From: Granulosicoccus sp.
Lineage (GTDB): Bacteria > Pseudomonadota > Gammaproteobacteria > Granulosicoccales > Granulosicoccaceae
DNA length: 64,000 nucleotides
Assembly: GCA_020627685.1 (NCBI GenBank)
Contig: JAHDGK010000022.1
Location: forward strand, 5,038-69,037
Direction of reading: 5' to 3'
The notes under the pieces are model-generated. The model saw nothing but the letters and a program-made list of their open reading frames with translations, ran no database searches and was not told where the DNA came from. A program made the position numbers and the translations under genes. Positions 1-64,000 of the stretch are shown here, piece after piece; positions within the stretch are counted from its first letter, which is position 1, and each line of letters opens with the position of its first letter.

Positions 1-571
1 CTACCGTATGTAACAGCTCGTGCGCGATAACGATGTTGTTTTGCTGTGTTTGATCTTTATCGCTAAAGGCGTGAACGAGCCCGATAAGTCCCTTTTGTAG
101 GCCTACAGAATGTTCCAGTGCATCGCTGTCGTTTCCCTCGTGGTAAAGGACAAACATGCGAACGCGTGTCAGGCCGCCTCCATCGTCAGGGGTGTGGCGC
201 CATGCCCAGTACCTGAGTTTAAGGCCCCAAAACAGAACGCTGAGGCTGTTGGCGTTTCCAGGAAACTGCGGTGGCAATGAATCGATAGTGTCACCGACGG
301 TGACGTTAAACGGTTGCTCCAGAGGCATTGAATACCGTTTAGCCTCTCGTGCTCCCCAGCGATTGATGATGCCGAAGTCCTTATCGTCCAACTGGTCAAT
401 GTAGCGTTGTGTGGCTTGCGTGCCGTCTGCATTGATCGGGAATATGGACACCTCAATGCTCTTTTCCCAGCTGCGGGTTGCATCACGTTGGTGAGCGCTG
501 ATCGTGGCCACCGAGGCCAGACAGGCAAGCAGCACAATAATCCTGAATAGCGTGAATCTAGTCACTTTCAT
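1..571 (-). CDS. Secreted protein with HExxH zinc-peptidase-like motif (3' end truncated by window edge)
   Basis: Open minus-strand frame from ATG at 571 (MKVTRFTLFRIIVLLACLASVATISAHQRD...) running off the window edge with ...NNIVIAHELLHTV; signal-peptide-like N-terminus; not in the ORF track because no stop lies in the window. Confidence 0.65.
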   Translation of the reverse strand, partial: MKVTRFTLFRIIVLLACLASVATISAHQRDATRSWEKSIEVSIFPINADGTQATQRYIDQLDDKDFGIINRWGAREAKRYSMPLEQPFNVTVGDTIDSLPPQFPGNANSLSVLFWGLKLRYWAWRHTPDDGGGLTRVRMFVLYHEGNDSDALEHSVGLQKGLIGLVHAFSDKDQTQQNNIVIAHELLHTV

Positions 572-765
572 TTAAGTACAACGCGCATTCTTGAGAAACT
601 GGAGCACATAAGAAACCTTCCCAGCAGACTTTAGTGTTGCTGGTGTAGTCTTCAATGTTTGCGGTGACGTGCACCCACTCTTGAGGTGGCTGGTATCGAT
701 TAACGTGCCTTGTCTCGTTCCATCGCAAGACTATCGGTTTCAATTCACATTTTGACAGGCTTAGT

Positions 766-3393
766 ATGGACTCACGCAACCCCGTCGCGATTCAGCGTAT
801 CGACTATCAGGCACCTCTTTGGTCTATCGAAAAAACATCATTGGTATTTGAGCTTGACCCGACAGCCACGCGAGTCAGCAGCGAGCTCCACCTTGAATAT
901 GCTAAAGATGACCGGGAGCAAACCCATGAATTGATACTGCAAGGTGTTGATCTTGTTCTCCTCTCCATCTCCATTGATGACAGGCAGCTCGAACACTCTG
1001 ATTACGAACAAACTGATCAAGAGCTGACAATAAAAGCGGTGCCGGCCAGCTGTGTTGTCCGGGTGGTGACGCAAATTAATCCGGATAGCAACAAGGCGCT
1101 GGAGGGTTTGTATCGCTCAAGCGGAAATTTCTGTACGCAGTGTGAAGCTGAAGGCTTTCGCAAAATCACGTATTACCTCGACAGGCCAGATGTGTTGTCG
1201 ATCTTTGATGTGGAGATTATCGCTGACGCTGCAAATTATCCGGTGTTGTTATCCAACGGCAACCGGGTTTCTGAGCGCAGCTTAGCCGATGGTAAACACA
1301 GTGTTAAGTGGCATGACCCTCATCCGAAGCCTAGCTATCTGTTTGCACTTGTTGCTGGAGATTTAGCACATATTGAAGAGCAATTTGTTACCGCTTCCGG
1401 TCGCAAGGTTCTGCTGCAGATTTATGTGCAGCAACACAACATCCAACGTTGTGACTTTGCTATGCAATCGCTGATTGCCTCAATGCGTTGGGACGAAGAC
1501 GTATACGGTCTTGAGTATGACCTTGACTGTTTCATGATAGTGGCGGTTGATGACTTCAACATGGGGGCAATGGAAAACAAAGGACTCAATGTTTTCAATT
1601 CGCGCTTTGTTTTAGCCCATCCGGAGACGGCGACCGATACCGATTACTTGGGTGTCGAAGCTGTCATTGCACATGAGTACTTTCACAATTGGACGGGAAA
1701 TAGAATTACTTGCCGAGACTGGTTTCAGTTAAGTCTGAAAGAAGGATTAACGGTATTTCGCGATCAGTGTTTTTCAAGTGATCAGCACTCAGCTACCGTG
1801 AAGCGAATTGAAGATGTCAGATTATTAAGAGCACGGCAGTTCCCAGAAGACGCAGGTCCGATGGCGCACCCGATTCGTCCGGATAGCTACATCGAGATCA
1901 ATAATTTTTATACCTTGACGGTCTATGAAAAAGGTGCAGAAGTCATCCGTATGCTGCATACCTTGCTGGGGCCGGAAAGTTGGCGTTTGGGCATGGATGA
2001 GTACGTAAAGCGTCATGATGGTAGCGCGACAACCTGCGATGCATTTCTCGATGCCATGCAGTCGGTTACTGATATTGACTTAACGCAGTTTCGATTGTGG
2101 TACAGCACGGCGGGTACACCCATCCTCACTATCAGCGAACACTATGATGCGAGTCGCCAGCGCTACTCCTTGACAGTAAAACAGACGTGTCCTGATACAC
2201 CTGGGCAAACGGATAAAGCGCCTTTGCACATACCGTTGGCGATGGGTCTGCTCGATGCCAATGGCAATGAAATTCCATTAAAAGATGCTGATAGCGAACG
2301 AGGGCTTATTTTAAATGTGAGGCAGGCCGAAGAGACCTTCCATTTTGATGATATTCACGATGTGCCGGTAGCATCCTTACTGCGTGGGTTCTCCGCACCT
2401 GTTGTGCTACAGCAGGATGTGGGTGATGACACGTTGTCATTTCTAATTGCCCATGACACAGATGCTTTCAATCGTTGGGATGCCGGTCAAAGGCTAGCTC
2501 AACGAGTCATTCTTAATGTAATGAATGGCTCCTATGTGCATACTGAATGTGCCGGTTTATCGAAATCTCTAAATGCGCTTTTGCTGGATGAGACGTTGGA
2601 CCCTGCGTTTAAAGCAGAGGCGCTAACACTGCCCAGCATAGATACGATAGCCGAGGCAGTCGACCATGTGGACTACCAACGTTTAATCAGTGCTCGTGAT
2701 GCTGTGTGCACGTGTATGGCCGAAGCGTTAAAGCCCGTATTAGTGGAATGGGTGACACAAAGCCGGTGCCTCGATTTAGCGCTGTTGGACCCGGTGGCTA
2801 TGGGTACTCGCAGTCTTGCTAATACTGCGCTTAAACTCTTGTCTTATTTGTCAGCTGAACAATGGGAGGGTATGGCGGTAGCTCAATTTGAGAATGCCAA
2901 CAATATGACAGATAAGTTGGCTGCCTTAGCGTGTCTTTGTCATACCGACGGGGAAGGGCGAACAAACTGTTTAGCGTCATTTTATGAAACAGCAAAACCC
3001 GATCGCTTGGTCTTGGACAAATGGTTTGCGGTTCAAGCCATGGCCAGACGGCCGCAAATTGTGGACGACATTGCGCGCCTGCTCAATCACGACGACTTTG
3101 ATGCCACAAACCCCAATAGATTGCGATCAGTGGTTGCTAGTTTTGCCATGAATAACCCGCGTGGATTTCATCAGCAAGATGGGGCGGGGTATCGAATTGT
3201 GTCCGACCAGGTTATAGCGCTCGATAAATTTAATCCTCAGATAGCTGCGCGTCTGGTGAGTTCTTTGTCGCGGTGGAAACGCTTAAATGTTTCATCCGGG
3301 GAGCTTATGAAGTCTGAACTGTCGAGAATTCTTTGCTCCGGTGATTTATCGCCAGATGTCTATGAGTTTGTCAGCAAGGGCTTGGAGGGCTAG
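766..3393 (+). CDS. pepN: Aminopeptidase N (M1 family)
   Basis: GAMENKGLNVFN and HEYFHNWTGNRITCRDWFQLSLKEGLTVFRDQ; 875 aa, full-length PepN architecture. Confidence 0.96.
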   Translation: MDSRNPVAIQRIDYQAPLWSIEKTSLVFELDPTATRVSSELHLEYAKDDREQTHELILQGVDLVLLSISIDDRQLEHSDYEQTDQELTIKAVPASCVVRVVTQINPDSNKALEGLYRSSGNFCTQCEAEGFRKITYYLDRPDVLSIFDVEIIADAANYPVLLSNGNRVSERSLADGKHSVKWHDPHPKPSYLFALVAGDLAHIEEQFVTASGRKVLLQIYVQQHNIQRCDFAMQSLIASMRWDEDVYGLEYDLDCFMIVAVDDFNMGAMENKGLNVFNSRFVLAHPETATDTDYLGVEAVIAHEYFHNWTGNRITCRDWFQLSLKEGLTVFRDQCFSSDQHSATVKRIEDVRLLRARQFPEDAGPMAHPIRPDSYIEINNFYTLTVYEKGAEVIRMLHTLLGPESWRLGMDEYVKRHDGSATTCDAFLDAMQSVTDIDLTQFRLWYSTAGTPILTISEHYDASRQRYSLTVKQTCPDTPGQTDKAPLHIPLAMGLLDANGNEIPLKDADSERGLILNVRQAEETFHFDDIHDVPVASLLRGFSAPVVLQQDVGDDTLSFLIAHDTDAFNRWDAGQRLAQRVILNVMNGSYVHTECAGLSKSLNALLLDETLDPAFKAEALTLPSIDTIAEAVDHVDYQRLISARDAVCTCMAEALKPVLVEWVTQSRCLDLALLDPVAMGTRSLANTALKLLSYLSAEQWEGMAVAQFENANNMTDKLAALACLCHTDGEGRTNCLASFYETAKPDRLVLDKWFAVQAMARRPQIVDDIARLLNHDDFDATNPNRLRSVVASFAMNNPRGFHQQDGAGYRIVSDQVIALDKFNPQIAARLVSSLSRWKRLNVSSGELMKSELSRILCSGDLSPDVYEFVSKGLEG

Positions 3394-3616
3394 CTTTTAA
3401 GTCAATTCTTTTTGCATTACTTCAGGTTACATAATTTGCGGTCTGCAAGATTTACAAAATTGAGAAATGTTTCTCCTGACTGTGCCAATGTAAGGCAATT
3501 GTGAACAAGCGTAGCAAGGCTCTCTATTGGCCTAGTTTTGTCATAGTGACATGCTATTTTTCGACACATGTTTTGATCCGCAACACCTGCGGAATTGAGG
3601 AGAGGAGTCTCATACA

Positions 3617-3829
3617 ATGAGTGAGCGACAGCAAGGTACGGTTAAGTGGTTTGATAACGCCAAAGGTTATGGCTTTATCGTCAGCCCTACAGGCGACGAT
3701 GTTTTCGTCCATTACCGCGTGATTCAAGGCGAGGGTTATCGCTCTCTTAGTGAAGGTCAGCAGGTTGAATTTGTTGCCACGGAAGGTGACAAAGGCTGGC
3801 AGGCCTCCGAGGTTGCACCAGTTGCATAA
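3617..3829 (+). CDS. Cold-shock domain protein
   Basis: 70 aa; [15 protein letters not shown] and [12 protein letters not shown]-like motifs. Confidence 0.95.
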
Positions 3830-3903
3830 ACGGACTAACCGTCCTTGATGTAATCCAATTGGAAGGTTGCATTTATTATAATAGTGCTGTGTAGTACCCC
3901 TTG

Positions 3904-3927
3904 AAGGCTGCCGCTTTAGGCAGCCTT
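3904..3927 (+). terminator. Probable terminator hairpin downstream of csp gene
   Basis: aaggctgcc-gcttta-ggcagcctt, 9-bp perfect stem, weak U tract. Confidence 0.55.
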
Positions 3928-4037
3928 TGCTTATGCCTCACTGTGTATTTCCCGGTGCTGGACCTTGGGCACTGTTCCTGATTCAATGACGCATTGCCAT
4001 AGCTCATCTAAGAGCCGGTGCCTGATTGCTCATCGAC

Positions 4038-5948
4038 ATGAATCAGAAGTCTTCAAACGTTGATTCGTCCCCAAGCCAGTTTCAGCTATTAAAACAACGA
4101 CGCTTTGCGCCGTTTTTTGTAACGCAGTTGCTGGGTGCGTTTAATGACAATGTGTATAAAAATGCATTGGTCGCGTTAATCGCATTTGCTGCGATACGCT
4201 CTGCATCGATAGACGATGGCTTACTCATCAATCTAGCTGCAGGTTTGTTCATTTTGCCGTTTTTCATTTTCTCGGCCTTGTGTGGACAGATTGCAGACAA
4301 GTATGAAAAGTCGGCGCTCATCAGGCGAATAAAGCTCGCTGAAATTGGCATCATGCTACTGGGCGTTATCGCTTTCTACTTAGAAAGTATGCCCATGCTC
4401 ATCGGAATATTATTTCTTATGGGCACCCAGTCGACTTTCTTCGGTCCCATTAAGTACGGAATATTGCCTCAGCATTTAGATAGCTCTGAGCTTACCGGGG
4501 GTAATGGCCTGGTTGAGCTAGGGACATTTCTTGCCATTCTATTGGGCACCATTGCAGGCACTCAACTTATCGCATCATCTGCTGATGGCAGTACGGTACT
4601 TGTGTCGGTTGTGATTGTCGTGGTGGCGATCGTGGGTTACTTAGCCAGTCGTTCTATTCCGCACTCTCCAGCCAGTGATCCAACGGTTGTTGTTCGGTTT
4701 AATCCTTTGACTGAAACAGTAAAGCTTGTTCGTGAGACTGCGAACCATAAGGTTATATTCCAATCCATTCTGGCTATATCGTGGTTCTGGTTTTTGGGCG
4801 CCACATATTTGGCTCAGTTTCCGGTCTATGCACGAGACACCCTGGGCGGGAACGTTGATGTCTTCACGCTCTTACTGGGTAGCTTTTCGGTCGGTATCGC
4901 TATGGGGTCAATACTGTGTGAACGTCTATCGCACGGGCGTGTTGAAATCGGGCTAGTGCCTTTCGGTGCAATAGGGATCACCCTGTTTGGACTGGACTTG
5001 TATTTCTCTACACCAGAAGCGCCGCTCGGATCAGATTTAAGCATGGGGGCTTTTATCGCAGCGGAAGGTGCCAAGCGAGTGCTGGCTGATGTGTTTTTAA
5101 TCGGGTTGTTTGGTGGTTTTTACATCGTGCCTTTATATGCGCTGATTCAGCAGCGCAGTGACCCGAAAAGGCTATCCCGATCAATTGCCTGTAACAACGT
5201 GATTAATGCACTCTTTATGGTGCTTTCGGCATTGATTGTTATGGCATTACTTGGCTTCGGGGCAAGTGTGACGCAAATATTTCTTGCGATGTCGCTAGTC
5301 AATTTGCTTGTGGCTTTATACATCTTCAGGCAAGTGCCTGAGTTTTTTATGCGGTTTCTTATTTGGCTGCTCGTGCACACAGCTTATCGTCTTAATAAGA
5401 AGGGGATGGAGAATATTCCGAAAGCCGGTGCTGCGATAGTGGCAGCAAATCATGTGAGTTTTATCGATGCGCTGTTGTTGGCAGGATGTATAAAGCGACC
5501 CATACGATTTGTTATGTACTATCGAATCTATCAAATACCGGTACTCAATTTTATCTTTCGCACAGCCAATGCCATTCCTATAGCCGGGCGAAAGGAAAAC
5601 GAAAAAATGTACGAGCAGGCGTTTGAGACAATGAACGCAGCGCTTGAGGCAGGGGATTTGTTGTGTATTTTTCCAGAAGGGGAAATTACTCGAGATGGCG
5701 AGTTGAATCCGTTTAAACCAGGAATTTTGCGAGTACTTGATGCCAAACAGGTTCCTGTTGTGCCTATTGGATTGCAAGGGCTATGGGGAAGTCTTTTCAG
5801 CCGCAAAGGCGGGAAGGCATTTTTTAAATTTCCAAAGCGAATCTTTGCTCGTATAGGAGTTAATGTGGGTGCACCGATTGCCCCTGAGGACGTTCAGTTG
5901 GAGTCTCTGCAAGAGAGTGTTCGACAGTTACGTGGTGAGCGGCGATAA
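4038..5948 (+). CDS. MFS transporter fused to 1-acyl-glycerol-3-phosphate acyltransferase (LplT-PlsC-like)
   Basis: N-terminal multi-TM MFS region (LLGAFNDNVYKNALVALI); C-terminal PlsC-type NHVSFID (HX4D) and FPEGEITRDGEL; ATG at 4038 preferred over TTG at 4026. Confidence 0.88.
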   Translation: MNQKSSNVDSSPSQFQLLKQRRFAPFFVTQLLGAFNDNVYKNALVALIAFAAIRSASIDDGLLINLAAGLFILPFFIFSALCGQIADKYEKSALIRRIKLAEIGIMLLGVIAFYLESMPMLIGILFLMGTQSTFFGPIKYGILPQHLDSSELTGGNGLVELGTFLAILLGTIAGTQLIASSADGSTVLVSVVIVVVAIVGYLASRSIPHSPASDPTVVVRFNPLTETVKLVRETANHKVIFQSILAISWFWFLGATYLAQFPVYARDTLGGNVDVFTLLLGSFSVGIAMGSILCERLSHGRVEIGLVPFGAIGITLFGLDLYFSTPEAPLGSDLSMGAFIAAEGAKRVLADVFLIGLFGGFYIVPLYALIQQRSDPKRLSRSIACNNVINALFMVLSALIVMALLGFGASVTQIFLAMSLVNLLVALYIFRQVPEFFMRFLIWLLVHTAYRLNKKGMENIPKAGAAIVAANHVSFIDALLLAGCIKRPIRFVMYYRIYQIPVLNFIFRTANAIPIAGRKENEKMYEQAFETMNAALEAGDLLCIFPEGEITRDGELNPFKPGILRVLDAKQVPVVPIGLQGLWGSLFSRKGGKAFFKFPKRIFARIGVNVGAPIAPEDVQLESLQESVRQLRGERR

Positions 5949-5977
5949 TTCGGGTTGTATAAGGCCTTAACTGAGAA

Positions 5978-6562
5978 ATGGCGACTATGTCTAGCGGATT
6001 TTGTACCCAGTGCGGTAGCGCTGTAAAAGAGCATATCCCGGAAGGTGACAATCGCTTAAGAAAGGTCTGCTCCTCCTGCGATTTTATCCATTATGAAAAC
6101 CCTAAGAACGTTGTCGGTTGCTTGTTGGAATGGCAAGGCAAAGTGCTTTTATGTAAACGAGGTATAGAGCCGCGTCACGGGTACTGGACATTGCCTGCAG
6201 GGTTTATGGAAAACGGGGAAAGCACCATAGACGGTGCTGCACGTGAGGCCTACGAGGAGGCTACGGCTGAATGTGAGGAGTTGCGCTTGTTTGCTGTCTA
6301 CAACCTGCCAAGAATAAGTCAGGTTTACATTATGTTTTTTGGGCAGCTAAAAGATGGTTTCGCAAAGGCTAATGAGGAAACACTCGAGGTAGGTTTGTTT
6401 AATCAGTCAGAAATTCCCTGGAGCGAACTGGCATTTCCTGTGGTGACTGAAACCTTAACGCGCTACTACGAAATGCGAGACCAGCGAGACAGACGAGTTT
6501 ACTGTGCTGATATTCATAGTCGGCCCGGGGCGCCTGTTGAAATCATCAGGCACCCCAGCTAG
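5978..6562 (+). CDS. NUDIX hydrolase with N-terminal zinc ribbon
   Basis: CTQCG...CSSC zinc ribbon; NUDIX box GFMENGESTIDGAAREAYEEATA. Confidence 0.9.
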   Translation: MATMSSGFCTQCGSAVKEHIPEGDNRLRKVCSSCDFIHYENPKNVVGCLLEWQGKVLLCKRGIEPRHGYWTLPAGFMENGESTIDGAAREAYEEATAECEELRLFAVYNLPRISQVYIMFFGQLKDGFAKANEETLEVGLFNQSEIPWSELAFPVVTETLTRYYEMRDQRDRRVYCADIHSRPGAPVEIIRHPS

Positions 6563-6578
6563 TTAGATTTATTTAACG

Positions 6579-8243
6579 TTAGAGTTCGCGAAGTTCTCGA
6601 CGAAGAATCTTGCCGACGTTCGTTTTCGGTAATTCATCAACGAACTGAATGACTTTGGGTCGCTTGTATCCGGTCAGCTCTTCTTTACAGTGAGCCAAGA
6701 CAGATTCCTCGGTGAGATCTGGGTCTTTCTTCACGATAACCACCTTGACCGCTTCACCGGAGTGACCGTCCGGTATGCCAATGGCGCCAACTTCCAGAAC
6801 CCCGGGGTGCATGGCGATAACAGCTTCAACTTCATTAGGGTAAACATTGAAGCCTGAGACCAGAATCATGTCTTTCAGTCGATCGACAATTTTGAAAAAA
6901 CCGTCTTCGTTCATGATGGCGATATCGCCTGTGTGCAACCAGCCGTCAGAATCGATGGTTTTTGCCGTTTCATCGGGCCGTTGCCAATAACCCTCCATAA
7001 CCTGAGGGCCGCGTATGCACAGCTCGCCTGCTTCGCCCACGGGTAACGGGTTGTTGTCAGGGTCTCTGATAGAGCCTTCTGTTGATGGCAGTGGCAAGCC
7101 GATAGAATCATTGAAGCCTTCTATAGTCATCGGGTTGATGCAAGCAGCCGGGCTGGTTTCGGTTAATCCGTAGGCTTCAACCAATGGCACGCCGGTGATC
7201 TCTTTCCAACGATCGGCAACCGCTTTTTGGACTGCCATTCCACCGCCTAGTGTCAGCTTTAAGCCGCTGAAATCCAGCTTATCAAACCCTGGAGTGTTCA
7301 TTAAACCGTTGAAGAGTGTATTCACACCGGTAAAAGCGGTGAACTTAAATTTCTGTAGCTCTTTAACAAAGCCCGGCATGTCTCTGGGGTTGGTGATTAA
7401 GAGGTTCATGGCGCCAAGCTTCATGTAAGTCAGTCCGTTCGCTGTTAATGCAAAGATGTGATACAGCGGCAGCGCGGTGACGATAATTTCTTCACCTTCT
7501 TTTTGATCGGTTGTATTGACCCATGCATAGGCCTGCTGGATATTCGCAACCATGTTTCTGTGAGACAACATTGCGCCCTTGGCGACGCCTGTTGTTCCAC
7601 CGGTGTATTGCAGGAAGGCGATATCGCTTTGCGAAAGTTCGGCAACGGCCTCAGGCAGTGTTGCCCCTTTAGCCAAGACATCTTTGAACGAATGTGATCC
7701 CGGTAGTGAAAATGGCGGCACCATTTTTTTCACGTATTTGATAACTAGATTAACCAGAATCGATTTGGGGAAGCTGAGCATGTCGCCAAAGCGGGTGGTG
7801 ATAACTGTTTGGACATCTGTTTTGTCGATAATCTGAGCCAGCGTGTGCGCAAACGCTTCAACCACAACAATGGCTTTGGCGCCCGAATCTGTTAGCTGAT
7901 GTTCTAGCTCACGATCGGTGTACAAAGGGTTGGTGTTGACGATAATCAGTCCCGCACGCATTGCTCCAAATACCGCTACCGGGTATTGCAGCAGGTTGGG
8001 CATCATGATGGCGATTCTGTCGCCTTTCTTTAATCCGGCCTCATGCTGCAGCCAGGATGCAAATTGCTTCGTTTGCTTATCCAGTTCTGCAAAGGACATC
8101 GTTGTGCCCATATTATGAAATGCCGGTTTGTCAGCGAACTTTGTACAAGCTTCGTTAAAAATTTCGACAACCGAGCTGTACGCATCAACATCGATTTCCT
8201 CCGGGGCTGATTCCGGGTAAGACTTGAGCCATGGTTTGTCCAT
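6579..8243 (-). CDS. fadD: Long-chain fatty-acid--CoA ligase
   Basis: AMP-binding motif [36 protein letters not shown]; 554 aa. Confidence 0.92.
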
Positions 8244-8270
8244 GCGTACTCCTCTTTGGTGGTTAGTGGT

Positions 8271-8765
8271 TTAGGCCGCTGCGCAGCACTTTTTATATTT
8301 TTTTCCGCTGCCACAGGCACACGGTTCGTTTCTACCCTGTTTGGGTGCTTCACGACGAAATTGGTTCACATCGGGGACTTCAGCATCACGGAAATACCAT
8401 TGACCGTGATATTTTTCAAACACACCGCGCTCGTGGTGGGTGTGGCGGCGTCTGGCGCCATCCCGGTATCTAGCCATAAATTCGATACGGGCTGTGTTGT
8501 CATCGGCTTCTCCGCCGTCAACATTCAATATTTCAAGGCCTAGCCATTGCGACTCGCTAGCCCAGCGTGCAGTAGCTGACTCATCGATGTCCGTGCGGGT
8601 GGACGGGTGGTGAGTTGTCATAATGAACTCGATAGCTCCCAACGTGTGCGCTGTATATCGAGCCCGTATCAATGATTCTGCACGTTCGGCTTTTACATCG
8701 CCATTGATGATGGGCTGACAGCACTCTGCTAGCGCTTTTCCTGAGCCACATGGACAATCTGACAT
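8271..8765 (-). CDS. YchJ-like SEC-C motif protein
   Basis: N-terminal [15 protein letters not shown] and C-terminal [18 protein letters not shown] motifs; YchJ-like length and layout. Confidence 0.88.
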
Positions 8766-8824
8766 ACGGTTTCCTGAAGGGTTAATCTGTTGAGTTGGCC
8801 AAGTTTAGCGTACTCGTGAGGGTT

Positions 8825-9172
8825 TCAATGCACATAGATGCGATTCCCTTCGCTATCCCGTGTATAGGGGAAATGCACCTTTTTGAGCACGTGGCCGCGC
8901 ATCGTGACTGTCGCGGTATCCCGGTATTGGCCCTGATCGGTGAATTCGAACCCATATTCGCGCAAAAAGCAGCTGGAACCCGAACTACTGCGCGCAGGTC
9001 GCATTTTAATGATGGCAACCGTCTGATCCAGAAATTGCAGTTGACGTTGTCGGCAGGCTTGTCGCGCGTGACCAATGGCCAACTCTCTTGCCCGAGAGCC
9101 TGTCCACCATAGCCCGGCTAAGATGGCCGGGACTGCAATAATGAGTAAATCTAGTAATGCGTTTCCTGACAT
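8825..9172 (-). CDS. DUF3301-like membrane-anchored protein
   Basis: Single N-terminal TM, ARELAIGHARQACRQRQLQFLDQTVAI and FEFTDQGQYRDTATVTMRGHVL resemble DUF3301. Confidence 0.7.
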   Translation of the reverse strand: MSGNALLDLLIIAVPAILAGLWWTGSRARELAIGHARQACRQRQLQFLDQTVAIIKMRPARSSSGSSCFLREYGFEFTDQGQYRDTATVTMRGHVLKKVHFPYTRDSEGNRIYVH

Positions 9173-9245
9173 GTTCTGATCTTCATCTACCGTTGCCGGA
9201 GTGACTCCTTATAATAGGTGCATCTGTCACGAGGAAATAACGACT

Positions 9246-9554
9246 ATGACCGAAATCAATACGCTAGACGAGCAAACTCAAACAGAATTGGAGGCTGCGG
9301 CTTTCCGAACTCTGGTGGAGCATCTGCGATCGCGTACCGACGTCCAGAACATTGACCTGATGAACCTGGCGGGTTTTTGCAGAAATTGCCTATCAAAATA
9401 TTACGTGGCTGCCGGGGCAGAACGCGATTTGGAACTCTCTTACGAGGATGCCAGAGAAAGAGTCTATGGAATGCCTTATAAAGAGTGGAAGGCGCAATAC
9501 CAGACGGAAGCCACTGCTGAACAAGCTGCCCAATACAAAGCAACTCACGGCTGA
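9246..9554 (+). CDS. DUF1244-like protein
   Basis: AAAFRTLVEHLRSRTDVQNIDLMNLAGFCRNCLSKYY...YEDARERVYGMPYKEWK matches the remembered DUF1244 pattern. Confidence 0.82.
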   Translation: MTEINTLDEQTQTELEAAAFRTLVEHLRSRTDVQNIDLMNLAGFCRNCLSKYYVAAGAERDLELSYEDARERVYGMPYKEWKAQYQTEATAEQAAQYKATHG

Positions 9555-9561
9555 TAGTCAT

Positions 9562-10101
9562 ATGGCCTCCGACCGGGCAGATCAACCGACAGTGCGGCAT
9601 CAGCCTCTTCTGGCAGACTACCTGCTGGCTGATCATGAAGGCCCCTTATTCCTCATAGGGACTCGTCCAGCCGATATTTACTGGCCGGAATCTTCGCTTG
9701 AGTCGCGGGAAGTACACGAGTTGGTCACGCTATCAGAAGCTCTGCAGTGTTTATCCGGCCTGAATGAGACCGCGAAAGAGACGAGCTGCGCCGTCTTAAA
9801 CATTCAGGACTTTGAATCCGATCTTGAGCCTTTAATGGGTCGGGCCGTAAGAGCTTTCCCTCATCGTCTCATCGTCTACACTCTTGTCAATCAAACGTCT
9901 GACGCGCTGTTTTATTCCTTCGGTTTTAAAAAGCTCAATGTGCTGCAGGGGGCCGAATCGGCTCAGCACTATCAGTGGTATGAGTTTCGGCTAAGTCACT
10001 ACAAGCCGCAGCCAGATTGGCTGAACTCGCGATTTTGGGCAAACCCGGAACGCTTCGACCTGGATGAGGACGAAGATGTGTATGCGGACGAGGAAGAGTA
10101 A
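9562..10101 (+). CDS. Conserved hypothetical protein (possibly DUF6231-like)
   Basis: In-frame ATG at 9562; C-terminal PDWLNSRFWANPERFD followed by an acidic tail. Confidence 0.55.
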   Translation: MASDRADQPTVRHQPLLADYLLADHEGPLFLIGTRPADIYWPESSLESREVHELVTLSEALQCLSGLNETAKETSCAVLNIQDFESDLEPLMGRAVRAFPHRLIVYTLVNQTSDALFYSFGFKKLNVLQGAESAQHYQWYEFRLSHYKPQPDWLNSRFWANPERFDLDEDEDVYADEEE

Positions 10102-10203
10102 CGCTCGTTGCGTCGCTTAATCAGCATTGCAAGCTTGGAACGTCAAAAAGGCGATCTGCCTGAAGCCTCCACGCGAATAAGACTACTATACTAGGAGAGA
10201 CAC

Positions 10204-11241
10204 GTGAGTATCATCAGGATTACTGAGCTGTTGGGAGATGGCATCGGTCCAGAACTGGCCGAGTCTGTTCACGCTGTTGCAGAGTCCCTGCCAGTGGATT
10301 TCGAATTTGTCCCGGTGGATTGGTCCCTTGAGAACCGTGAAGCTCGGGGCGATGATGTCATTGATGAAGCCGAGGCTTCCATGCGGGAAACTAAGCTGGC
10401 GGTCAAATACCCCACGGTCACCAATAAAAGAAGCCCAAACGCCTTAATCAGGCGGCGATGCGATTTCAGTGTTATCTACCGACCTGCAATCTCGATTAAG
10501 GGGATACACAGTAACTTCAAAGAAAACGTCAACCTGCACATTGTTCGTATTGCAACTGGCGGTACCTATGATGATCCGGGTCAGCTTATCGGTAAAGATG
10601 CCGCGGTTTCGCTCAGAATGGTTGAACGTAAACCCTGTGAGCAAGCGGCCAAGTTTGCGTTTCAGCTGGCCCGAAGTAAGGGGATGACCTACGGAGACAG
10701 TCACTATTCCATGACCAGCTCCTCCAAGCATACGATTCAACGGGTAACCGACGGGTTATTTGAATCTGTTGTCTCGGAGGTGCACAAGGACTTTACCGAT
10801 GTCGAGCACAACGTAGAGTTGTTCGATGCTTTGCTTGCCAAAATCATTATTGATCCTTCCGCCTACGAAGTTGTGCTGGTTCTGAACGAGTACGGTGATT
10901 TTCTTTCAGACATGGCGTCCGGTCTTGTTGGTAGTCTTGGTACCGGGGCCAGTGGTAACTACTCCTTCGACGAAAACAACGACGTAGACATTGCCATGTT
11001 CGATCCGGCGGGCGGAACCGCACCTGACATCGCTGGAAAAAACGTTGCTAACCCTGCGGCGGTTCTCTTGGCATTCGGCATGCTACTAGATCATGTAGAC
11101 CGCTACGATCTGGGTCATGCTTTACGTTTGAGTTTATTGGGTTGTATTGAAAATGGTCACAGCACACGAGATTTGGGCGGTAAACTTAATACCGACGAAT
11201 TTACACAGGTTGTCATTGACAACATCCCGGCACATCTTTAG
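10204..11241 (+). CDS. Isocitrate/isopropylmalate dehydrogenase family protein, divergent
   Basis: LLGDGIGPEL, KRSPNALIRRR, NEYGDFLSDMASGLVGSLG, GGTAPDIAGKNVANPAAVLLAFGMLL; altered RExxE-type and HGTAP motifs. Confidence 0.85.
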   Translation: MSIIRITELLGDGIGPELAESVHAVAESLPVDFEFVPVDWSLENREARGDDVIDEAEASMRETKLAVKYPTVTNKRSPNALIRRRCDFSVIYRPAISIKGIHSNFKENVNLHIVRIATGGTYDDPGQLIGKDAAVSLRMVERKPCEQAAKFAFQLARSKGMTYGDSHYSMTSSSKHTIQRVTDGLFESVVSEVHKDFTDVEHNVELFDALLAKIIIDPSAYEVVLVLNEYGDFLSDMASGLVGSLGTGASGNYSFDENNDVDIAMFDPAGGTAPDIAGKNVANPAAVLLAFGMLLDHVDRYDLGHALRLSLLGCIENGHSTRDLGGKLNTDEFTQVVIDNIPAHL

Positions 11242-11298
11242 CCGGATAACAGCAAATCCTCAGGGCCTTAACGGGTCGATCGGGTCAGGACCTAATCA

Positions 11299-14175
11299 AT
11301 GAGTGCAACGCCGAAGTCAGTCAACGCTAAGCCGGGAATGCAGGAGCAGTGGGACACCTCCATGCTCGGTGGGGCTAACTCCCCCTGGCTTGAGAGTCAG
11401 TACGAACAGTACTTACGCGATCCCAATTCTGTTGACGAAGCGTGGCGTGATTACTTCGCCTCGCTGCCAATGGTTGCTGAAAACGCTCGTGAAGTTGCTC
11501 ATTCTGAAATTCGAGACCAATTCAGACAGTTAGCTAAGTCACCAATGGCTCGCGCCGCGGGAAGCACTAGCGCTGGCGGTGCAACGGGTGCGGTCGAACT
11601 CAAACAAATCTACGTAACCCAGTTAATCAATGCGTATCGAGTGCGCGGCCACCAGTTGGCCAAGACCGATCCATTGGGCCACCAGTCGACCGCTAAGGTT
11701 CGCGAGTTGCGTTTGCATGAAAACGGTTTGTCGGACATGGACCTCGATACCGTATTTCCAACACCCTCTTTAGAAGGTATCGATCGGGCACCGCTTAGAG
11801 ATATTATTTCTCACCTTGAAAAATGTTATTGCAGCTCTATCGGCTACGAGTTCATGTACATCGATTACACGCCGCAAAAGGATTGGTTGCAGCAGCGCAT
11901 CGAAAGCGTCGCCTCTTCACCGCAACTCAACGCTGAGACTAAGCAGTGGATTTTGCAGCGCGTTACTGCGGCTGAAAGTATGGAGCGTCACCTGGGTTCG
12001 CGTTATGTCGGACAGAAGCGGTTCTCTTTAGAAGGTGGCGAGAGCCTCATCTTAATCATGAGCGAGCTGGTGAAGCGTGCTGGTGCTGCCGGTGTAAAGG
12101 ACATGGTCCTGGGTATGGCGCATCGCGGCAGACTCAACGTGCTGGTGAACATCTTAGGTAAAAACCCGGCAGATCTGTTTCAGGAATTCGAAGGTAAGCA
12201 TGATGAAAGCTTGTCTTCAGGCGATGTTAAATACCATCAAGGGTTTAGCTCGGATATCCGAACACCGCACGGTCATATGCACCTGTCGCTGGCGTTTAAC
12301 CCATCGCATTTAGAAATTGTCTCGCCAGTGGTAGAAGGTTCTGTTCGTTCTCGTCAGGATCGCTACGGTGATAAAGACGGCGAAAAAGTTATTCCTATCG
12401 CGATTCACGGTGATGCGGCGTTCGCCGGTCAGGGTGTTGTGATGGAAACATTCAATATGGCGGATTCACGAGGATTCTCTACCAAGGGTACGGTGCACAT
12501 CATCGTGAACAACCAGATCGGCTTTACCACCAGTAACGTTGCCGATGCACGATCCACACTCTATGCAACTGATGTTGCGAAGATGATCAACGCTCCGATT
12601 TTCCATGTAAACGGCGATGATCCGGAAGCGGTGTACTTCGTGACTCAGCTTGCGCTGGATTTTCGTATGGCGTTCAACAAAGACGTTGTTATCGACATGG
12701 TTTGTTACCGACGTCACGGCCATAACGAGACTGATGAGCCATCGGTGACTCAGCCTATTATGTACAAGTCGATAAAGGCGTTGCCGACCACCCGAGCCAT
12801 CTATGCAGAGAAGCTGGTTGCCGAAGGTGTATTGACAGCTGCCGAGGCTGACAAGTTGGTGGAAAGCTACAGACAATCCTTGGACGACGGCGTTAATGTG
12901 GCCCCGGGTGTGATTGAAGGCTTGGCGGAAGCACCGGAGTTGCAAGTCGACTGGTCAAAATATGTCGCAAAAGACTGGCGAGTGCCTTACGAAGGTAAAG
13001 TGCCGTTAGACAGAATTCAGGCCTTAGCCACACAACTGGGCACATTGCCAGACGGGTTGGTGCTGCATTCGCGCGTTAAAAAAATCGTCGAAGATCGGCG
13101 CAAAATGACAGCCGGTGCATTGCCACTTGATTGGGGCTTTGCAGAGACCATGGCCTACGCAACACTGCTTGACGAAGGCTATTCGGTTCGACTATCCGGA
13201 CAGGATTGCGGTCGGGGTACATTTGCTCACCGTCACGCGGTGCTACACAACCAGTCGGAAATGGGCGCTTACGTTCCACTCAGAGAGCTCACCGACAAAG
13301 CCAATTTTCTCGTTATCGATTCAGTCCTCTCGGAAGAAGCGGTACTCGGATTTGAGTATGGTTATGCCACGGCCGATCCAAACACGCTGGTTATCTGGGA
13401 GGCTCAGTTTGGTGACTTCGCAAACGGTGCTCAGGTTCTAATCGATCAGTTCATTAGCTCGGGTGAAACCAAGTGGGGTCGCCTGTGCGGTTTGACCTTG
13501 CTGTTACCTCATGGTTACGAAGGGCAGGGACCTGAACATTCATCAGCCCGTTTGGAGCGCTTCCTACAATTATGTGCTGAAGACAACATGCAGGTTCTGG
13601 TGCCGAGCACGCCGGCACAGGCTTATCATATGCTTCGCCGCCAAATGGTTCGTCCTATGCGACGCCCTATGATTGTTATGTCGCCCAAAAGCTTACTGCG
13701 ACATAAGCTGGCGGTATCGACGCTGGAAGATCTGGCCGAAGGTACCTTTCAGCCAGTATTGCCGGAAGTTGACGACCTTGATCCGAAGAAAGTCGACCGT
13801 TTGGTCTTTTGCAGTGGCAAGGTTTACTACGACTTGTTGGAAGCTCGCCGCAAGCAGGAAATGGACAATGTTGCGCTGGTTCGTCTGGAGCAGCTTTACC
13901 CGTTCCCTTACGATGAAATGCACGCTGCCGTGCAGCAGTACCCGAATGCAAAAAACATCGTATGGTGTCAGGAAGAGCCTCGCAACCAAGGCGCTTGGCG
14001 CTCTAACCGACACCGTATTGAGCGAGTCATGCCTAAATCGGTTGAGGTACTCGAATTTGCAGGAAGATCACCATCTGCCTCACCTGCCAGTGGGTATATG
14101 AGCCAGCATCTGATTGAACAAAAGCGTCTGGTGGAAGAGTGCTTGGGCTTGATACCCAACAGCCAGACTTACTAA
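11299..14175 (+). CDS. sucA: 2-oxoglutarate dehydrogenase E1 component
   Basis: 958 aa; MAHRGRLNVL, RRHGHNETDEPSVTQPIMY, RFLQLCAEDNMQV. Confidence 0.97.
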   Translation: MSATPKSVNAKPGMQEQWDTSMLGGANSPWLESQYEQYLRDPNSVDEAWRDYFASLPMVAENAREVAHSEIRDQFRQLAKSPMARAAGSTSAGGATGAVELKQIYVTQLINAYRVRGHQLAKTDPLGHQSTAKVRELRLHENGLSDMDLDTVFPTPSLEGIDRAPLRDIISHLEKCYCSSIGYEFMYIDYTPQKDWLQQRIESVASSPQLNAETKQWILQRVTAAESMERHLGSRYVGQKRFSLEGGESLILIMSELVKRAGAAGVKDMVLGMAHRGRLNVLVNILGKNPADLFQEFEGKHDESLSSGDVKYHQGFSSDIRTPHGHMHLSLAFNPSHLEIVSPVVEGSVRSRQDRYGDKDGEKVIPIAIHGDAAFAGQGVVMETFNMADSRGFSTKGTVHIIVNNQIGFTTSNVADARSTLYATDVAKMINAPIFHVNGDDPEAVYFVTQLALDFRMAFNKDVVIDMVCYRRHGHNETDEPSVTQPIMYKSIKALPTTRAIYAEKLVAEGVLTAAEADKLVESYRQSLDDGVNVAPGVIEGLAEAPELQVDWSKYVAKDWRVPYEGKVPLDRIQALATQLGTLPDGLVLHSRVKKIVEDRRKMTAGALPLDWGFAETMAYATLLDEGYSVRLSGQDCGRGTFAHRHAVLHNQSEMGAYVPLRELTDKANFLVIDSVLSEEAVLGFEYGYATADPNTLVIWEAQFGDFANGAQVLIDQFISSGETKWGRLCGLTLLLPHGYEGQGPEHSSARLERFLQLCAEDNMQVLVPSTPAQAYHMLRRQMVRPMRRPMIVMSPKSLLRHKLAVSTLEDLAEGTFQPVLPEVDDLDPKKVDRLVFCSGKVYYDLLEARRKQEMDNVALVRLEQLYPFPYDEMHAAVQQYPNAKNIVWCQEEPRNQGAWRSNRHRIERVMPKSVEVLEFAGRSPSASPASGYMSQHLIEQKRLVEECLGLIPNSQTY

Positions 14176-14216
14176 TCTACACTTAACTACTTGAATAAAA
14201 CTCAAAGGCCAGCTTC

Positions 14217-15458
14217 ATGACATCCGAGATCAAAGTGCCGACATTGCCCGAGTCAATTGCAGATGCATTGATTGTGACGTGGCACAAAAAGGAAGGCGAC
14301 CCCGTCAGCCGCGATGAAGTACTCGTTGATATCGAAACCGATAAGGTTGTGATGGAAGTTCCGGCTGCCGAAGATGGTGTGCTGGGCAAAATCATCGAGC
14401 CTGAAGGTACGACGGTGTCTGCGCACCAGGTTATTGGGTCTATTGAAGCTTCTGATGGTGCCGCGGCTGCGCCTGTCGCTGCTGCAAGCGCAGCAGCTGC
14501 CGAACCCGCCGCTGAGCCGGAAAATTCCAGTGCAGGACAAACCAGTCCTTCGGTGCGAAAGCTGTTGGACAAGCATGGTTTAAGTGCCTCTGATGTTAAA
14601 GGCTCTGGCAAGAATGGCCGAATTTCCAAAGAAGATGTTGAGCAGCACGTTGCCGGTGGTAGCAAGGCTTCTGCTCCTGCAGCACCTGTGACGAATATTG
14701 CACCCGCTGCCCCGGCAGCTGCCAGTGCTGCGCCATTGCCGATTGTTGCCGATGGTGAGCGCGTTGAAAAACGCGTACCGATGTCACGCTTACGGGCGCG
14801 TATCGCAGAGCGCTTGTTGTCTGCAACGCAAAACACGGCCATGCTCACCACTTTCAATGAAGTGGACATGAGTCAGTTCATTGCGCTGCGTAGTCAGTAC
14901 AAAGACAAGTTTGAAAAATCCCATGGTGTGAAGCTTGGCTTTATGTCCATCTTCCTAAAAGCCGCTACCGAAGCGTTGAAGCGTTATCCGGATATCAATG
15001 CATCGATTGACGGTGATGACGTTGTCTACCACGGCTATTGCGATATTGGTGTGGCTGTGTCGTCAGACAGGGGGTTGGTGGTTCCGGTATTGCGAAACAC
15101 TGAATTTATGTCCTTGGCTGATGTTGAAAAGACCATCGGTCATTACGCTGAAAAAGCCCGTGACGGAAAGTTATCGTTAGAAGAGATGACCGGCGGTACA
15201 TTCACTGTGTCAAACGGCGGTGTGTTTGGTTCACTCTTATCAACACCTATTTTGAACCCACCACAAAGTGCCATTCTAGGAATGCACGCCACACAGGATC
15301 GCCCTGTTGCGGTAAACGGTGAAGTCGTTATTCGCCCGATGATGTATATCGCGCTGAGCTATGACCATCGAATTGTTGATGGTAAAGGTGCCGTTGGATT
15401 CTTGAAGACGATTAAGGAACTGGTTGAAGATCCTGCGCGAATCGTATTCGATATCTAG
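14217..15458 (+). CDS. sucB: Dihydrolipoyllysine succinyltransferase E2 component
   Basis: Lipoyl domain [13 protein letters not shown], Ala/Pro linker, peripheral subunit-binding domain, catalytic [15 protein letters not shown]. Confidence 0.97.
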
Positions 15459-15490
15459 TGATTTTGTCGCTGTGAAATTGCGATGAGAAA

Positions 15491-15515
15491 AACGCCGCTT
15501 AATGCGGCGTTTTTT
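15491..15515 (+). terminator. Rho-independent terminator after sucB (possibly bidirectional)
   Basis: aacgccgc-ttaat-gcggcgtt followed by T run; A run upstream could serve the opposite strand. Confidence 0.85.
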
Positions 15516-15525
15516 ATGCCGGTTG

Positions 15526-16581
15526 TTAACTCACTTCCTCAATGCCCAGTAGTTGGCGCATGCGTGCCAGTACATCCAGCCCTTGCATCGCTAACCAGTG
15601 CGGTAAATCGATGATGACCCAGTTTTCAGCCAGCTTGTCGCCATCGCGCCGGTAGACATCGACCACGCGCATGTCTGCAGGTGTACCGCTGCCTGTCATA
15701 CCTAAGAATCCGCCGGTGGATGTATTGGTCAAATTCGGCCAGCCGAAAAAACAACCGTAGTTGCCTTCGGCAAAACGCGCTATGTGGCCATTAAATGTCT
15801 TGCCGGCTAAGTTGTAGCGAAACGGGTATTGATGCTGATGTTGGTATCGTTCGATGGTGTAAGTGGCACCGATACCTTCAGGGCCGTACCAGATCATATC
15901 GTTGTGCCAACTCTTGGCAAGGACTGACGGCGGTACTTTGTTGTCGTTGGTTTTCAAAGCATGTGCGTTCGCCGCACTTAAGTCATCAATCATGCGATTG
16001 ATCAAGTCCAGAGTCTCGGTCCCCGCGTCAGCGGGCTGAGGCTCGAAAAGTAAACCGTCGTGGGTTTTCGGGCCAGGATAAATAAACGAGCTGCCGGTTT
16101 GCGGAGGTAAGGGGTTTTGACCGGCTTGTCGCATGACCCCGATCAAATCGATAAACAAAGCGGACTCGGCAATTTTCCCATCTTCAACACGATGAAATTC
16201 AGCGAAGCGAATAAACGTCATTCGGTGCGTACTGGGTATGTCGAGCCAGGGGCGGTCGAAAAGACCCATAAAATGGCCCATTTGGCAGACCCAGATATCT
16301 GAACTTGCTGCGTCATTGGTTTCCGTGTGAACGATATTGTCACCGGCTAAAAATATGTCGACTCGGCGCTGTAAGGATGTGAACGATTCTCTTAACGGCT
16401 GCCAGAATGTTGTGCAAACTGCCTCAGCTCCGTCCATTTCATGAAACGGGTGAAGCCCGCGCCAGTGGTAATTCTCATGAGTATGGGTGGTGAGAACGTC
16501 TGCTAGTTGCGCGCTTGGCGCCTGGTCGAAGGCATTTGTGTATTCCAATACAACGTGCTTGGCGGCTTGCAAAGGGCTCAT
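15526..16581 (-). CDS. SnoaL-like/ester cyclase family protein, probably two tandem NTF2-like folds
   Basis: Likely start MSPLQAAKHVVLEYTNAFDQAP; two similar modules (NYHWRGLHPFHEMDGAEAV...FWQPLRESF and DMIWYGPEGIGATYTIERYQHQHQYPFR). Confidence 0.7.
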   Translation of the reverse strand: MSPLQAAKHVVLEYTNAFDQAPSAQLADVLTTHTHENYHWRGLHPFHEMDGAEAVCTTFWQPLRESFTSLQRRVDIFLAGDNIVHTETNDAASSDIWVCQMGHFMGLFDRPWLDIPSTHRMTFIRFAEFHRVEDGKIAESALFIDLIGVMRQAGQNPLPPQTGSSFIYPGPKTHDGLLFEPQPADAGTETLDLINRMIDDLSAANAHALKTNDNKVPPSVLAKSWHNDMIWYGPEGIGATYTIERYQHQHQYPFRYNLAGKTFNGHIARFAEGNYGCFFGWPNLTNTSTGGFLGMTGSGTPADMRVVDVYRRDGDKLAENWVIIDLPHWLAMQGLDVLARMRQLLGIEEVS

Positions 16582-16690
16582 GGATGATCTAGTTAAACGG
16601 TATTGGTTAGATAGTAGCAACACGAAGAAGTGAAGCCCATAAGATTCGTGTTCAAGCGCAACATTCGTAAGCAGGAAGCTGGAATAGTCC

Positions 16691-18406
16691 ATGAAAAAAT
16701 CAGGATTGGTATTAAGTAGGCATCTTCTCGCTATCAAAGCCGTTTGCTGTCTGTTGGTGGCTATGTTTTTTTTCAGCGAGTTCGCTCGGGCAGATAGTGT
16801 TCCGCCTACGGCACCTGGTAGCTTGCAAGGCGTTCGGTATTCATCAACGGCTGGTGAGATATTTTGGTCGCCGGCAAGCGATGACTCCCTGATTGTTGGA
16901 TACCGTGTGATTCGCGACGGTCTTGATTTGGGAATTCGCGATGCGAAAAGTGTTTTCGAGCCCTCGCTCGAACCGGACACGGCGTATCGCTACCGTGTCA
17001 GCGCCATTGATCGATTTGGTAACGAAGGGCCTGCGCTTAGCGTTGATATATCGGCGATTAATGGTCAGCAAAATGTGGGGCAGGCAGATGAGCCTACAAC
17101 ACCTGTAATTCCAGATAGGCCGCAGGAGTTACCCGATTCCTCGGACCTGACACTCTATAGTGACGCAGGTCGCGTGACTTTAACTGAAGGCGATAGCAAC
17201 GGCGTTTCAATAGCATTGTCGCTTCAACGAAATGGCTCTAGCGCGCGTCCCGTGCAATTGTCCTTAGAGTCTGACAACGCCCGCGACCTATACAACCTGC
17301 GTTATGCCTTTTCGCCGTCAACCTTGGGCCGGGGTGAATCTGGTTCGGTTGTTACGTTGCATCTGGACATTGGTGTTGCGCCTTTGTTATTTCATGAACG
17401 ACACTTTCGACTTGTTGCTGATGACGGGGTGTCGCGAACGACACGCTCTTTGACGATTGATGTCTCTCCAACCAGTGCCCCCGATATTTATTTGCTGATC
17501 GGTCAGAGCAATATGGAGGGTTACAGTGAACTTGGCAGTCGCGAGGCCTATGCCGGTGGTATGGACGAGCGTCACCCCAGAATCCAACAGCTAAATGTTC
17601 AGCCCAATAGCCGATCTGTGTTCTATAGCGATAGCATGTTCAGAGATGAACAAAGCAACATATCGTCACCGAGTTTTGTACCGGCAGAAGATCCTTTGCA
17701 TGAGCCACGATTCATCGGCATTGATGGAAAGGAGGCGACGTTTGTCGGCTTGGGCTTAACGTTCGCGAAATCTGCCTTGACCAGCACGACCTCAGAGATT
17801 TATCTGGTACCCGCAGCCTGGGGCGCGACCGGATTCTGTGCCAATTCCAATGGTGATTTGGCATGGAATGCATGGCCTACACCCGCTCAAGCGCACTTAG
17901 GTGGAACTCTCTTGGCCGATCGTGCGCTGACTCGTCTGAATATGACCCTGCGTGAGACAGGTGGTGTGCTGCGCGGAATACTATGGCATCAAGGTGGCGC
18001 TGATTCTAACAATCCGGACTGCGCTAGAGATTATGCGAATAACTTATCTCAGCTGGTTTCCCGATTACGCAGCGACGCCCGACAAGACGGACGGGGTGCC
18101 GATGGGAGGGGGGCGGCAGCCGTCATCCCGTTTGTTGTGGCGACGCAAAGCCGTGGCGATGATGAGCGCGGGCAGTTCTCGGTATTTAACCCGTCCAAAG
18201 TGATTGTTGACGCTGCACAACGCTCGGTAAGTCAGTACATCACTCATTCAGATTTTGTGAATAACGATGATTTAGTACCGTCACAGTATCCTTGCGGCCA
18301 AACGTCGTGTGTTCACTTCGGTGCTGCGGCGTTGCGTGAGCAAGGGCGGAGGTTTTTCGCAGCGTTCAAGCGAATTTGGAGCAATGCAGCTACCTATCAC
18401 TACTAG
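16691..18406 (+). CDS. Secreted SGNH/sialate-O-acetylesterase-like esterase with N-terminal FN3-like domain
   Basis: Signal peptide-like N-terminus; FN3-like VRYSSTAGEIFWSPASDD...YRYRVSAIDRFGNEG; PDIYLLIGQSNMEGYSEL (GQSNM); LWHQGGAD; late HFG. Confidence 0.8.
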   Translation: MKKSGLVLSRHLLAIKAVCCLLVAMFFFSEFARADSVPPTAPGSLQGVRYSSTAGEIFWSPASDDSLIVGYRVIRDGLDLGIRDAKSVFEPSLEPDTAYRYRVSAIDRFGNEGPALSVDISAINGQQNVGQADEPTTPVIPDRPQELPDSSDLTLYSDAGRVTLTEGDSNGVSIALSLQRNGSSARPVQLSLESDNARDLYNLRYAFSPSTLGRGESGSVVTLHLDIGVAPLLFHERHFRLVADDGVSRTTRSLTIDVSPTSAPDIYLLIGQSNMEGYSELGSREAYAGGMDERHPRIQQLNVQPNSRSVFYSDSMFRDEQSNISSPSFVPAEDPLHEPRFIGIDGKEATFVGLGLTFAKSALTSTTSEIYLVPAAWGATGFCANSNGDLAWNAWPTPAQAHLGGTLLADRALTRLNMTLRETGGVLRGILWHQGGADSNNPDCARDYANNLSQLVSRLRSDARQDGRGADGRGAAAVIPFVVATQSRGDDERGQFSVFNPSKVIVDAAQRSVSQYITHSDFVNNDDLVPSQYPCGQTSCVHFGAAALREQGRRFFAAFKRIWSNAATYHY

Positions 18407-18485
18407 TGTTCCTGTGTAACTAACCTTGATATGAGGATTCTCAGTCATCACAGTTGAGGGTGGCTATAATGTTGCAAACCCCTAA

Positions 18486-19949
<1,464 letters not shown>

Positions 19950-19962
19950 TTGTGCTTTTCCG

Positions 19963-19992
19963 AGTTGTGCGGGTGATATTGCCCGCACAACT
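19963..19992. terminator. Strong hairpin downstream of lpdA
   Basis: agttgtgcggg-tgatattg-cccgcacaact, 11-bp perfect stem; no clear U tract. Confidence 0.45.
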
Positions 19993-20051
19993 ATGCACCT
20001 TGGTCTTTGTCCCGACCCTCCACATTAGGAACTAACAGCCCATTCTTGTCT

Positions 20052-20076
20052 CAGAACCCTAGTAGGCAGGGTTCTG
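20052..20076. repeat. Inverted repeat upstream of MFS gene
   Basis: cagaaccct-agtaggc-agggttctg, 9-bp perfect arms. Confidence 0.6.
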
Positions 20077-20092
20077 CTGTCGCATCTAGGCT

Positions 20093-21307
20093 GTGGTCAA
20101 TGTTATCCCCCTCAACACGAAGCGTATGAAAGCCAGATCAATCACCTTGCTGGTGTTGGCTGAAGTTGCAGCTATGACCTTATGGTTCGTATCCTCGGCA
20201 ACTCTTGCAGACTTGCGCAACGAGATCGAACTCAGTTCTCTAAAGTCTGCATTGCTAGTTTCGACAGTGCCGGCTGGATTTGTCGCGGGCGCGCTTTACG
20301 TTGCGATGTCCGGAATCGCCGATCGTTATGACCCGCGCCAAGTATTCGCTGCAGCGGCGTTCTTGGCTGCAGTATCAAACGCCCTTCAATTGGTTATTGT
20401 CCCTGGAGGCGAGTTGAGCATCGCCTTGCGATTTGCTACTGGTCTGTTTTTAGCCGGTGTATACCCGGTGGGTATGAAGATCGCCGTTGGCTGGGGTAAG
20501 GAAGATCGCGGTTGGTTGGTGGGGTTGCTGGTGGGTGGCCTAACGTTAGGCTCAGCAGCGCCGCATCTGCTTGCCTGGATGGGTGGATCTAATTGGCAGC
20601 TGACAACTCTATTGGCGTCGGTACTGGCCATTGTGTCATCCATGTTGGTGATGGGGACTCAGCTGGGTCCTCACCATGCGGTTCAATCCAAGATGAATCC
20701 ACGCATGATTACACTTGCTTGGACCCATAAAAAACTCCGCCGCGCGTACTTGGGCTACCTGGGGCATATGTGGGAGCTATATGCACTTTGGGCATGGATA
20801 GCTCCAGCAGCGGCTGCGTCTTACATGTTGCAGACAACAGAAGCGAACGCCATTGCCTGGTCAAAATTAACGGCGTTTGTTGCCATCGCATCGGGTGCCT
20901 TGTTATGCCCGTTTGCCGGGAAAATAGCTGATCGGTTGGGAAAGGCTGAGCTAACCATTCTGGCAATGACCTTAAGCGGTTCTGCCGCGCTTCTTGCCGC
21001 AGTGGCATTTGGAGGTCCTATACCGCTCGTCGCTTTTGTGTTTGTGTTTTGGGGGGTGGCAGTCATTCCCGATTCGGCTCAGTTTTCGGCAATGGTTGCG
21101 GATCTATCACCTGCTGAGATGGCGGGAAGCTTGATGTCATTGCAAACAGCATTAGGTTTTGCACTCACGATATTCACCGTTCAGCTAACGCCGTTCGTCG
21201 CAGAATTGCTGGGCTGGCCGGCGCTGTTTTGCATCCTCGCTATTGGCCCGATTGTCGGGGTCGCCTCTATGTTGGGATTAACCCGCCAACGGTTGGTAAA
21301 GGATTAA
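20093..21307 (+). CDS. MFS transporter
   Basis: ~12 hydrophobic segments; VAGALYVAMSGIADRYDPRQ; GTG start at 20093 or in-frame ATG at 20126. Confidence 0.85.
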   Translation: MVNVIPLNTKRMKARSITLLVLAEVAAMTLWFVSSATLADLRNEIELSSLKSALLVSTVPAGFVAGALYVAMSGIADRYDPRQVFAAAAFLAAVSNALQLVIVPGGELSIALRFATGLFLAGVYPVGMKIAVGWGKEDRGWLVGLLVGGLTLGSAAPHLLAWMGGSNWQLTTLLASVLAIVSSMLVMGTQLGPHHAVQSKMNPRMITLAWTHKKLRRAYLGYLGHMWELYALWAWIAPAAAASYMLQTTEANAIAWSKLTAFVAIASGALLCPFAGKIADRLGKAELTILAMTLSGSAALLAAVAFGGPIPLVAFVFVFWGVAVIPDSAQFSAMVADLSPAEMAGSLMSLQTALGFALTIFTVQLTPFVAELLGWPALFCILAIGPIVGVASMLGLTRQRLVKD

Positions 21308-21363
21308 ATAGCGAATCAAATGGGTTTTTGATAGTGCGATGATATTTTGTATATCATCGCGCC

Positions 21364-22986
21364 ATGACATCAACGCTAACATTCGATTACATCATTGTGG
21401 GTGCAGGCTCGGCCGGCGCTGTGCTTGCCAATCGGCTGACTGAGTCCGGTAAACACAGTGTGTTGGTTTTGGAAGCCGGTGGCTCTGACCTCACACCGTA
21501 TGTGCAGCTGCCCTTGGGTTACGGCAAGGTTTATTACGACGAAAAGGTCAATTGGAAGTATTTAACCGAGCCCGTCGCGCAACTCAATAACCGTCCGAGT
21601 TATTGGCCGCGTGGAAAAGTATTCGGCGGTTCCAGTTCTATCAATGCGATGGTGTATGTACGTGGCCACGAACGGGATTACGCCGAGTGGGAGTCGGTTG
21701 CTCCTGGTTGGTCGTGGGAAAACGTCGAGCCGGTTTTTAAGAAAATGGAAAGTTGGCGAGGCGCTTCAGATGAGCGTCGTGGAGAAAGTGGCCCTTTATC
21801 GGTGACCGATATTCGGGATATGGCCCATCCACTATGCGATAACTACTTTGAGGCAGCGAAGCAAATTCAAATCCCTCGCAATGACGATTACAACGCGGGT
21901 GATATGGACGGGGCTGCGCTTTATCAAATCACCACTGATAAGGGCCTTCGAGCGTCCACTGCTCGAGCCTACCTACGCCCGGCACTAAAACGAAAAAACT
22001 TAACGGTGCATAAAAAGGCACTGGCCCATCGGATACTGTTAGAGGGCGATAAGGCAATCGGTATTGAGTATGCTCACCAGGGGGTAACGAAAACAGCACA
22101 TGCACGGGCGGAAGTTATCTTAAGTGCCGGTGCGGTTAATTCTCCACAGCTGATGCAGCTGAGCGGCTTGGGTCCGCAGGCGATACTTGCCAACGTAGGT
22201 ATACAGCCTAAAGTGGATTTGCCTGCGGTCGGTCAACACATGAGTGATCACTTGGGTGCTGATATCGTATGTAGAACAAATGTCCCGACACTTAATCAGG
22301 CACTCGGGCCTTGGCACGGAAAACTTCGAGCCGCATTGCAGTTTGTGTTCGGGCGCAAGGGGCCTTTAACGCTGAGTCTCAACCAGGCAGGCGGCTTCAT
22401 TCGCACTGATTCCAATCTGGAAGGGCCCGATCTGCAATTGTATTTTTCTCCCGTGAGTTATACACGTGCACCTCCGGGAACCCGACCGTTAATCAGTCCG
22501 GATCCATTCCCGGGATTTCTTATCGGTTACAACCCCTGCAAGCCCACAAGTCAGGGAACAGTTTCTGTGCGTTCATCTGATCCGAACGATGCTCCTCTGA
22601 TACAACCCAATTATCTGGATACTGAACACGACCGTGAATTGATGCTGAAGGGTATGCGTTTGATGCGACAGTTTACGGCAGCTGCAGCGTTTCAGAGCGT
22701 CGTCGAGGAAGAGGTATACCCCGGTCTCTCGGTGGAGACCGATGAGCAGCTCAACGAGTTTATCCGTGACAATGCCTGGACGGTGTTTCATCCGTGTTGT
22801 ACCTGCCGAATGGGGCAGGATGAAAAAACGTCAGTGGTGAACGAGAAGTTGCAGGTGCATGGGGTGAGAAATCTGCGTATCGCAGATGCGTCAGTATTCG
22901 CGACAATTCCTACCGGCAATACCAACGCACCAGCCATAATGGTAGGTGAAAAAGCATCAGATCTAATTTTGTCAGATGCAAAATGA
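21364..22986 (+). CDS. GMC family FAD-dependent oxidoreductase (choline dehydrogenase-like)
   Basis: DYIIVGAGSAGAVLANRLTESG, WPRGKVFGGSSSINAMVYVRG, FHPCCTCRMG, NTNAPAIMVGEKASDLI. Confidence 0.93.
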   Translation: MTSTLTFDYIIVGAGSAGAVLANRLTESGKHSVLVLEAGGSDLTPYVQLPLGYGKVYYDEKVNWKYLTEPVAQLNNRPSYWPRGKVFGGSSSINAMVYVRGHERDYAEWESVAPGWSWENVEPVFKKMESWRGASDERRGESGPLSVTDIRDMAHPLCDNYFEAAKQIQIPRNDDYNAGDMDGAALYQITTDKGLRASTARAYLRPALKRKNLTVHKKALAHRILLEGDKAIGIEYAHQGVTKTAHARAEVILSAGAVNSPQLMQLSGLGPQAILANVGIQPKVDLPAVGQHMSDHLGADIVCRTNVPTLNQALGPWHGKLRAALQFVFGRKGPLTLSLNQAGGFIRTDSNLEGPDLQLYFSPVSYTRAPPGTRPLISPDPFPGFLIGYNPCKPTSQGTVSVRSSDPNDAPLIQPNYLDTEHDRELMLKGMRLMRQFTAAAAFQSVVEEEVYPGLSVETDEQLNEFIRDNAWTVFHPCCTCRMGQDEKTSVVNEKLQVHGVRNLRIADASVFATIPTGNTNAPAIMVGEKASDLILSDAK

Positions 22987-23105
22987 TTAAACAGGCTAGC
23001 AAAGCCCCGCAGCTTGTTACTCGCACATATCAGGACTAACAACTCTACGTCATCCTCTTTCAAGGTACCCTTGCGCTTGTTCCATACACTGACCATTGAT
23101 ATTGC

Positions 23106-24116
23106 ATGAAGCCATTTTCTGACAGACTGATTGTTGCCGTCGCCGGGGTGCTTTTCATGTTGTCCGGTTGTAGCGTGCTACCCGAGAGGGCGACATCATC
23201 GAATATTGGGGTAACCGAGCAGTCTTCTAAAGCGGCAGTGGGCTCTTCAAGCAATCAGTCTGAGCCCAAGGACGGTCAAGATGCTGAGCCTGAATACGAA
23301 GAGGGTGTATTGACTGAGCGTGTCAGGAAAGAGAGGGCCGATGCGTTTAATCCCTACGTGCTCACTGCGCATAAACATAATTTTATTTTGCCGGTTAGCT
23401 ACAGCACGGGTATTAACCAAAGTGTCTACGCTGAAAATGAAGTGCCGTTAGGTGAGGGGTTACAGCCGGCAGAGGTAAAGTTTCAGATTAGTTTGAAAAC
23501 TCGCCTTAATGAAAACGATCTTTTCTTTAAAGATGATGCGCTGTCAGTGGGTATCACGTTGGAAGCCTGGTGGCAGCTATATTCTGATGCATTGTCCAGC
23601 CCATTTCGCGAAACGAATTATCAGCCAGAAGTGTTCTATTTAATTCCGTTGTTATGGGGGCCGAACGGTGGAAGTACCGCGGTGGTGCTCGGCTTAGAGC
23701 ACCAGTCAAACGGACAAGTGCAAGGTTTATCGCGCAGCTGGAACCGCTTGTACACCATGTTGATCTATGAAAAAGGAGCCTTTGTCGGATTTATCAGGCC
23801 CTGGTATCGAATTCCCGAGTCAGCCAAAGAATCTCCAGATGATCCGGATGGTGATGACAACCCGGATATCCTTGACTTCATGGGTTACGGTGAAGTGGGC
23901 GCTTCATGGAGAAAAAGTAACAAGGAGTACGCCGTTAGACTGCGGGGAAATCCCTCAACAGGAAAAGGCGCAATATCAATCGGTATGACGTTTCCTTTGT
24001 TTGCCAAGTTTCGAGGTTTCGTGCAGTACTTTAACGGCTACGGTGATTCGCTAATTGATTACGACCATCTACAACAACGCTTAGGTGTTGGAGTTGCATT
24101 AAACAGTTTGTTTTAA
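23106..24116 (+). CDS. pldA: Outer-membrane phospholipase A (OMPLA-like), predicted lipoprotein
   Basis: Lipobox LSGC; HKHNFILPVSY, SLKTRL, LGLEHQSNGQ, RSWNRLY, FPLF barrel motifs. Confidence 0.88.
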   Translation: MKPFSDRLIVAVAGVLFMLSGCSVLPERATSSNIGVTEQSSKAAVGSSSNQSEPKDGQDAEPEYEEGVLTERVRKERADAFNPYVLTAHKHNFILPVSYSTGINQSVYAENEVPLGEGLQPAEVKFQISLKTRLNENDLFFKDDALSVGITLEAWWQLYSDALSSPFRETNYQPEVFYLIPLLWGPNGGSTAVVLGLEHQSNGQVQGLSRSWNRLYTMLIYEKGAFVGFIRPWYRIPESAKESPDDPDGDDNPDILDFMGYGEVGASWRKSNKEYAVRLRGNPSTGKGAISIGMTFPLFAKFRGFVQYFNGYGDSLIDYDHLQQRLGVGVALNSLF

Positions 24117-24123
24117 TTTGTCG

Positions 24124-25170
24124 TTAAGCACCAAAGATATAGTCTTCGCCTTGTATCCAGCTATTGCCTTCAAAGTACTGTCTTAATGCTTCTCGAGCTT
24201 TGGGTTCGCTTAGCGCCGTTACCACAAGGCTTGTGCCACGTTGAGCAGTTAGTTGTTCGTAGCTGATAACAGGCTTGTCCTGTTTTGTTCGGGCAACATC
24301 AGTATTGCCGATATCCACAAAGCCGTTGACAGGAACACCCAATTCCTTCAGTGAATGATGCCATTGGCGTGCGTTTTTACCAGTACCGCAAATCCATACC
24401 GAGCGGCCTTGATCTAAACCCAGTTGGCTGCCGGGCTGTTGAGCTGCCCACGCACGGCATTGCGTGAATGCTTCTCGTCGGTAGCGTGAATCCCGATACG
24501 TTAATCGCTCTGAATGTTCTCTCCAGTCTTGCAGTATGGGCGCCGGTTTTCCCATGCCAAAACCTGCAAGCATTGCGCGCAACACTAAGTCATAGTCTTC
24601 CGGACCGTCAAAGTCGCGATAGCCATCTAATGTTTGCCATACATCTCTGTGCGCCATTAACGTTGGGTGCGGCATAGGACACTCAGTGAAGCACGCATTA
24701 GCGATATCGCTGGTAGTACTTAAGCTATTCAACCAGTGTTCATATCGTTTGTTGCCAGCCTTTACACCAGTGGTTGTACCTTGTTCATCGATGAACCGAA
24801 TGCGCGTGGCGCAAACTTGAACGTCGGGGTTTGACTGTAAATAGGCAAGCTGCTTTTCTAAGCGATCCGGGTAGGCAATATCGTCATCGTCCATTCTTGC
24901 GATGAAAGGTGCGCGAGCCTTTTTTAGGCCTGTGTTTAGCGCTGCGACAATACCGCTACCTTCTCTGGCGATGCCTTTGATTCTCGGATCGTAAGGTAGC
25001 CGCTTTACGATGAGATCTATATCGTCATGACCGATTAGCAGTATTTCTGTCTGGTGTAGGCTCTGGTTGAGCAGGCTGGTAACAGCCTCAACAGTGGTGC
25101 TTCGCCATGTTCGAACAGGAAGAAGTACTGAGACTAGCGGGGCGGCTAGTTCTTCCACTTGATACTGCAA
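24124..25170 (-). CDS. Family 2 glycosyltransferase
   Basis: PLVSVLLPVRTW...IARMDDDDIAYPDRLEKQL...DGPEDYDLVLRAM. Confidence 0.85.
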   Translation of the reverse strand: MQYQVEELAAPLVSVLLPVRTWRSTTVEAVTSLLNQSLHQTEILLIGHDDIDLIVKRLPYDPRIKGIAREGSGIVAALNTGLKKARAPFIARMDDDDIAYPDRLEKQLAYLQSNPDVQVCATRIRFIDEQGTTTGVKAGNKRYEHWLNSLSTTSDIANACFTECPMPHPTLMAHRDVWQTLDGYRDFDGPEDYDLVLRAMLAGFGMGKPAPILQDWREHSERLTYRDSRYRREAFTQCRAWAAQQPGSQLGLDQGRSVWICGTGKNARQWHHSLKELGVPVNGFVDIGNTDVARTKQDKPVISYEQLTAQRGTSLVVTALSEPKAREALRQYFEGNSWIQGEDYIFGA

Positions 25171-25697
25171 CCCACGCTGGGGCGAGTATTATCAGGAGCG
25201 GGCTCGCCAGCTAGAAGCGCCAAGCCAGCTGCCTTTAAATCTCCGCCATGTGCTACACCTGCGCCCGGGCGCGTGTCATCGAATTGTCCGCGATAGTACA
25301 GACCATGCTGCGCATCGAACAGAAATATATCCGGTGTGCAAACGGCATCATAAGCTTTAGCGACTTCCTGAGTTTCATCAAAACAGTACGGAAAGCGAAA
25401 GCCTTTCTGTTGGGCTAAGGAGGCCATTTTGTCCGGCCCGTCCTGCGGATAGCTTGCACTGTCGTTTGAACTGATGGTCACAGTTGCAATGCCTGATTCG
25501 GCGAATTCGTGTGCAAGGTTTGCAAGTGCGTCCACTAAATGGACGACATAGGGGCAATGGTTGCACATGAACACAATCAGAACCGGCTTGCCTGCATAGT
25601 CGGACAAGGCCACCGATTGCCCGTCGCGAGTGTCAGTTAATGAGAAATCCGGAGCCGCTGAACCGATGGCCATTTGGGTGGATTTTGTTAAAACCAT
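25146..25697 (-). CDS. Thioredoxin-like redoxin family protein
   Basis: APDFSLTDTRDGQSVALSDYAGKPVLIVFMCNHCPYVVHLVDAL. Confidence 0.88.
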   Translation of the reverse strand: MVLTKSTQMAIGSAAPDFSLTDTRDGQSVALSDYAGKPVLIVFMCNHCPYVVHLVDALANLAHEFAESGIATVTISSNDSASYPQDGPDKMASLAQQKGFRFPYCFDETQEVAKAYDAVCTPDIFLFDAQHGLYYRGQFDDTRPGAGVAHGGDLKAAGLALLAGEPAPDNTRPSVGCSIKWKN

Positions 25698-25779
25698 TGA
25701 AAAAGGTGTCCTGAAAGTGGATTTCTGTAGCTATATTAACGTTTGTGTAGTTTTCAATGAATCATCCGATACAGGTTAT

Positions 25780-26403
25780 ATGCAGAATAATCACGCTCAG
25801 ATGTTTATCGTTTCAGCGCCGTCCGGGGCCGGTAAGACCAGTCTGGTTCGCAGAAGCATCAAAGAATTGAAAGATTTGACGGTGGCTGTGTCTCATACAA
25901 CACGCCCACAGCGACCAGCCGAGCAAGACGGTACGGATTACCATTTCGTGTCACGGGAGAGCTTTGAGTCGATGATCGACTCCGATCAGTTTCTTGAGTA
26001 TGCGGAAGTGTTTGGGAATTATTACGGCACTAGCATGGGGGCGGTAAATGAATCGCTGGGTGAGGGTAAAGATGTCATTCTGGAAATTGATTGGCAGGGT
26101 GCCGCTCAGGTCAGGCAGAAACTGGCAGATGTTGTGTCCATTTTTATCTTGCCGCCATCACGGGCGACACTTATCGAACGCCTGCGCGGGCGAGGGCAGG
26201 ATTCTGATGAGGTCATAGACGCTCGTACCGCAGAGGCTGTTCAGGAAATGCAGCAGTATCATCAGGCAGATTATTTGATCATTAATGATGATTTTGATGA
26301 AGCATTGAGCGAACTCAAGGCCGTTGTGCTGAGCCATCGGGTACAAAAGTCGAGGCAGGCTTTGGCGCACGCGGGGCTCATCACCAGCCTTACACACGAC
26401 TAA
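25780..26403 (+). CDS. gmk: Guanylate kinase
   Basis: MFIVSAPSGAGKTSLVRR, VSHTTRPQRPAEQDGTDYHFV; start at ATG 25780 rather than the longer ORF. Confidence 0.95.
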   Translation: MQNNHAQMFIVSAPSGAGKTSLVRRSIKELKDLTVAVSHTTRPQRPAEQDGTDYHFVSRESFESMIDSDQFLEYAEVFGNYYGTSMGAVNESLGEGKDVILEIDWQGAAQVRQKLADVVSIFILPPSRATLIERLRGRGQDSDEVIDARTAEAVQEMQQYHQADYLIINDDFDEALSELKAVVLSHRVQKSRQALAHAGLITSLTHD

Positions 26404-26523
26404 TTAGCAAAATTCACAAGAATTACACAGTTATGCAGGCAATAAAGTCATCTATGGTCTGGCATTCGCGTATAGAAAACACTAGAGTATAGGGTTCAGT
26501 GAATTGCAGGAATATGCCCGTTC

Positions 26524-26790
26524 ATGGCTAGAGTTACCGTAGAAGACAGTTTGGCGCAGGTTAACAACCGATTCGATCTCGTATTGATCGCGTCTAAGCG
26601 TGCAAGAAATATTTCCATGGGCGCAGAGCCTATGCTCCCTGATGACAACGATAAACCCACGGTTATCGCATTGCGGGAAATTGCTGATGGCTTGGTTGGC
26701 GAAGATATTCTTCAAGAAGCGCCACCACCACCGGCACCCGTAGAACCGGTTATTTATGAAAATAAAGAACAGTTACGCGAAGACTTCTAA
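26524..26790 (+). CDS. rpoZ: RNA polymerase omega subunit
   Basis: [30 protein letters not shown]; between gmk and spoT. Confidence 0.95.
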
Positions 26791-26886
26791 GGCACTCTGT
26801 TTGTGCCCAGTACCTGCCCGGCTCTTCCTATCGATGGATGAGCTGGTCAGTTTCCGTATTATTGTTGTCAACACAGTTAATACGAA

Positions 26887-29142
26887 GTGATTAGTAAATC
26901 CCAGAATCAGGGTGCTATCCATCACGAGGCTGTTAATCAGCCAATTCCAGCTAATTCAGAGATCGTCGATCCTCTAGATCCAGAATTAAATCCGACAGGG
27001 GCAGGTAAGACGACCCGTGCTGAATGGATTGCGTACTCCAGTCTGGTAGAACAACTCAATTCCCGATTTACCACGGAGCAAATAGCGGAAGTTTCGCGAG
27101 CCTACACCATGGCCCGTGATGCGCACGCGACACAGACGCGAAGCTCTGGCGAACCCTACATTACGCACCCCATTGCGGTCGCCTCTATTGTTTTTTCCAT
27201 GAAGCTTGACCATTACAGCATCATGGCGGCGCTGCTTCACGATGTGCTCGAAGATACGCCGGTGAGTCGCGAGGATATGGTTGAGGCATTCGGTGAGGAT
27301 GTGACTCACATTGTCGATGGCGTCAGTAAGCTCAACCACTTAAAGTTTCGTTCCAAACAAGAAGCGCAGGCGGAAAGCTTTCGAAAAATGCTGCTCGCCA
27401 TGGTGACTGATATTCGCGTCATCATGATCAAGCTGGCCGACCGACTGCACAATATGCGCACTATCGGGTCTCTACGTCCAGACAAACGCAGGCGTATTGG
27501 TAAAGAGACGTTGGAAGTTTATTCGCCTATTGCGGCCAGGCTCGGTATGTTTGCGGTTAAAACCGAGCTGGAAGATCTAGGTTTTCGGGCCTGTTACCCG
27601 ATGCGCAGTCGCATATTAGAAGCGACGGTGCAGCAGTCTCACAGAAATCGCGACCACATCATCGAAAAGGTGGCCGCTCGGATTGAGACCGCATTAAGCG
27701 AAAAGGGAATAGAGGCGACGATCACGCATAGGGAGAAACACCTCTACAGTCTGTACAACAAAATGCTGAAAAAGCAGCTGCCGTTTCAGCGCGTCTTCGA
27801 CATGCTGGCCTTACGGGTGGTGGTTGATTCCATTGAAGATTGTTACCAGGTGCTTGGATTAGTTCATCACCTGTATACACCGATATTTTCCCGATTCAAG
27901 GACTACATTGCCGTTCCTAAACAGAACGGTTACCAGTCACTACATACCGTGCTAAATCACGGTACCGACGGAATGCCCATAGAGGTGCAGATTCGTACGC
28001 AGCCAATGGACGAGCTGGCGGAGTCCGGTATTGCAGCGCACTGGGCCTATAAAGAGGACAGCGACACTCCCGCGCATAGCCGTACTCCCGGGTGGTTGTC
28101 TAATCTGGCTGATATTCAGCAGTCAGCTCCCGATTCATTGGAATTTGTTGAGAATGTCAAAATCGATTTGTTCCCCGGCGAGATATACGTGTTCACGCCA
28201 AAGGGAAAAATAATCCAGTTGCCGCGAAAGGCCACGCCGGTGGATTTTGCCTACGCCGTTCATTCGGAAGTGGGCAACAAATGTGTTGCCGCCAAAGTCG
28301 ATCGGCGTATCTCATCGCTGAATGAACCGCTCGAGAGCGGTCAGATCGTCGAAATTATTACCGGCGATCAAGAAGCTCCAAGCCCGATGTGGCTGAATTC
28401 CGTTGTAACAGCCAAAGCACGTACTGCGATTCGTCAGCACTTGCGTGCGTTGGATAAATCTCAGGCCATTCAGTTTGGTGAGCGATTGCTGCGTAGGGCC
28501 TTAGGGCGGCACGATCGGTCTCTGGATAAAATCCCTGAAAAAGTCATTCACGATGTGTTGGCTGAGCGACGGTTCAGCGAAGTCGAGGAGCTTTACGAAG
28601 ATATTGGCCTGGGTCTGAATCTGCCGAGTCAGATAGCAGAAAGGCTTATCGCCGTGGAATCCGGTGATACTGTCGGGCCCGGTGAATTACCCATGAGGGA
28701 GACCGCTCCGGTTCTTATTGAATCGGCCGAAAGCCCAACCTTGTATATGTCTCAATGCTGTCACCCGATACCGGGAGACAATGTTCAAGGTTTTTTTACG
28801 CCGGGCAAAGGTGTTGCGGTACACCGTTCAGGATGTCGTAACGTTCGTCGGTTCCGTCGGCGCCCCAAAGAATGGGTTGCGGTTGATTGGGCACCTGATA
28901 TCGCGGAACAGTTTGAAGTGGTCATTCTGTGCCATCTGGTTCATCAACCGGGTGCACTAGCCCGTGTGACCTCAACCATGTCACTCATGAACGTCAACAT
29001 TGAAAACATGGATTTCAATAATCGCAGTGATGACATCAGCATCCGATTTGTCTTATCGGTCGAGAGCCGCTTGCAACTGGCCCGAATCGTTCGGCGACTC
29101 AGAAATCTGACTGTCGTGCGCAGTGTGCGGCGCGAAAGCTAA
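26887..29142 (+). CDS. spoT: Bifunctional (p)ppGpp synthetase/hydrolase
   Basis: HD domain LLHDVLEDT, synthetase domain YKSLH-type NGYQSLHTV, TGS and C-terminal ACT-like region; GTG start. Confidence 0.95.
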   Translation: MISKSQNQGAIHHEAVNQPIPANSEIVDPLDPELNPTGAGKTTRAEWIAYSSLVEQLNSRFTTEQIAEVSRAYTMARDAHATQTRSSGEPYITHPIAVASIVFSMKLDHYSIMAALLHDVLEDTPVSREDMVEAFGEDVTHIVDGVSKLNHLKFRSKQEAQAESFRKMLLAMVTDIRVIMIKLADRLHNMRTIGSLRPDKRRRIGKETLEVYSPIAARLGMFAVKTELEDLGFRACYPMRSRILEATVQQSHRNRDHIIEKVAARIETALSEKGIEATITHREKHLYSLYNKMLKKQLPFQRVFDMLALRVVVDSIEDCYQVLGLVHHLYTPIFSRFKDYIAVPKQNGYQSLHTVLNHGTDGMPIEVQIRTQPMDELAESGIAAHWAYKEDSDTPAHSRTPGWLSNLADIQQSAPDSLEFVENVKIDLFPGEIYVFTPKGKIIQLPRKATPVDFAYAVHSEVGNKCVAAKVDRRISSLNEPLESGQIVEIITGDQEAPSPMWLNSVVTAKARTAIRQHLRALDKSQAIQFGERLLRRALGRHDRSLDKIPEKVIHDVLAERRFSEVEELYEDIGLGLNLPSQIAERLIAVESGDTVGPGELPMRETAPVLIESAESPTLYMSQCCHPIPGDNVQGFFTPGKGVAVHRSGCRNVRRFRRRPKEWVAVDWAPDIAEQFEVVILCHLVHQPGALARVTSTMSLMNVNIENMDFNNRSDDISIRFVLSVESRLQLARIVRRLRNLTVVRSVRRES

Positions 29143-29263
29143 TACGGCTTTTACTTCTCTATAAGCTTTGCGATCCTGCGCGTTACGCGCTCCGATGGTT
29201 CTGATTTGACCGGCGAATCTATATACTCGCCACATCTATCTAAACGATTGTGAGAATCCCGCG

Positions 29264-29650
29264 ATGTCACGCAAAGTATTCAGTACCGACAAGGCTCCTA
29301 GCGCTATCGGCGCATACTCCCAGGCTGTACAAGCTGGCGATACGGTTTATCTATCCGGCGCTATTCCGCTAGTTCCTGAAACCATGGAGCTGGTCAGTGA
29401 TGATGTAAAAACACAGATTGTTCAGGTCTTCGATAACCTTGAGGCTGTCTGCCAGGCAAGCGGCGGCTCTTTTGACAAAGTGGTAAAGCTAACGGTCTTT
29501 TTAACGGATCTTGCCGATTTCCCGTTGGTGAATGAGGTCATGGAAGAGCGTTTCTCAACGCCTTATCCTGCGCGAGCTGCCATCGGCGTTGCCTCATTAC
29601 CGAAGAACGTTGCGGTTGAAGTGGAAGGCGTAATGTACTTGGGTGACTAA
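29264..29650 (+). CDS. ridA: RidA family enamine/imine deaminase
   Basis: [26 protein letters not shown]...[21 protein letters not shown]. Confidence 0.95.
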
Positions 29651-31742
29651 AACGCCCCAAAATCTTGATGCTACGTCGGTAGAAACACTCAAAGGAGTGG
29701 GTGCTGCCATGGCTGCCAAACTGGCGGCTATTGGCGTGTACACCTTGCAAGATGTGTTGTTTCATTTGCCGTTTAGGTATCAGGACAGAACCCGCCTGTC
29801 TCAGATAGGCCGGTTAGTGCCGGGGCAGGAAGCTGTGATCTGTGCCGAAGTGCTTATCTCCGATGTCGTGATCCGGCAACGTCGTTCTTTGTTGGTGCGG
29901 GTGAACGACGGCACGGGTTCTTTAATGTTGCGCTTCTTTCATTTTAATCAGCAGCAGGTAAAACAGTTTGAACGTGGACGCCAAGTGCGTTGCTTTGGCG
30001 AAGTTCGACGCGGCCCGGGGATGTTGGAAATGGTCCATCCCGAATATCGTGTGCTCTCAGACGGTGCTGATCCGGCTGACGGCCTGGACAACACCTTAAC
30101 GCCCTTTTACCCGACAACCGAAGGCGTGCAGCAGACCACCTTAAGACGTTTGAGCGATCAGGCGCTGGCCGCTCTTGATGCGTCTGCCCTAGTTGATCTT
30201 TTGCCGCCTGAGGCTATGCGTCAAACACAGCTTCCTGACTTGGAAACGGCGCTGCGCATTGTTCATCGACCGCCGCCTAATGCTGATGTACAAGCCTTGA
30301 TGGAAGGGATTCATCCAGCGCATCGACGACTTGCCTTGGAGGAGCTAGTTGCGCACCGGCTTGGCTTACGATTGTTACGAGTTAATGCGCAGCAACAACA
30401 TGCACCGTTGATTCGCCCTGCCGGTGAGCTGATGGGCTCGTTGCGGTCATCTTTACAATTCTCCTTAACCGGTGCGCAGGATAGAGTGCTATTGGATATC
30501 GTGAATGATATGGGCACACCTGAGCCGATGCTGCGCCTTGTGCAAGGCGATGTGGGCTCAGGTAAGACCGTTGTAGCAGCATTGGCTGCAGCTCAAGCGG
30601 TGGAAAGCGGGTATCAGGTGGCAATGATGGCACCGACTGAAATTTTAGCCGAACAGCACATGCTCAATTTTTCAGAATGGTTTGAACCACTGGGAATTAA
30701 CGTGGGTTGGTTGACCGGTAAACTCAGAACAGCTCAGCGGCGATCGGCCATCGAGGCTGTTGCGATGGGACGCGAGCGGATCGTGGTAGGAACCCACGCC
30801 TTGTTCCAGAAGGATGTGGAGTTTGAGAACCTGGGGCTGGCTATTATCGATGAGCAGCATCGTTTTGGTGTTCATCAGCGCATGGCTTTAAGAAACAAAG
30901 GTGCCGATAAAAACACCTTGCCTCATCAGTTGATCATGACCGCCACACCTATTCCCAGGACGTTGGCGATGACGGCGTATGCGGATCTGGATGTCTCTAT
31001 TATCGATGAGCTACCGCCGGGCAGAAAGCCTGTGACAACCGTGGCTATCGATAACTCAAGGCGCGGGGAAATCATCGACCGTGTGGGTACGGCTATTGAT
31101 GAAGGTCGGCAAGTGTATTGGGTATGCACGCTTATCGAGGAGTCAGAGTCTTTACAGGCGGAAGCCGCAGAGGACGCTTACGCAACACTTCAGGAAATGT
31201 TGCCAAGACATAAAGTGGGATTAGTACACGGGCGACTCAAGCCGCGTGATAAAGAAGCCATCATGCAAGCGTTTAAGGCAAAAGAGATAGACTTACTTAT
31301 TGCAACTACGGTCATAGAAGTTGGCGTTGATGTACCCAATGCATCGTTGATGATCATTGAGAACGCCGAACGGTTAGGACTCTCACAACTGCATCAGTTG
31401 CGAGGGCGCGTGGGGCGCGGTAGCGCGCAAAGTAGTTGCATCTTAATGTTTCAAGCGCCGTTGTCCAATAACGGTAAAGAACGCTTAGGCATTATGCGTG
31501 AAACCAATGATGGGTTTGCCATTGCTGAAAAAGATTTATCTCTTCGAGGTGCCGGTGAAGTCCTAGGTACGCGGCAAACTGGTTTGGCTGAATTTAAGAT
31601 TGCACAGTTGGGTCGCGATGATGATCTTCTTGATGATGTGAGTGATATTGCAGATCGTTTGCTTGAAGGTAATTCGCCGAATGTACAAGCTTTGGTTAGG
31701 CGCTGGATTGGTGAGGAGAAAAAAGATTACGGTGGTGTATAA
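29643..31742 (+). CDS. recG: ATP-dependent DNA helicase RecG
   Basis: [46 protein letters not shown] start overlapping ridA by 8 nt. Confidence 0.96.
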
Positions 31743-31910
31743 GTTTTATCATCGCTTAACGATAACAAGCGTTTACGCAATGCTTTATCGGCTTTGGATA
31801 ACATTCACTACCGGCAATTTCATATCGTTATAAATACTGTGGTTGTACCTGAAAATCTATGGTCTATCCTTTGATGACGTCGCGCAATAAGGGATGCGTG
31901 AATCAATGGA

Positions 31911-33944
31911 ATGCATAGGTTTTATAGAGAAGTGGAGAGCAGTAGAACAACAGCAGTTCAGCTATCGGCCAATAAGAAATATCATGTCGATGAAGTTGAG
32001 GCTAATGCAAAGCTAGAGCGACGCCAGCTCGAAATGCTAATGATGCATGCATTAAAAATATCCGGTGGCGACTTATCAATGTTGTTAAGCCCTGGAGCTA
32101 TAGGCGATTACCCAGAACAGTTTGTTACCTTGGATGCCGCTGCATTGCGGGTTCATGACAAAGGTTATCGGTCTACTAAAAATCCGTTAAAAAGTCGCCA
32201 TGCAAATTCTGTAGCGCAGCAAGTTATGCGAGCAGGCGTTATAAAGCAGGGAGATGTTAAAGACGTTGGCATGCCGGTAAGCGTTAAAGAAAACCATTCT
32301 TTAATGAGGCGCTTTGTGATGATTCCAGTTGATATAGGCACGCTACCGTGTCCAATGTTGTTGGTAGTTAATCCCAAGGTATCGTTGTCGGGAAAGCTAA
32401 CTGATGAGCGCTTAAGCCGATTGCATCAGCTTGCGATTGTTATTGCCAACCGTCGCTTACACAGAATGGATTTGCAACGTGCAGCGAGCACGTCAAACGA
32501 TGCTGGTGCCAGTGAGGTTGCGTTAAAGCAGCTGACTATTGAATCTAGGCATGCCATTGTAACGGTGAACATTGATGGGAAAATTCAGTCGTTGAATCCG
32601 GCTGCCGCCACCTTGTTTTCATGTAAGTCCAGGCAGGCTGTTGGAGAAGATTTCAATCGTTACTTATCACCTAAATATTTTATGCCTACGCTTGAGCGAT
32701 TAGGTCAGTCACATCATCAGCGTAACAAGACCGAAAAGCTTAGATTGAATCATCGCTCGGTCACCGTCTTGGATGAATCCGGCGATGTAAAATCCGTAGC
32801 CACCAGTGCTTATTATTCTGTAGTAGATAATCAGATTTCAGTCACCTTTGTCTTCAGTCACCCCAGCGTTATCCGGCGCAGTCTTCTAGGGCAAACCAGC
32901 ATTGCCAATATCGTGGATACGGGCTCAATAGGCATTGTCGAACTAGATACTGACTGGCAGTGCGAAAACGCTAACACGGCGTGGTCTCAATTGAGCGGTC
33001 TGAGTTCTAAAGCATCAGAGGGCATGGGGTGGACGCAGGCTATCTATGAAGAAGATCTGATGGATGCGTGGTTGTCACTTGCGTCAATGCAGGAGAGCGG
33101 TGAGCCTTACTCAAGCGTTTGGCGAATAAAAAAACCACACGGTGCTATCTCCTGGTTAGCCATCCATGCAACCGCTGTGGCGAATGAGCTCAATCACACC
33201 ACGGGTTACCTGTTAGTTTGTCAGGATGTATCCAGCGTTTATGAATCCAGAGAACGCATAAAGAAAGCGTCCACACTTGATGCCTTAACCGGGCTGTTGA
33301 ATCGGGCTGAGTTTTTAGGTCAGATACAACTTAAATTGAATCGCCGTAATCAGCGTTCAAAACTGTCACTACTCGTGGCAAACATCGACGGGCTTAAAGA
33401 AGTAAACGATACTCTCGGTCAGGGCGTTGGCGATGAAGCGCTCCGGCAGTTTTCTAAAAAGCTAAAGTCGAGTTTGGGGCGTGATGCGATCTGCGGCCGA
33501 TTGAACGGCAAACAGTTTGCCGTGGGCATGTTGAATTCTGCAGCGCCTACGGTGGTGGCCAGCACGATTAAGTCCATTCTCAACAGCACAGGTGAGAACT
33601 TCAACGTCTACGGTCATAAAATTTTGTTGAACATATCAGTGGGCTTTGCTTGTGCTGATAAGAGCACTGATTCGTGTGATGAATTGCTAAAGCAAGCTCA
33701 GCGAGCGTTGCAACAAACGCAAAAAGCCAGTCTGCCAATACGCCTGAAGCCTGCCGCAAAAGCGTGTGATCGTGATTTTTCTAAAACGGAATACCTGTCA
33801 CCCATTGAGCCCCACGCTGAAGATTTCTCGATAGCGTGTTTGCTGCGCAATCCGGCGCAACAGGAGACTGCCGGCAAATCAAATTTCGATGCGTCACTGA
33901 TACGAAAGCTATGTAAACAGGACGACGTGTTGGAACTTAGCTAG
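31911..33944 (+). CDS. PAS domain/degenerate GGDEF domain protein
   Basis: PAS-like ESRHAIVTVNIDGKIQSLNPAAATLF and TGSIGIVELDTDWQCENANTAW; diguanylate-cyclase-like DALTGLLNRAEFL...IDGLKEVNDTLGQGVGDEAL...CGRLNGKQFAV. Confidence 0.85.
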   Translation: MHRFYREVESSRTTAVQLSANKKYHVDEVEANAKLERRQLEMLMMHALKISGGDLSMLLSPGAIGDYPEQFVTLDAAALRVHDKGYRSTKNPLKSRHANSVAQQVMRAGVIKQGDVKDVGMPVSVKENHSLMRRFVMIPVDIGTLPCPMLLVVNPKVSLSGKLTDERLSRLHQLAIVIANRRLHRMDLQRAASTSNDAGASEVALKQLTIESRHAIVTVNIDGKIQSLNPAAATLFSCKSRQAVGEDFNRYLSPKYFMPTLERLGQSHHQRNKTEKLRLNHRSVTVLDESGDVKSVATSAYYSVVDNQISVTFVFSHPSVIRRSLLGQTSIANIVDTGSIGIVELDTDWQCENANTAWSQLSGLSSKASEGMGWTQAIYEEDLMDAWLSLASMQESGEPYSSVWRIKKPHGAISWLAIHATAVANELNHTTGYLLVCQDVSSVYESRERIKKASTLDALTGLLNRAEFLGQIQLKLNRRNQRSKLSLLVANIDGLKEVNDTLGQGVGDEALRQFSKKLKSSLGRDAICGRLNGKQFAVGMLNSAAPTVVASTIKSILNSTGENFNVYGHKILLNISVGFACADKSTDSCDELLKQAQRALQQTQKASLPIRLKPAAKACDRDFSKTEYLSPIEPHAEDFSIACLLRNPAQQETAGKSNFDASLIRKLCKQDDVLELS

Positions 33945-33974
33945 TCGCCTTATGCGTGGTGCCGTGCGTGTCTG

Positions 33975-34967
33975 CTAGGTCGGAAACTGCCATTGTGTAT
34001 GTTCTTCGCACCACTGCCACAAGGCATTGCGCGTTTGCGGTGTGTCTGCGTCACGCGTCTTACGACTCATGTTTATTCGACGAATAGCCCTGTCATGCCA
34101 GAAAGCTCCGTTGGAGCGACCGGGAATTTCGTCGGCACTCAACCAAACCAACGTATCGGCTCCCTGATGCGGAGTTCGTAATAAACCGAACTTATCCAGC
34201 CAGCCCGTAAAGCCTGGTAAGGCTTCGGCGATGCCGGGCGTTTCCACCCATCCAGGGTGAAGAGCATGAAAGATGATTTCGTTAGCGGGAAATCTCTCGG
34301 CCCACATTTCATTGAGTACCACTTGAGCGCGCTTGGCGCGTGCGTACTGTTTTGCCCCTTGGTATTCGGCATCGCTCATTTCTATTCCGTCAACCGTGAG
34401 GGCTTCTGTATACATGCCCCCTGAACTCATGGTGAGAACACGAGCAGGTTCATTGTTTTGTGAAGCCGCATTGAGTTGTGGCAGTAATTTGCCTGTTAGC
34501 AGGAAAGGTGTAGCGACCATGAGTTCAACCGACAAGTCGGTTCCATTGCTGGCGAGCTTTCGGGAGTTGAATAGCGCCCCAGCGTTATGAATTAGCACGT
34601 TGATAACCGGAAACCGGGACGCTAAATTATCTGCAATATGCTGCACGTCTTCACGCTCACCTAAATCCCCGATGACGGCGTGAATGGATTGATTCCCTGA
34701 ATCTTTGATCAGCTCCTGAACGAGTAAGCGCGTCTTTTCCGGATTTCGACCAACGATGACGAGCGTTGCGCCTAGGGCGGCGAATATGCTCGCCGCTTCC
34801 CGGCCGATACCGGACGTGCCACCCGTCAGAACAACGACCTTATTTTCAAGTTGATAGGTGTTCAACTCCGGCCAATTAAACAGGCGCCTGCGCAGCTTGT
34901 ATCCCAGGTTTGAGAAACTTGGAATGACCGTTCGTTCGATAATTGAATCCAATACGCGTGAGATCAT
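33975..34967 (-). CDS. Short-chain dehydrogenase (retinol-dehydrogenase-like)
   Basis: VVLTGGTSGIGREAASIF...LIHNAG...YARAKRAQ. Confidence 0.85.
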   Translation of the reverse strand: MISRVLDSIIERTVIPSFSNLGYKLRRRLFNWPELNTYQLENKVVVLTGGTSGIGREAASIFAALGATLVIVGRNPEKTRLLVQELIKDSGNQSIHAVIGDLGEREDVQHIADNLASRFPVINVLIHNAGALFNSRKLASNGTDLSVELMVATPFLLTGKLLPQLNAASQNNEPARVLTMSSGGMYTEALTVDGIEMSDAEYQGAKQYARAKRAQVVLNEMWAERFPANEIIFHALHPGWVETPGIAEALPGFTGWLDKFGLLRTPHQGADTLVWLSADEIPGRSNGAFWHDRAIRRINMSRKTRDADTPQTRNALWQWCEEHTQWQFPT

Positions 34968-35259
34968 ATTGAGGGTTTCTTTCGCAAGTTGACCTATCTA
35001 TAGGTCAATACGAAATCGGTCAAACTTTGGACTCACGAGAGAAGGCGCTCGAAGGTTACATCGATTGATAGGCTGCCAGGAAGCTGGTCGTGACCCAAGT
35101 GCCAGCCATCGTGAGATAAACCCTCGATTTCCGCCCGGAAAATTGGCTTGCGACGGGTATTTTCGTCGGCTCTGTCTCAAAAATTTGTCAGCAAATAACA
35201 TCTGGCCGTGTCTGCAGTCGACACAGTCAGCACGATAGAGTCAATTGTCCTCAGGGAAC

Positions 35260-35985
35260 ATGATTGTCAAAAAAAGAGATGCTCAGTTCGAAGTGATTCG
35301 TGCTTTGGATGAACAGGCTGAGTTAACCAATGACAAATTAAAACGCAGCGCTTGCATCAGCGCAGCTTCGCGGCTTCGTGCGGATTCTACAACCCAGAGA
35401 GCCACAGAGCTAATAGATTTCCACTTCGGCCAAAGCGAAAAATGGGCTGTCATTCATGATCTGCGACTTCGCATTGGCGGGCATGCGGTACAAATAAACC
35501 ATCTACTTATTGACGATGCGTTACGCGTTGTTTGCATGGACAGCCGATTCCTTTCTTATGGAATAGAGTTGGGTTCGGATGGCCAGTGCATGGCCATGAA
35601 TTCAATTGAAACACGGGTTATTGCCTCGCCATTGAATAAGATGGCCAAAGATGTTCGCATGATGAGGGGCTTCTTAGAGGGAAGAGACTGGTCGCCTTCT
35701 CGATTCGGTATGAGGCAGAAACCGACGGTATGTGGTTTCGTACTCACAAACCCTGACATTGAACAGCCAAAGTTTCGCTCACCTTCTCCGGATATGGGTG
35801 TGTTCCAGAGCGAAGCTATCATCGCAAAGTTGTTAAAGCGACAACAGCAGCGAGCCTGGCTTAACACGGGTAAATTATCTGCAGAGGCATTGCTAGATGT
35901 TGCGAAAGTCTTTGTCGATGGGCATATGCCGATCTTTCCTGAAGCGCTGTTGCTAGGCGAGACAGAAGGGGTTGTTGCGACTTAA
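35260..35985 (+). CDS. NERD-like domain protein
   Basis: FGQSEKWAVIHDLRLRIGGHAVQINHLLIDDALRVVCMDSR resembles the NERD nuclease-related pattern; start 35245 or 35260. Confidence 0.5.
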   Translation: MIVKKRDAQFEVIRALDEQAELTNDKLKRSACISAASRLRADSTTQRATELIDFHFGQSEKWAVIHDLRLRIGGHAVQINHLLIDDALRVVCMDSRFLSYGIELGSDGQCMAMNSIETRVIASPLNKMAKDVRMMRGFLEGRDWSPSRFGMRQKPTVCGFVLTNPDIEQPKFRSPSPDMGVFQSEAIIAKLLKRQQQRAWLNTGKLSAEALLDVAKVFVDGHMPIFPEALLLGETEGVVAT

Positions 35986-36006
35986 ACCCGCGGCGTGCCA
36001 CGGCCA

Positions 36007-36082
36007 CTGAAGCTCATTAGCTTCAGCTGACCTAAACGGCGGCTTTAGGTGTAAATTAAGGCTCGACCTTAAACCGACACCT
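36007..36082 (+). promoter_or_regulatory. Cluster of stem-loops upstream of Ldh-family gene
   Basis: ctgaagct-catt-agcttcag (36007-36026); acctaaa-cggcggc-tttaggt (36030-36050); ttaagg-ctcga-ccttaa (36056-36072) extendable by aggtgt/acacct (36047-36052/36077-36082). Confidence 0.45.
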
Positions 36083-36104
36083 CTACCCTTGTTTGGATGG
36101 CGCT

Positions 36105-37109
36105 ATGAGTGATGTAAAACGTTTGAGCTTGGAAAAGATCCAAGCGCTTGCCACGTCGATACTCGTCGATAAGGGTTTTTCACTCGATCAGGCAAACGCT
36201 ATCGCCGATACCGTCACTATCGCTGAGCGTGATGGCTGCCAGTCGCATGGTCTATTTCGCATACCGTTTTATGTCAAAGCACTGGTGAATGAACATGCTA
36301 ATCCGCAGGCGGTTCCCACATTACGAGTGACAGAGTCCGCGGTTGTGCATGTGGACTCTCATGGCGGCTTTTGCCCGTTGTCACTCCGTGTTGGTGAACC
36401 GGCGCTGGCCTCTAAAGCAAAGACGCATGGCATAGCTGCATTAGCCATTCACGATACTTACAATATTGCTGCATTGTGGCCAGAGGTTGAACGCCTGGCT
36501 GAGCAAGGGCTGGTTGTATTCGCGTTTACGGCAGCTAACTCTTATGTGGCGCCGGCAGGTGGTACCCAGCCTCTGTACGGCACAAACCCCATGGCTTTTG
36601 CCTATCCGCGTCAGAATCATCCGCCTTTAGTTTTCGATCAAGCATCCAGCGCTAGTGCACGAGGAGAAATTCAGTTGCATCTTCGCGAAGGTAAACCGAT
36701 ACCCGAGGGTTGGGCTATTGATGCAAATGGTCAACCGACAACCGACCCTGCCGAAGCTCTAGCCGGAGCGCAGCTACCGTTTGGCGGGCATAAGGGGTCA
36801 AGTATTGCGCTTATGGTTGAACTGCTGGCAGGTGCACTTATTGGAGACCTATCAAGCAGCCAGTCAAAAGCCGCTGATACCCAAGGTGTCGGTGCCCCAT
36901 TGGGTGGAGAATTTATTATGGCGATCGATCCGTCCCACTGTAATCCGGCGGCCGATCACTTGAGCCGAGCTGAACAACTGTTTGCTCAAGTGCTTGAGCA
37001 ACCGGGTACGCGTCTACCGTCTCAGCGCCGCTACACAACACGTGTAGATCATCTGGCCAATGGCGTTGATGTGTCTCAGAAAATGTTGGATGAGCTGGCC
37101 GCGCTATAA
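36105..37109 (+). CDS. Ldh family (malate/L-lactate-type) NAD(P)-dependent oxidoreductase
   Basis: DGCQSHGLFRIPFYVKAL, AALAIHDTYNIAALWPEVE, GTNPMAFAYPR, FGGHKGSSIALMVELLAG. Confidence 0.9.
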   Translation: MSDVKRLSLEKIQALATSILVDKGFSLDQANAIADTVTIAERDGCQSHGLFRIPFYVKALVNEHANPQAVPTLRVTESAVVHVDSHGGFCPLSLRVGEPALASKAKTHGIAALAIHDTYNIAALWPEVERLAEQGLVVFAFTAANSYVAPAGGTQPLYGTNPMAFAYPRQNHPPLVFDQASSASARGEIQLHLREGKPIPEGWAIDANGQPTTDPAEALAGAQLPFGGHKGSSIALMVELLAGALIGDLSSSQSKAADTQGVGAPLGGEFIMAIDPSHCNPAADHLSRAEQLFAQVLEQPGTRLPSQRRYTTRVDHLANGVDVSQKMLDELAAL

Positions 37110-37110
37110 G

Positions 37111-38022
37111 GTGCAGAAAAATCTAAGTGACGATGATGCCCGGCCTTCATTGAGCGTTGACTATGCGTGGTTAATTGCTCTGTCGATTTTGTTTGGCTTA
37201 AGTTTTACGCTAACCAGTATTGGCGTGAGAGACATCCCGCCAATCAGTCTGGCCGCGGGGCGGCTATTACTTGCGTTTTTGATGCTCTACCCGCTCATGC
37301 GACTGAATGGTCAGCGTATGCCTGCGATGGGGCCAATCTGGATAGCGTTGCTCGGCTCCGGCTTGTTTGGTAATGCGCTTCCCTTTGCGTTAATCAGCTG
37401 GGGTCAAGTGACGGTTCAAGCTGGGTTAACCGCTATATTCATGGCCGTTATGCCGCTTGCCACCCTATTGCTAGCGCATGTGTTTACCGATGACGAAAAG
37501 CTGGACCGTTGGAAGGTTCTGGGTGTTTTGTTTGGCTTGCTCGGTGTGATTGTATTGATGGGTTTTTCTGCGCTGAACGCTTTGGGTGATGACTTACTTC
37601 GGCAGTCCGCTATTCTGGCGGCGGCGGTGTGCTACGCCATCAATGCCATCATTACTCGTAAACTGACTAAATTGCCTCGCTGGTCTGCCATGACCGCGCT
37701 AATGGTGGCGGGTTGTTTGTGGTTGGTGCCGGTGAGTTTGTGGGTGGAAAGTCCCTGGCAGGTCGCTCCATCTATGGAATCGGTATGGTCTATGATCGCC
37801 TTGGCTATCGGCCCTACAGCAATTGCCACTGTGATGATTTTGCGCATTATCGACCGTCAGGGTGCCTCTTTTCTCAGTCAGATAAACTTTCTCGTACCTG
37901 TTGTTGGAATGGTGTTTGGTGTGCTGATGTTAGGCGAGCGGTTTCCGGCCAATGCCTATGTGGCCTTAGCCATTATTCTGCTCGGAATTGCTCTGTCACG
38001 AATGGGGGGAAGACGGCTCTAA
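37111..38022 (+). CDS. DMT/EamA family transporter
   Basis: Two EamA-like halves (SLTSIGVRDIPPISLAAGRLLLAF; SFLSQINFLVPVVGMVFGVLMLGE); likely GTG start right after the Ldh gene. Confidence 0.85.
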   Translation: MQKNLSDDDARPSLSVDYAWLIALSILFGLSFTLTSIGVRDIPPISLAAGRLLLAFLMLYPLMRLNGQRMPAMGPIWIALLGSGLFGNALPFALISWGQVTVQAGLTAIFMAVMPLATLLLAHVFTDDEKLDRWKVLGVLFGLLGVIVLMGFSALNALGDDLLRQSAILAAAVCYAINAIITRKLTKLPRWSAMTALMVAGCLWLVPVSLWVESPWQVAPSMESVWSMIALAIGPTAIATVMILRIIDRQGASFLSQINFLVPVVGMVFGVLMLGERFPANAYVALAIILLGIALSRMGGRRL

Positions 38023-38493
38023 ACATCGGCGCATATCAATATGCGGAATCCCGTCCTCGAGATAGACATCGGATTCAATAACGAACCCCAGGTCCTTGTA
38101 AAAATCGATGATGGGCTCTTGAGCTGAAAGTACCTGATCGCGGTGCGGGAAGTTTGACTCAAGCTTTGACATCATCTGTTGCATGAGTAATTGTGCAAGC
38201 CCGGTGCCCCGATGGGATTTTGCGACGACTACGCGTCCTATTCGAACCACGCTTTTAGCACCTACATCGGTTGGTTCGCTGGAAGGCATGGCGCGTGCGT
38301 AGGCCACCAATTCTTCTGTACTACCCAGCAGGTGAATGGTATCCGGGTGATTATCGTGGGAGTCCAGTTCGGGATACGCGCATTGCTGCTCAACGACAAA
38401 CACATCAGTGCGTAGTCGCATCAACTGAAACAACTGATCGGTATTCAGCGATTGAAAATGGTGGAACTCCCAATGTACAGGGTCGTTAGTCAT
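37996..38493 (-). CDS. GNAT N-acetyltransferase (ElaA-like)
   Basis: LMRLRTDVFVVEQQCAYPELDSHD, RIGRVVVAKSHRGTGLAQLLM. Confidence 0.88.
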   Translation of the reverse strand: MTNDPVHWEFHHFQSLNTDQLFQLMRLRTDVFVVEQQCAYPELDSHDNHPDTIHLLGSTEELVAYARAMPSSEPTDVGAKSVVRIGRVVVAKSHRGTGLAQLLMQQMMSKLESNFPHRDQVLSAQEPIIDFYKDLGFVIESDVYLEDGIPHIDMRRCLEPSSPHS

Positions 38494-39091
38494 CTATTTT
38501 TCGCACACGAAAGATCATGAATAGAAGGAGTGCGCTGCCGATAATTGCACCGCCGATTGCGCCGTACAGATGAGAGTCCACCACCACCGATCCGCCAGCC
38601 GTTGATTCACTGCCCGGCAGTGGGCCGGAGAATTGTTCCCATGCCAATTTTGCGACGACCAGCGTCAGCAGGGTGGCGGCAGATTTAGGGTATGTGCGTA
38701 AGTCTGCGAGGCATCCGGCAATGATGAGTCCGTGCAAGGTGCCGGAAAAGCCGACATAGGCGCCCACTTCCGGGTTGAAACGCCAGAGACCCAGCCCCAC
38801 TACTAGGCTGGCAAAGATGATGATCAACAGCCAAATTCTTGCTGAGAAGTGCGACCAGACCAAGGCAACAACCAGAGCGAAGCCAGCCATATTCATCCAC
38901 AGATGGCTTTGTCCCAGGTGCACAAAATTACCGGTCAGTAACAGCCACCAATATCCCTGGTCAATCTCGTTACGCTCGAAGCGCAAAACATCGTCGAGGC
39001 CCGCGTATTGCAACGCAATACACAGTAATGCCACGCAGATAGCGAGCACATAGGCAGGCGAACGTAACAGGTTCTTAATGTATTGAATCAT
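38486..39091 (-). CDS. rrtA: Rhombosortase-like intramembrane serine protease
   Basis: Multi-TM; GNFVHLGQSHLWMNMAGFALV, YVGFSGTLHGLIIAG (Ser), VDSHLYGAIGG (His). Confidence 0.8.
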   Translation of the reverse strand: MIQYIKNLLRSPAYVLAICVALLCIALQYAGLDDVLRFERNEIDQGYWWLLLTGNFVHLGQSHLWMNMAGFALVVALVWSHFSARIWLLIIIFASLVVGLGLWRFNPEVGAYVGFSGTLHGLIIAGCLADLRTYPKSAATLLTLVVAKLAWEQFSGPLPGSESTAGGSVVVDSHLYGAIGGAIIGSALLLFMIFRVRKIDD

Positions 39092-39165
39092 TCAGTTGGC
39101 GTCGAGTCATACGGGCGGTGCTATCCTCTTGGCATAGAGATTAACCCTTTGAGAATACGGGAGAT

Positions 39166-39663
39166 ATGACCCTAATGGGCAAACTGGTACAAGAAGTTCG
39201 CGCAACAGCATTCTGCGGTGCGAAAAAACGTTCTGAAAAACAGCGTAACTCGCAAAGTGGTTTCACTCTTATCGAAATCATGGTGGTCGTGGCAATCATA
39301 GCGATACTGGGCGCAACCGTTGTGCCATTGATTATGGATCGCCCGAATGAAGCTCGTGTTGTACGAGCCAAAAATGACATCTCGTCTTATGCGTCGGCCC
39401 TGGAATTATACCGATTGGATAACTTCAACTATCCATCAACCGAGCAAGGTCTCGAAGCGCTGGTCACCAAACCCAGTGGTGATCCTGAGCCCGTAAACTG
39501 GAACCGCAGCGGATATGTAAAAAAGCTCTCTAAAGATCCTTGGGGCCGGGACTACATTTACGAAAGCGAAGATGGAAACTTTGAAATCATCTCGCTGGGC
39601 AGTGACGGCACTGAAGGCGGCGAAGATTTTGATGCCGATATCAGTAATCTAGAAACTAATTAG
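39166..39663 (+). CDS. gspG: Type II secretion major pseudopilin GspG
   Basis: GFTLIEIMVVVAIIAILGATVVP; DPWGRDYIY; SLGSDG. Confidence 0.95.
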   Translation: MTLMGKLVQEVRATAFCGAKKRSEKQRNSQSGFTLIEIMVVVAIIAILGATVVPLIMDRPNEARVVRAKNDISSYASALELYRLDNFNYPSTEQGLEALVTKPSGDPEPVNWNRSGYVKKLSKDPWGRDYIYESEDGNFEIISLGSDGTEGGEDFDADISNLETN

Positions 39664-40232
39664 TGCCCCGTTTATGCCAGCCTGTGTCTCAGCGCTCGAA
39701 AGGCTTTACGCTGATCGAGCTGCTGGTCACTGTCACCATTATTTCAATATTGGTTGGCGCCGTTGTCATCAATATCGATTTTCGCAACGTTGGTAAAATT
39801 GTCCGGGACAATGCACTAAGGCTTGGCCTGCAAATGGATCTGGCTGCAGACCAGGCAGTCTACTCGCGGCAACAGTTTGGCATCAGATTTCATCCCGAGT
39901 CCTACGAGTTTTATATTCTGTCGGTCAGTGATAAAGGCCAACCGGTTTGGGAGATCTTTGAAGACAAGCAACTGCGCTTCAAAGATAACGATATCCCGAC
40001 GGACTACGAAGTGGATATATCCGGTCTGCCCATTATTCTCGAAGAACTGGAAAACGAAGTGGCTGAGGCCACCGAAGAAGATCCGATTAAACCGCACATC
40101 ATCTTTCTGTCAAACGGGGAGATCATGCCGGATTTCCGCATTCGCATAAGCGACAGAGACGGTGAAGCACGTTATGAGGTGGCCACAGGTGATGTACAGC
40201 CTGTTGTTGTAGAAAAATTGGAAGGCTCATGA
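39663..40232 (+). CDS. gspH: Type II secretion minor pseudopilin GspH
   Basis: GFTLIELLVTVTIISILVGAVV; GTG start overlapping gspG stop; operon position. Confidence 0.88.
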   Translation: MPRLCQPVSQRSKGFTLIELLVTVTIISILVGAVVINIDFRNVGKIVRDNALRLGLQMDLAADQAVYSRQQFGIRFHPESYEFYILSVSDKGQPVWEIFEDKQLRFKDNDIPTDYEVDISGLPIILEELENEVAEATEEDPIKPHIIFLSNGEIMPDFRIRISDRDGEARYEVATGDVQPVVVEKLEGS

Positions 40233-40606
40233 AGAGGGCCTGCGGATTCACGTTAATAGAAGTGCTGGTTGCGATGACCATCATAGCGGTGGGTGTTTCT
40301 GCGCTTGTCGGTTCTGCAGGTTCGAGTGCATGGCGTGCAGATTATTTGCGGGAGCGAGAATTTGGTCGTTGGGTGGCCAGCAATGTGTTGACTGAACTTC
40401 AAGTGCTGCCTGCCTGGCCAAGTGTTGGCACTAAGAATACCGAAGTGGAGATGGGCACATTCACCTGGTATGTCCGTACTCGAACACAAGCTGTTTCCGA
40501 TCCTGATCTACGTCGTTTGGATGTAGAAGTACGACGCCAAAAAGATGCGGATAACTACGTGTACGTCGTGACTGGCTTCGTTGGTAATCCTGAGAATCGC
40601 CAATGA
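40229..40606 (+). CDS. gspI: Type II secretion minor pseudopilin GspI
   Basis: GFTLIEVLVAMTIIAVGVSAL; ATGA overlap. Confidence 0.9.
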   Translation: MKRACGFTLIEVLVAMTIIAVGVSALVGSAGSSAWRADYLREREFGRWVASNVLTELQVLPAWPSVGTKNTEVEMGTFTWYVRTRTQAVSDPDLRRLDVEVRRQKDADNYVYVVTGFVGNPENRQ

Positions 40607-41253
40607 CTATCGGGGTAGAAACATCGACGTCCAGGTCCTTGAAAAAGGCTCGACGATCGGATCACGGGTTTACTCTGATCGAATTATTGGTTGCCATGTT
40701 TTTGCTGGCCATTCTGGGTACCGCGGGTTTTCAAATGTTATTTCAGATAACAGCCACCCGTGATCGAATAGATCAACAGTCTCAGCGTTTAAGTGAATTG
40801 CAGAGAACCTTTTACTGGTTAGCTGAGGATGTCACCCAGATTGCAGATCGTACCGTTCGTTCGGCCGTGGATTCTGCGCTCCCACCGTTGCAGTTCAATA
40901 TTCAGGGTGAAAACTTATTTGAGTTCACACGCGCTGGATGGACGAACCCCGCAGCCGATGTATCACCGGTACGTTCCAATCTGCAGCGAGTGGCGTATTC
41001 ACTGGACGATGACAAACTGATTCGCGCCTACTGGTATCACCTCGACCCCATTGATGAAGTTCCGACGCGTCGTCGTCAGATGCTCTCCGGAGTCGAGTCA
41101 CTAACGTTTCGCTTTTTAGACTGTGAAGGTGAGTGGGGGGAGAGTTGGCCTCCATCAGATACCGAAGAACCGTGTTTACCGGCCGCAATCGAGTTTAATT
41201 TTGAATTGAGCGACTACGGTGAAGTTGCTCGCGTCTTTGCGCTACCCCGATGA
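40603..41253 (+). CDS. gspJ: Type II secretion minor pseudopilin GspJ
   Basis: GFTLIELLVAMFLLAILGTAGFQML; ATGA overlap. Confidence 0.9.
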   Translation: MTIGVETSTSRSLKKARRSDHGFTLIELLVAMFLLAILGTAGFQMLFQITATRDRIDQQSQRLSELQRTFYWLAEDVTQIADRTVRSAVDSALPPLQFNIQGENLFEFTRAGWTNPAADVSPVRSNLQRVAYSLDDDKLIRAYWYHLDPIDEVPTRRRQMLSGVESLTFRFLDCEGEWGESWPPSDTEEPCLPAAIEFNFELSDYGEVARVFALPR

Positions 41254-42335
41254 ATAAACGAATCGACAGGTACTCTGGTGCGCAGCGGCAACGTGGGGTT
41301 GCCATCATTACCGCTATTCTGCTGATTGCGATGGGTACGATTACCATGGTTGCAATAAGCAGTCGGCAACAGCTAGACATGCATCGCGAGCGAAATGAAG
41401 GACTTATTCAACAAGCCCGTGCGTTCGGCGTGAGTGGTGAACGTTTTGCAGCGGCGTTGCTCTACCGCGATTATCAGGCCGGCCTTCGTGAAAACACAGA
41501 TTCTTTCGATGACGACTGGGCGCAGACTATTCCACCGGTACCCATCGACAATGCATCCATTCAAGGCTGCATTGTGGATATGCAAGGCCGCTTTAATCTG
41601 AATAATCTGGTGAACTCGGAAGGTGCCAAAGCCGAATTTTATTTTGAGCAGCTAAAGCGCCTGCTCAGCGAGCTCAATATCGATCAGGCAAAAGCCGATG
41701 CTGTGCTTGATTGGGTAGACACAGATATCAACGCCACGATACCCGAGGGCGCTGAAGACGATTACTACAGCGGGCTGACGCCAGGTTACCGAACTGCCAA
41801 TGCACCGTTTGTCAGTGTGTCGGAATTACAGCTTGTGAAAGGGTTCAGCAGTGCTATTAAAGAAGAGACTGAAGACTACGAGTTGTTGCTGCCGCATATC
41901 TCAGCCTTGCCGACTAGCGAAGGTCCGACTGCCATCAACGTCAATACAGCAACGCCTGAAGTGCTTGCATCATTGTCCGATGAGATCAAACCGCTGGCTG
42001 CTGATTTATCACGTTGGGACACGGGGGCATATGAAGACTATCCTGAGTGTGAGGATATTTTCGATTTAACCGCAGATGACGGTCCGGATACCCTTGGCGG
42101 AGATGCGCGCGACTTGGCACCTTACGAGAGTACGCTACTATTTGATCAGCAAGTTGATTCTGGAGATTCTGGCGCTGAAACTGCACCGCCCGGTACCTAC
42201 GACGTTCGTTCCAGGTACTTTCAGGTGCGGATTGACGTAGAAGCCGAAGGAATCAGTTTGTCGCAATACACGTTGTTCGAGCGGAATAACGACGGCAAGA
42301 CGCGTGTACTTTATCGTTCACGCGATACGCTTTAG
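41250..42335 (+). CDS. gspK: Type II secretion minor pseudopilin GspK
   Basis: QRGVAIITAILLIAMGTITMVAI; INVNTATPEVLASL. Confidence 0.92.
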   Translation: MNKRIDRYSGAQRQRGVAIITAILLIAMGTITMVAISSRQQLDMHRERNEGLIQQARAFGVSGERFAAALLYRDYQAGLRENTDSFDDDWAQTIPPVPIDNASIQGCIVDMQGRFNLNNLVNSEGAKAEFYFEQLKRLLSELNIDQAKADAVLDWVDTDINATIPEGAEDDYYSGLTPGYRTANAPFVSVSELQLVKGFSSAIKEETEDYELLLPHISALPTSEGPTAINVNTATPEVLASLSDEIKPLAADLSRWDTGAYEDYPECEDIFDLTADDGPDTLGGDARDLAPYESTLLFDQQVDSGDSGAETAPPGTYDVRSRYFQVRIDVEAEGISLSQYTLFERNNDGKTRVLYRSRDTL

Positions 42336-42352
42336 AGAAACAGGAAATAATC

Positions 42353-43567
42353 GTGTCTAAACACGTCATTATCTATATGCCCCTGGTGGGTGAAGACGCC
42401 GTCCAATGGGCTGTGTCTGATGACAACGGAAAACTGACGTCCAATGTTGAGTATTCAACACTGGATGAGGTAGCTGCAGAAGTTGAGGGGCGGCGGGTAA
42501 CGCTTGTTCTTCCCGCAGACGATGTTTTGCTATCAGAGGCCGTTGTACCGGGTGGTTCTGCAGCGCGGGCCGCGCAGGCGGTGCCTTATGCACTGGAAGA
42601 ACAGGTGGCTGATGATGTGGAGTCCCTGCATTTTGCCTTAGGTAGTAAAGGGGCAGGCGATGCCTATCCGGTTGCTGTGATAAGCCGCGATGTTATGGAT
42701 CAGGTGACGCAGCAATGCGCGGACGCCGGTTTACGACCCACACAGGTGGTGCCTGAAACCTTAAGCATTCCTCAGTTGGATAATCATGGCGATGGTTCAC
42801 AGGTGTGGACAGCGTTGCTCGATCAGGATCAGGTGGTTGTCCGACTAGATGGCAACCAGGGTTTTGCTACCGATCCGGGTATGGCTGGCATCATGCTCGA
42901 CGGTGCACGGCAGGCTTTGGCCGAAGACGAAGATCCGACACTTGTTATTTTCAGCACGCACTCGGCAGCTCAGCTTCCGGTGCCGAATGCTATTGATGTT
43001 GAAATGCGTTCCTGTGAGAGCCGGTTAGCTCTGTTTGCCAGTGGCTTAGCAAACTCTTCGCATATCAATCTGTTACAGGGTGTGTACAACCCGCGGAAAA
43101 ATTTCGATAAAACCTGGAAGCCGTGGCGGGCAACAGCGGCATTGGCCGCTTGTTTGTGTGCTGCTTTGTTTGTCGGTAAATGGTTGGATGTTCGCAAGCT
43201 TAATCAGCAGGAAGCCTATCTGGATGAGCAAATTGCGGCGGCATTTAATCAAGCTCTACCGGGCGCTCGTATGCAACGTCCGAGGCGACAGATTCAATCT
43301 GCTTTGAATCAGTTGGGCGGCGTCAACACGGATGGTTTCACCAACAGGCTCTCGCAAATTGCTTCAAGCCTTGCGACTCAACCCCAGACGACACTCAAAA
43401 CCATCGGCTATAGAAACGGTCGGTTTGATCTGGATTTAAACACCGATGCTGTGCCTACGTTGGATGCCCTGAAATCTGAATTGGCCAAGCGCGGGTCGCT
43501 GGCCATGAGTGTTCAATCGGCCAACCGCGAAAACAACACCGTACGCGGTCGCGTTCGTATCGAGTGA
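42353..43567 (+). CDS. gspL: Type II secretion protein GspL
   Basis: VPYALEEQVADDVESLHFALG; single TM; operon position. Confidence 0.9.
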   Translation: MSKHVIIYMPLVGEDAVQWAVSDDNGKLTSNVEYSTLDEVAAEVEGRRVTLVLPADDVLLSEAVVPGGSAARAAQAVPYALEEQVADDVESLHFALGSKGAGDAYPVAVISRDVMDQVTQQCADAGLRPTQVVPETLSIPQLDNHGDGSQVWTALLDQDQVVVRLDGNQGFATDPGMAGIMLDGARQALAEDEDPTLVIFSTHSAAQLPVPNAIDVEMRSCESRLALFASGLANSSHINLLQGVYNPRKNFDKTWKPWRATAALAACLCAALFVGKWLDVRKLNQQEAYLDEQIAAAFNQALPGARMQRPRRQIQSALNQLGGVNTDGFTNRLSQIASSLATQPQTTLKTIGYRNGRFDLDLNTDAVPTLDALKSELAKRGSLAMSVQSANRENNTVRGRVRIE

Positions 43568-43582
43568 CGGAGCTATAGCGAA

Positions 43583-44053
43583 ATGAAAGAATGGTACTTA
43601 AGGCAGTCACCGCGCGATCGTATGATCGTGGTCGTTGTGTCTGCGCTGACAATCCTTGGGCTTATCTACGCGCTCATCTGGCACCCCATGACGACTAGTC
43701 AGGCAAGGGCGCAGCAAGCGCTGGTGTCCAAATCAGAGACCTTAGAATTCGTGCGACGTGGTGCGGCACAGCTTAAGGGTGCTAATGCAGGCTCTTCGCA
43801 GCGCAAAACCTCTGATAAAGCACCGTATCTGCTGATCGATCAGGTAATTCGTCAAGCCAGTATGGATCCGCCGGAGCGCGTTGAGCCCAGTGGTGCTAAC
43901 GGCGCCCGTGTGCAATACGCCGAAGTTGAATTCGACAAACTCGTTCGTGTGTTGGCCGAGCTGGAATTGTATGGTTTGCAAGTTTCAACCTTAACCATTA
44001 GCCGCAAGAATCAGGGAACCGTGAGTGCCCGTTTCAATATGGAGCGCAGTTAA
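43583..44053 (+). CDS. gspM: Type II secretion protein GspM
   Basis: MKEWYLRQSPRDRMIVVVVSALTILGLIYALIWHP; operon position. Confidence 0.88.
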   Translation: MKEWYLRQSPRDRMIVVVVSALTILGLIYALIWHPMTTSQARAQQALVSKSETLEFVRRGAAQLKGANAGSSQRKTSDKAPYLLIDQVIRQASMDPPERVEPSGANGARVQYAEVEFDKLVRVLAELELYGLQVSTLTISRKNQGTVSARFNMERS

Positions 44054-44826
44054 TGCGTTTTATTGGCTTATTTATTTTGGGGTTCGTTGCTTATCTCGTA
44101 GCAATGGTTGTCCTCTTTCCAGCGGCGCCAGTGGTCGATCGAGTTCGCCCGCAGTTGGGTCCAGTTGCCTTGGAAGGAGTGTCAGGCAAATTGTACAAAG
44201 GACAAATCGCGACGGTACGATCCACTGATGATCTACTTCCGCTCGAGTTTCAGAATGTTGGCTGGGCATTGGCTCCGCAAACCTTGTTAAAAGGCGGTGC
44301 GGGAGCCTCCTTCAGTTTCGACGGATACGGTGGTTCGGGCCAGGGCCTCGCCACACGCGGATGGAATGGCAACGTTTCAGTGAGTGACTTTGACTTCAAT
44401 GCTGAGGCTAAAGCACTTGAGCCTCTGTTGCCGGTACCGATAGCAAGCTTTGGCGGCGAGCTCGTCGGAAATATCGAGCAAATTACGCTCGTTAACAATC
44501 TGTTGACCGAAGCGGAAGGCACGTTAACGTGGAACAACGCCGCTTTAGAGAGCCCGATACCGACCTCTCTTGGCACTGTAAACGTTGATATCAAGCCGCA
44601 GGGCGAGCAAGCGCACGTGATTACGCTTAAAGCCTCTGGCGGCGACGTTGCGATGGATGGCAGTGTCACGCTGAGTTTGAACGGAGATTTCACAGCGAAC
44701 GTGCTATTCACCCCATCACCGTCCGCACCGCAGGCGGTAGTTAATGGTTTGCGCCAGATGGGCCCGGCGGATGGCATTGGCCGGGTGCGTTTTCAGCGAA
44801 AGGGCAATGTTAACCGCCTGATGTGA
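44053..44826 (+). CDS. gspN: Type II secretion protein GspN
   Basis: N-terminal TM, VALEGVSGKLYKGQ, operon position after gspM. Confidence 0.85.
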   Translation: MRFIGLFILGFVAYLVAMVVLFPAAPVVDRVRPQLGPVALEGVSGKLYKGQIATVRSTDDLLPLEFQNVGWALAPQTLLKGGAGASFSFDGYGGSGQGLATRGWNGNVSVSDFDFNAEAKALEPLLPVPIASFGGELVGNIEQITLVNNLLTEAEGTLTWNNAALESPIPTSLGTVNVDIKPQGEQAHVITLKASGGDVAMDGSVTLSLNGDFTANVLFTPSPSAPQAVVNGLRQMGPADGIGRVRFQRKGNVNRLM

Positions 44827-44967
44827 ACCGAATACCCAACACTATTGTCATATTGCAATGATGGCGGTGTCGCTTATGGGAGCTTGCGTTTCCAAAAAGC
44901 GGAGTAGTTCCGTCAATAGTCTGCGTAACCTGCCGCTAGCAAATTAGGACCCGACGACACTCTAGCT

Positions 44968-45792
44968 ATGAGTTTCGAATTAGACATTGCAGAACGACTG
45001 ACGCGAGAGGCACTTGCCATTGCGCGTGATGCTGGCAAGAGAATTGTCGAAGTCTATGCGGGTGACGAGTACGACGTTTGTTATAAGGCAGATGAAACAC
45101 CCGTGACGACGGCAGACATGGCGGCGCACGACATCATTGTCGAAAAGCTACGCGCCCTCGATCCGAAACTACCTGTTTTATCTGAAGAGTCCGACTCTGT
45201 GACATTTGAAGAACGTCATGAGTGGGGAGCTTATTGGTTGGTAGATCCGTTGGATGGAACCCGCGAGTTTCTTCGCCGAAACGGTGAGTTCTCCGTCAAT
45301 ATAGCGCTAATTTCTGAAAATAAGCCGGTCGCAGGTGTCGTGTTCGCACCGGTACTCGATGTGGCTTACTTTGCCACGCAAGGCTGTGGATCCTTTAAGC
45401 AAATTGGAGAATCTTCACCTGAATCGATTCATGTAAGGGTGGCGCCTAATCCCGTGACTGTCGCGCGAAGCCGCAGCCCTGTCACCGGTCCGAGACTGCA
45501 GCAGTTTCTCGACGCTATCGGTGAGCACGATGAAATACCTATGGGCTCTGCATTGAAATCTTGCTTAGTGGCTGAAGGGGTGGCGGATATTTATGCGCGT
45601 CTCGGACCCACGGGTGAATGGGACACTGCAGCGTCACAATGCATTGTTGAGGAGGCCGGCGGGCATGTTACCGATACACGTAGCCGCGACCTGACTTACA
45701 ATATGCGTGAATCATTGATCAATCCAAACTTCCTGGTTTTTGGAGATGATCAAGTTGATTGGCTACAACATCTCCCGCCCGAAGCGCTTTAG
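44968..45792 (+). CDS. cysQ: 3'(2'),5'-bisphosphate nucleotidase
   Basis: Inositol-monophosphatase family DPLDGTREFLRRNGEFSVNIALI; GPTGEWDTAASQCIVEEAGG. Confidence 0.93.
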   Translation: MSFELDIAERLTREALAIARDAGKRIVEVYAGDEYDVCYKADETPVTTADMAAHDIIVEKLRALDPKLPVLSEESDSVTFEERHEWGAYWLVDPLDGTREFLRRNGEFSVNIALISENKPVAGVVFAPVLDVAYFATQGCGSFKQIGESSPESIHVRVAPNPVTVARSRSPVTGPRLQQFLDAIGEHDEIPMGSALKSCLVAEGVADIYARLGPTGEWDTAASQCIVEEAGGHVTDTRSRDLTYNMRESLINPNFLVFGDDQVDWLQHLPPEAL

Positions 45793-45830
45793 CTTTAGAC
45801 TTACGGGGTGAACAAAGACCCTGGTACTGC

Positions 45831-46325
45831 GTGAGTAAATTATTCAAGACACCCGAGGAGGCGGAAGCCGCCTTCTACGAATCCATTGAGCGAGCGGATA
45901 TTCAATCGTTGGATGCCGTGTGGTCGACAGAAGACAACATTGTTTGTGTTCACCCCGGAGCATCGCGCATAGAAGGGCGTAAAGCTGTCATGGATAGTTT
46001 TGCTGAGCTGTTCGCCGATTCACCAGCGCTGAGTTTCACCATAGTCGACACCCTATATACGGGTAACGATGAAATGGCTATCCATTTAGTGAGAGAAGAG
46101 ATCGAGCTGGACGGACAGGTTGTGAGCATTATGGTGTCCACCAATATTTATCATGTTGAAGCCGGTGGATGGCGCATGTTGCTGCATCATGCTTCCCCGG
46201 AACCCGATTCGGCCTTTCAAGATGAGTTCGAGGAATACCACCGATTCGATCAAATGGGTTTTGATGACATGGATGACGAATTTGATGAGCTGGAGGAGCC
46301 TGCTCGCCCACCGGTGCTGCATTGA
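45831..46325 (+). CDS. SnoaL/NTF2-like protein
   Basis: GTG start VSKLFKTPEEAEAAFYESIERADIQSLDAVWSTEDNIVCVHPG...WRMLLHHASP. Confidence 0.78.
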   Translation: MSKLFKTPEEAEAAFYESIERADIQSLDAVWSTEDNIVCVHPGASRIEGRKAVMDSFAELFADSPALSFTIVDTLYTGNDEMAIHLVREEIELDGQVVSIMVSTNIYHVEAGGWRMLLHHASPEPDSAFQDEFEEYHRFDQMGFDDMDDEFDELEEPARPPVLH

Positions 46326-46993
46326 TAATAACGCCGTCAAGACCAGCTGCATCTTCGACTAGCGAGGCGTCGAAGGTTCTCTTTAGTGACGATCGTTTTA
46401 GTGTAAGTCCTTCCTGGTTAGCGTTCGACAATTCCCGTTATGCCATTCGAACAGTGGTCAGGTTGGATTTTAAGTCGACCAGACCGCAGTTAGCTGCACC
46501 CTATGCGTTTATCGTTGCCGGGGTGTTGTTGATGATTTACAGCCTGTACCACTTTAGCAATGAAAGCCTGTCACCTGTTGTTCCATGGTTTATGCTTATT
46601 GCAAGTCTGGCTATATGTGTGCTGTTCGGTTTTGTCGTTTTCAATGCACGAACCAGTCATCACTTATTGGTCACGTTTATTGATGGCAGTAAGTTACCCA
46701 TTACGACTCAAAATATCGATCAAGCTAATAATTTACTGGATAGCTTAACTAAAGCAATGGACTGGCATAGAAGTGCTGACGTTGTGCTAGAAGCACAGAG
46801 AAATAGCCATGTACGCAAAGGCTATGCAGTCTCAAGTTGGGCTGACGAAGAAGAGGAGGAGTCAGAGGAGATTTACTCTCCTTACGATCAAGCAGCCCGA
46901 AACGCTGAAAAGCACCCGACAAAAGTGGACAGGCGAAGAGATCAAATGATGGCGGCCGTCCTTATCGCCATGCGAAAAAAGTGGCGTAAATAA
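46322..46993 (+). CDS. Conserved membrane protein (possibly DUF6232-like)
   Basis: Two TM segments after a short N-terminal domain; overlaps the previous gene by 4 nt. Confidence 0.5.
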   Translation: MIITPSRPAASSTSEASKVLFSDDRFSVSPSWLAFDNSRYAIRTVVRLDFKSTRPQLAAPYAFIVAGVLLMIYSLYHFSNESLSPVVPWFMLIASLAICVLFGFVVFNARTSHHLLVTFIDGSKLPITTQNIDQANNLLDSLTKAMDWHRSADVVLEAQRNSHVRKGYAVSSWADEEEEESEEIYSPYDQAARNAEKHPTKVDRRRDQMMAAVLIAMRKKWRK

Positions 46994-47029
46994 CGCAGGC
47001 TTGCGACCGTACTTAGTACTACCAAGTGC

Positions 47030-47815
47030 TTAGCGTTGAATGTCGAAGTCGTAGTCAATAATGAGCGGCGCGTGGTCTGAGAAAAACTGGTCACGATACA
47101 CGCGAGTCTTCTTAACCTTGGATGCAAGGTCATCACTGATTATTTGATAATCGATTCGCCAGCCAACGTTTTTGTCGCGAGCCTGCCCGCGCTGTGACCA
47201 CCAGGTGTACTCGTGTTCTTTTTGGGGTAATTGCCTGAATGCATCTGCATAGCGGTGTTTGTCAAATAGCTCGCCCAACCAAGCGCGTTCTTCAGGAAGA
47301 AATCCAGAGTTTTTCTTATTGCCTTTCCAATTACGGATATCGGCTTCCGTGTGTGCAATGTTCCAGTCGCCGCAAACAATTACTGAGCGCTTACTTGCTC
47401 TTAGTTTTTTTAAATGCGGTAACAGCGCATCCATCATCTTATATTTATAAGCTTGCCGGATATCGCCACTGGTACCGGAGGGTAAGTACAAAGAGATAAC
47501 CGATAAGTTGCCAAAGCGCGCTTCCAGATACCGACCTTCACAATCTATCCAATCGATGCCCATTCCGTGAATGACTTTTGTTGGTTCTAATTTAGAAAAC
47601 AAGGCGGTACCGCTGTAGCCCTTTTTTTCAGCATCGTGGTAGTAGCAATGCAGACTTTTCGGGTGGAACTGCGGGTCCTCAAGTTGCCATTCCTGAGCCT
47701 TAGTTTCCTGGATGCAAACGACATCGGCTCGTTGCCGCATCAGCCATTTGAAGAAGCCTTTGGAGGCGGCTGAGCGAACGCCGTTGAGGTTTGCCGTAAT
47801 AATTTTCATATTCAC
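47030..47815 (-). CDS. xth: Exodeoxyribonuclease III family (AP endonuclease)
   Basis: MKIITANLNGVRSAASKGFFKWL, CIQETKAQEW, CGDWNIAHTEADIRN, GWRIDYQI, SDHAPLIIDYD. Confidence 0.93.
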   Translation of the reverse strand: MNMKIITANLNGVRSAASKGFFKWLMRQRADVVCIQETKAQEWQLEDPQFHPKSLHCYYHDAEKKGYSGTALFSKLEPTKVIHGMGIDWIDCEGRYLEARFGNLSVISLYLPSGTSGDIRQAYKYKMMDALLPHLKKLRASKRSVIVCGDWNIAHTEADIRNWKGNKKNSGFLPEERAWLGELFDKHRYADAFRQLPQKEHEYTWWSQRGQARDKNVGWRIDYQIISDDLASKVKKTRVYRDQFFSDHAPLIIDYDFDIQR

Positions 47816-47917
47816 GATTGTACACGGCGTCAGGTCTTGGCCGGAAATTGAGCGATAAGCCTCACAGAAATTGGCATTAAGGCTTAGATCTGTTTTGCCG
47901 TTGTCGCTACTCGAACT

Positions 47918-48517
47918 ATGGGACCGTTACGCCTACCTAGAGTCATTCCTGTCTGCGCACTTGCGTTGCTTGTGTCTCTGTCTACTGCGCAAGCAGAGGT
48001 TTACCGCTATGTAAAGGACGGGCAGGTGTTCTATGGGGACCGCATGCCTGAATCAACCCATCAAAACGGTCATAGTGTGCTGAACAAGCAAGGTGTTGTG
48101 TTTAAGGAGGTTCTCAGCCGGGATGAGCAACGCCAGATGATTCGTGCTCTGGAGGAAAAGGAACAACAGGAATTTCGGGACCGTGCGTTGTTGGATACTT
48201 TTGGTACCGAAGACGATCTGGTTTTAGCCCGCAACAGGCGACTGGCTATGCTCGATATTCAGATAGCGCAAATTGATAGCCAAGCTGCGTCCTTGTGCGC
48301 GCGTGCTATCGATATTAAAGAGCGAATTAAAGTGCAAGAGGCAGACGCCAGCAACGAAGATGGCTCTGCTAACCTACAGACCGATTTATCCCAGGCGCGC
48401 ATAAAACTCAATAGTACGCTCGTTGTTCTGAACGATAAAATGATTGAACGTAACAACATGGCCACGCAGTTTGTGGCTGATATGAAGCGTTACCGCGAAT
48501 TAAAAGTCCAGCGCTAA
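47918..48517 (+). CDS. Secreted DUF4124-like protein
   Basis: Signal peptide then AEVYRYVKDGQVFYGDRMPES. Confidence 0.65.
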   Translation: MGPLRLPRVIPVCALALLVSLSTAQAEVYRYVKDGQVFYGDRMPESTHQNGHSVLNKQGVVFKEVLSRDEQRQMIRALEEKEQQEFRDRALLDTFGTEDDLVLARNRRLAMLDIQIAQIDSQAASLCARAIDIKERIKVQEADASNEDGSANLQTDLSQARIKLNSTLVVLNDKMIERNNMATQFVADMKRYRELKVQR

Positions 48518-48551
48518 GACTTACCTCTGAAACCCATATAGGCTTAAGAAG

Positions 48552-48701
48552 TCCCTTTTTAGGGATAGAAAGTAACCATATTTTCGTTACCGTGGCACTT
48601 TTACCTATTTACTCGCCACCACCTTCGTCTACTATTCACCCGTAACCTTTCGGATTTTTAATCCGCGCTATGTCATGCGGCTTTGCTGCCGACTAGCCGC
48701 A
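48552..48701 (+). promoter_or_regulatory. Hairpin-rich leader upstream of the CotH-type gene
   Basis: tccct-tttt-aggga (48552-48565); gtaac/gttac (48572-48590); cggatt-ttt-aatccg (48651-48665); tgcggct/agccgca (48676-48701) with alternative cggc/gccg pairing. Confidence 0.35.
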
Positions 48702-48725
48702 CGGAAAATAGACTAGGGATATTAG

Positions 48726-51305
48726 ATGAAGCAATCAGAACATTTTATATCGCGCATTATGATGCCTGTAAAAATAATGCCGATAGCAGCGCTGGCACTT
48801 TCAAGCAGCGTTGTTTTTGCACAGGACCTTGCGAGCCCGGACTCGCTAAGCTACGAGGTATATTCTCGCACCACCGCAGAACTTTTCTGGCAGCGTTCCG
48901 ACATGCCTGGCTTAAGTTATGAAGTACTACGCGACGGACAGCTGCTCGCCACTACCGACGGTGTTAGCTTTGTTGATAAGTCTTTAAGTCGTGGTCCAAC
49001 GTACACGTATGAGATCATTGCGGTGGATGCGGATGGCGTTCGATCTGCGCCTTCATCGGTCAGTTTTTCGTTGGGTGAAAGTGATTCCGGTAGCGTAGAG
49101 CCCGCGCCCGAGACGCCTGTCGAATTCGGTGCGCCTACCGGTTTACGGGCCGATATTTATTCCTCTCGTTCGGCGGAAATTTTCTGGGATCGTTCGTCTC
49201 AATTTGGTTTGACTTACGATGTCTCGAAAGACGGCTCGTTGCTGGAGACAACGAATGGCGTTAGCTATTTCGCTCGCAACTTAGCGTCAGGACAAGAACA
49301 TACATTTCAAGTTGTCGCGGTTGATCTTGAGGGAAACCAATCGGCACCGTCGGTCGTGACATTTACGATGCCTGGGTCCTCCACGCCCACGACGCCCGGA
49401 CCTGTCGATGACGACCCGCTAGCGGGTAGCGTGTCGGCCCCCACCGGTGTACGCGCCTCAGTCTATTCATCTCGCTCGGCAGAGATATTCTGGGACAGGG
49501 CAACCACACCGGGATTGAGCTACGAGCTTTCCAGAGACAACGTGCCATTGACGACCACCGATGGCGTCAGCTTTTATGACGATGAATTGTCTCCCGGCAG
49601 TACGTATCTGTTCGAGCTCGTCGCTATCAACTCTGCGGGCAATCGTTCTACACCAGCCTCCATCACGGTAAGCACCTCAGGAGGTTCTGTTCCTGACAGC
49701 CCTTCAAACAATGAAACAGCTGCGGCAATTCAGGAGCCGGATGGTTACTTTGATCAAAATGGTTATGGAACCGTTGATGTCGTGCGACTCGATGTTCGTA
49801 CGGTCACAACGCCTGGCGTGTGTAATGCTGATGATGAGTCAGGTTGTACGTTGGACGATGTGAAAGCCGATATCGATGGAAACGATGATTTTACCGTTGA
49901 CATTGCTATTCACTTTCAAGGTGATGATTTGCCAGACGATGGTTCGATCAACAATGCAGAGCTGAGACAGCGTGGTGGCTTCACACGTTTAGCGCCTCAA
50001 AAATCGTTTCGCATAAAGCTTGATAGCAAGGACGAGTTGTGGCGAGGTGAGCGACGTTTGCAGCTCAACAAAATGCCCTACGATCAATCGCGTATTAGAA
50101 ACAAATTGTCGTTTGATCTCATGCAGGACATCCCGCATCTGCCGAGTCTGAAAACACAGTTCGTTAACTTGTGGATTGATGATGGTGCTGGCCCTGAAGA
50201 CTACGGGCTGTTCACGCATGCAGAATACGTCGGTAAAGAGTACCTGGTTAATCGTGGGTGGGATTCAGACAATAACATCTACAAAATAGAAGAATTTGTT
50301 TTTGCTCTAAGTGATCTTGAGTATCTTGCAGTTGATAGTGATGGTGCACCATTAGACGACGATCGTTTTGAAACTCGACTCGACCCAAAACGGGGAGACG
50401 ATCACCGAAAAGTCATTGAGATGATTCAGGCGGTGAACGATAACGAACGATCGTTTGATTCCATCCTTGAGCAATACTTTGATAAAGACAACGTTCTTGC
50501 CTGGGTTACGGTAAATTTTCTATTGCATCAAATGGATGCGGTGACACACAACTTCTACCTCTACAACCCGGTGGGTACAGATAAATTCTATTTCCTACCC
50601 TGGGACTATGATGGAACGTTTGCTGTAGAGCAAAAGCCTGCTAACAGTCTTGAGACCAGTGAGCTGTTTCGCCGTCTTTACTATGGCTTCTCTAAGGGGC
50701 GCGCCAGTAATTTTCTTAATCGATATTACCGTCAGCCCGGTATCTACCAGCAAATTGTGGCAAGGGCCAACGAGCTTAGAAACAACTATCTAACCGATAG
50801 CACGATTTCTGATCTTGCCCGACAGTATTCGGAAGTGATCAGTGAATACGCTGGCCGTATGCCAGACATCGAGCATAACTTTGCTTACGATAAGAGCAAC
50901 AGTCGTGACTTTGCCAGCCATGTTGCCGAGAACCATGCTGTGTTACTGAACTACGGTATACCGTTCCCACCGAAGTTAAGAGACGTCGAGCAATCGGGAG
51001 ATTCACTGAGATTTCGCTGGAGGGCTGCCCATGACATGGCAGGTAATAGCTTAAGCTATGAACTTGAAATTTCTTCTTCGCCGGAATTTGGTAGCGATGA
51101 TCAGCTGCTGAGTTTAACCGGTTTGTCGGAGAGTGACGGAGACGGCTACTTTATCGATGCAAGTCAGATTGGTTCGGGTACTCGATATGCCAGACTCATC
51201 GCCCGATCATCGTCAAATCCTGATGAGTTCTGGCAGATAGCCAGCAACCGACCGGTTATCGATGGGGAGATGAGAGTGGGTGTTGTGGAATTCACATCAC
51301 CCTAG
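48726..51305 (+). CDS. Secreted protein with three FN3-like repeats and a CotH-type kinase domain
   Basis: Signal peptide; three ~80-aa SRSAEIFWDR repeats; CotH-like FRIKLDSKDELWRGERRLQLNKMPYDQSRIRNKLSFDLM...NLWIDD...YGLFTHAEYV...FLPWDYDGTF. Confidence 0.85.
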   Translation: MKQSEHFISRIMMPVKIMPIAALALSSSVVFAQDLASPDSLSYEVYSRTTAELFWQRSDMPGLSYEVLRDGQLLATTDGVSFVDKSLSRGPTYTYEIIAVDADGVRSAPSSVSFSLGESDSGSVEPAPETPVEFGAPTGLRADIYSSRSAEIFWDRSSQFGLTYDVSKDGSLLETTNGVSYFARNLASGQEHTFQVVAVDLEGNQSAPSVVTFTMPGSSTPTTPGPVDDDPLAGSVSAPTGVRASVYSSRSAEIFWDRATTPGLSYELSRDNVPLTTTDGVSFYDDELSPGSTYLFELVAINSAGNRSTPASITVSTSGGSVPDSPSNNETAAAIQEPDGYFDQNGYGTVDVVRLDVRTVTTPGVCNADDESGCTLDDVKADIDGNDDFTVDIAIHFQGDDLPDDGSINNAELRQRGGFTRLAPQKSFRIKLDSKDELWRGERRLQLNKMPYDQSRIRNKLSFDLMQDIPHLPSLKTQFVNLWIDDGAGPEDYGLFTHAEYVGKEYLVNRGWDSDNNIYKIEEFVFALSDLEYLAVDSDGAPLDDDRFETRLDPKRGDDHRKVIEMIQAVNDNERSFDSILEQYFDKDNVLAWVTVNFLLHQMDAVTHNFYLYNPVGTDKFYFLPWDYDGTFAVEQKPANSLETSELFRRLYYGFSKGRASNFLNRYYRQPGIYQQIVARANELRNNYLTDSTISDLARQYSEVISEYAGRMPDIEHNFAYDKSNSRDFASHVAENHAVLLNYGIPFPPKLRDVEQSGDSLRFRWRAAHDMAGNSLSYELEISSSPEFGSDDQLLSLTGLSESDGDGYFIDASQIGSGTRYARLIARSSSNPDEFWQIASNRPVIDGEMRVGVVEFTSP

Positions 51306-51331
51306 AAACAGATAGGCGTTATTAAAAAGGA

Positions 51332-52987
51332 CTACAAGCACGGGTTTGGAATGGAATCGAAACCCGGTGCTTCTCTCATGAGCTCGAACCAGTCGCCCGA
51401 GGCTCTGGGTCCGCCGAGCAGTTCAGAGCATTGTCTATTAATCCAAATGCTTCCCCATTGTCCGTCGTTGTCCCGTGCAATCCATCGAAACTCCTCTTTG
51501 TCGGTGCGTGAGAAAACATAGCCGATGTCGTTGAATCTGCCGGGAGACGACTCTTCTGCAGATCCGGTCAGGATAGGGCAAGGGTTTTCAATGGCATCGA
51601 AGGCAGGTGCTTGTGCAGACAGTGTTTCCCAGTTACCGGACACAACAGCCCCACCCATGTAGTTTGCGCAGGTCTCATCTATCCAAACACTTCCCCATCG
51701 ACCGTCTGTCGTTTTATCTATCCAGCGGTATTCGGAAGTATCGGTACGTGAGAAAACATAACCACCGTCTCTGGAATCGGTGACTGCTGATTCAGCATCA
51801 TCAGAGCTTGTAGTCTGAACATCACACGGGCTTTCAATGTTATTGCTGGAAGGTGCCAGCGCAATGAGTGTATTCCAGTCACCGGATGCCGCCGGCCCTC
51901 CTAAGGATTCTGCACAGTTGCTATCGATCCATGTGCTGGCGAGTTGTCCTTCAGCATCGAAATCAATCCAACGATATTCGTCTACGTCGGTGCGGGAAAA
52001 TACAAATTCGCTATCAGGTTCTGTGGGGGATAGTTGGCTTACGTCCTGGTTAACTGCGGCACCTAAAGTCAGTGTAAAGGAGTCCGGGATAGCGCCGTCA
52101 ATCGCTTTGAAATAGCAGTCTGCTGTCGCAATCTCGAACGTGCAGAAAAGGGCGCCATGAGTCGCACCCTGTGACGCGGTGTAGATTGATGCAAACCAGT
52201 CACCGCCGTGCTCTTGTGGAACAACATCCCGACCGCCGAGACCTGAAACAAAGGCAAACGATTGCCCCGGTTTTAATGTCATATTGCTGCTTTTACTGAC
52301 GACAGTTTTTTCGCTGAAATTACTCAATAGGTGAGTGCGCGAATAGGCATGAGCATGAGCCATGGCGATAATGGCTCCAGCGTCAAGACAGGCGTCGTAA
52401 ATTTCCCAGCCGGTGCTGTTGCCTTTACTGGCGGGTTGCATATCTCTCTGGTTTTTATGCCAGCTACAAATGCGCCAACGAAGGTTAGAGGTGAGTGACG
52501 AATAGGATGTCCGAATGTACTCGGCATAATTATCATCAGGATTCACACCCGCCACCTCTGTAATACCGGAGGCAACCTGCACGACGTCGATGTTGGCGAA
52601 CTGACAAAGTGCCTTAACGCCTGTGTCGCCGATACAATCCAGCGCAGGATTTCGATCAATACGTTCCTGAATCAGTCGCTTATAAGTGGGCCATTCAAAG
52701 TTTTCGTGGTTGCCTACGACCGTTAAAACGGGGAAGTCTTTACCTAAAGCGTTGGTGATGTTTGCATCCCAGGTTTTAGCAGCATTTGCGGCATACCCAA
52801 GATCACCCTGAATCAAGAGAAGATCAGTGTCTTCGTTAGCAACCAGTGTTAGCACTGCACGGCTATTGCTGTTATTACCCTGATCTCCAATAAACGCAAC
52901 CTTGACGCCGGCGTTAACGTTGGAAATCACTCCTATGGAGGTTGCTGCAAGCAGCAAAGCCGTGGCCAGTACGTTTCTGTGTTTCAA
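51332..52987 (-). CDS. Secreted metallophosphoesterase with three C-terminal tandem repeats
   Basis: VAFIGDQGNNSNS, LLIQGDLGYAANA, VVGNHENFEWP, AHAHAYSR; TTG start at 52987 preceded by GAGGAGG; three C-terminal VFSRTDxxEYRWI repeats. Confidence 0.85.
   Translation of the reverse strand: MKHRNVLATALLLAATSIGVISNVNAGVKVAFIGDQGNNSNSRAVLTLVANEDTDLLLIQGDLGYAANAAKTWDANITNALGKDFPVLTVVGNHENFEWPTYKRLIQERIDRNPALDCIGDTGVKALCQFANIDVVQVASGITEVAGVNPDDNYAEYIRTSYSSLTSNLRWRICSWHKNQRDMQPASKGNSTGWEIYDACLDAGAIIAMAHAHAYSRTHLLSNFSEKTVVSKSSNMTLKPGQSFAFVSGLGGRDVVPQEHGGDWFASIYTASQGATHGALFCTFEIATADCYFKAIDGAIPDSFTLTLGAAVNQDVSQLSPTEPDSEFVFSRTDVDEYRWIDFDAEGQLASTWIDSNCAESLGGPAASGDWNTLIALAPSSNNIESPCDVQTTSSDDAESAVTDSRDGGYVFSRTDTSEYRWIDKTTDGRWGSVWIDETCANYMGGAVVSGNWETLSAQAPAFDAIENPCPILTGSAEESSPGRFNDIGYVFSRTDKEEFRWIARDNDGQWGSIWINRQCSELLGGPRASGDWFELMREAPGFDSIPNPCL
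51335..52009 (-). repeat. Three protein-level tandem repeats, coding for ~63-65 aa each
   Basis: Copies at ~51818-52009, ~51572-51763, 51335-51523; pattern VFSRTDxxE(Y/F)RWIxxxxxGxxxSxWIxxxCxxxxGGxxxSGxWxxLxxxAPxxxxIxxPC. Confidence 0.85.
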
Positions 52988-53163
52988 GAAAACCTCCTCG
53001 TTCTCAGGGTGTGCAGACGCGCAATATATCACCGGCCCCAAAGACTGAAAGGTTACAAACTGGAATCGTCAGAGCACGACTAAAAACACAGCGAAGGGTG
53101 TGCCAACGACTATGACTAACCGCTATACGCCAAATGCTGAGCGCAAACGTTTGAGTAACACCA

Positions 53164-54069
<906 letters not shown>

Positions 54070-54079
54070 TTAAAAGTCT

Positions 54080-55462
54080 TTAGAAAGGAATGCTAACCGA
54101 ACTGTCCGTATCTTGCATATGTTGGCGGAATTCACTTTGAATTCTTGCCATCGCCTCGTCAGTATCGGCCTCAAAACGGATTACCAGTGATGGGGTCGTG
54201 TTTGACGCACGGAGCAGGCCCCACCCGTCCGGGTAGTCTGCACGAACACCATCAATCGTGGTGAGTGTGGCGCCTTCAAAGTTTGCTCCACTAACAAATT
54301 TTTCAACGAATTCGTGCTGAGCACCGTCCCGATCGAGTGTAACGTTGAGCTCCGGTGTGTTAATGCTGTTGGGGATCTCACCGAAAATCTCGCTGGCAGG
54401 TCGATCAGTCTTGGATAAGATTTCCAATAAACGTGCAGCGGCATACAGAGCATCATCGAACCCATACCAACGTTCTTTGAAAAACATATGGCCGCTCATT
54501 TCACCACCGAGCAAAGCGCCTGTCTCTTTAATGCGAGCTTTGATAAATGAATGCCCTGTTTTCCACATGTCTGGTTCACCGCCAGCTTCTTTAATGGCGG
54601 CAGGTAATACTTTTGAGCACTTAACGTCATAGATAATTCTGGCGCCGGGGTTGCGCTCTAGAACATCACGGGCAAACATCACCATTTGGCGATCCGGCCA
54701 AATGACATTGCCTTGATCGTCAACAACACCGACTCGATCGCCGTCGCCGTCGAATGCTAAACCCACTTCGTGTTTGTTTTCTTTTACAACGGCAATGAGA
54801 TCTTCCAGATTTTCAAGCTTGGCTGGATCCGGGTGATGGTTAGGGAAGTTTCCGTCTACCTCGGTAAACAGCGATGAGCTGTTACAGCCCAATGCGTCGA
54901 ACATTTGCGGGGCTGCAGCGCCTGCCACACCATTGCCGCAATCGTAGGCGATGCTCATAGGGCGTGCGAGTTTAACGTCGCCCAGAATTCTATCTAAGTA
55001 ATCTTGCAGGATGTCTTGAGATTCCAAAGACCCTGCAGTGTCAGCAGTATGTAGATTGTCTTCTACAAGGCGCGTATGCAACGCAGTAATGCCATCACCG
55101 AATAATGCATCGCCACCGACAACCATTTTTAAACCGTTGTATTCCGGCGGGTTGTGACTGCCGGTTACCATGATGCCCGTACCTGTATCGAGATGGTACG
55201 TTGCAAAATACAAGACTGGTGTCGGGACCATGCCAATATCTATGACGTTGACGCCAGTGCTTTGAATTCCAGTGCTTAAGGCTTTGATTAAATCGGGCCC
55301 AGAGAGGCGACCATCACGTGCGACAACCACGGTGGGGATATCACGCTCTTTACATTCCGTGCCAAATGCGCGGCCAATTTGCTCTACTGCCGCTGGCGTC
55401 AGAGTTTCTGTGACAACTCCGCGGATGTCATAGGCTCGAAAAATCGCTGGAGAAATACTCAT
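54080..55462 (-). CDS. algC: Phosphomannomutase/phosphoglucomutase
   Basis: FRAYDIRGVV, MVTGSHNPPEYNGLKMVV, AFDGDGDRVGVVD, GEMSGHMFFKERW. Confidence 0.95.
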   Translation of the reverse strand: MSISPAIFRAYDIRGVVTETLTPAAVEQIGRAFGTECKERDIPTVVVARDGRLSGPDLIKALSTGIQSTGVNVIDIGMVPTPVLYFATYHLDTGTGIMVTGSHNPPEYNGLKMVVGGDALFGDGITALHTRLVEDNLHTADTAGSLESQDILQDYLDRILGDVKLARPMSIAYDCGNGVAGAAAPQMFDALGCNSSSLFTEVDGNFPNHHPDPAKLENLEDLIAVVKENKHEVGLAFDGDGDRVGVVDDQGNVIWPDRQMVMFARDVLERNPGARIIYDVKCSKVLPAAIKEAGGEPDMWKTGHSFIKARIKETGALLGGEMSGHMFFKERWYGFDDALYAAARLLEILSKTDRPASEIFGEIPNSINTPELNVTLDRDGAQHEFVEKFVSGANFEGATLTTIDGVRADYPDGWGLLRASNTTPSLVIRFEADTDEAMARIQSEFRQHMQDTDSSVSIPF

Positions 55463-55554
55463 GTTCGTTGGTCATCCTCATTGGTCGTGCAAATTCTTTT
55501 TGCACTGATACATGCGTGTGTTTGATAGTGCGGCAGCCAAGCTGCGTCTAACGG

Positions 55555-56010
55555 TTAGTTTTTGCCGGTTGAGCCGAATCCGCCTTCGCCCCGTGAGGAC
55601 TCGTCGAAGCTCTCCACGCGGTTAAACGCGACCTGGGCCACGGGTATAACCACTAACTGTGCAATACGTGCGCCGACTTCGATGGAGTAGGCGGTTGAGC
55701 CTCGATTCCAACAGGACACGAATAGCTGGCCTTGGTAATCGGAGTCAATTAAACCCACCAGATTACCCAGGACAATGCCGTGTTTATGGCCCAAGCCGGA
55801 ACGCGGCAAAATGATGCCAGCGTAGCCGGAATCGGCAATGTGAATGCAGATGCCGGTAGGGATGAGTTCTGTTTTGCCCGGTTCTAGGGTTAAGTCTTCA
55901 TCCAGACAGGCTCTTAAATCCAGTCCGGCGGAACCCGGGCTTGCGTATTCGGGAAGTTCGATACTGACGCCGATGCGAGGATCGACGATGGTGTAATCAA
56001 CAGACTTCAT
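55555..56010 (-). CDS. dut: dUTP diphosphatase
   Basis: [38 protein letters not shown]. Confidence 0.97.
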
Positions 56011-57233
56011 TCAGTGTTTTCTAGCCTTTGGGTCAGTAACTCAAGCAGCGCCTTGGCAACATCGTGTTTGCTGCCAGACGGTATTTTACTATGCCCGTCC
56101 TCCGGCCAGTAAACATCCAGCGAATTAGTATCGCTACCGAAGACAGGATTGTCTTTGTTACCCACGTTATTCGCGGCAATCATGTCTAAATTTTTGTTTT
56201 TCAGCTTGCCGCGAGCATGCTCTTCAACGTTCTCGGTCTCGGCGGCAAATCCTAAGCAGAAGGGTCTGTTAGGCAGTGTTGAAACACTTTTGAGGATGTC
56301 TGGATTCCGGACGAGCGTTAGTTGCATGGTGTCGTCGCTTTTCTTGATTTTTTGCTCTTTCACCTCTTCTAAGCGATAGTCAGCAACGGCTGCTACAGAT
56401 ATAAAAACATCGCTGGTGCTGACTTGTTGCATAACGGCGTCCAGCATGTCATTAGCCGAGCTTACGTCAATACGTTTAACGTCCGGGTTGGCCGTTAACG
56501 ACACGGGGCCTGCAACCAAAGTGACTGATGCTCCCATTTTTGTGGCGGCATCGGCTATGGCGAATCCCATTTTCCCAGAGCTATGGTTACTTAAGTAGCG
56601 CACAGGATCAATCGCCTCCCGGGTAGGGCCGGCCGTAATCAACAGATTTTTCCCGCTAAGGGCAAGTTCGCTTGCGGACGCCGTGGAATTCAAGGATGCG
56701 ATGAGTGCATCACGAATGTCTTCCGGTTCCATCATGCGACCAGAGCCGACTTCACCACAGGCTTGAAAACCTTCTCCGGGTCCAAAGAAATGAACACCTC
56801 GGGAGGCGAGCGTCTCACAGTTGGCAGTGGTGGCTGCATTAGCCCACATTAAGCGGTTCATGGCAGGTGCCACGAATAACGGTGCATCTGTCGCCAGACA
56901 AAGGGTGCTGAGTAAATCGTCGCTCAAGCCGTTGGCAATTCGGGCTAGCGTATTTGCGGTAGCGGGTGCAATTAGAATGCAATCTGCCCATCGCGCGAGT
57001 TCTATATGCCCCATGGCGGCTTCCGCAGCCGGGTCCAATAAATCCGTATGAACGGGATTACCTGTCAGAGCCTGGAAGGTTAAAGGCTGTATAAAAGCCT
57101 GCGCACCGGAGCTCATAACCACTTTGACGGTGGCGCCTTCCTCAATCAGTCTCCTGGCGAGGATAGCGCTTTTGTAGGCCGCAATTCCACCGGAAATACC
57201 GAGGAGAATCTTCTTTTTTTTCAAGGCTTGCAT
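56007..57233 (-). CDS. coaBC: Phosphopantothenoylcysteine decarboxylase/synthetase
   Basis: [56 protein letters not shown]. Confidence 0.97.
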
Positions 57234-57485
57234 GGGGTAATGGTAGCAGTTTGTCCGATCGTTCTGATGTCGTAGAGCTATGAAGGTTTCCGTAAAGCCA
57301 CGGAATATTCGTGCCGAATGGCCTGGAGTGTGAGCGGGCGAGTCTTGTCCCTGTGACGAGGTCTAATTTTAATGCCTGAATTCGCAGGAGTGTCTGTACG
57401 ACCTAGGGTTAGTCGGCTAACGCTCCGGGCTTTCATAGACTGTCGGTATATGGTCTACTGACTAATCCCACTCACGATCACAAGG

Positions 57486-58169
57486 ATGTCGATCATGACG
57501 ATTAAAAGCTGGCCGCAATCAGAGCGGCCCAGAGAAAAACTCCTACACCAAGGAGTCAGCTCACTCAGCGATGCGGAACTTCTCGCCATATTCATTCAAA
57601 CCGGCACACAAGGCGCAACAGCTGTTGATGTAGCGCGTAACCTTCTCCAACAATTTGGAGGGCTTGCCTCGCTACTGAGTGCTGACAAACAGTCCTTTTG
57701 TTCAGCAAGAGGTCTGGGTGAGGCTCGGTTTAGCTTGTTGCAGGCGGCGTTGGAAATTAGTCGCCGACAAGTCTACGAAACCTTAGGCCGTGAAGATGTA
57801 CTCAGCAGTCCCGAGCATGTGCGTCAGTATCTCTCTCTGCACTTAACCGGATTGCAGCATGAGGTATTCGCAGCTTTGTTCTTAGATAACCGGCATCGCG
57901 TTATTGAATACCAAGAGCTATTTAGCGGGACGATTGATTCAGCAGCGGTGTACCCGCGAGAGGTAGTCAAGCGTTGTTTACGGTGTAACGCGGCTGCGGT
58001 GATTTTTGCGCATAACCATCCTAGTGGTGTTGCGGAACCTTCAGATACCGATGTTCGATTAACTCGAAAGCTCAGTGATGCGCTGGCTTTAGTGGATGTG
58101 CGCGTGCTCGATCATCTTGTCATCGGGCAGGGGGTTCAGACATCGCTGGCGGAGCGAGGGTTGATGTAG
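57486..58169 (+). CDS. radC: RadC family JAB-domain protein
   Basis: [45 protein letters not shown]. Confidence 0.95.
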
Positions 58170-58291
58170 AGTGCGTTGAGTTTAATCGTGTTTGACTAAA
58201 CTCAGAATTCACCAGTTCTGCTCGGCCTCTATAAGTAGTTATTCGTTAATGTGCCCTGCTTCCGAATTTAGTGAGTTGGTGCGCTTAATGC

Positions 58292-58320
58292 TTGACAACC
58301 TACTAGTAGGTAGATACGAT
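58292..58320 (+). promoter_or_regulatory. Candidate sigma70-like promoter with TetR-type operator in the -35/-10 spacer
   Basis: TTGACA (58292-58297), 17-nt spacer containing CCTACTAGTAGG (58299-58310), TACGAT (58315-58320). Confidence 0.65.
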
Positions 58321-58326
58321 GGCTGC

Positions 58327-58893
58327 ATGGTGAATCAATCAACAAGAGATCTCATTTTGGATTGCGCGCAAGCGCTGGTTCAGACGCGAGGCTTTAATGC
58401 GTTTAGCTATGCTGATATCGCAGCTGAGCTTGGTGTGAAAAAGGCGAGCATCCATTATCACTTTCCTTCGAAGTTGGATTTGGAGTTGGAGTTGTTGACT
58501 CGTTATCGAGCGGGTTTTGAGGCTGAAATGAAGTCTATTGAAGTCAGGGTAGAACGAAGCGTCCAACGATTAGATCAATATGCGAGCTTGTATATCAAAA
58601 CACTGAGCGACAACAAAATATGTTTATGTGGAATGATGGCTTCAGACATCGGTGCTTTACCCAATGAGTTGAAGCCTTCGCTCAATGCCTTTTTTAAAGA
58701 GCATATTGATTGGTTAACTAAGGTGATGAGCGCAGGAAAGAGTAATGGTGAATTGAACTTCACAGGTTCTGCTCAGTCACAGGCAAGTTCGTTTTTGGCA
58801 GGATTACAAGGCGGGCTTTTGATGGCAAATGCAATGCGTGATGAGACTGTTTTCAAGCGGTTAAAAAAATCACTTTTCACACAGCTGGAGTAA
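58327..58893 (+). CDS. TetR/AcrR family transcriptional regulator
   Basis: LILDCAQALVQTRGFNAFSYADIAAELGVKKASIHYHFPSKLDLELELL. Confidence 0.92.
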   Translation: MVNQSTRDLILDCAQALVQTRGFNAFSYADIAAELGVKKASIHYHFPSKLDLELELLTRYRAGFEAEMKSIEVRVERSVQRLDQYASLYIKTLSDNKICLCGMMASDIGALPNELKPSLNAFFKEHIDWLTKVMSAGKSNGELNFTGSAQSQASSFLAGLQGGLLMANAMRDETVFKRLKKSLFTQLE

Positions 58894-58917
58894 GTCCTTT
58901 TTTTTGGCGATATTATC

Positions 58918-58933
58918 TACCAACTAGTAGGTA
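58918..58933. promoter_or_regulatory. Second TetR-type operator upstream of the SDR gene
   Basis: TACCAACTAGTAGGTA, 14/16 identical to AACCTACTAGTAGGTA at 58297-58312. Confidence 0.65.
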
Positions 58934-58967
58934 AAAATAATCTTTTTGTAGTTTTTTGGAGAAAACA

Positions 58968-59723
58968 ATGTTTAAAGACGAAACAGTAGTCATAACAGGT
59001 GGTACCAGTGGTATCGGCCTTAGCATAGCGGAACGATTGAGTCGCTCAGGAGCTCGATGCGTGCTTATTGGCCGAAATGCCGTGCGAGGTGGAGAGGCTG
59101 TTAGAAAAGTTGATGGTTCACACTTTCTACAAGCTGACCTTGCCGATGAAGTTGATTTGGATCGGGTCATTACTCAGATAAATAGGGATCATTCAGGTGC
59201 TCGTTACTTGGTAAATAACGCGGGTATTTTTGTTCCAAAAGCATTTAGTGATATCGATAAAAACGATTATGATGGCTATCACGATATCAATCGCGGAACT
59301 TATTTCCTTACGCAGGCATTTGTTAAACAATTAGTTAATCTGGAAAAACCAGGTGCCATAGTTAACATAGGTTCCATGTGGGCGCACCAAGCCATTAAGG
59401 CAACTCCTTCGTCCGCCTACTCAATGGCCAAAGCAGGGCTGCACTCGTTAACGCAACATTTGGCGATGGAGCTTGCGGAGCGAAAGATTCGGGTTAATGC
59501 TGTAGCACCAGCTGTTGTAGAGACACCGGTTTACGAGAGCTTTGTGCCGAAGGAGCAAGTTGCCGAAGTCTTGGCGGGCTTCAATGCGTTCCATCCAATA
59601 GGGCGAGTTGGTACACCAGGTGATATCGCATCTGCAGTGGAATATCTTTTGTCAGATGATGCGTCGTGGATTACCGGAACCGTGCTAAACGTGGATGGTG
59701 GGGTAATGGCAGGGCGAAACTAA
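58968..59723 (+). CDS. SDR family oxidoreductase
   Basis: VVITGGTSGIGLSIAERLSRSGARCVLIGR, LVNNAGIF, YSMAKAGLHSL, WITGTVLNVDGG. Confidence 0.92.
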   Translation: MFKDETVVITGGTSGIGLSIAERLSRSGARCVLIGRNAVRGGEAVRKVDGSHFLQADLADEVDLDRVITQINRDHSGARYLVNNAGIFVPKAFSDIDKNDYDGYHDINRGTYFLTQAFVKQLVNLEKPGAIVNIGSMWAHQAIKATPSSAYSMAKAGLHSLTQHLAMELAERKIRVNAVAPAVVETPVYESFVPKEQVAEVLAGFNAFHPIGRVGTPGDIASAVEYLLSDDASWITGTVLNVDGGVMAGRN

Positions 59724-59819
59724 ACATCGCCTTTGCAAACTGACTTCGGATAGAAGGGATTAGCTAACTTGCTTGTGAGAATTCCTTCTATTCGTTCTAC
59801 AACACTAGGAGAAATAAAG

Positions 59820-60029
59820 ATGAAAAAACAAACACACCCGGTGAGTGAACCCACAATCTATGTCTGTGGAAACTGCAGCAAGCAGATAGAGATAGTATCC
59901 ACTAAGCAGGCAGAGGGTACTTTAGATAGTTGTTATAACTGCCATACAGCGTATACCGGACAGGCTGTTAAAAATATGTCGACTGGGGGAAGAATTGAAT
60001 CATTCAATAATCGATATAATCGTAATTAG
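59820..60029 (+). CDS. rpmE: Divergent bL31-like ribosomal protein with Cys-type zinc site
   Basis: MKKQTHPVSEPTIYVCGNCSKQIEIVSTKQAEGTLDSCYNCHTAYTGQAVKNMSTGGRIESFNNRYNRN: MKK..HP, CxxC, ST, CxxCH..YTG, GGR.E.FN.RY; SD aggag. Confidence 0.82.
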   Translation: MKKQTHPVSEPTIYVCGNCSKQIEIVSTKQAEGTLDSCYNCHTAYTGQAVKNMSTGGRIESFNNRYNRN

Positions 60030-60135
60030 CTGGAGTAAGAGGGCCTTTGGACTCATGAACTTTGATCCGATAACAATCGGCGTTGATAGTCTGTGCAGAC
60101 CTTGTTTGCAGAGCGCGGTTTGAGGTAATGAGAAT

Positions 60136-61197
60136 TTATAGACTGGCATCGTTTAGACGTACCCCCTGAATATTTTCACGTGTTATGACATCAATGTGCA
60201 CCGGGGCTATGTCTAACCGTTGTCGTTCTAAATGAGACACCATGGTTTTAACCGCTAGCTCTGCAATCTTGCGAAAGCTCATGTGCAACACGATGTCCAT
60301 GGTCCCATCCAGTAACATCGACCGGGTTTTATGCGTCAGGTGGTGTCCAATGAAAACAATTTCATCGGCGGCGCCAGCGTTTTTTAAGGCAGTCGCTACG
60401 CTGCTGTTAGCAGCACCTGCGTTATATATTCCGATGAGATCACTACGAGAATTTATAGCCTGCGTAACCGATTGAAATGTACCTTCGTGGTCATCATGCC
60501 CGACTAAGGTAATGACATCGTCAATGTGTCGAAATTCGTGTGCAATCGCTGTTTTAAAACCAGCAACTCTATCCTCATGACCACGATACAATTCCCCGCC
60601 AATGACCACTGCAACCGATCCTTGTTGCCGCGTGAGTCGACCCATGAGATAACCTGCTGTTCGACCGGCAGCTCTGTTGTCTATACCAACAGTACCAATG
60701 GTGTTGGGGTTAGCAAGTCCGGAGAGTACTGCCAGTGAGGGAATTTTATGAGTCTCGAGCACATCTACGGCAGCCGTCACTTTCGGGTGCTCAAGCGCCT
60801 GAAAAAGAACACCGTCAACCCCCTGATTGGTTGACGCGATTAGTTTTCTGGCGAGTAAAGACGGGTTGAGCTTTTTCACGAATTCGCATTCGATAGTCGC
60901 GTTTCCGTGTGATCCGTATTCTTGCAAGCAATCGGCAAAATACTCTGTAGACGGGCCGGCATCGCTGGGCAGGAGAGCTTTTAGACGCCAGGGTTTATCT
61001 CGGCTTAGCGAATAGTTGCCTCGCTCTAAGGCTGCTTTGGCTTGTAGTACGCGCTGCTTAGTGGTTTCACGAACATGGGATCTTTCATTGAGCACTCGGT
61101 CGACAGTGGCAGGGCCAACACCTGCGATTGACGCTATCTCTTTAATCTTAGCTGGACGCAGAATCGATGTTGCTCGATCGATAGGCTCTGACATCAA
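60136..61197 (-). CDS. LacI family transcriptional regulator
   Basis: KIKEIASIAGVGPATVDRVLNERSHVRETTKQRVLQA HTH and periplasmic-binding-like effector domain. Confidence 0.9.
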   Translation of the reverse strand: MMSEPIDRATSILRPAKIKEIASIAGVGPATVDRVLNERSHVRETTKQRVLQAKAALERGNYSLSRDKPWRLKALLPSDAGPSTEYFADCLQEYGSHGNATIECEFVKKLNPSLLARKLIASTNQGVDGVLFQALEHPKVTAAVDVLETHKIPSLAVLSGLANPNTIGTVGIDNRAAGRTAGYLMGRLTRQQGSVAVVIGGELYRGHEDRVAGFKTAIAHEFRHIDDVITLVGHDDHEGTFQSVTQAINSRSDLIGIYNAGAANSSVATALKNAGAADEIVFIGHHLTHKTRSMLLDGTMDIVLHMSFRKIAELAVKTMVSHLERQRLDIAPVHIDVITRENIQGVRLNDASL

Positions 61198-61375
61198 AAA
61201 ACCTCAATTTTTAATAAACCGTGTTAGTGCATTGATCAAAATTTACCAATTAATACCAATAAGAATACGATGCGATACCGATCCACATCAATTATTCGAA
61301 AATCGTATATTTTGATATTTTCATTTAGGCATGTTTGTTAGTTTCGATCAAATATTTTATCGAGCGATAGGCCGG

Positions 61376-62272
61376 ATGAAAATGAAACGAGCAGGTGTTA
61401 TTGGCTTAGGAGATATGGGTAGTGGGCTGGCCAAGAACTTATTAGCCGCGGGTATACAAACTAGTGGTTTTGACTTATCAGAATCAAGACTTGAAGCATT
61501 CAGGCAGCTAGGGGGACAGGCTTGCGAGTCGGTTGTAGATGTAGCGCGACAATCGGATGCTGTTTTCGTCATGGTCATGAACGGAGAACAAGCATCAGAC
61601 GTTATTTTGGGTGAACAGGGACTTGTCTCCGCACTCCGTAAAGGGTCTGCCATTATTCTCAGTGCGACCATTAAGCCGTCAGAAGCTGTGGCGATCGCTA
61701 ACGGGATGCGTGATCAGGGCATCCATCTGATTGACTCACCGGTATCGGGAGGATATTCAGGTGCGCAAACAGGGACGCTTACCTTGATGGCTGCAGCGCC
61801 TGATTGGTTGCTAGATGAATTTTTGGATGTTTTAGAAGCCGTGTCCAGTACGGTGCATAGGGTAGGAACTCAACCGGGAGAGGGGCAGACAATGAAAGCG
61901 TGCTTGCAGTCTCTCATCGGCTCCATATTTTCAGCCACATTTGAGGCTGCTACTCTGGCAGCCAAAGCAGGTGTGAGTGGTGATGCCTTGTATCGCGTGT
62001 TTTCAAGTTCAGGTGCTGGGTGTGGTGTTGCAAATACAGCTATTGAGAATATTATCGATCGCCAGTTCTATGGAACAGGAAGTCATATCAACACTATGCA
62101 CAAAGATCTGACTATTTCGCTAAATTTAGCCACTGATTTGGGTGTGCCTATGCATACAGCCTCTGCAGCAATGCAGTTATTTCATAGCGGTAAAAGTAAA
62201 TACCCCGATGGGGATAACTGGGTAGTGACTAAGGTGCTGGAAGAGATCGTTGGATCTGAGTTGCATCGATAA
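61376..62272 (+). CDS. NAD(P)-dependent beta-hydroxyacid dehydrogenase family protein
   Basis: GVIGLGDMGSGLAKNLLAAGIQTSGFD; DSPVSGGYSGAQTGTLTLM; HKDLTISLNLA. Confidence 0.88.
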   Translation: MKMKRAGVIGLGDMGSGLAKNLLAAGIQTSGFDLSESRLEAFRQLGGQACESVVDVARQSDAVFVMVMNGEQASDVILGEQGLVSALRKGSAIILSATIKPSEAVAIANGMRDQGIHLIDSPVSGGYSGAQTGTLTLMAAAPDWLLDEFLDVLEAVSSTVHRVGTQPGEGQTMKACLQSLIGSIFSATFEAATLAAKAGVSGDALYRVFSSSGAGCGVANTAIENIIDRQFYGTGSHINTMHKDLTISLNLATDLGVPMHTASAAMQLFHSGKSKYPDGDNWVVTKVLEEIVGSELHR

Positions 62273-62291
62273 TTTAACAAAGGAAATTTTA

Positions 62292-63155
62292 ATGAAACTA
62301 GGTGTTATCTGCGATGGCATTAGTCGTGATCTAAAACACACGGTCGATGTGATGGATGAGTTTGATTTGGAGTATGCCGAACTTCAATTCGTCGGTGAAA
62401 AAGAAGTGGGTGATCATACCGATCAGGAAATTCGTGAAATAAAAGCCTTGCTCGAAGATCGCGGTAAGCCGGTGTCTTGCCTTTCTCGACATATATTTGC
62501 GGGAATGACTACCGCTAATAAACCGGGTGACGAGCTGCATAAAAAACACATGGATGCGTTAAAGAGAGTGATATCGATGGCGCACGAGGTAGGCTCACCG
62601 CTTGTGCGCATCATGACCAGCAAAAAAGAACAAATACTGTGGGGGCGAAATGGTGCTGAGAAATGGAATGTTGCTAAAGGTGCGTGGGATTCACTGCCGC
62701 CATTAATTGCACCCGCATGCGATTTAGCACGTGCCGAAGGTGTCACCCTGGTAGTAGAAACGGGTAATGGCACTATGGTTAATTCCAATTATACGGCTCG
62801 TAAATTAATAGATGATTTGGATGCCAAGGATGTTCTAAAAGTGCTATGGGATCCTGCCAATAACTGTTGGTGTCACGAGCAGGCTTTTCCAAACGGATAC
62901 AACGAAGTCAAAGACGGTTATCTGGGACACATACACATTAAGGATGTCCAGGTTGACACGCCCCGGGCCTTGCTGGAAGTCCGTCAGCTTGGTGAAGGGC
63001 AACTGGCCAATCAGTTTTCTCCAATGGCCGACGCACTCAAAGCAGATAACTACTCCGGTGTCATTTCTTTAGAAAGTGTGTACCACAATGGTGATCTCGA
63101 TTTTGAAAACGGATTCCGGCAATGTATTGGATTGTTTAAGTCCTTGTTTGGCTAA
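62292..63155 (+). CDS. Sugar phosphate isomerase/epimerase (xylose-isomerase-like TIM barrel)
   Basis: EYAELQFVG...GVTLVVETGNG...VLWDPANNCW...GYLGHIHIKDVQ...GVISLESVYHN. Confidence 0.85.
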   Translation: MKLGVICDGISRDLKHTVDVMDEFDLEYAELQFVGEKEVGDHTDQEIREIKALLEDRGKPVSCLSRHIFAGMTTANKPGDELHKKHMDALKRVISMAHEVGSPLVRIMTSKKEQILWGRNGAEKWNVAKGAWDSLPPLIAPACDLARAEGVTLVVETGNGTMVNSNYTARKLIDDLDAKDVLKVLWDPANNCWCHEQAFPNGYNEVKDGYLGHIHIKDVQVDTPRALLEVRQLGEGQLANQFSPMADALKADNYSGVISLESVYHNGDLDFENGFRQCIGLFKSLFG

Positions 63156-63294
63156 TGCCGGCGTGTAGGTTTTAGGGCGTTTGCAAAAGAATTTGTAGGT
63201 TTGGCCTAAATTTGTCACTATGCCTTTTTGATGTAATAGAAACTAAGTCAGCATTGCTGAATGGGGCTCGGTTTCTAAGAAGTCTTAGAGGAAA

Positions 63295-64000
63295 ATGATA
63301 ATTTACAAACGATTTTCCCTGCTGTTCTTTGGCTTATGCAGTCTTGTTTTCAGCGGTACTGGTAATGCGCAGACGCTTGTCTATTGTTCCGAAGGAGCAC
63401 CGGACGGTTTTGACCCTGCGCTCTATACATCGGGTACCACCTTCGATGCCAGCTCGCGCCAGCTTTATAACAAGTTGGTTGAGTTTGAGGTTGACACCAC
63501 CAATGTTCTGCCTTCTTTGGCAGAGAGCTGGGAGGTATCGGAAGACGGATTGACATACACATTCAGTCTGCGTGCTGGTGTCAAGTTTCATAGCACAGAG
63601 TATTTCTCGCCAACCCGTGACCTCAATGCCGACGACGTCATTTTTTCATTCGATCGGCAACGGCTTGATGATCATCCGTTTAACAAAGCCTCCGGTGGTA
63701 CGTGGGAGTACTTTGGCGGCATGTCCATGCCAGAACTTATCAAGTCTGTTGTTAAAGTTGATGACCTGACTGTGCAGTTTGAATTGCACAGTCCTGAGGC
63801 TCCCATGATCGCAAACTTCGGGATGGACTTTGCATCGATACTCTCAAAAGAATATGCTGATCAATTGCTTGAATCGGGCAATGCTGACATATTGAGTCAA
63901 TTGCCAGTGGGTACTGGCCCATTTAAGTTTGACGCGTATGAGAAAGACGTTGTTGTTCGTTATTCAGCCCATGAAGACTACTGGGCGAGCCAACCCTATT
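63295..64000 (+). CDS. ABC transporter solute-binding protein, DppA/SBP_bac_5-like (3' end truncated by window edge)
   Basis: ATG at 63295: MIIYKRFSLLFFGLCSLVFSGTGNAQTLVYCSEGAPDGFDPALYTSGTTFDASSRQLYNKLVEF...LNADDVIFSFDRQR; open to window end; missing from the ORF track. Confidence 0.88.
   Translation, partial: MIIYKRFSLLFFGLCSLVFSGTGNAQTLVYCSEGAPDGFDPALYTSGTTFDASSRQLYNKLVEFEVDTTNVLPSLAESWEVSEDGLTYTFSLRAGVKFHSTEYFSPTRDLNADDVIFSFDRQRLDDHPFNKASGGTWEYFGGMSMPELIKSVVKVDDLTVQFELHSPEAPMIANFGMDFASILSKEYADQLLESGNADILSQLPVGTGPFKFDAYEKDVVVRYSAHEDYWASQPY

Follow-up and report, generated by a model that had tools for sequence, protein, structure and literature searches.

A mobile C-terminal repeat of secreted enzymes in Granulosicoccaceae, a candidate retention module

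A putative secreted phosphatase of Granulosicoccus sp. ends in three copies of a small cysteine-containing repeat, and it is not obvious from any named domain what such an array does for the enzyme. We identified the gene in a 64,000-nucleotide stretch of one contig, which we refer to as the window, and compared the enzyme and its repeats with sequence and structure libraries and with related proteins in other genomes. The features discussed here are collected in Table 1. C-terminal accessory or anchoring modules are a known kind of domain, and the question is whether this repeat is one of them.

The phosphatase and its three repeats

The TTG at 52987 is likely the start of the gene, as AGGAGG is found five bases upstream; the reading frame runs on the minus strand to a stop at 51332. 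Residues 1-26 read as a typical signal peptide and contain no lipobox. The metallophosphoesterase family PF00149 is the sole Pfam name on the 551-residue protein (E=4.3e-6, which passes the cut-off). The domain keeps the GDxG, GDxxY, GNHE, H177 and HxH motifs, and residues D35, D62, Y65, N93, H94, H177, H211 and H213 are invariant in an alignment of 12 homologues that takes in sequences from Planctomycetota, Myxococcota and other Gammaproteobacteria (551-residue numbering).

GDxxY is a motif of the purple acid phosphatases. The best match to the protein in a profile search against the PDB is the purple acid phosphatase 3zk4 (E=2.2e-6), and Foldseek returns the same structure at E=1.4e-9, with purple acid phosphatases or phytase making up all of the first 30 matches. 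The catalytic part is therefore similar to solved purple acid phosphatases (PF00149; lupin PPD1, PDB 3zk4) and shares their metal-ligand motifs (D, GDxxY, GNH, H, HxH). However, unlike them it is bacterial, and structural alignments give just 10-17% identity. The catalytic domain is purple-acid-phosphatase-like, with a putative phosphatase activity and a putative Fe(III)-M(II) centre. An earlier note on this DNA had called the enzyme a calcineurin-like phosphoesterase; purple-acid-phosphatase-like is the more precise name.

Table 1. Features of the phosphatase gene and of the export and sorting genes in the window
Feature	Position	Strand	Basis or remark
Phosphatase gene with three C-terminal repeats	51332..52987	-	ORF; 551 aa, TTG start
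Predicted signal peptide MKHRNVLATALLLAATSIGVISNVNA	52910..52987	-	Read from sequence
Metallophosphoesterase domain (ends approximate)	52060..52909	-	Pfam PF00149
Repeat 1, 61 aa	51824..52006	-	In the full-length model, order of strands and helices matches that of the repeat modelled alone
Linker 1, Ser/Thr/Asp-rich, predicted flexible	51761..51823	-	Residues 390-406 below pLDDT 50
Repeat 2, 61 aa	51578..51760	-	Modelled alone, pLDDT 97.4
Linker 2, predicted flexible	51521..51577	-	Residues 472-486 below pLDDT 50
Repeat 3, 61 aa	51338..51520	-	Ends one residue ahead of the stop codon
Rhombosortase	38486..39091	-	TIGR03902, E=1.3e-43, 148.7 bits vs cut-off 84
Part of type II secretion operon, gspG-H-(I)-J-K-L-(M)-N	39166..44826	+	NCBIfam and position

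The three repeats are about 54% identical to one another and are separated by linkers of 19-21 residues, with start-to-start spacings of 240 and 246 nt. With the middle repeat as query, a search of the genome recovers the other two copies at E = 4.2e-21 and 7.0e-19 and, beyond these, nothing better than E = 0.049, which excludes a chance origin of the similarity. The earlier note had described three tandem cysteine-containing copies of about 63-65 residues; the tandem copies are confirmed, and each is 61 residues long. Its repeat pattern holds, with the two cysteines, the tryptophan and the Gly-Gly; the Gly-Gly varies slightly, its second glycine being present in 50 of 55 related copies.

A compact domain family of Granulosicoccaceae

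Eleven positions (R5, D7, R12, W13, G36, G42, W44, L47, P52, P60 and C61) never vary among the 55 copies, each of which has exactly two cysteines. In both copies of one protein (L051) the helix cysteine is shifted three residues later, equal to one helical turn, and one extra residue precedes the last cysteine. That the two cysteines occur together and shift together is an argument for a disulphide, and one disulphide probably closes the repeat by joining its first helix to the C-terminus.

The charged and aromatic residues R5, D7, E10, R12, W13 and W44 are more conserved than the remaining repeat positions. They may form a ligand site or a salt-bridge network in the core; either would require them. 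The repeats might also bind nothing and simply make the enzyme more stable or protect its C-terminus against proteolysis, as their compact, repetitive and probably disulphide-bearing nature would allow. However, these six residues are strongly conserved on unrelated, flexibly linked enzymes, and homologous catalytic domains exist without the repeats. We regard a purely structural or protective tail as improbable.

Modelled alone with AlphaFold2, a single repeat gives a mean pLDDT of 97.4 and a pTM of 0.82, with strands at residues 2-5, 10-16 and 22-27, a helix at 29-34, a strand at 38-42 and a second helix at 44-50. In the full-length model the repeats look like three beads with an identical order of elements, and the linkers between them fall below pLDDT 50. 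Foldseek finds no significant fold for the repeat model in the PDB (best E=0.58, with nothing under 0.001) or in BFVD (best E=0.30).

Sequence searches give the same picture. No Pfam family matches the repeat above its cut-off (best E=0.16, in one of 11 copies), NCBIfam has no match to the repeat or to the whole protein, and neither the whole protein nor an 11-sequence repeat profile finds a PDB sequence matching the repeat below E=0.21. The Pfam matches under the cut-offs (CotH at E=0.16, RACo_linker, TILa, tachylectin and DUF346) differ between copies, and the PDB sequence matches to the repeat at E=0.2 and above cover fragments; both sets were rejected. The repeat is a real, compact domain family with no counterpart in the three libraries used for these searches, namely Pfam, NCBIfam and the PDB sequences. 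The first reading had recognised no named domain, and this is borne out: no confident, characterised family appeared in these libraries, and the single-repeat model is compact and confident where disorder might have been predicted.

The gene convergent with the phosphatase gene (48726-51305, plus strand) encodes a CotH-like protein with three FN3-type repeats. Their wording (VYSRTTAELFW) is similar to that of the repeat, but they are a different domain and were dropped. The FN3 region of this protein has an NCBIfam match to the exoglucanase CbhB that is far under the cut-off, and a sialate-O-acetylesterase-like protein elsewhere in the window (16691-18406) has an FN3 domain similar to those of the CotH-like protein.

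Strong profile matches to the repeat occur in 15 of 36 Granulosicoccaceae genomes. In evenly drawn samples of 369 genomes from the class and 399 from the phylum, only members of the same genus matched, apart from one match in genome G739 (E=8e-4, 33 residues) that lies inside an antirestriction-like protein (WITAKAANKLGG). We rejected this match as chance, given its context and its being the single borderline match in 399 genomes. Across the two samples, about 760 other Pseudomonadota yielded no copy of the repeat. Nor was it found in the viral contigs, phages and plasmids searched, or in samples of the phyla of the Planctomycetota and Myxococcota homologues, for which there was no positive control. 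Its absence outside Granulosicoccaceae is fairly well sampled in Pseudomonadota and weakly tested elsewhere.

Within the family the repeat is not confined to phosphatases. The earlier note had asked which other enzymes carry it, and the tally is at least six further protein types, named by reading where Pfam gave no match. The repeat forms the C-terminal end of an M35 metallopeptidase that also has PPC-like domains (L045; PF14521 E=8e-40), of the alpha/beta hydrolase L046, of L051, which combines Collagen_bind_2 with a glycosidase-like body, of L050, which has a CBM-like front, and of a beta-helix-like protein with no Pfam match (L056). Two proteins with CARDB-like domains (L048 and L049) have a C-terminal repeat plus one internal copy between other domains. 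Two of the carrier types are non-catalytic. The carriers have two to four copies on flexible linkers, and in every complete protein the last repeat lies 0-4 residues from the C-terminus. The repeat is attached to these secreted enzymes as a unit that folds on its own, and we describe it as a lineage-specific mobile domain of 56-62 residues that is predicted to consist of three strands, a helix, a strand and a helix.

A tree of the repeats, built on 61 columns, does not resolve deep relations. However, copies 1 and 2 of the beta-helix-like protein L056 group with copies 1 and 2, respectively, of the phosphatases L061 and L062 (support 95/72 and 99/93). From this copy-by-copy grouping the two-repeat tail seems to have moved as one cassette between the phosphatases and L056.

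Repeats in place of membrane anchors

Reading the repeat-less phosphatase homologues of Granulosicoccaceae prompted a comparison of anchors, which was then extended to the M35 and beta-helix-like families, each with one repeat-bearing protein. A tail was called GlyGly-CTERM-like by a rule that asks for a Gly/Ser stretch, a membrane helix and a basic end; 3 of 156 unrelated ORFs satisfy it. Among seven repeat-less phosphatase homologues with complete ends, four have such a tail, two have a lipobox and one has no clear anchor. None of the 13 repeat-bearing phosphatases has either (Fisher p=1.8e-4 against the repeat-less proteins; family members are not independent, so that p is too small and overstates the difference). 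The name GlyGly-CTERM is a pattern call here, since none of four phosphatase tails compared with NCBIfam passed the cut-off of 15.5 bits (12.0 and 11.1 bits for two, no match for the others).

The other two families behave in the same way. The tail is found by rule in 12 of 15 repeat-less M35 homologues (13 by eye) and not in the one repeat-bearing M35 protein. Of the beta-helix-like homologues, the three that lack the repeat comprise two with lipoboxes (one called by rule, the other by eye) and one with an N-terminal membrane segment by eye, whereas the repeat-bearing protein has a plain signal peptide and no anchor. With the three families pooled, 22 of 25 repeat-less proteins are anchored (19 by the strict rules) compared with none of 15 repeat-bearing ones. 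The repeat-less homologues without a clear anchor are L098, L123 and L125. GlyGly-CTERM (TIGR03501) features are absent from all repeat-bearing proteins with complete ends.

In a tree of the catalytic domains the state must have changed at least twice to agree with the well-supported branches, and four times on the best tree. Two lipobox homologues (L091 and L092) sit within a clade of repeat-bearing phosphatases (support 98/96), which indicates that one tether replaced another. Both versions of one enzyme family occur within single genomes, namely the phosphatase in G023 and G014 and the M35 peptidase in G006.

The GlyGly-CTERM/rhombosortase system (TIGR03501/TIGR03902) is likewise a mobile C-terminal tail on unrelated secreted enzymes (PMC3237569, PMC13393428), and its families are known to have homologues with other tails (PMC3237569). 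The tail and the repeat occupy the same position in the same enzyme families. However, the repeats, two to four per protein, are folded domains with no membrane helix or basic end, so that rhombosortase has nothing to cleave. A limited literature search found no published description of the domain or of its exchange with GlyGly-CTERM and lipid anchors.

The position of the repeat raises the alternative that it is a folded C-terminal signal for a secretion or surface-attachment machine and binds no ligand. It ends the protein, within 0-4 residues of the C-terminus, on seven scaffolds, and it stands in place of GlyGly-CTERM tails. The C-terminal domains of type IX secretion substrates are signals of this kind; type IX systems are characteristic of Bacteroidota. 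However, two to four copies are present although one signal would suffice, L048 and L049 have one copy between other domains, no residues past the last cysteine are conserved (55 copies), and no dedicated machine was found in a search that covered rhombosortase. An export or sorting signal is unlikely on this evidence.

Several phosphatase homologues have tails or insertions of other kinds. A repeat-less paralogue (L090:851-2176, minus strand) directly adjoins the repeat-bearing gene in G023 and has an in-frame Ser-Asp run within its catalytic domain. In another homologue (L097:3-1775, minus strand) a long coiled-coil-like EAEAQAQRE repeat tail replaces the module, and the contig ends inside this tail. 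In a third (L095:1270-3543, minus strand), thrombospondin type 3-like Asp-rich repeats precede a GlyGly-CTERM-like tail. Granulosicoccaceae commonly have M35 (aspzincin-like) peptidases that end in GlyGly-CTERM-like tails (L115-L129, including L122 in this organism's own genome, C109:25500-31000).

Candidate function and export route

The reading we favour, at about even confidence, is that the repeat is a non-covalent retention module at the C-terminus, with a shared extracellular polymer as its ligand. The enzyme would be exported by Sec and probably then by type II secretion, and the repeats would tether it through avidity to a polymer that all carriers share, either the cell's own surface or matrix polysaccharide or an algal polymer on which the cell lives. 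The repeats would thereby take the role that GlyGly-CTERM processing, a lipid anchor or a membrane segment plays in homologues. What was observed is the repeats themselves, their spread over unrelated carriers, their place at the C-terminus, the conserved cysteines and the swapping with anchors; the disulphide, the export route and the polymer binding are the inferred parts of this reading. The earlier idea of a small, disulphide-stabilised binding or anchoring module gains support from the compact fold and the two cysteines in every copy, with binding remaining putative, and it also fits the mobility between unrelated secreted proteins and the replacement of anchors. However, the loss of anchors could equally yield a freely released enzyme, and among PDB and BFVD folds the repeat model matches no known binding module significantly.

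Release is part of a related possibility, in which the repeats bind the polymer that the enzymes degrade, such as an algal cell wall. Carbohydrate-binding modules are typically small, contain aromatic residues and occur in tandem on linkers, and the repeats are of this form. Like such modules (e.g. CBM96, PF24517) they are exchanged between enzymes. Kelp is a habitat of Granulosicoccus, and alginate lyase genes are present in its family (PMC9238374). The phosphatase homologue from Sorangium carries an N-terminal CBM96 (PF24517 E=1.5e-15) and, like the other phosphatase homologues from outside Granulosicoccaceae, lacks the repeats; the CBM96 sits at the opposite end of the protein from the repeat. 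However, the repeat has no sequence similarity or significant fold similarity to any carbohydrate-binding module. The carriers should act on phosphoesters, peptides, esters and glycans, which makes a substrate-specific module less natural, and the replacement of cell anchors points to retention. Substrate targeting is fairly unlikely as a separate explanation; it overlaps with retention if the polymer is the shared one.

It is also conceivable, but distinctly doubtful, that the repeat is the recognition part of a so far undescribed, lineage-specific sorting route for proteins, a folded C-terminal tag parallel to rhombosortase and swapped as a cassette. If this were true, a folded tag would place the secreted enzymes of Granulosicoccaceae on the cell surface or in the matrix. 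The repeat combines a confident predicted fold unlike anything solved with at least seven protein types within a single marine family, some members of which are abundant on kelp surfaces. The exchange of the repeat with anchors is a testable claim on how these bacteria keep secreted enzymes close, and the repeat could serve as a small tag, transferable between enzymes, that keeps them on a polymer.

The window itself contains candidate sorting and export genes. GspG, J, K and L pass their NCBIfam cut-offs, GspH scores 79.1 against 80, GspN is weak, and I and M are inferred from position. The gsp operon is likely the export route of the repeat-bearing enzymes, as far as this can be inferred, and the rhombosortase appears to be the protease of the anchoring route that homologues use instead of repeats. 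Among GlyGly-CTERM proteins are type II substrates that stay at the surface (PMC13393428), and in Acinetobacter lipoproteins depend on GspN to arrive there via type II secretion (PMC12802150); both of the replaced anchors can therefore share one export route. The rhombosortase gene adjoins the gspG-N operon in divergent orientation (38486-44826), and this adjacency suggests a functional coupling of surface sorting and export.
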